A DNA stretch of 22,623 bases from a virus, in the IMG/VR virus record IMGVR_UViG_3300017767_002046, positions 1 through 22,623 of that record. One strand, given 5' to 3'. The notes beneath the pieces were generated by a model. The model worked only from the letters and a program-made list of their open reading frames with translations. It ran no database searches and was not told the DNA's origin. Shown one piece after another: positions 1 through 22,623 of this stretch; position 1 is the stretch's first letter, and every line of letters starts with the position of its first letter. Both the position numbers and the translations under genes were made by a program.

Positions 1-1
1 A

Positions 2-199
2 CAAACACATAAACCTATGCCATATAATTGGTGGGAAGTCAGAGATACAAGATCTCTAATAGAAGGCTTATCATGGGGATCTAAACTTGAAAATAAATTT
101 ATTCCACCAGGTTGTGACGAATTAGTAAAACATAACCCAACACATGATATAGCTTTAGATGTCATGAGAATACAAGCATTAGCACAGGCGATACAATGA
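2..199 (+). CDS. DexA-like 3'-5' exonuclease, C-terminal fragment (partial)
   Basis: The reading frame is open through the left edge of the window, so this is the C-terminal 65 or so residues of a longer protein; the ATG at 17 is probably internal. The segment WWEVRDTRSL followed about 30 residues later by HNPTHDIALDVMRIQ resembles the end of RNase H-fold exonucleases of the DexA / Rv2179c-like type. In these the VRDTR strand precedes a late His-x(4)-Asp that completes the DEDD metal site. T4 DexA degrades single-stranded DNA from the 3' end. The upstream catalytic residues lie outside the window, so activity cannot be judged. The stop overlaps the next start by ATGA. Confidence is limited by the short fragment. 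Confidence 0.5.
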   Translation, partial: QTHKPMPYNWWEVRDTRSLIEGLSWGSKLENKFIPPGCDELVKHNPTHDIALDVMRIQALAQAIQ

Positions 200-936
200 A
201 ACTAACTTTAATAGGATTTGGTTACGTAGGAAAGGCTGTACATAATGTATTAAAAGAAAATCATGATGTTAAGATTGTCGATCCTAAGTACAACGAAAAT
301 TTAATAGAAGATGATTCTGATGGATATATAGTTTGTGTTCCAACGCCATCAGATTTTATCGGTGGATGTGACATGTCATATATCAATAACGTCTGCGCGC
401 ATGTACCAGATAATAAACCAGTACTTATAAAAAGTACTATGAGTTTAGAAGGCTGGAATAAATTAAAAACACTAGGAAAGAGTTTTAATTTCAGTCCAGA
501 ATTTTTAACTGCTGCTAATTCTATGGACGATTTTAAAAATACAGAATATATGTTACTTGGTGGACCTGACTATGATTTTTGGAGAAATGTGTTTCCGTTT
601 CCTACAGTAAAAGCTTCTATAGAAGAACTTATAATTGTTAAGTATTCGGTAAATTGTTTTCTAGCAGCGAAAGTTTCTTTTTTTAATGAGATACATAATC
701 TATGTGAGGCTACTAATATTAATTATAATACAGTGGCATCTCATGTTTCTATGGATAGAAGAATAGGAACAAGTCATATGGAAGTACCAGGTCCAGATGG
801 AAAGCTAGGATTTGGCGGAGCTTGTTTTCCAAAAGATACAAACGCTTTAGTTGCTACAGGCTTACACTTTGGTAGTCCTATGACAATACTAAATGAGATA
901 GTAGCAAAAAATAATTTAATAAGAGATGATATATGA
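196..936 (+). CDS. Short UDP-glucose/GDP-mannose dehydrogenase-like protein
   Basis: Family members oxidise a nucleotide sugar to its uronic acid with two NAD+ (UDP-glucose to UDP-glucuronate is the usual case). Visible features are the Rossmann GFGYVG at residues 7-12, VCVPTPS near 46-52, SPEFL near 100-104, the central K-x3-N helix near 149-153 and the catalytic-Cys motif GFGGACFPKD with Cys210. At 246 residues it is much shorter than the usual 390-450. It stops soon after the catalytic Cys and lacks the C-terminal UDP-binding domain. It starts in an ATGA overlap with the exonuclease and ends in one with gp62. It may supply a uronic acid or pentose precursor for glycan or DNA decoration, or have lost the full two-step reaction. 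The family call is firm; the substrate is unknown. Confidence 0.85.
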   Translation: MKLTLIGFGYVGKAVHNVLKENHDVKIVDPKYNENLIEDDSDGYIVCVPTPSDFIGGCDMSYINNVCAHVPDNKPVLIKSTMSLEGWNKLKTLGKSFNFSPEFLTAANSMDDFKNTEYMLLGGPDYDFWRNVFPFPTVKASIEELIIVKYSVNCFLAAKVSFFNEIHNLCEATNINYNTVASHVSMDRRIGTSHMEVPGPDGKLGFGGACFPKDTNALVATGLHFGSPMTILNEIVAKNNLIRDDI

Positions 937-1313
937 ACCACTTTGATTATTTAAACAGTATAAATGATACAAAGAAAGATATTATGGTTGATGATCTTGC
1001 TGAAAAAGATTATAACGCCTTTATGGTCAATAGAGGATTGTCATACTACAATGATACTGTAATATACGCAAATGAAATGAATAAGTATGCTCAAATTGAT
1101 TCACGCATGCAGTATGACTTCTTAAAACAAATAATAAGAAAAAGAAAAAGATTCTCTAAATGGAATAAAGCAGATAAATCTGCAGATGTTGAAGTTATAA
1201 AAGAATATTATGGTTATTCACGAGACAAAGCTTATCAAGTTCTTTCAATACTCACGAAAGACCAGTTAGATGTTATTCGTAAAAAGATCAGTAAAGGCGG
1301 TAGAAGTCGGTAG
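933..1313 (+). CDS. 62: Clamp loader small subunit (T4 gp62 family)
   Basis: In T4, gp62 joins four gp44 ATPases to load the gp45 sliding clamp for the gp43 polymerase. The 126-residue protein has the N-terminal pattern FDYLNSINDTKKDIMVDD, then the conserved YNAFMVNRGLSYYNDTV stretch and an RKRKRFSKWNK segment. These are typical of gp62 in marine T4-like phages. It is shorter than T4 gp62 (187 residues), as is usual for the marine group. The start is in an ATGA overlap with the dehydrogenase. RegA follows after a short AT-rich gap, the same 62-regA adjacency as in T4. gp44 and gp45 would be expected just upstream, but only the exonuclease and the sugar dehydrogenase are visible there. Confidence 0.88.
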   Translation: MNHFDYLNSINDTKKDIMVDDLAEKDYNAFMVNRGLSYYNDTVIYANEMNKYAQIDSRMQYDFLKQIIRKRKRFSKWNKADKSADVEVIKEYYGYSRDKAYQVLSILTKDQLDVIRKKISKGGRSR

Positions 1314-1316
1314 TTT

Positions 1317-1324
1317 TATAAATA
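1317..1324 (+). promoter_or_regulatory. Exact TATAAATA match (possible T4-type late promoter) upstream of regA
   Basis: TATAAATA is the consensus for gp55-directed late transcription in T4. This copy lies in the 41-bp gap between gp62 and RegA and would start RNA roughly 10-13 bases downstream, ahead of every candidate regA start. It is the only exact copy I noticed on this strand. In DNA this AT-rich a few chance copies per 22 kb are expected, and regA is not a typical late gene. It may therefore be fortuitous. Two overlapping TATAAT hexamers lie just downstream (1339-1349) without a convincing -35. Confidence 0.3.
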
Positions 1325-1366
1325 GTATCAACGAATAATATAATATAATAAACCGTGAGTTTTAAA

Positions 1367-1780
1367 ATGGAAGAATTAGACACTTTAGTTGAGTGGAACC
1401 CAGATTTAATGTTAGAGGTTTCTCTTAACGAACCTGACGATTTTTTAAAAGTCAGAGAGACACTTACCCGAATCGGTGTAGCATCAAGAAAAGATAAAAA
1501 GTTATATCAGTCCTGTCACATCCTCCACAAACAAGGACGCTACTTTATTGTGCATTTCAAAGAACTATTTTTATTAGATGGAAAGAAATCTAATCTAGAA
1601 GAAGCAGATATTGGAAGAAGAAATACAATAGCAACTCTTATGTCAGACTGGGGTCTTGTAACTATTGAAGGTGTGGATAACTTAAATCCGATGGCACCAC
1701 TTAGACAAATTAAGATTATATCATTTAAGGACAAGAATAATTGGGAACTGTCTCCGAAATACAACATCGGCAGGAAATAA
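1367..1780 (+). CDS. regA: RegA translational repressor
   Basis: RegA binds the initiation regions of many early mRNAs, including its own in T4, and blocks ribosome binding. The protein matches the family closely: the segments PDDFLKVRETLTRIGVAS, LYQSCHILHKQGRYFIVHFK, a DWGL turn and the C-terminal ISFKDKNNWELSPKYNIG follow T4 RegA almost block for block. The start is uncertain. A GTG at 1355, this ATG at 1367 (weak GAG seven bases upstream) and an ATG at 1409 are all in frame. The last aligns with residue 1 of T4 RegA, and the sequence before it would be a 14-18 residue extension. None has a strong Shine-Dalgarno. The end overlaps the next frame by 40 bases. Confidence 0.92.
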   Translation: MEELDTLVEWNPDLMLEVSLNEPDDFLKVRETLTRIGVASRKDKKLYQSCHILHKQGRYFIVHFKELFLLDGKKSNLEEADIGRRNTIATLMSDWGLVTIEGVDNLNPMAPLRQIKIISFKDKNNWELSPKYNIGRK

Positions 1781-2529
1781 CAATATGGGTAGAAGATAAA
1801 AATAAGTTTGACTATTATCTAGCAGATGAATCATTCTTAAATTGTTTTACTGATATTAACGTAAAATATAGATGTATACATGGTGATCGATTTTCCAAAT
1901 ATGATCGATCAGAGAATAATATTTTTCTTATTCCTATATTTAATTTAGAAGAAATGTATTCAAAACTTCATGATATGTGTTTTGATTTAATGGCATTCCT
2001 AGTAAGTAATAATATTAAAATAATTATTAGTTGTGGTCATCTCTCAATTGATGAACCTATATCTGATTCTATAATTTCTTTTAAAGTGTTATGTAATGAC
2101 AGTAATTTAGACGATGATAGAATAATTTCTATAAATTCTTTTCCTGTAAAACTATGGAATTTTTATGGTCCTCATTATATACAGCATAGAATGCTTAACG
2201 CATTAAAAGACGTAGATCATGATATTATTACTGATAATAAAGAATGGTGGAATACAGAAGAAATGGAAAAATCTGCCGTTGTAAAAATTATTAAGAAAGA
2301 TCACGTTTGGAAAGCTTTAATGATAGGTCAACCTTTTATATACAACGGTGACTTTGATTTAAAAAAACTAGGATTTAAAGAATATCCTTGGTTGAATAAA
2401 AAAGTTAATAAGATCTTCGTTAGAAAGAATTCTTATTTTATTAATAAACACAACAAAGAAAACTTTAACAGAATTGTTAAAGAAAATAATAACTATGCAT
2501 TATTTGCATCGCAGTTATTCACTAGATGA
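1741..2529 (+). CDS. Unrecognised 262-aa protein
   Basis: I do not recognise this protein. It is a long, very AT-rich frame with no signal peptide, no clear membrane segment and no P-loop or Rossmann motif. It is rich in Asn, Asp, Ile and Phe, and ends in a basic stretch followed by YALFASQLFTR. There is no in-frame ATG near the beginning; the first is around residue 74. The TTG at 1741, preceded by AAGGA nine bases upstream inside regA, is the best start candidate and gives a 40-base overlap with regA. The strongly AT-biased codon use, unlike the neighbouring polymerase genes, suggests a recently acquired or weakly constrained gene. The coding call rests on length and lack of stops. Confidence 0.6.
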   Translation: MGTVSEIQHRQEITIWVEDKNKFDYYLADESFLNCFTDINVKYRCIHGDRFSKYDRSENNIFLIPIFNLEEMYSKLHDMCFDLMAFLVSNNIKIIISCGHLSIDEPISDSIISFKVLCNDSNLDDDRIISINSFPVKLWNFYGPHYIQHRMLNALKDVDHDIITDNKEWWNTEEMEKSAVVKIIKKDHVWKALMIGQPFIYNGDFDLKKLGFKEYPWLNKKVNKIFVRKNSYFINKHNKENFNRIVKENNNYALFASQLFTR

Positions 2530-2551
2530 ATAACTCTTTTGTATATATAAC

Positions 2552-2578
2552 TATAGGTGCTGAGAAATCAGGCCTATA
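2552..2578 (+). promoter_or_regulatory. Hairpin with GAAA tetraloop in the hsp20 leader
   Basis: A six-base outer stem (TATAGG with CCTATA) surrounds a small asymmetric internal loop and a CTGA-GAAA-TCAG inner hairpin closed by a GNRA tetraloop. It lies between the unknown gene and Hsp20. The downstream AATTTTAACC is a poor U-tract, so this is either a weak terminator or a structured leader. Its 3' arm contains GCCT (2572-2575), which could alternatively pair with AGGC (2602-2605) at the end of the hsp20 Shine-Dalgarno. That would allow a switch or thermometer. The hairpin is seen in the sequence; its function is inferred. Confidence 0.45.
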
Positions 2579-2609
2579 AATTTTAACCTTGCTAAATTAG
2601 GAGGCAACT

Positions 2610-3068
2610 ATGACTGGTACTTTTATGTTCCCTAGGAACGCTTTTTTAGGTTTCGACCATCTTTTTGACGAACTAGAACAAATCACAAATCACGCAAATG
2701 ACTCATATCCACCTCACAATGTAATTAAACATGGTGATACCGAGTATGATATAGAATTAGCGATTGCCGGATTCTCTAAGGACAATATTAATATTGAACT
2801 GAAAGATCACGTATTAACGATTAAAGGTGATAGTGGTAAAGAAAAAGATAAAAAATATGTCCACAGAGGCATATCAGGTCGAAAATTTTTAAAATCGTTC
2901 AGGCTTTCAGAGTACGCAGAAGTCAGTGGTGCTGATCTAACGGACGGGATTCTAACTGTCAAAATAGAAGTAATCCTACCAAAAGAAAAGCGACCCCAGA
3001 AAATTTCAATCGGAACTGGGAGACTAACCAATGGCACAGATGCGCAACTACTTAACGAAACTACTTAG
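2610..3068 (+). CDS. Small heat-shock protein (Hsp20/alpha-crystallin)
   Basis: Hsp20 proteins are ATP-independent holdases that form oligomers and keep unfolding proteins soluble; phage copies are common in marine T4-like phages and may help virion protein folding. The alpha-crystallin domain spans roughly residues 37-135. It includes YDIELAIAGFSKDNINIELKD, the LTIKG strand and the late conserved LTDGILTVKI (A-x-x-x-G-x-L type) motif. The 152-residue length is normal. The start has a strong AGGAGG six bases upstream. The gene overlaps a DUF3563-type mini-gene in another frame by 38 bases. A hairpin in its leader may control expression. Confidence 0.93.
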   Translation: MTGTFMFPRNAFLGFDHLFDELEQITNHANDSYPPHNVIKHGDTEYDIELAIAGFSKDNINIELKDHVLTIKGDSGKEKDKKYVHRGISGRKFLKSFRLSEYAEVSGADLTDGILTVKIEVILPKEKRPQKISIGTGRLTNGTDAQLLNETT

Positions 3069-3201
3069 CATAATACCTTCAAGACCTATGACGGCAGAAC
3101 AGAAATTTTTATCTGAATCTATCGACTTAGCGGATCTTGAAAGAAGAGTTAAGGAAATTCAAAGACCAAAAAGCATACCTTCTTACAGGTATTGGATTTA
3201 A
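3031..3201 (+). CDS. DUF3563-like 56-aa protein
   Basis: This short frame begins inside the end of hsp20 with a GGGAG-like ribosome site about ten bases upstream, and ends just before a strong terminator. The middle of the 56-residue product, LSESIDLADLERRVKEIQR, matches the S-x-D-x-A-DLERR-x-RE/KE-x-(E/Q) core of DUF3563, a small family found in bacteria and T4-like marine phages. No function is known. The rest is a basic N-terminal helix and an aromatic C-terminus (SYRYWI). Its position suggests translation from the hsp20 transcript. Confidence 0.75.
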   Translation: MAQMRNYLTKLLSIIPSRPMTAEQKFLSESIDLADLERRVKEIQRPKSIPSYRYWI

Positions 3202-3206
3202 TCTAG

Positions 3207-3245
3207 GGGGCGGGCTTCGGTCCGCTCTTAAGTTTTAATTTTTTT
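3207..3245 (+). terminator. Rho-independent terminator with UUCG tetraloop
   Basis: An eight-base-pair G/C-rich stem (3208-3215 with 3220-3227, two G-U pairs) is capped by the very stable C(UUCG)G tetraloop. It is followed by a T-rich tract ending in seven consecutive T. It is the only strongly GC-rich hairpin in this AT-rich window. It lies directly after the DUF3563-like gene and would end the hsp20 transcript, separating it from the pseudoazurin group. Confidence 0.85.
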
Positions 3246-3258
3246 AAAAGAGGAAAAA

Positions 3259-3519
3259 ATGTCAGTATTAACGTACGGATTAGAAAGAACTTGTCATGTA
3301 TGCGATGCAGTAAATACTTTTGTATATAAATTATATTTAAAGATGGCGTGGCAGAACGAAATAAATCGCAACCTTCGAGTATTTAATGAAATAAAGAATC
3401 TAGACGCAGAGGCTGGATATCATTTACAAAGATTAAATGATAATACAAATGATAAATACAGTAGTCTAATGAGGAACAACAGGCCGTTTAAATGGGCCTG
3501 GGAAGATGATGGAGAATAA
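3259..3519 (+). CDS. Unrecognised 86-aa protein with N-terminal CxxC
   Basis: This small gene of unknown function starts 14 bases after the terminator and has an AGAGG ribosome site. A single CHVC pair lies near residues 12-15, followed by an amphipathic, mostly helical middle (MAWQNEINRNLRVFNEIKN) and a Trp-rich acidic end (KWAWEDDGE). One CxxC is not enough for a zinc ribbon, but could bind metal in a dimer. The C-terminus overlaps the pseudoazurin start by 14 bases, so the two are probably translationally coupled. No promoter is obvious between the terminator and this gene; transcription may be read-through. Confidence 0.6.
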   Translation: MSVLTYGLERTCHVCDAVNTFVYKLYLKMAWQNEINRNLRVFNEIKNLDAEAGYHLQRLNDNTNDKYSSLMRNNRPFKWAWEDDGE

Positions 3520-3970
3520 ACCAAAATGGGAGTATTATATTAATATGGCAATATTTTATGGAATATTTTTAGGATTCATATTAGCAGTAAGTTCTACTTT
3601 TGCCGCAGATATGGATATCGAGATGCTAAATAAAAAAGGTAAAGAAAAGATGGTGTATTCAGTCGATGTAGCTAATATCGATGCAGGAGATACTATCACT
3701 TGGTTACCAGCATCTAAGGGACACAATGTACATTTCATTGCAGGACCAGATGGGTGGGCGTTACCAAAGAAAAGTAAGAACAATCAAGAAGTTGCTATTA
3801 CTTTTGATACACCAGGTGTGTACCTTTACCAGTGTACACCACATGCTTCAATGGGTATGATTGGACTCGTAGTAGTAGGTGAAGATACGAGTAACATTGA
3901 TCTTATCAAAAAAGCTAAGGTCAGAGGAAAGAGTAAGAAAAAATTAAAGAAATTATTAGAAAACATTTAA
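3506..3970 (+). CDS. Pseudoazurin-like blue copper protein, exported
   Basis: Pseudoazurins are small periplasmic type-1 copper proteins that carry single electrons, classically to nitrite or nitrous oxide reductases. After a hydrophobic segment (residues 14-33, ending at a likely cleavage TFA-AD) comes the cupredoxin fold. The four copper ligands are visible: His73 in GHNVHF, Cys110 and His113 in YQCTPHASMGM, and Met118. The MLNKKG start of the mature chain and the lysine-rich tail (residues 134-150) are also pseudoazurin traits. Two adjacent ATGs (3506, 3509) are possible starts, just after GGGAAG. It is followed 15 bases later by a DoxX-like membrane protein. Family call strong; physiological partner unknown. 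Confidence 0.9.
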   Translation: MMENKPKWEYYINMAIFYGIFLGFILAVSSTFAADMDIEMLNKKGKEKMVYSVDVANIDAGDTITWLPASKGHNVHFIAGPDGWALPKKSKNNQEVAITFDTPGVYLYQCTPHASMGMIGLVVVGEDTSNIDLIKKAKVRGKSKKKLKKLLENI

Positions 3971-3985
3971 ACTATAAATTATATC

Positions 3986-4408
3986 ATGAAAATTAAAATA
4001 CCCGAATTTTGTTTATCACAGTGGCTATTACGTCTACCCTTAGCCATTGTGTTTATTCAACAAGGACTCGATAAGATTCCTGTTGATATCGAAACCGCAG
4101 AATCATTTGAGCTTTCCTATATAGTATGGTGGTTCGTAGCTTATGGAGAATTATTAGCTGGAATCGGATTAATAGTAGGCGGTCTAATGATTAAACCTTA
4201 CCTCCCAATATTAGAAAGATGTTATATACCAGATATTGGTGATATGCTAACGCGATTTAGTGGAATCACTATGTGCTGTATAATGACAGGTGTTATATGG
4301 ATCGGCGAACCAGCAAGTTTTATGGACGTTCTTTTATATGATAACCTTCATGTATTCTTATGGGTCGGTGGAACATTCTTTGCTCTACGTGGAAATAGAG
4401 CAAAATAA
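3986..4408 (+). CDS. DoxX-like four-helix membrane protein
   Basis: DoxX/DoxD-type proteins are small integral membrane proteins linked to quinone-dependent redox reactions, such as thiosulfate:quinone oxidoreductase in Acidianus, and to bacterial oxidative-stress complexes. The 140-residue product has about four hydrophobic segments. Family landmarks are RLPLAIVFIQQGLDKI, YGELLAGIGLIVGG, RFSGITMCCIMTGVIW and a final HVFLWVGGTFFALRG. The ATG at 3986 has no good Shine-Dalgarno, so it may depend on coupling to the pseudoazurin 15 bases upstream. Pairing with a periplasmic copper protein suggests electron exchange with the membrane quinone pool, which is inference. Confidence 0.7.
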   Translation: MKIKIPEFCLSQWLLRLPLAIVFIQQGLDKIPVDIETAESFELSYIVWWFVAYGELLAGIGLIVGGLMIKPYLPILERCYIPDIGDMLTRFSGITMCCIMTGVIWIGEPASFMDVLLYDNLHVFLWVGGTFFALRGNRAK

Positions 4409-4411
4409 TAG

Positions 4412-4440
4412 TTTACATTTAAATAAAATTGTGTTATAAT
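4412..4440 (+). promoter_or_regulatory. Strong sigma70-type promoter for DNA polymerase
   Basis: TTTACA (4412-4417), a 17-bp spacer and TATAAT (4435-4440) with an upstream TG making an extended -10. The expected start, seven bases past the -10, is position 4447, the A of the polymerase ATG, so the mRNA would be leaderless. Closely similar promoters lie at 7679, 9381, 12784 and 17255. Confidence 0.85.
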
Positions 4441-4446
4441 TATAGT

Positions 4447-6978
4447 ATGAAATCATTTTATACTTCTGTCAATCGCTATGGCAATTCTATCCTTTATCGT
4501 GGTTATAACGAGAACGGAGCTGCCATAGCTCAGCGATATAAGTTCTCACCTACATTCTATACACCTTCTAAGAAGGAAACTCAGTTCAAAGGATTTGACT
4601 CTGGTTACGTGGCACCAATGACATTTCCAACTATGAGGGATGCTAAAGAATGGTTAGAACAATATCAAGAAATGGATGGAGTTTCTATTTTTGGCTCCAC
4701 CAATTACATACATCAGTTCATCACTGAAACGTTTCCTAAAAAGATCGATTTTGAACCAAATGCTATTAACATAGTCAATTTCGATATCGAGGTTGCATCA
4801 GATGATGGATTTCCTGTTCCTGAACAGGCAGCATATCCAGTTACAGCCATCACAGTAAAATCAAGTAAGTCTTCAGTATATCAAGTCTGGGGATGCGGTG
4901 ATTATACTTCTGCAAAATGTGAAATAGAACTCGACGGTAATTTGATACAATATCATAAATGTAAGAATGAAACTGAACTCCTCGCTAAGTTCTTAGGTTA
5001 CTGGGTTAAGAACTATCCTGACGTAGTTACTGGTTGGAATACTCGTTTCTTTGATATACCTTACATCGTAAACCGTATTAAAAACATTGGTGGTGAGAAA
5101 GCAGCAAACAGATTATCTCCATGGAACTTAGTTAATGATAGAAACATGATGATCGGTGGCAGAATGAACTACAGCTACGACATCAGTGGAATTCAACAAG
5201 CTGATTACTTAGAGTTATTTAGAAAGTTTGGATATTCATATGGTCCACAAGAATCATATCGTCTTGATCATATAGCATATGTAGTTCTTGGTGAACGTAA
5301 ACTTTCTTTTGAAGAACACGGTAGTTTATTAAATCTTTATAAAAATGATTATCAAAAATTTATTGACTACAACATTAAAGATGTACAATTAGTCGATCGT
5401 ATTGACCAAAAGATGGGTCTTATTAATCTAGCGTTTACAATGGCGTATAGAGCTGGAGTTAATTTAACTGATACATTTGGAACTACATCAATATGGGAAT
5501 CAATCATATACCGTAGACTATTTCAAAATAAAATCATTTCACCAGTTCAACAAATTAAAAAGGTTGTATATCAAAATAGATCTAATCCGAATGTGATTGA
5601 GGGTGGTTATGTTAAAGATCCTCAAGTAGGTGCACACGACTGGGTGGTATCGTTTGATCTGAACTCTCTATATCCTAATATTATTGTTCAGTCCAACATA
5701 TCACCCGAAACTTTGATCAGAGATAAATCGTTTGGTGTACACGTTCAAGACGTTGAGTACTATCTAAATAATAAAGAAAAAGTATGTGATGAGCATTCTA
5801 TATGTGCAAGTGGTGTTCCTTTCTCAAAAGGCAAGCAAGGAATCATTCCAGAACTTATTGTCGATTATTATGCCGAGCGTTCTGAAATCAAGAAGAAGAT
5901 GTTAAAAGCTAAATCACTGTATGAAAAAGAAAAATCAAGATCTCTTGAAGCTGAAATCAATCAGCTTGAGAATAATCAAATGGCTATTAAGATCTTGTTG
6001 AACTCTCTTTATGGCGCATTAGCTAATAAGTACTTTAAATATTTTGATAATGCCCTCGCTGAAAGTGTTACACTCACAGGTCAATTATCTATCAAATGGG
6101 CTGAAAAAGCAATCAACGAAGAAATGAATAAGGTTCTTAAGACTAATAATAAAGATTATGTTATCGCGATTGATACCGATTCTTTATACATTAACTTCGG
6201 TCCATTAGTAAAGAAACTCAATCCAAAAGATCCAGTAGCAGCTATCGATAAGTTATGTCAACAACACTTTGAAAAAAAGTTAGCTGAAGCTTATGACAAA
6301 CTCTTTCATAATATGAATGGTCGAGTTTCTCGTATGGAAATGGGTAGAGAAGTTATTGCTGATCGTGGAATCTGGACAGCCAAGAAAAGATATATTCTTA
6401 ATGTGCACAACTCAGAAGGTGTACAATATGCTGAACCTAAACTTAAGATTATGGGTATTGAAGCAATCAAGTCTTCTACACCGGAAGTTGTACGTAATAA
6501 GTTTAAAGAAGCATTTAAGATCATTATATCTGGCAACGAACAAAGGACTAGACAATTCATAAATACTTTTAAACATGAGTTTAAGTCTCTTGATCCAGAA
6601 AAAGTTTCCTTTCCAAGAAGCGTACAGAACGTGGAAAAATGGAAAGATAGAAGGACCATTTATGGAAAAGGTACACCGATCCATGTTCGTGGTGCTCTTC
6701 TTTATAACAATGAAGTAGTCGATAAAGCTCTAGATAAAAAATACTCAAAAATCAACTCAGGCGATAAGATAAAATTCTCATATCTTAAGTTGCCAAATCC
6801 TATTAGAGAAAACATCATATCCTTTCCCGACTATCTACCGAAAGAATTTAATCTTCATAAGTATATTGATTATGACACACAATTCGAAAAGACATTTATA
6901 GAACCACTCAATCCGATTCTTGAAGCAGTTGGTTGGTCTGTAACTGAACAAAACACATTGGAGGATTTCTTTTCATGA
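4447..6978 (+). CDS. 43: DNA polymerase, family B (T4 gp43)
   Basis: This is the replicative polymerase with 3'-5' proofreading. Exonuclease motifs are FDIE at 112-115, NTRFFDIPY near 198-206 and Y-x3-D at 308-312. Polymerase motifs are DLNSLYPNI (motif A, Asp404), KILLNSLYG (motif B, 515-523) and DTDS (motif C, 576-579). All catalytic residues are present and the exo I position nearly equals T4 D112/E114. The length is 843 residues against 898 in T4. I place the start at 4447 (MKSFYT, as in related phages); an upstream non-ATG frame opening at 4429 lies inside the promoter. No Shine-Dalgarno precedes this ATG. The stop overlaps the phosphomannomutase start by ATGA. Confidence 0.97.
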   Translation: MKSFYTSVNRYGNSILYRGYNENGAAIAQRYKFSPTFYTPSKKETQFKGFDSGYVAPMTFPTMRDAKEWLEQYQEMDGVSIFGSTNYIHQFITETFPKKIDFEPNAINIVNFDIEVASDDGFPVPEQAAYPVTAITVKSSKSSVYQVWGCGDYTSAKCEIELDGNLIQYHKCKNETELLAKFLGYWVKNYPDVVTGWNTRFFDIPYIVNRIKNIGGEKAANRLSPWNLVNDRNMMIGGRMNYSYDISGIQQADYLELFRKFGYSYGPQESYRLDHIAYVVLGERKLSFEEHGSLLNLYKNDYQKFIDYNIKDVQLVDRIDQKMGLINLAFTMAYRAGVNLTDTFGTTSIWESIIYRRLFQNKIISPVQQIKKVVYQNRSNPNVIEGGYVKDPQVGAHDWVVSFDLNSLYPNIIVQSNISPETLIRDKSFGVHVQDVEYYLNNKEKVCDEHSICASGVPFSKGKQGIIPELIVDYYAERSEIKKKMLKAKSLYEKEKSRSLEAEINQLENNQMAIKILLNSLYGALANKYFKYFDNALAESVTLTGQLSIKWAEKAINEEMNKVLKTNNKDYVIAIDTDSLYINFGPLVKKLNPKDPVAAIDKLCQQHFEKKLAEAYDKLFHNMNGRVSRMEMGREVIADRGIWTAKKRYILNVHNSEGVQYAEPKLKIMGIEAIKSSTPEVVRNKFKEAFKIIISGNEQRTRQFINTFKHEFKSLDPEKVSFPRSVQNVEKWKDRRTIYGKGTPIHVRGALLYNNEVVDKALDKKYSKINSGDKIKFSYLKLPNPIRENIISFPDYLPKEFNLHKYIDYDTQFEKTFIEPLNPILEAVGWSVTEQNTLEDFFS

Positions 6979-7706
6979 CAAACTATGTATTCGACGTTGA
7001 CGGAACATTAACACCAAGTAGAGGAAGAATGGACGAAGCATTCAAGAAATTCTTCTTAAAGTTTATAGAAGAGAATACAGTATATCTTGTTACTGGGAGC
7101 GACTACTATAAGACAGTAGAACAAGTTGGTGCAGATATATGCAAAGCAGTTGAAAAATGTTTTAACTGTTCTGGCAATAGTATATGGAAGAATGGAAAAC
7201 AGATCGAAACTACAGACTGGAAAATACCAGGGGAAGCTGTAGGTTGGATGAGAATGAAACTAAATGAGAGTAGCTTTAAGCTCAGAACAGGAAATCATAT
7301 AGAGGAAAGACCAGGACTAGTAAACTTTAGTACTATTGGAAGAGGTGCTAATACTGAACAAAGAAAGTTATACGTTGAATTTGATCAAGAGAATAGAGAA
7401 AGAGAGATTCTTGCAAAAGAGTTTAATGATTTATTTCCTAGTATAACCGCACAAGTAGCTGGAGAAACAGGCCTAGATATTATACCAGCAGGAAAAGATA
7501 AAAGACAAGTAGCAAAAATGGTTGACGGACCAATCATATTCTTTGGAGATAAGATGGAATATGGTGGGAACGATTATCCTTTAAAATTTGCTATTGAAGG
7601 CCGGAAAGATTCTGCTGGAATAAAAGTTAGAGATTGGCAACAAACTCAAAAATATTTACAACAAATACAAATTAAAGATGTACATGAATATGAAGGTATG
7701 GTATAA
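6975..7706 (+). CDS. Eukaryotic-type phosphomannomutase-like HAD phosphatase
   Basis: Eukaryotic-type (HAD superfamily) phosphomannomutases interconvert mannose-6-phosphate and mannose-1-phosphate for GDP-mannose synthesis. The catalytic DVDGT lies at residues 7-11, followed by LTPSR. The cap-domain signature RPGLVNFSTIGRGA is at 112-125, and the metal-binding FFGDKMEYGGNDYPL at 189-203. All follow the PMM1/PMM2 pattern in order, and the 243 residues match the family's usual 245-260. The gene overlaps the polymerase stop by four bases and is therefore co-expressed with it. It could feed sugar nucleotide synthesis with the other sugar genes here. Activity as a simple sugar phosphatase is also possible. 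Confidence 0.85.
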   Translation: MTNYVFDVDGTLTPSRGRMDEAFKKFFLKFIEENTVYLVTGSDYYKTVEQVGADICKAVEKCFNCSGNSIWKNGKQIETTDWKIPGEAVGWMRMKLNESSFKLRTGNHIEERPGLVNFSTIGRGANTEQRKLYVEFDQENREREILAKEFNDLFPSITAQVAGETGLDIIPAGKDKRQVAKMVDGPIIFFGDKMEYGGNDYPLKFAIEGRKDSAGIKVRDWQQTQKYLQQIQIKDVHEYEGMV

Positions 7707-7707
7707 T
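7679..7707 (+). promoter_or_regulatory. Sigma70-type promoter at the end of the phosphomannomutase gene
   Basis: TGTACA (7679-7684), 17-bp spacer, TATAAT (7702-7707) with extended -10 TGG. Predicted start about 7714, followed by an AGAAGGA ribosome site and the ATG of the broken MazG-type gene. It now probably serves the two intact genes downstream of the wreck. Confidence 0.75.
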
Positions 7708-7727
7708 ATGTTTAGAAGGAAAAAATT

Positions 7728-8010
7728 ATGAGTACACATTGGTCAAAAGACATAAGTGATATGCATCAAAAGTTTGGTGTAAATAAATGGTTTAATAGAC
7801 ATATGCGTATTCGCAATAGGTACTCTCAATGTTTTAGATGTTGACGCAGATAAAGCTTGGGATGCTATACATAACGCAAACATGGCAAAAGAACCTGGTG
7901 TAAAAGCTGGTAGACCAAATCCTTTCGGTATGCCAGATCTTTTAAAGCCAGAAGGTTGGAAAGGACCTGATCACAGCGATAATCATGGAAGTATCAGCGA
8001 CATTCTTTAA
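7728..8010 (+). pseudogene. MazG-like nucleotide pyrophosphohydrolase, internally deleted and frameshifted
   Basis: The first 20 codons (MSTHWSKDISDMHQKFGVNK) match the N-terminus of phage MazG-like proteins. From 7789 another frame reads GLIDICVFAIGTLNVL, then KAWDAIHNANMAKEPGVKAG and RPNPFGMPDLLKPEGW, the usual C-terminus, ending at a stop at 8008-8010. Intact relatives have roughly 55-60 residues between these parts, including the acidic metal-binding helices, so a deletion at about 7785-7792 removed the active site and shifted the frame. The remaining 5' frame ends after 38 codons at 7844. The start codon and ribosome site remain good. The next gene begins inside the 3' remnant. An assembly error is an alternative. 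Confidence 0.85.
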
Positions 8011-8914
8011 ATCAATATACGATAATAAAACACATCGTAGAATGGATTTCCCAGACTTTTCTAAGTTTGAGGAGTTTCTATATAAATTATCTGAAAGAAA
8101 ACTTGGAGGCAAAAATGATGCGGAACTTATGTGTCCTGCTACGTTCACTAAAGATACTACCCGAGCCAATAGAAACGTATTGGATTGGGCAGGCTGGGCT
8201 GCTGTTGATGTTGACGATTATGAATTTAAAGGGGATATAAAAGATGCTTTACGCGATACAATTGGCTCTTTCCATTACATTTGTTATAGTACTGCTAGCA
8301 GCCGAGAAAGTCTACCAAAGTTTCGTATTGTCTTTCCAACTCGAGAAAGAATTGGAGCAGACAACATCAGAGCTTTCTGGTATGCTCTCAACTCAAAGCT
8401 CGAGTCAATTGGTGATAAACAAACTAAGGACCTCTCACGCATGTATTATACTCCTGCTACGTATAATGGCTCTTTCAACTTTATCTTTACTAATTCTGGC
8501 TCTGTTTTAAATCCTGCTGATCTTATAGAAAAATATCCATTCGTTGAAAAGAATACTGGTAAGACGTTCTTAGACAGACTACCAGAAGCTTTACAAAAAC
8601 AAATAATACAACATAGAAAAGATAAAGCAGAAAACAGAGGCATCAAATGGAATCATTATAATGATTGTCCGTTCTGGCCACAGAGATTAGCATCAGAATA
8701 TAAAGTCATAAGTAACACTGGTTGGTATCACAAGATGTATCAGATCATGGTTGCTACTGCAAGTAAAGCTATTCAAAGAGAATATCCTATTACTTCTGTA
8801 GAGATATCAGAAATGTGTAAAGCGTTTGATGCAGAGAACGGTAACTGGTATCAGAATAGACCAATTGACAAGGAGGCCGATCGTGCAATCGAATACGCTT
8901 ATAAAAATAATTGA
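7985..8914 (+). CDS. Possible primase-polymerase (AEP-like) protein
   Basis: This 309-residue protein has three spaced motifs that recall archaeo-eukaryotic primase-polymerases of plasmids and phages. WAAVDVDDY at residues 71-79 could be the metal-binding D-x-D. YSTASSRESLPKFRIVFP at 101-118 has the Ser-x-Arg/Lys-Phe-Arg strand of motif II. DLSRMYYTPA at 149-158 resembles motif III. The C-terminal part is helical and basic, with no helicase motifs. If so it could prime replication; the gp61-type primase of T4 is not in this window. The ATG at 7985 has a weak ribosome site and lies inside the MazG remnant, so its present leader may be a product of that deletion. The family call needs a profile search. 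Confidence 0.5.
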   Translation: MEVSATFFKSIYDNKTHRRMDFPDFSKFEEFLYKLSERKLGGKNDAELMCPATFTKDTTRANRNVLDWAGWAAVDVDDYEFKGDIKDALRDTIGSFHYICYSTASSRESLPKFRIVFPTRERIGADNIRAFWYALNSKLESIGDKQTKDLSRMYYTPATYNGSFNFIFTNSGSVLNPADLIEKYPFVEKNTGKTFLDRLPEALQKQIIQHRKDKAENRGIKWNHYNDCPFWPQRLASEYKVISNTGWYHKMYQIMVATASKAIQREYPITSVEISEMCKAFDAENGNWYQNRPIDKEADRAIEYAYKNN

Positions 8915-9449
8915 CATAATTAATAATTATGAACAGCATTGGACAAAAGAAAGAGTAAAAGAATTTCGTGCAGATCATAAAGATTCATACTCAAGTTTAG
9001 AAAATTATTCAAACGGCGAACATTTAGAATGGGGTTTAAGAAAAGATGGGATTGCTTATCAAAAAGATTATCCAAATCCAAAATATCCAAAGTTTAAAAT
9101 ATATCCTCATGATATAATCATTCCACCTTTCGATGATATTTTAATAGATTTAAAATTAAAAAATAAAAATTACGGTAACATCTCAATAAGTAAGCCAGAA
9201 GAAAAGAAAATTCAATATGCGGCTGGGCAAGTCACACATATTTGTTCTTATACTTACAGTATTGATAGAATTAACAACAAATTTACATATAACGTTGACG
9301 AAATAGTCCCATGTGATGAAGTGTTTAATAATTTGTTTGGAGGCAGTGATGGTTATAAGTTATACAAACCAAAAAAAATGTGTACAAATGAACAAAAACA
9401 TGGTATAATAGATTTAGAAGAAGTCAATAAATTGTTCGAAGGAGTATAA
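8883..9449 (+). CDS. Unrecognised 188-aa protein
   Basis: I do not recognise this protein. The start is the GTG at 8883, six bases after an ideal AGGAGG (8871-8876). The frame stays open upstream to 8826, but only as overlap with the previous gene. An N-terminal helix (NTLIKIIDIINNYEQHWTKERV) is followed by a Pro/Tyr-rich region (DYPNPKYPKFKIYPHDIIIPPF) and a long Lys/Asn-rich part. It has three or four scattered Cys and no membrane segment. It overlaps the previous gene by 32 bases. Its last 70 bases contain a promoter for the following operon. Confidence 0.65.
   Translation: MQSNTLIKIIDIINNYEQHWTKERVKEFRADHKDSYSSLENYSNGEHLEWGLRKDGIAYQKDYPNPKYPKFKIYPHDIIIPPFDDILIDLKLKNKNYGNISISKPEEKKIQYAAGQVTHICSYTYSIDRINNKFTYNVDEIVPCDEVFNNLFGGSDGYKLYKPKKMCTNEQKHGIIDLEEVNKLFEGV
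9381..9409 (+). promoter_or_regulatory. Sigma70-type promoter for the 9451-12779 gene run
   Basis: TGTACA (9381-9386), 17-bp spacer, TATAAT (9404-9409) with extended -10 TGG, embedded in the end of the preceding gene. Predicted start about 9416, leaving a leader of about 35 bases with a GAAGGAG ribosome site before the ATG at 9451. Confidence 0.75.
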
Positions 9450-9450
9450 T

Positions 9451-9846
9451 ATGAGTAAAGCATCATTAGAAGTACTGCGAAAAGCAGCAGAAATACAAAA
9501 CAAAAAAGGTAATGATTATCAAAATCCAAACTCAAGGATTAAACAGGCCATGTATTATCCTAGAGGCTGTTCAACGCTATTAGATACAATGATTGCAAAA
9601 ACTCTTAGGTTGCAGTCAGTATTAGAAGCTATGGAAAATGATACAAAATATAATCCAAACTTTGAATCTCTTGAAGATTCATGTATTGATATAATTAACT
9701 ATGCTTCTTTCTTTGCCGCCTATATGAAAGGTGGCATTGATGGCCAAGATCCTGATCGCGATTTTTTAAATCGTCCAATAGCTACCACCGAGAGTTTTGT
9801 AGACGGACACGGTGATGTACATGATATGGAGGCGCATGACGGATAA
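9451..9846 (+). CDS. DUF1599 (nucleotide modification associated domain 1) protein
   Basis: Residues 5-95 match DUF1599: the NDYQNPNSRIKQAMYYPRG block, MIAKTLRLQSVLEA, then NFESLEDSCIDIINYASFFA. The domain is all-helical and has been linked by gene neighbourhood to phage nucleotide metabolism and base modification; its reaction is not established to my knowledge. The 131-residue product adds a C-terminal tail with VDGHGDVHD (residues 117-125), a motif that recurs in the unrelated protein at 12438. The ribosome site GAAGGAG is good. It is the first gene of a polycistron that includes dCMP hydroxymethylase, fitting a nucleotide-modification context. Confidence 0.82.
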   Translation: MSKASLEVLRKAAEIQNKKGNDYQNPNSRIKQAMYYPRGCSTLLDTMIAKTLRLQSVLEAMENDTKYNPNFESLEDSCIDIINYASFFAAYMKGGIDGQDPDRDFLNRPIATTESFVDGHGDVHDMEAHDG

Positions 9847-10079
9847 TGGCTGGAGCAATAAACACACCTTTAAGACAACTTATCATGGATTGGACTGTAT
9901 GTCAATTATTAGAGAAAGATCCGGATAATGTTATTCTCAAAAAACTTAGATCTTGGGAGCATCCCGAAACAATAGAACTAAATAAACTATTAACACAGTT
10001 TGAAAAAGATGGAAAATATCCAGAACACTATAACTTGGACTGGGGTACAATTAACTATGAAGAGTTTATGAAAGAATGA
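9846..10079 (+). CDS. Unrecognised 77-aa protein
   Basis: This small gene starts on the last base of the DUF1599 stop codon (TAATG) and ends in an ATGA overlap with the cupin, so translation is probably coupled on both sides. The product is soluble-looking: a helical N-terminus (TPLRQLIMDWTVCQLLEKD), then an acidic Trp/Tyr-containing end (DWGTINYEEFMKE). No known motif recognised. The coding call rests on tight packing and absence of any alternative frame. Confidence 0.62.
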   Translation: MAGAINTPLRQLIMDWTVCQLLEKDPDNVILKKLRSWEHPETIELNKLLTQFEKDGKYPEHYNLDWGTINYEEFMKE

Positions 10080-10423
10080 AAGCTGGAAAGATATGGGGTC
10101 AAACAGAACTAATCCATGCAAATGGTGTTCTTGAGTTTCATCGCATAGAATATAAAAAAGGCTTTAAGTGTTCAGAACATGAACATCAATTTAAATGGAA
10201 CGGATTCTATGTTGAATCCGGACAAATGCTTGTAAGAGTCTGGCAAGACGATCAAGAAGGATTAGTTGATGAAACTATATTAAATCCTGGAGACTTTACA
10301 CAAGTAAAACCTGGCAAGATTCATCAGTTCGAAGGACTAGAAGATGGAATTGCATTTGAACTTTATTGGGCTGAATTCAATCACAACGATATAGTTCGAA
10401 GAACAGTAGGAACAAAAGTATGA
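10076..10423 (+). CDS. Cupin-domain protein
   Basis: This is a single-domain cupin of 115 residues. Motif 1 is seen as SEHEHQFKWNGFYVESGQM (His-x-His, then Glu and Gly) and motif 2 as GDFTQVKPGKIHQFEG (Pro-x-Gly then His). The two His, Glu and late His would bind one metal ion. Cupins of this size include sugar-phosphate isomerases, epimerases and dioxygenases, and the substrate cannot be read from the sequence. The neighbouring cytidylyltransferase-like gene and the sugar enzymes downstream make a sugar substrate plausible. ATGA overlaps link it to genes on both sides. Confidence 0.8.
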   Translation: MKAGKIWGQTELIHANGVLEFHRIEYKKGFKCSEHEHQFKWNGFYVESGQMLVRVWQDDQEGLVDETILNPGDFTQVKPGKIHQFEGLEDGIAFELYWAEFNHNDIVRRTVGTKV

Positions 10424-10611
10424 TATATGGTTGGATATTGATAATGATAACTCTACATCCTGATGGATCATTAGACGGTGGTGCAATAGATTATTTTAAC
10501 ACTTATCCAGAGTGTTTCGAAGTAATGAAAGAAATGTCGGTCACAGGTCAAGGAACAGGTTATACCTGTATAGATGACTATGTTGATATGAGTGGAGATA
10601 TAGAAGAATGA
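10420..10611 (+). CDS. Unrecognised 63-aa protein with hydrophobic N-terminus
   Basis: This small product begins with a short hydrophobic stretch (MIYGWILIMITLH) that is too short and too poor in positive charge to be a confident signal peptide. An acidic region follows with two Cys (TYPECFEVM and GYTCIDDY) that could form a disulfide if exported. Function unknown. It sits between the cupin and the nucleotidyltransferase with four-base overlaps on both sides. Confidence 0.58.
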   Translation: MIYGWILIMITLHPDGSLDGGAIDYFNTYPECFEVMKEMSVTGQGTGYTCIDDYVDMSGDIEE

Positions 10612-11024
10612 GAATTGGATTTACTTGTAGTACCTTTGATTTACTTCATGCAGGCCATGTCATGATGTTAAGAGAAGCGAAAGCCCAATGTGATTATTTA
10701 ATATGTGGACTACAGGTAGATCCAACTTTAGACAGATCTGAAAAGAACGCACCTATTCAGACTATAGTAGAAAGAGAAGCACAACTGTCAGCTATAAAGT
10801 ATGTCGATGAAGTAATAATTTATTGTACAGAAGCTGACTTATGTGATATAATAAACATGTATCCAATTGATGTTAGGATACTAGGCGTAGAGTATAAAGA
10901 CAAGGATTTTACTGGTAAAGATGAGTGTAAGAAAAGAGGTATTCAACTATATTTCAACAAAAGAGATCATAGGTTTAGTACTTCAGATTTAAGGAAAAGA
11001 GTATGCGAGAAGACGACGTTATAG
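10608..11024 (+). CDS. Cytidylyltransferase-like enzyme (glycerol-3-phosphate cytidylyltransferase type)
   Basis: Enzymes of this fold join a sugar- or polyol-phosphate to CMP or AMP with release of pyrophosphate. The N-terminus FTCSTFDLLHAGHVMMLREA carries the HxGH nucleotide-binding motif at residues 14-17. The end carries RFSTSDLRKR, a variant of the RxxxxSTTxLxxR signature of TagD- and HldE-like transferases. The 138-residue length is normal for TagD-type enzymes. The last 22 bases overlap the next gene. The choice between glycerol-3-phosphate, heptose-phosphate or another substrate cannot be made from sequence alone. It could serve surface glycan remodelling or a base or tail decoration. 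Confidence 0.82.
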   Translation: MRIGFTCSTFDLLHAGHVMMLREAKAQCDYLICGLQVDPTLDRSEKNAPIQTIVEREAQLSAIKYVDEVIIYCTEADLCDIINMYPIDVRILGVEYKDKDFTGKDECKKRGIQLYFNKRDHRFSTSDLRKRVCEKTTL

Positions 11025-11200
11025 ATTTAGGCGAACCAGACTTCACTAGTAAAAGTGATAGACCAGGATTTATTAGCAGTAGTGGTTGGCCAGTTCGTAG
11101 AGAAATAACAAAGCTAAATGACAATATGAAAATTATGGTCAATCAGATGAATAAATTAAAAAAACAAATAAGTAAACTAGAGAAGAAACTAAATGGATAG
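11003..11200 (+). CDS. Unrecognised 65-aa protein with C-terminal coiled coil
   Basis: This small gene overlaps the nucleotidyltransferase end and has an AAGGA ribosome site seven bases from its ATG. An acidic N-terminal half (REDDVIDLGEPDF) and SSGWPVRREI are followed from about residue 35 by a heptad-like helix with regular Met/Leu/Ile spacing, suggesting a coiled-coil multimer. Its last eight bases overlap the dCMP hydroxymethylase start, so it may be translationally coupled to that enzyme. Function unknown. Confidence 0.6.
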   Translation: MREDDVIDLGEPDFTSKSDRPGFISSSGWPVRREITKLNDNMKIMVNQMNKLKKQISKLEKKLNG

Positions 11201-11900
11201 TATCGTGGAAAATTTAACATGGGCAAAAGTAAAACATATTCGTCAACATTTCAGAGATGAATTAAAAAAAGAAGTATTTACTATTGATAAGACCGGTCAA
11301 AAGACTATTGAGATGATTGGTGCATCTTTCGTTGCTGATGAATCAGCAATATTTGGTACACCTAATCGTGAATATATTGATGCAGAAATAGATTGGTACA
11401 ATGGTAGATCTACAAATATAAATGAGATATTTGGAATCACTAAAGCACCTCCAGCAGCTTGGCAATATTCTGCTAATAAGTTTGGTGAGATTAATTCTAA
11501 CTATGGTTACTTAATCTTTGGCGAAAAATTTCATAATCAATATCTACATGTTGTAGAAGAATTAATAAATAATCCTGATAGTCGTAGAGCTGCTATGATC
11601 TATAATCGTCCATCAATATGGCTCGAATATAATGAAGACGGTAAGAATGACTTTATTTGTACTAATGCAGTTACGTATTACATTCGTAACAAAAGATTAG
11701 ACGCTGTAGTTCAAATGAGATCTAATGATGTGGTATACGGCTATAAGAATGATTATGCCTGGCAACAGTATGTTATGAAAAGACTTATTGAAGATATAAA
11801 TGCTCAAAGAGCAGATGACGATCAAGTCTTCAAAGGTTTTATGCATTGGCAGGTTCAAAACTTACATGTGTATGAAAGGCACTTCGATTTAGTACAATGA
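11193..11900 (+). CDS. 42: dCMP hydroxymethylase (T4 gp42 family)
   Basis: gp42 makes 5-hydroxymethyl-dCMP from dCMP and methylenetetrahydrofolate, the committed step to hydroxymethylcytosine DNA in T4. The 235-residue protein matches T4 gp42 (246 aa) through nearly its full length. FTIDKTGQKTIEMIGASF, GEINSNYGYLIF, NPDSRRAAMIYNRPS, DFICTNAVTYYIR and MRSNDVVYGYKNDYAWQ all follow the T4 order. The catalytic Cys is Cys156. The residue that separates this enzyme from thymidylate synthase is Asp (Asp187, in KNDYAW), as in T4 gp42, rather than Asn. It overlaps genes on both sides. Identity is strong, so modified cytosine in the phage DNA is likely, provided a kinase for the product exists outside this window. 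Confidence 0.93.
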   Translation: MDSIVENLTWAKVKHIRQHFRDELKKEVFTIDKTGQKTIEMIGASFVADESAIFGTPNREYIDAEIDWYNGRSTNINEIFGITKAPPAAWQYSANKFGEINSNYGYLIFGEKFHNQYLHVVEELINNPDSRRAAMIYNRPSIWLEYNEDGKNDFICTNAVTYYIRNKRLDAVVQMRSNDVVYGYKNDYAWQQYVMKRLIEDINAQRADDDQVFKGFMHWQVQNLHVYERHFDLVQ

Positions 11901-12445
11901 GTCAATTATTTAAAGATCCAAACCAACCAGCTTTATTTGCAGATATGAATGATCCTGTTCTTAATGCTACTTTTAAATCAGTAAATATTATGGGTATTGA
12001 TCCAGAAAAAAAATGGGATGTAAGATATATTGAGCTAGCTTATAAAGTAAGCGAGTGGTCAAAAGATCCATCAACAAAAATAGGATGCGTTGTTGTAGGA
12101 GATAAAGGTCAAGTGCTAGCACAAGGTTATAATGGCTTTCCTCGTGGAATAGAAGATTCAGAAGAAAGACTTGACAACAGAGAAACTAAATTAAAATACG
12201 TGGTTCATGGAGAAATGAACGCGATATATAATGCTTGTTATAATGGAATCTCTCTTGAAGGAAGTACGATGTATGTTACTGGTCTTCCTACATGCTCAGA
12301 CTGTGCAAAGGGAGTTATTCAAGTTGGAATTAAAAGAGTCGTATGGCCGAAAGAACTTGAAAATGTTGAAGATAGATGGAAAGAGTCCATCGAATTGACA
12401 ATGTCAATGTTTGATGAAGCAGGAGTAAAATACGAATTTGTTTAA
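11897..12445 (+). CDS. cd: Deoxycytidylate (dCMP) deaminase
   Basis: It converts dCMP to dUMP, feeding thymidylate synthesis; in T4 it works beside gp42. Zinc-site residues are visible: His104 and the catalytic Glu106 in VHGEMNAI, and Cys133 and Cys136 in PTCSDCAKG. The substrate region SKDPSTKIGCVVV and the NGFPRG loop match the dCMP deaminase subgroup. The 182 residues include about 40 extra at the N-terminus (from an ATGA overlap with gp42). A later start is possible, though the coupled start is more likely. With ThyX downstream it completes a dCMP-dUMP-dTMP route. Confidence 0.93.
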   Translation: MSQLFKDPNQPALFADMNDPVLNATFKSVNIMGIDPEKKWDVRYIELAYKVSEWSKDPSTKIGCVVVGDKGQVLAQGYNGFPRGIEDSEERLDNRETKLKYVVHGEMNAIYNACYNGISLEGSTMYVTGLPTCSDCAKGVIQVGIKRVVWPKELENVEDRWKESIELTMSMFDEAGVKYEFV

Positions 12446-12779
12446 TAGCGACAGTGCTGAGTTACTCTTCTTAAGTGAAAGATTTTCTCACATTGAAGAC
12501 GGTGAACTCAGAACAGAAAATATTAAAAGAAGAATAAAACTGATGTGGAACTTTGTTAAGCCAGCACCAGTTACCGCTAAAGTTATAGTTAAATCACCTC
12601 CACCTGCAGAAGAACCAAAACTAATGGTTGACGGACATGGCGATGTACATGATCAACAATTTAGTTGGTATAAAAGAGCTGATGCTGGTTCTGATTTAGT
12701 AGAACAACTCAAACAAAAAGAAGCCGATAGAGCTGAACTTGCATCTACTATATCAAAAACTATGGCTAAATACAAATAA
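12438..12779 (+). CDS. Unrecognised 113-aa protein with VDGHGDVHD motif
   Basis: Starts at TTG (12438) within the end of the deaminase gene, with AGGAG twelve bases upstream; no in-frame ATG occurs near the beginning. The N-terminal part (AELLFLSERFSHIEDGELR) looks helical. A Pro-rich linker (PPPAEEP) follows, then VDGHGDVHD at residues 64-72 and a Lys/Glu-rich helical end. The nine-residue motif also occurs at the end of the DUF1599 protein, otherwise unrelated. It could be a metal-binding or docking tag. Last gene before the next promoter. Function unknown. Confidence 0.6.
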   Translation: MFNSDSAELLFLSERFSHIEDGELRTENIKRRIKLMWNFVKPAPVTAKVIVKSPPPAEEPKLMVDGHGDVHDQQFSWYKRADAGSDLVEQLKQKEADRAELASTISKTMAKYK

Positions 12780-12783
12780 ACTG

Positions 12784-12812
12784 TTTACAAACCCATAAAA
12801 ATTTGTTATAAT
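12784..12812 (+). promoter_or_regulatory. Strong sigma70-type promoter, probably leaderless
   Basis: TTTACA (12784-12789), 17-bp spacer, TATAAT (12807-12812) with extended -10 TGT. The -10 ends six bases before the ATG at 12819, so the predicted start is the A of that ATG. This is the same geometry as the polymerase promoter. It would drive the 12819-17254 run. Confidence 0.85.
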
Positions 12813-12818
12813 ATAATT

Positions 12819-13193
12819 ATGAAAGGCAAAGTTATATTCGTAGGAATGAATCCGTCAAAGGTTCTAATCAGCACCTCTAAAGGTTCCTCACACAAAAGAT
12901 TCCATGAATGGTTAGACTATCTTGGAATTAACTTTGTAACTTTTATAAATCTCTCTAATGACCCTTACTGGGATAAAAAGTATTCTACTTTTGACCATGA
13001 AGCTGTTTCTGAACAGTTGGAAGGATACGATAGAATAGTAACATGGGGAAGTATGGTTTCCGAATATATTACTCGATTAAACAGCTATACACATTACATG
13101 CTACCGCATCCCTCCGGTCTAAATAGATTGCTAAATAACCCTATGTACGTCAAGTCAAAGTTAGATGGCTGTAAAAGATTTTTGGAGGAATGA
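12819..13193 (+). CDS. Uracil-DNA glycosylase superfamily-like protein
   Basis: A short (124 aa) protein with the general UDG-fold landmarks. FVGMNPSK at residues 7-14 would be the first active-site loop (GxNPS in place of GQDPY/GINPG). WGSMVSEYI would be the central strand, and PHPSGLNR at 96-103 resembles the late HPSPLSR-type DNA-intercalation loop. It is smaller than canonical UDGs (about 200-230), so it may be a reduced phage branch. Beside base-modification genes it might recognise unmodified or deaminated bases rather than plain uracil; this is inference. There is no Shine-Dalgarno before the ATG, consistent with a leaderless mRNA. Confidence 0.65.
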   Translation: MKGKVIFVGMNPSKVLISTSKGSSHKRFHEWLDYLGINFVTFINLSNDPYWDKKYSTFDHEAVSEQLEGYDRIVTWGSMVSEYITRLNSYTHYMLPHPSGLNRLLNNPMYVKSKLDGCKRFLEE

Positions 13194-14305
13194 TGAAGAT
13201 ATTAGTAACAGGAATGAATAAGAATCAGGTAACTGAAAGTTTTTATTTAAATCAACAATTAAAAGTGGTTCCATCACACTATTCTCTTTTAAGATGTTTA
13301 AGAGGAATGGGACATGAAGTTGAACAAAGATATGTTAAGATCGGAGAAGATTTATCTGATTATGATAGAGTGATTTGTTTTCTTGCTTCACCAAGACAGG
13401 CACTACAACTCGCGTTTTATAATGGTCTTTGGGCAATACACGCTACGCCAAAAGATAGATTAATACTGGCTTTTGATGATTGGCAGACTGAAGGAATATT
13501 CAAAGGAATATTATCTTGTACTGATAAGGATTCTTTACTTAAAGATTTTACTATTAGTCAAAACTCAGTTGACCCTACTATAACAAAATTAAAATTAGAA
13601 CCACACACTGATGTTTTACTCGGAGCTGTTGATTATATCGGATCAAAAGAAGCACCAGTTCTTCTTTCTGTTTTTTCTGGTGGTGATCTCAGTAAGTTGA
13701 TTGATTATCCCGAGCATCTTCTTTTTGGATATAATCCAAATCCTTGTCATAGGAACAGAATACCTGGTGACAGAGAAGATGTTGATAGAGATCAATTACT
13801 TTATTTTGAATTAGAAATGTTACCAACCTTTGAAGAAGACTTTGTTAGCTCTTTAGATAAAGAAAGAAAATTTAACTTTGCATCCTTAGTTCAAGGAAAG
13901 ACTGCAAGATGGTTAAAAAAGCAAAACGTTTCGAACTGGGAAGTAGAATACTTTGGATCTCGAAAAGAAAAACAAAGACGTTTAACTGAACGTGATATGT
14001 GTCAAGTATATGCAGAACAATGGGGTTGCTTAATGCCAGGATATGATCATGCAGGATCTGGTTGGTGGAGAGCTCGTCCATTACAAGTTGCAGATGCAGG
14101 ATCTATATTGATTGGTGAATATGAAGAAATGATGTTATTATATAATGATTCTAAACTTGCTTCTTTAAAAGCTTCAGATATAGAAGATCTAAGTCCACAT
14201 GAGTTACTGTCTCTAGCACAAGCACAAAAATCTGCCATATATAATTCTCATCCACTGGATATTAACGTCCAAGAAAAAGAATTAAAGAAAGCATTAAGAA
14301 TATGA
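13193..14305 (+). CDS. Glycosyltransferase resembling T4 beta-glucosyltransferase (candidate DNA GT)
   Basis: Blocks align by eye with T4 BGT, which glucosylates hydroxymethylcytosine in DNA. DYDRVICF aligns with DYDRLIVV in the N-terminal domain. EYFGSRKEKQ (near 252-261) aligns with EFFGNAREKQ. GWWRARPLQVADAGSILIGE aligns with the LRVWETMASDAVMLIDEE donor-binding region. Gaps and a central insertion (RNRIPGDREDVDRD) differ. The length is about 370 residues against 351 in BGT. Two adjacent ATGs exist; the second (13193) is better spaced from GGAGG. It lies two genes after dCMP deaminase and gp42 and just before UDP-galactopyranose mutase. A GT-B enzyme acting on glycan is the alternative. 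Confidence 0.65.
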   Translation: MKILVTGMNKNQVTESFYLNQQLKVVPSHYSLLRCLRGMGHEVEQRYVKIGEDLSDYDRVICFLASPRQALQLAFYNGLWAIHATPKDRLILAFDDWQTEGIFKGILSCTDKDSLLKDFTISQNSVDPTITKLKLEPHTDVLLGAVDYIGSKEAPVLLSVFSGGDLSKLIDYPEHLLFGYNPNPCHRNRIPGDREDVDRDQLLYFELEMLPTFEEDFVSSLDKERKFNFASLVQGKTARWLKKQNVSNWEVEYFGSRKEKQRRLTERDMCQVYAEQWGCLMPGYDHAGSGWWRARPLQVADAGSILIGEYEEMMLLYNDSKLASLKASDIEDLSPHELLSLAQAQKSAIYNSHPLDINVQEKELKKALRI

Positions 14306-15330
14306 AAACAGTTTTAGTAGTAGGTGCTGGTTTTTCTGGTGTAGCTCTCGCAAGAGAGTTAGTTGAGAATGATCCTGATATATTTGTAGAGATCATTGAA
14401 GAAAGACCACACATCGGCGGTAACGCATATGATTATGAAAACGAAAAAGGAATAAGAGTTCATAAGTACGGTCCTCACTTGTTTCATACTAACAATAAGA
14501 GAGTATGGGACTGGGTCAATCGATTTGGCGAGTGGGTAGAATATAAACATAAAGTTAAAGCTATATTAGAAGATGGAACATACGTAACTCTTCCAGTTAA
14601 TAAAGAAACAAAAGAGATAGTAGGTGAAGAAAACATTATCAAAACTTTCTTTGCTCCTTACACATACAAGATGTGGGGAAAGACTATAGAAGAACTTGAT
14701 CCAAACATAATTAAAAGAGTTCCTATAAGAGATGATGACAATGAGTATTACTTTCCAAACGACGCTTATCAAGGAATGCCGATACTCGGCTATACAGAAC
14801 TCTTCAATGAGATCGTTAATCACGATAGAATAGTAGTACACTTAGGCGTATCATTTAACAAACAAATGGAATCGACATATAATGGATCTTACGCCCATAT
14901 ATTCAACGCTATGCCTATCGATGAATATTTTAATTATAAGCACGGCGAGTTACCTTATAGATCAATAAAATTTAATCACGTCGACTTACCTACGCCATAT
15001 ATACTTCCTACAACAACTGTAAACTTTACTCATGACGGTCCTTGTACAAGAGTTACAGAATGGAAGCGTATTCCTTTTCATGGAGATAATCCAAACTGGA
15101 CATCTTTGACATATGAAACACCATGCGACTACAGAGATAATAATATGGAAAGATATTATCCAGTTAAAGATGTTGAAGGTGTTAATCGAAAGACTTACGA
15201 AGAATATAAAAAAATGGTTGGACCAAAAATGACGTTTATAGGAAGATGTGGAATGTACGCTTATTTGGATATGCATCAGGCTATCAACTCAGCTCTACAA
15301 ACAGCAACAAAATACTTGGAGGACAAATGA
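14302..15330 (+). CDS. glf: UDP-galactopyranose mutase (Glf family)
   Basis: Glf interconverts UDP-galactopyranose and UDP-galactofuranose with reduced FAD. The FAD-binding GAGFSGV lies at residues 8-14. Further landmarks are EERPHIGGNAYDYE, the substrate motif YGPHLFHTNNKRVWDWVN, FFAPYTYKMWG, and GPKMTFIGRCGMYAYLDMHQ near the C-terminus. At 342 residues it is slightly shorter than the usual 370-390 but looks complete. It is linked by ATGA to the glycosyltransferase upstream and by ATGA to the epimerase downstream. Related mutases also act on UDP-arabinopyranose, so galactose is not certain. The context suggests a furanose donor for the adjacent glycosyltransferase. Confidence 0.93.
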   Translation: MKTVLVVGAGFSGVALARELVENDPDIFVEIIEERPHIGGNAYDYENEKGIRVHKYGPHLFHTNNKRVWDWVNRFGEWVEYKHKVKAILEDGTYVTLPVNKETKEIVGEENIIKTFFAPYTYKMWGKTIEELDPNIIKRVPIRDDDNEYYFPNDAYQGMPILGYTELFNEIVNHDRIVVHLGVSFNKQMESTYNGSYAHIFNAMPIDEYFNYKHGELPYRSIKFNHVDLPTPYILPTTTVNFTHDGPCTRVTEWKRIPFHGDNPNWTSLTYETPCDYRDNNMERYYPVKDVEGVNRKTYEEYKKMVGPKMTFIGRCGMYAYLDMHQAINSALQTATKYLEDK

Positions 15331-16070
15331 AAGTAATCGTTACAGGATCAGAAGGATTCATTGGAAAACATTTATGCGAAAGACTAGAAAAAGAAGGTCA
15401 TACAGTAGTAGGATTAGATCGAAACAGTGGGCAAGAAGCTTTATACTTTGAAGTTGGAGATGCCGAATTTGCAATTCATTTAGCAGCATGGGCAGATGTA
15501 AGGGCATCAATAAATGATCCAAAAGGATATTGGGAAAATAATGTTGTAACTACAACAATAATTCAAAAAGCATGTGCTGATAATAATATTCCTCTTTTAT
15601 ACGCATCTTCATCTTGTATACATGACTGGCATCTGTCACCTTACGGTATGAGTAAGAAAGTAAACGAAGAAACAGCAAAGGAAAACCAATGTGGTTTAAG
15701 ATTTACTACCGTATTTGGTGAAGGCGCAAGAGACACAATGTTAATAGGCCGGTTAGTTAATAACACAGCTAAATATGCCACGAACCATATTAGAGATTTT
15801 GTACATGTTGATGACGTAGTAGATGTAATGTTATTATTAATGAGTAAAGATCCGAGTACTTGGGATCCTGCTTACGATGTTGGAACAGGTCTAGGATATG
15901 AAGTATCTTATCTAGCAAATGAGATATGTGGATATGATTTACCAGTACAACAAGGTGACGAGTGCGAAGCTCAAGACAATACAGCAAACATAAATCGATT
16001 AAACGTAGCTGGTTGGTCTAAAGCTAAGATTGACGTAACGAAATATCTAAAAGAAAAAATTGGAAAATGA
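15327..16070 (+). CDS. NAD-dependent epimerase/dehydratase (GalE-like, short)
   Basis: Extended-SDR sugar nucleotide enzyme. It has the Rossmann GSEGFIGKHL at residues 7-16, HLAAWADVRAS, the catalytic SSS near 94-97 and YGMSKK (Y-x3-K). A RDFVHVDDVVDVM segment follows. The start is the ATG at 15327 with GGAGG six bases before it; an upstream open frame is only overlap with glf. At 247 residues it is well below GalE (about 340) or UDP-xylose synthase (about 310), with a reduced C-terminal substrate domain. A 4-epimerase making UDP-galactose for the adjacent mutase is the simplest reading; UDP-glucuronate decarboxylase or another epimerase cannot be excluded. Confidence 0.85.
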   Translation: MKVIVTGSEGFIGKHLCERLEKEGHTVVGLDRNSGQEALYFEVGDAEFAIHLAAWADVRASINDPKGYWENNVVTTTIIQKACADNNIPLLYASSSCIHDWHLSPYGMSKKVNEETAKENQCGLRFTTVFGEGARDTMLIGRLVNNTAKYATNHIRDFVHVDDVVDVMLLLMSKDPSTWDPAYDVGTGLGYEVSYLANEICGYDLPVQQGDECEAQDNTANINRLNVAGWSKAKIDVTKYLKEKIGK

Positions 16071-17254
16071 CCCATGCATCAATAATCCCTCTTATTGGAG
16101 GAGAAACCATAGCCATGCAAAATGTCTTTGGAGAAAAACCAGAGTACATTCTGTCTTATACGGATTTCGAAGCAAATGATAACCAACTTGTTGAGTACTA
16201 TAATAGGACTGTGCCTTATATTAAGCTTGATATGGGTGGTAGTGTACCTCGTAGTGTGGATGTTGTCAATACTGTTTGCCCTTGTGCTGGTTTGTCTTCG
16301 CTTTCTTTTACCAGTGGTAGCGATAATCCTGCTAATGATTGGATGCTTCGTGCTGCTCGATACGTGCTCGAGAATGTTCAACCTCAAGTCTTCTGGGGTG
16401 AAAACGCACCTAGACTCGCAAGTAAGATGGGAGAACCTATCGTAAAAGAAATGAGAAAGATGGCCAAAGAGTTTGGTTATACTGTAAGTCTATATAAAAC
16501 TAAATCAATACTACATGGGTTAAGTCAAGTTAGAGACAGGGCTTTTTATTTCTTTTGGAAAGGTAATGAGGTTCCTATCTTTGATTACTACGACAGACCC
16601 CATGAAAAGATCGAAGATACTATAAGAGGAGCTGCTACTAATGAACCAGATCCTATGACTGAATTAATGACTAACAACGATGTTCCTTCAGAGAATCCTT
16701 TTTATAAGTATGTATTAGAGGAAATGGAAGGTGGCATAAGTCATACAGAATTCTTTAATAAGATTGAAAGATCTGCCAATCCTTTACATTGGATCGAAGA
16801 TCATGGTAGTAATTACTATGAGCTTTCTGAATGGTGTAAAAAGAATGGTTATGACAGTCAATCTAAAAAAGCAAAAAGAATGGCCGATAAAGTTAAATCT
16901 GGTGGCAACGTTATGAGAAGAACTGTTGAAGTAGGAAAAGATCGTATAGGGGCATTTGTCGGTCACCTACCGAATAGTTTAACTCATCCAGATGTTGATA
17001 GATTTTTAAACGTAAGAGAGTGTTTAGAAATTATGAAACTACCAAAAGATTTCCAACTACAAGGTGGAATTAAGAACCTAAATCATATATGCCAAAACGT
17101 ACCAGTTACGACTGCTATGGATATGGCAAAAAACGTAAAGAAATTCTTAGGAGGAAAAAGTAAACTTGTTAAATCAGATTTCTCAGTACAATGTAATAAG
17201 ACAAGAAACTTCTGGTCTGAACCAGAACCATCAACATTGGAATCATTTTTTTAG
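16067..17254 (+). CDS. C5-cytosine DNA methyltransferase-like protein
   Basis: The motif order fits C5-cytosine methyltransferases. A divergent AdoMet motif I is seen as PLIGGETIAM, with motif II around SYTDFEAND. Motif IV is CPCAGLSSLS with the catalytic Cys73, in place of GPPCQGFS. Motif VI is GENAPRL (111-117), motif VIII is GLSQVRDRAFYF, motif IX is RFLNVRECLEIMKLPKDF and motif X is NVPVTTAMDMA. The 395 residues are typical and the recognition region (about 170-320) is large. It ends the hydroxymethylase/sugar run and starts in an ATGA overlap with the epimerase. A normal methyltransferase could not methylate hydroxymethylcytosine, so its substrate here is an open question. Confidence 0.8.
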   Translation: MTHASIIPLIGGETIAMQNVFGEKPEYILSYTDFEANDNQLVEYYNRTVPYIKLDMGGSVPRSVDVVNTVCPCAGLSSLSFTSGSDNPANDWMLRAARYVLENVQPQVFWGENAPRLASKMGEPIVKEMRKMAKEFGYTVSLYKTKSILHGLSQVRDRAFYFFWKGNEVPIFDYYDRPHEKIEDTIRGAATNEPDPMTELMTNNDVPSENPFYKYVLEEMEGGISHTEFFNKIERSANPLHWIEDHGSNYYELSEWCKKNGYDSQSKKAKRMADKVKSGGNVMRRTVEVGKDRIGAFVGHLPNSLTHPDVDRFLNVRECLEIMKLPKDFQLQGGIKNLNHICQNVPVTTAMDMAKNVKKFLGGKSKLVKSDFSVQCNKTRNFWSEPEPSTLESFF

Positions 17255-17270
17255 TTTACTTTTTAGTAAA
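17255..17270. repeat. Perfect inverted repeat overlapping the uvsX -35
   Basis: TTTACT and AGTAAA are exact inverted copies around a TTTT centre. The left arm is the -35 hexamer of the uvsX promoter. It could be an operator for a dimeric regulator or a weak, AT-only stem ending the upstream transcript. Confidence 0.45.
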
Positions 17271-17283
17271 AATAGTGTATAAT
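17255..17283 (+). promoter_or_regulatory. Sigma70-type promoter for uvsX and downstream genes
   Basis: TTTACT (17255-17260), 17-bp spacer and TATAAT (17278-17283). The expected start is 17290-17291, at or one base before an ATG that opens a three-codon frame. The real uvsX start, with AGGAGA, lies about 20 bases downstream. Confidence 0.8.
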
Positions 17284-17290
17284 ATAATAT

Positions 17291-17302
17291 ATGCCAAAAT
17301 AG
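17291..17302 (+). other. Three-codon mini-ORF (M-P-K-stop) in the uvsX leader
   Basis: ATG CCA AAA TAG begins at or next to the predicted transcription start, and its stop codon adjoins the AGGAGA ribosome site of uvsX (the AG of TAG is the first two bases of AGGAGA). It may be a leaderless minimal leader that loads ribosomes onto uvsX, or a relic of the leaderless start arrangement seen at two other promoters. Translation is unproven. Confidence 0.3.
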
Positions 17303-17311
17303 GAGAACTGC

Positions 17312-18349
17312 ATGTCGATAATGGATAAACTCAAGAAGAACTCAAAGCTAAGTCATACCGAAGTTCTTTCAGAGTCTAAATTTTTCAAAGATAAGGATAT
17401 GGTAACAACCGACGTTCCGATGTTAAATGTTGCTTTATCTGGTTCTGTAGAAGGTGGCTTAGCACCAGGACTTACTGTATTAGCAGGTCCATCAAAACAT
17501 TTTAAAACATCATTCGCGTTAATGATAGCTTCAGCTTTTCTTAAGAAACACAAAGAAGCTGTAATGTTATTCTATGATTCAGAGTTTGGTTCACCGCAAT
17601 CATACTTTGAACAATTTGAAATTGATACTTCAAGAGTTCTACATACACCGATTACAAATGTAGAAGAACTCAAGTTTGATATGATTGGTCAACTTGAAGC
17701 TCTTGATAGAAATGATAAAGTAATAGTTGTAATTGATTCAGTTGGTAATCTTGCGTCTAAAAAAGAGATGGAAGATGCTATAAATGAAAAATCAGTAGCC
17801 GATATGTCTAGAGCAAAAGCTCTTAAAGGTTTATTTCGTATGACTACACCATATCTCGCTATGAAAGATATTCCACTTCTTGCCGTAAATCATACTTATC
17901 AAGAGATTGGATTATTTCCAAAAGCTGTAGTATCAGGTGGTACAGGAATATACTATTCAGCAGACAATATATGGATCATAGGTCGTCAACAAGATAAGAA
18001 AGGAACCGAAATCAAAGGTTATCACTTTATTATCAATGTTGAAAAATCTAGGTTCGTGAAAGAAAAATCAAAGATCCCAATCTCAGTTACATGGGAAGGT
18101 GGTGTTTCTAAATTTTCTGGATTACTCGATGTTGCTCTTGCGGGTGGTCACGTCATTAAACCTTCTAATGGCTGGTATCAAAGAAAAGGAGAAGAGAATA
18201 AAGTAAGAGAAGCTGGAACTTTAGAAGAAAGCTTTTGGTCTCCAATATTTGCTGATACTGATTTTAAAGAGTTTATAAAGAAACAATACTCAATAGGTCA
18301 TACCGCTCCAGTTGAAATGGAAGAGATAGCTGATGACATCTCTGCTTAA
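17312..18349 (+). CDS. uvsX: RecA-like recombinase UvsX
   Basis: UvsX forms filaments on single-stranded DNA and drives strand exchange and recombination-dependent replication in T4-like phages. The Walker A motif GPSKHFKTS lies at residues 59-67 and Walker B near KVIVVIDSVGN (136-146). The NHTYQEIGLF stretch and the GGTGIYYSADNIWIIGR segment are typical of phage UvsX rather than bacterial RecA. The 345 residues are close to T4 UvsX (391, with a longer tail). A good AGGAGA precedes the ATG. The end overlaps the next small gene by 17 bases, and the order uvsX - small gene - 41 is the T4 arrangement. Confidence 0.95.
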   Translation: MSIMDKLKKNSKLSHTEVLSESKFFKDKDMVTTDVPMLNVALSGSVEGGLAPGLTVLAGPSKHFKTSFALMIASAFLKKHKEAVMLFYDSEFGSPQSYFEQFEIDTSRVLHTPITNVEELKFDMIGQLEALDRNDKVIVVIDSVGNLASKKEMEDAINEKSVADMSRAKALKGLFRMTTPYLAMKDIPLLAVNHTYQEIGLFPKAVVSGGTGIYYSADNIWIIGRQQDKKGTEIKGYHFIINVEKSRFVKEKSKIPISVTWEGGVSKFSGLLDVALAGGHVIKPSNGWYQRKGEENKVREAGTLEESFWSPIFADTDFKEFIKKQYSIGHTAPVEMEEIADDISA

Positions 18350-18650
18350 AGAAAATGTAGATTATGAATTTATAGCGGTTAATGAAGAAAAGGATTCTTG
18401 GAGAATAAGATTTCTAACTGGACCGTATCCTGAAACTGTAATATCATTTGGGAAAGTGACTGCTTTTGAAAACAGTGAAAGTGATGACGCTACTCTTAAA
18501 TTTGATTTTAATATACATTATAGCGCAGATGAAATGTTAACTGATAAAGACGCAGGTCTTCAACAAGCAGCAGGAAATGTTTTAGTAGCAATACTTGAAA
18601 GTTCAATAATAGGAAACGAAATTTTAGTAACACCGAGCGAGGATAAATGA
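18333..18650 (+). CDS. Small protein in the T4 gene 40 position
   Basis: This 105-residue protein lies between UvsX and gp41. It overlaps uvsX by 17 bases at its start and gp41 by ATGA at its end. Beta-strand-like segments (DYEFIAVNEEKDSWRIRFL, ETVISFGKVTAFE) are followed by a helical end (AGLQQAAGNVLVAILE) and an acidic tail. I see no sequence resemblance to T4 gp40 and assign no function. Conservation of the position suggests a role with the recombinase or helicase. Confidence 0.72.
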   Translation: MTSLLKENVDYEFIAVNEEKDSWRIRFLTGPYPETVISFGKVTAFENSESDDATLKFDFNIHYSADEMLTDKDAGLQQAAGNVLVAILESSIIGNEILVTPSEDK

Positions 18651-20032
18651 ATACAAGTATAGAACAAGTAGTTCTAAAGAATATTCTCACGAATGAGAAA
18701 TATATGCGAAAGGTTCTGCCGTTCGTAAAACCAGATTACTTTGAGGGAATATATAAAATTCTTTTCAAAGAAGCGGGTAAGTTTGTTGGAAAGTATAATA
18801 AACTTCCGACGGCTGAAGCCTTCAAGATTGAGATTGATAATGCTGATTCTTTTAACGAAGAGCAATACAGACATGCAGTCGAAATTATTCCTAACCTCTT
18901 CGAAGAAGAAAAGGCTGATGACAATTGGCTCTATGACAGTACTGAAAAGTGGTGTCAAGACAGAGCGCTATATAATGCAGTTATGGAGTCAATCTCAATC
19001 ATTGATGGTAAACATACTAAACTAACTAAGAACGCACTACCTGAAATATTAACTAAAGCTCTTGGAGTTTCTTTCGATACAAACGTAGGCCATGACTATA
19101 TAGAAAATGCAAATGATCGATATGAGTTTTATCATAGAGATGAAGAACGTATTCCTTTTGATTTAGAATATTTTAATCTTATAACTAAAGGTGGTCTTCC
19201 TAACAAGACACTAAACATATGTCTTGCCGGTACAGGTGTTGGTAAGTCTTTGTTTATGTGCCATTGTGCAGCTGCAAACTTAGCACAAGGTCGTAACGTT
19301 CTTTACATTACTATGGAAATGGCTGAAGAACGTATTGCGGAAAGAATAGATGCTAACTTACTTGATTGTCCTATTGATCAATTACCTAATCTATCAAAAG
19401 AAATGTTTGCTGATAGAGTCTATAAGTTATCTACAAGAACTAGTGGTAAGTTGATTATTAAAGAATATCCAACAGGTCAAGCTAGTTCTTCTCACTTTAG
19501 AGCATTACTCAATGAATTAAAGCTTAAGAAGTCTTTCGAACCAGAAATGATTTTTATAGATTATCTCAATATATGTTCATCATCAAGAATGAAAGGAATG
19601 GGCGGTGCAATCAATTCATACAACTACATTAAAGCAATTGCTGAAGAGTTACGTGGCCTTGCAGTCGAGTTTGACGTACCGATCGTCTCTGCAACGCAAA
19701 CGACTCGTTCAGGTTATTCTAACTCGGATGTTGGGTTGGAAGATACGTCCGAGTCTTTTGGATTACCCGCAACCGCCGATCTAATGTTTGCTATTATATC
19801 TACTGAAGAGCTAGAAGGCATGGGTCAACTTGCAGTGAAACAGTTAAAGAATAGATATAATGATCCAACATTTAAGAAAAGGTTTGTAATAGGAGTTGAT
19901 AGATCTAAGATGAGGCTATACGATGTAAACGAATCTGAACAAACTCTTATGGATGACACCCCTGTTTTTGATAAGACACCAACTGGTAAAGCAATTATAG
20001 ATGAAAAAGCATTTGAAGGTTTTAAACTTTAA
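18647..20032 (+). CDS. 41: Replicative DNA helicase (T4 gp41, DnaB-like)
   Basis: gp41 is the hexameric 5'-3' helicase at the T4 fork. The 461-residue protein has the helical N-terminal domain, Walker A AGTGVGKS at 194-201, the conserved YITMEMAEERIAERID segment, and Walker B MIFIDYLNIC at 301-310. A SATQTTR sensor-type stretch follows, then a C-terminal QLKNRYNDPTFKKRFVIG strand pair. The length is close to T4 gp41 (475). It starts in an ATGA overlap with the preceding gene. The partner primase gp61 is not in this window; the protein at 7985 is a possible but unproven substitute. Confidence 0.95.
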   Translation: MNTSIEQVVLKNILTNEKYMRKVLPFVKPDYFEGIYKILFKEAGKFVGKYNKLPTAEAFKIEIDNADSFNEEQYRHAVEIIPNLFEEEKADDNWLYDSTEKWCQDRALYNAVMESISIIDGKHTKLTKNALPEILTKALGVSFDTNVGHDYIENANDRYEFYHRDEERIPFDLEYFNLITKGGLPNKTLNICLAGTGVGKSLFMCHCAAANLAQGRNVLYITMEMAEERIAERIDANLLDCPIDQLPNLSKEMFADRVYKLSTRTSGKLIIKEYPTGQASSSHFRALLNELKLKKSFEPEMIFIDYLNICSSSRMKGMGGAINSYNYIKAIAEELRGLAVEFDVPIVSATQTTRSGYSNSDVGLEDTSESFGLPATADLMFAIISTEELEGMGQLAVKQLKNRYNDPTFKKRFVIGVDRSKMRLYDVNESEQTLMDDTPVFDKTPTGKAIIDEKAFEGFKL

Positions 20033-20043
20033 GGAGAGAAAAT

Positions 20044-20229
20044 ATGATAACTGACATAACAAGATTTCAAGTACTAATGGAAGAAATAGCATACTTAAAA
20101 ACAAAAATACAACCACATGATACTGGTCACATTTATACTACTATAAGTACATTAGAGGACAGACTTTTAGAACTCAAAGAAAGAATGGAACCTCAATTAG
20201 ATAATAAACAAGGGACTTTGTTTGGATAA
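20044..20229 (+). CDS. Small helical protein, 61 aa
   Basis: The ATG has AAGGAGAG eight bases upstream. The product is almost entirely helical, with two heptad-like segments separated by IQPHDTGHIYTTIS. Small proteins with this kind of central PHDTGHI segment occur near replication genes of marine T4-like phages, as far as I recall, but I know of no function. It is a likely short coiled coil. Confidence 0.65.
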   Translation: MITDITRFQVLMEEIAYLKTKIQPHDTGHIYTTISTLEDRLLELKERMEPQLDNKQGTLFG

Positions 20230-20430
20230 ATGGCTAATAACTATGGAATGCTTACAGTCTTAGGACTGAAAAGGCCACCAAAAGGTGATGAAGAACTAGA
20301 TACAAGAGTTAACATACACACTCTATATAAACATCGATGGGTCTGGTATCACTTGATTCTTTGTATTCAGATGATTTTAACAAATATACTTTTAGTTGGA
20401 ATACTAATCGTGTTAGCAATAAAACTATAA
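20230..20430 (+). CDS. Small membrane protein, 66 aa
   Basis: Starts directly after the previous stop. A soluble basic N-terminal part of about 38 residues is followed by one strong membrane helix (LILCIQMILTNILLVGILIV) reaching almost to the C-terminus. This is a single-pass tail-anchored layout. Function unknown; with the next gene it forms a pair of small membrane proteins between gp41 and ThyX. Confidence 0.6.
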   Translation: MANNYGMLTVLGLKRPPKGDEELDTRVNIHTLYKHRWVWYHLILCIQMILTNILLVGILIVLAIKL

Positions 20431-20440
20431 AGGAAATATA

Positions 20441-20647
20441 ATGCCTGGACAAAATTTTATAAACGGTCCGCCTAATCCACGTGGAGTAGAAAGAACCACA
20501 CTAGATGGCAAAATTCGGATAGAAGATCAGTCTGAATCTCTAATACTAAAAGTCACTGGATTAAAGTTTTTAATAGAAAATCCTAAAGCACCGTTTGTAT
20601 GGTTTGCAATAGGCATAAGTTTAATTTTTTACATAGAAGGATTTTGA
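20441..20647 (+). CDS. Small C-tail membrane protein, 68 aa
   Basis: An AAGGA ribosome site precedes the ATG. The product has a Gly/Pro-rich start (MPGQNFINGPPNPRG), a charged middle and a hydrophobic C-terminal helix (FVWFAIGISLIFYIEGF). It shares the tail-anchored layout of the gene before it but no sequence. Function unknown. Confidence 0.6.
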   Translation: MPGQNFINGPPNPRGVERTTLDGKIRIEDQSESLILKVTGLKFLIENPKAPFVWFAIGISLIFYIEGF

Positions 20648-20911
20648 ATGTTGACCGATGATCAATTTAAAGAAGTATATAACCGACTCATGGCAACTGT
20701 AAATGATATTCTAGAAGAATTCGAAGATGATGATGAGAACATTCATTTAGTTACTGCAGGTGTACTGACTACAATGGGACTAAGTATGTATAAAACAGTC
20801 ATGTCAGAAAAAGATTTTGAAAAGATGGTTACCATGATGCATGACATGAAAGATGAAATAAAGACTATGGAACCATCTGAAGATACAATGGATTCGGAGA
20901 CATTCCATTGA
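20648..20911 (+). CDS. Acidic 87-aa protein
   Basis: Begins immediately after the previous stop, with AAGGA seven bases upstream. The protein is strongly acidic (LEEFEDDDENIH), helical and Met-rich, with no Cys and no membrane segment. Its stop overlaps the ThyX TTG start (TTGA). Function unknown. Confidence 0.62.
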   Translation: MLTDDQFKEVYNRLMATVNDILEEFEDDDENIHLVTAGVLTTMGLSMYKTVMSEKDFEKMVTMMHDMKDEIKTMEPSEDTMDSETFH

Positions 20912-21567
20912 GAGTTAATATAGTAGGATACACACAACCAAACGAGGAGTTTGAATATGATTTTGCCGATACACAAGACTTCATCGCCTTCTGTGCTCGT
21001 GTCTCAAACCCGGCGAACCAAAATAACAAGGAGACAGCTGATAAGCTTATCAAATACCTCATCAAAAACAAACATTGGTCTCCCTTTGAAATGGCCTCCG
21101 CTACCCTCGAGGTTGAAACGACAAGAGATATCGCGAGACAACTGCTCCGTCATAGAAGCTTTAGCTTTCAAGAGTTTAGTCAGCGTTATGCTGATCCTAA
21201 TAGTCTCGGTGATATTTTCGTAACAAGAGAAGCTAGACTTCAAGACGATAAAAACAGACAAAATAGTATTGATATAGAAGATCCAGCATTAGAAGGCAAG
21301 TGGATTTCATTACAAAAAAGAGTCTGGGAAGAAGCTATGATTGCTTATAACTTTGCCATTAAGAGTGGCATTGCAAAAGAACAGGCGAGATGCGTTCTTC
21401 CTGAAGGGAATACTCTTTCAAGATTATATGTGAATGGAACAATACGTTCTTGGATTCATTATATCGAATTAAGAACTTCTAATGGTACTCAAAAAGAACA
21501 TATTGAAGTGGCCAAAGCATGTGCTGAAGTTATATCTAAAATCTTTCCAATAATAGATAAAGTGTAA
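20908..21567 (+). CDS. thyX: Flavin-dependent thymidylate synthase ThyX
   Basis: ThyX makes dTMP from dUMP using FAD, NADPH and methylenetetrahydrofolate. The family signature RHR-x7-S is present at residues 81-91, followed by QRY. The C-terminal block LSRLYVNGTIRSWIHYIELR matches the substrate-binding region. The start is a TTG overlapping the previous stop, with CGGAGA about seven bases upstream; the first in-frame ATG would remove a third of the protein. The length (219 residues) is normal. With dCMP deaminase it gives the phage its own dTMP supply, while the ThyA-fold enzyme in this window is a hydroxymethylase. Confidence 0.95.
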   Translation: MRVNIVGYTQPNEEFEYDFADTQDFIAFCARVSNPANQNNKETADKLIKYLIKNKHWSPFEMASATLEVETTRDIARQLLRHRSFSFQEFSQRYADPNSLGDIFVTREARLQDDKNRQNSIDIEDPALEGKWISLQKRVWEEAMIAYNFAIKSGIAKEQARCVLPEGNTLSRLYVNGTIRSWIHYIELRTSNGTQKEHIEVAKACAEVISKIFPIIDKV

Positions 21568-21604
21568 CATTTTTATCACACTATATAATAAATTAAATTA
21601 ACTG

Positions 21605-21632
21605 TGTACATTCCTAGAAATCTGTATATTAT
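21605..21632 (+). promoter_or_regulatory. Possible promoter for the SleB-like hydrolase gene
   Basis: TGTACA (21605-21610), 16-bp spacer, TATTAT (21627-21632). Predicted start about 21639, then AGGAAGAGG and the ATG at 21662. It is weaker than the five main promoters in -10 match and spacing. The gap 21568-21661 holds nothing else convincing; an AGTGT/ACACT pair at 21561-21582 is too weak to call a terminator. Confidence 0.45.
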
Positions 21633-21661
21633 TAAATATAGGTAAAGGAAGAGGCAGTATA

Positions 21662-22174
21662 ATGATAAAAAGAATAATAGCAGCAGTTTTAATTAATACT
21701 TTAGCATTCGGTGGAATATTCCATGTAGCACATGCTGAGTATAAACTTATGAATAGAACCCAAGCGTTGGAGTGTTTAGCATTGAACATATATCATGAAA
21801 CCAAAGCGTCATCACTCGCAGATGCGATGGCAGTATCAGACGTAGTCATGAATAGAGTATACAGCAGACATTTTCCAAACAATATATGTGAAGTTGTACA
21901 TCAAGCAGTAAAGCATGAGAACGGCCTGCCGAAAAGAAACCAGTGCCAGTTTAGTTGGTTCTGCGATGGAAAATCAGATGAACCAAGAAATAAAACTGCG
22001 TGGGAAAAGTCACGTAAGTATGCAAGCGATTTTTACATATACAACAAATACATAGGTATAACTGAAGGTTCTACACACTATCATGCAAACTATGTGAAGC
22101 CTTACTGGGCACCAACATTAGATAGAATAACTAGAATTGGATCTCACATTTTTTATAGGCAAAAAGGTGGCTAG
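21662..22174 (+). CDS. SleB-type cell wall hydrolase with signal peptide
   Basis: The Hydrolase_2 / SleB family cleaves peptidoglycan glycan strands. A signal peptide (residues 1-25, ending AHA before Glu) precedes the domain. ALNIYHETKAS carries the likely catalytic Glu46, followed by AVSDVVMNRV, NQCQFSWFCDGKSDEP and, near the end, STHYHANYVKPYW. All are SleB landmarks. The 170-residue product is compact. Export by the host Sec system, rather than holin release, would be expected, as for signal-arrest endolysins or wall-remodelling enzymes. It has its own promoter candidate and ribosome site. Confidence 0.85.
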   Translation: MIKRIIAAVLINTLAFGGIFHVAHAEYKLMNRTQALECLALNIYHETKASSLADAMAVSDVVMNRVYSRHFPNNICEVVHQAVKHENGLPKRNQCQFSWFCDGKSDEPRNKTAWEKSRKYASDFYIYNKYIGITEGSTHYHANYVKPYWAPTLDRITRIGSHIFYRQKGG

Positions 22175-22352
22175 TAAACTAACTCCTTGTAGAAATGTTT
22201 GTACATTAGAAGATGATGTATGCATTGGATGCGGAAGAACGACAGAAGAAATAAGTGACTGGACTAAATACAATAGAGAAAAAAGACTGATAATTATGAG
22301 GAGAATAAAGAATGCCAAAAGACTTGCAGTTCCAGGTGATGGAAATGATTGA
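22167..22352 (+). CDS. DUF1289 cysteine-motif protein
   Basis: DUF1289 is a short family common in proteobacteria, with a four-Cys pattern likely to bind metal; its function is not known to me. Here it reads TPCRNVCTLEDDVCIGCGRT, with Cys at 8, 12, 20 and 23, followed by EEISDWTKYNREKRLIIM. The start is the GTG at 22167, giving a 61-residue protein beginning ASKLTPC; an open frame upstream only overlaps the hydrolase. The spacing from AGG (22157) fits. The gene overlaps its neighbours by 8 and 41 bases. Confidence 0.82.
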   Translation: MASKLTPCRNVCTLEDDVCIGCGRTTEEISDWTKYNREKRLIIMRRIKNAKRLAVPGDGND

Positions 22353-22617
22353 TTATAAATTTAATGAAAAAAATTCTATAGAAGAGATTCAAAAACATAT
22401 AGATAAAACATATGACAGTCATTACTCAAAAGAGAAATTTCAAGCAGCAGAGTTTATTATAGACGGCGGTCATGGAACTGGTTTCTGTATTGGCAACATA
22501 CTTAAGTATGCTCAAAGATATGGAAAGAAAGGTTCTAGAGAAGATGCTCGAAAAGATCTTTTGAAAGTGTTACATTATGCAATAATACAACTACATGTTC
22601 ATGATCAAGAATTATAG
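22312..22617 (+). CDS. DUF3310 family protein
   Basis: DUF3310 is a small domain found mainly in phages, sometimes fused to or beside nucleotide-metabolism enzymes; its function is not established. The core GFCIGNILKYAQRYGKKG, then EDARKDLLKVLHYAI, matches the family (G-F-x-x-GN-x-x-KY-x-x-R-x-x-x-K). The 101-residue product starts with a good AGGAGA. It overlaps the DUF1289 gene by 41 bases. The last bases of the window carry an AGGAG that belongs to the next gene. Confidence 0.82.
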   Translation: MPKDLQFQVMEMIDYKFNEKNSIEEIQKHIDKTYDSHYSKEKFQAAEFIIDGGHGTGFCIGNILKYAQRYGKKGSREDARKDLLKVLHYAIIQLHVHDQEL

Positions 22618-22623
22618 GAGATA

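Follow-up and report, generated by a model that had tools for sequence, protein, structure and literature searches.

Pseudoazurin and DoxX gene pairs in marine T4-like viruses and their probable link to host aerobic respiration

The hsp20-gp43 slot and its genes

The window, i.e. the whole stretch of 22,623 nucleotides that was analysed, is a 22.6-kb viral fragment with T4-like replication genes coding for a clamp loader, RegA, the DNA polymerase gp43, UvsX and gp41. Between hsp20 and gp43, it carries a small open reading frame, orf3259, followed by the genes for a pseudoazurin precursor and a DoxX-family membrane protein (Table 1). The stop codon of the pseudoazurin gene ends at position 3970 and the next ATG lies at 3986, which leaves a gap of 15 bases, as given in a preliminary description of the locus. 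Relatives of orf3259 are found upstream of pseudoazurin in many viral loci. Since a terminator-like hairpin precedes orf3259 and a strong promoter-like site precedes the polymerase gene, the three genes may form a single transcription unit. Terminator-like hairpins are more frequent in the region than expected (3 vs 0.9), promoter-like sites across the region are overall at chance level, and the T4 late-promoter motif occurs once in the window, which is below the chance expectation.

Table 1. Coordinates of features in the window
Feature	Position	Strand	Remarks
hsp20	2610..3068	+	left landmark; in many related phages the slot holds DoxX and/or a carrier
Terminator-like hairpin	3206..3229	+	precedes orf3259
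Small ORF, 86 aa (orf3259)	3259..3519	+	last 14 nt shared with the start of the pseudoazurin gene
Pseudoazurin precursor, 154 aa	3506..3970	+	signal-like N-terminus; type-1 copper ligands H73, C110, H113, M118
DoxX-family membrane protein, 140 aa	3986..4408	+	four main helices; PF07681
Promoter-like site, TTTACA-17-TATAAT	4412..4440	+	precedes the polymerase gene; strong
T4-like DNA polymerase gp43	4447..6978	+	right landmark of the slot
Large ORF	14302-15330		UDP-galactopyranose mutase-like by eye
Large ORF	16067-17254		DNA cytosine methyltransferase-like by eye
Small membrane protein, c40 family	20441..20647	+	c40 sits within the extended module in other phages
Large ORF	20908-21567		ThyX-like by eye

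The pseudoazurin matches PF00127 with 61.1 bits (cut-off 21.2) and the pseudoazurin model TIGR02375 with 105.9 bits over positions 1-115 of 116, which is 4 bits under the NCBI cut-off of 109.85; the competing models for amicyanin, halocyanin and plastocyanin reach 38.9-48.7 bits on the same protein. A TIGR02375 E-value near the cut-off is attained by about 9 of 43 viral relatives, and in a profile search, pseudoazurins outscored other cupredoxins by about 50 bits. When aligned to 3tu6, His73, Cys110, His113 and Met118 are all in place with pseudoazurin spacing, and the N-terminus, ending in ...SSTFA|AD, looks like a signal peptide by eye, as do those of the relatives. The protein thus shares a full-length fold match, the four type-1 ligands and a putative export signal with known pseudoazurins (3tu6, 1bqk, 1paz), and differs from them in that it is encoded by a virus, scores just below the cut-off and belongs to a set of sequences that fall mostly into viral branches. 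That the gene is intact and codes for a pseudoazurin-type blue copper protein, putatively exported, was confirmed at the level of the sequence.

The second gene product matches PF07681 with 33.7 bits (cut-off 23.6), as do 37 of 39 viral DoxX members, and its predicted structure consists of four main helices (pLDDT 88.6). To our knowledge, DoxX has no settled biochemical function. Foldseek returned no match for the model at E <= 0.001, and a second structure aligner gave middling Z-scores, the best of which was for NACHO (TMEM35A; Z 9.7), a value usual for helical bundles. Assigning a function from fold comparison was dropped, as no convincing enzyme match was obtained.

Neither protein has a match among 50,697 deposited phage records; in IMG/VR, by comparison, viral pseudoazurins were found at 79 loci and viral DoxX in 451 stretches. 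The copper ligands, which the preliminary description had reported as intact in the window, are invariant in the aligned viral relatives wherever they are covered: H73 in 78 sequences (two truncated sequences do not reach it) and C110, H113 and M118 in 80. The mean column identity of DoxX is 69% across 39 diverse members. Both genes are under purifying selection, with dN/dS values of about 0.04-0.19 for pseudoazurin and about 0.05-0.21 for DoxX where dS could be estimated and exceeded 0.1, many dS values being near saturation. The invariant ligands at 79 viral loci, the 451 DoxX stretches and the low dN/dS argue that the two genes are no chance open reading frames.

Recurrence of the pair and its neighbours in viral relatives

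It had been proposed that the same pair be sought in marine viral contigs and that its absence from related phages, with disrupted copies elsewhere, would speak against a functional unit; instead, the pair recurs. A DoxX gene is found no more than 3 kb away from 23 of the 68 distinct viral pseudoazurins, and pseudoazurin within 3 kb of 21 of the 60 distinct viral DoxX genes, fractions that are not population frequencies, because the loci were retrieved by searching for one of the two genes. The two thirds of distinct viral pseudoazurins that have no DoxX within 3 kb are explained in part by contig ends. The order varies between pseudoazurin-DoxX and DoxX-pseudoazurin, with or without a COX4-like gene in between. 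The T4 capsid protein gp23 is encoded in 8 of 22 long records, and the module therefore resides in real T4-like phages. No DoxX was found beside 79 cellular pseudoazurins; the single apparent exception, L166, was rejected because its ORFs point to a phage contig that had been assigned to a Muricauda genome in binning. We found no earlier report of a phage pseudoazurin-DoxX pair in the open-access literature.

In other phages, a class-I cytochrome c (PF00034, 40 bits) takes the place of pseudoazurin beside DoxX, and it lies within 3 kb of 6 of the 60 distinct DoxX genes. No locus has both carriers beside DoxX, as compared with about two such cases expected among the 60 distinct DoxX loci (estimated p about 0.065), and none of 24 long records combines pseudoazurin with a firmly matched cytochrome c, the match in G037 being weak; a swap between the two carriers is therefore suggestive only. 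A further neighbour of DoxX is a small COX4-like protein (c2 family, COX4_pro_2-like), which lies within 3 kb of 31 of the 60 distinct DoxX genes; conversely, DoxX is near 38 of 43 COX4-like proteins. PF07835 is matched by 8 of 25 c2 members, and the c2 profile gave just five matches to solved structures in the PDB (E <= 5), all of them weak and all of them to subunit IV of aa3-type oxidases. The c2 protein thus resembles the fourth subunit of bacterial aa3 oxidases.

Oxidase and cytochrome b genes in other phages

The window itself, a 22.6-kb fragment, contains no oxidase subunit gene; in a 134-kb phage record, COX2, CtaG/Cox11, COX1, a gene termed c4, a COX4-like gene and DoxX follow each other in a row, and pseudoazurin lies about 0.9 kb further on. 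The same genes up to DoxX, at which the fetched stretch breaks off, recur in an assembly from a different metagenome, with 97.2% identity over 9.9 kb. The COX1 protein matches that of the Paracoccus aa3 oxidase over its full length with 1028 bits, the CuA motif is kept in the phage COX2, and the metal ligands of COX1 and COX2 are present in L365 and L369. Genes of aa3-type oxidases on viral contigs (L365:13989-16889; L369; L370; L371; L372; L373) comprise COX1, in some cases together with COX2 and CtaG. Only six viral loci have COX1, which is linked to the pseudoazurin-DoxX pair in one lineage only; the COX1 proteins of the other viral contigs show 52-59% identity. The COX1-bearing records are recognised as phage by other genes, since neither gp23 nor the single terminase model applied gave a hit in them; in the 134-kb record, these genes code for a clamp loader, PhoH, tail proteins, an exonuclease and a head protease. 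Matches to COX1 and cytochrome b in deposited phage records were discarded, as by appearance they were mostly host contamination or fragments. One COX1-bearing phage record also carries a heme oxygenase gene (L366:10001-10531), and an ORF in another is heme oxygenase-like by eye (L371:13722-14270).

The c4 protein is a conserved small membrane protein with an invariant His and a GEH C-terminus (L365:16968-17393, L213:5478-5771, L214:5130-5411); its AlphaFold model is poor (pLDDT 68). It is encoded near pseudoazurin in phages and also in SAR116 genomes, which fits an exchange with such hosts, and it has distant relatives in SAR11.

Furthermore, a full-length bc1 cytochrome b gene begins 1 nt downstream of pseudoazurin in a further viral locus (L034:6410-7615), and full-length cytochrome b of this kind is encoded at 76 marine viral loci (L034, L396-L470). 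No Rieske or cytochrome c1-type motifs were detected near the viral cytochrome b in the stretches scanned.

Host and possible role of the module

Cellular relatives of the pseudoazurin come almost exclusively from marine alphaproteobacteria, including SAR11, SAR116, OCS116 and Rhodobacteraceae. In the pseudoazurin tree, the virus and cell labels require 6 changes as compared with 41 in shuffles; viral forms stand mostly in viral branches, and the pseudoazurin of the window is placed, with weak support, in an all-viral group of 27. None of the host pseudoazurins examined in detail adjoins oxidase genes. The phage DoxX group likewise stands apart from most host DoxX proteins (about 190-250 vs about 40-54 bits), and close single-copy DoxX genes are present in three marine alphaproteobacterial genomes. 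One related phage, the 134-kb record, contains a permuted alphaproteobacterial tmRNA (L365:10189-10552; Rfam RF01849, 125 bits). Because of this tmRNA and the marine alphaproteobacterial relatives, a heterotrophic host, as suggested in the preliminary description, is likely, and the phage of the window itself would presumably infect an alphaproteobacterium.

The alternation of cytochrome c with pseudoazurin, the nearby COX4-like gene and the linkage to COX and cytochrome b genes tie the pair to respiration. Quite probably, it belongs to a phage-encoded respiratory module that acts between complex III and the aa3-type oxidase of an alphaproteobacterial host. The pseudoazurin would be exported and loaded with copper in the periplasm, where the host cytochrome bc1 complex, or a donor like it, would reduce it; it would then pass the electrons on to the aa3-type terminal cytochrome c oxidase, thereby allowing oxygen respiration and ATP supply to go on at a time when the host no longer renews its own respiratory proteins. 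DoxX, whose role is suggested by gene association, would be the module's membrane component and would most likely be bound to the oxidase or support it, or else link the quinone pool to the carrier by electron transfer. On balance, we also think that marine T4-like phages of heterotrophic alphaproteobacteria possess a mix-and-match aerobic respiratory kit made up of bc1 cytochrome b, pseudoazurin or cytochrome c, DoxX and parts of the aa3 oxidase, of which the window would represent one member. The earlier suggestion of an electron-transfer module with DoxX and a link to a terminal oxidase is thus supported, whereas nothing in the data spoke for the nitrogen and sulfur roles that it had also considered: NirK was found in 0 of 29 related viral records, a set that does not include the window, and the result for sulfur oxidation is given below.

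The genes of cyanophages for photosynthetic electron transport are well known, but the energy supply for phages of heterotrophic marine bacteria is largely not. Cyanophage plastocyanin (petE), PTOX, ferredoxin and psbA are alike in that T4-like phages carry a soluble copper carrier or parts of an electron chain, presumably for energy upkeep; however, they serve photosynthesis, whereas the present set, which additionally includes DoxX, cytochrome c, oxidase and bc1 parts, fits the aerobic respiration of non-photosynthetic alphaproteobacteria. If it exists as proposed, the kit is the respiratory counterpart to the photosynthesis genes of cyanophages, and if the module works in this way, viruses directly influence how abundant ocean bacteria respire and use oxygen, and how much copper and iron they need. 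In viromes of the Indian Ocean, viral reads of cbb3-type cytochrome c oxidase were described in 2012, and marine viruses may carry its subunit I (PMC3474794). That observation was made at the level of reads, whereas here aa3-type COX1, COX2 and CtaG lie on assembled phage contigs together with a carrier and DoxX. The authors of a study on nitrogen genes in viruses noted that they saw no cytochromes or other electron carriers in their phages (PMC8115048).

The module could instead serve to save iron or to handle copper, with pseudoazurin replacing the heme protein cytochrome c under iron scarcity or storing copper and DoxX acting as a membrane chaperone. The alternation of the two carriers beside DoxX, the copper-delivery factor CtaG/Cox11 within the oxidase string and the likeness of the DoxX model to the assembly factor NACHO, although within the range of helical bundles, are compatible with this idea; however, a carrier swap already implies a role in electron transfer, and copper storage would not need an intact type-1 site, which makes this explanation unlikely.

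A sulfur module, in which DoxX would take the part that DoxD has in thiosulfate:quinone oxidoreductase, or would serve some other thiol oxidation, and pseudoazurin would remove the electrons, is improbable. DoxX and DoxD belong to one Pfam clan, DoxD is a subunit of the thiosulfate:quinone oxidoreductase of Acidianus, and glutaredoxin genes lie near some phage DoxX genes. However, the partner genes are respiratory, and no sulfur-oxidation family is among the 25 Pfam families listed for 76 neighbour clusters (19 further families being unlisted, and DoxA and rhodanese lying outside the search). DoxA (PF07680), the partner of DoxD in the DoxDA enzyme, is not among these 25 either.

Equally improbable is that the genes are independent cargo without a joint function, which merely happen to insert at the same hotspot between hsp20 and gp43: this interval is indeed variable, and in phage C48C1, whose polymerase is the closest sequenced relative (54% identity), it holds other genes and neither DoxX nor pseudoazurin, but the pair is also found outside the slot, in either order and, in a number of loci, with the stop codon of one gene overlapping the start codon of the next. 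In records of 59-230 kb with both genes, the two mostly lie within about 2 kb of each other, the exceptions being G028 and G029.
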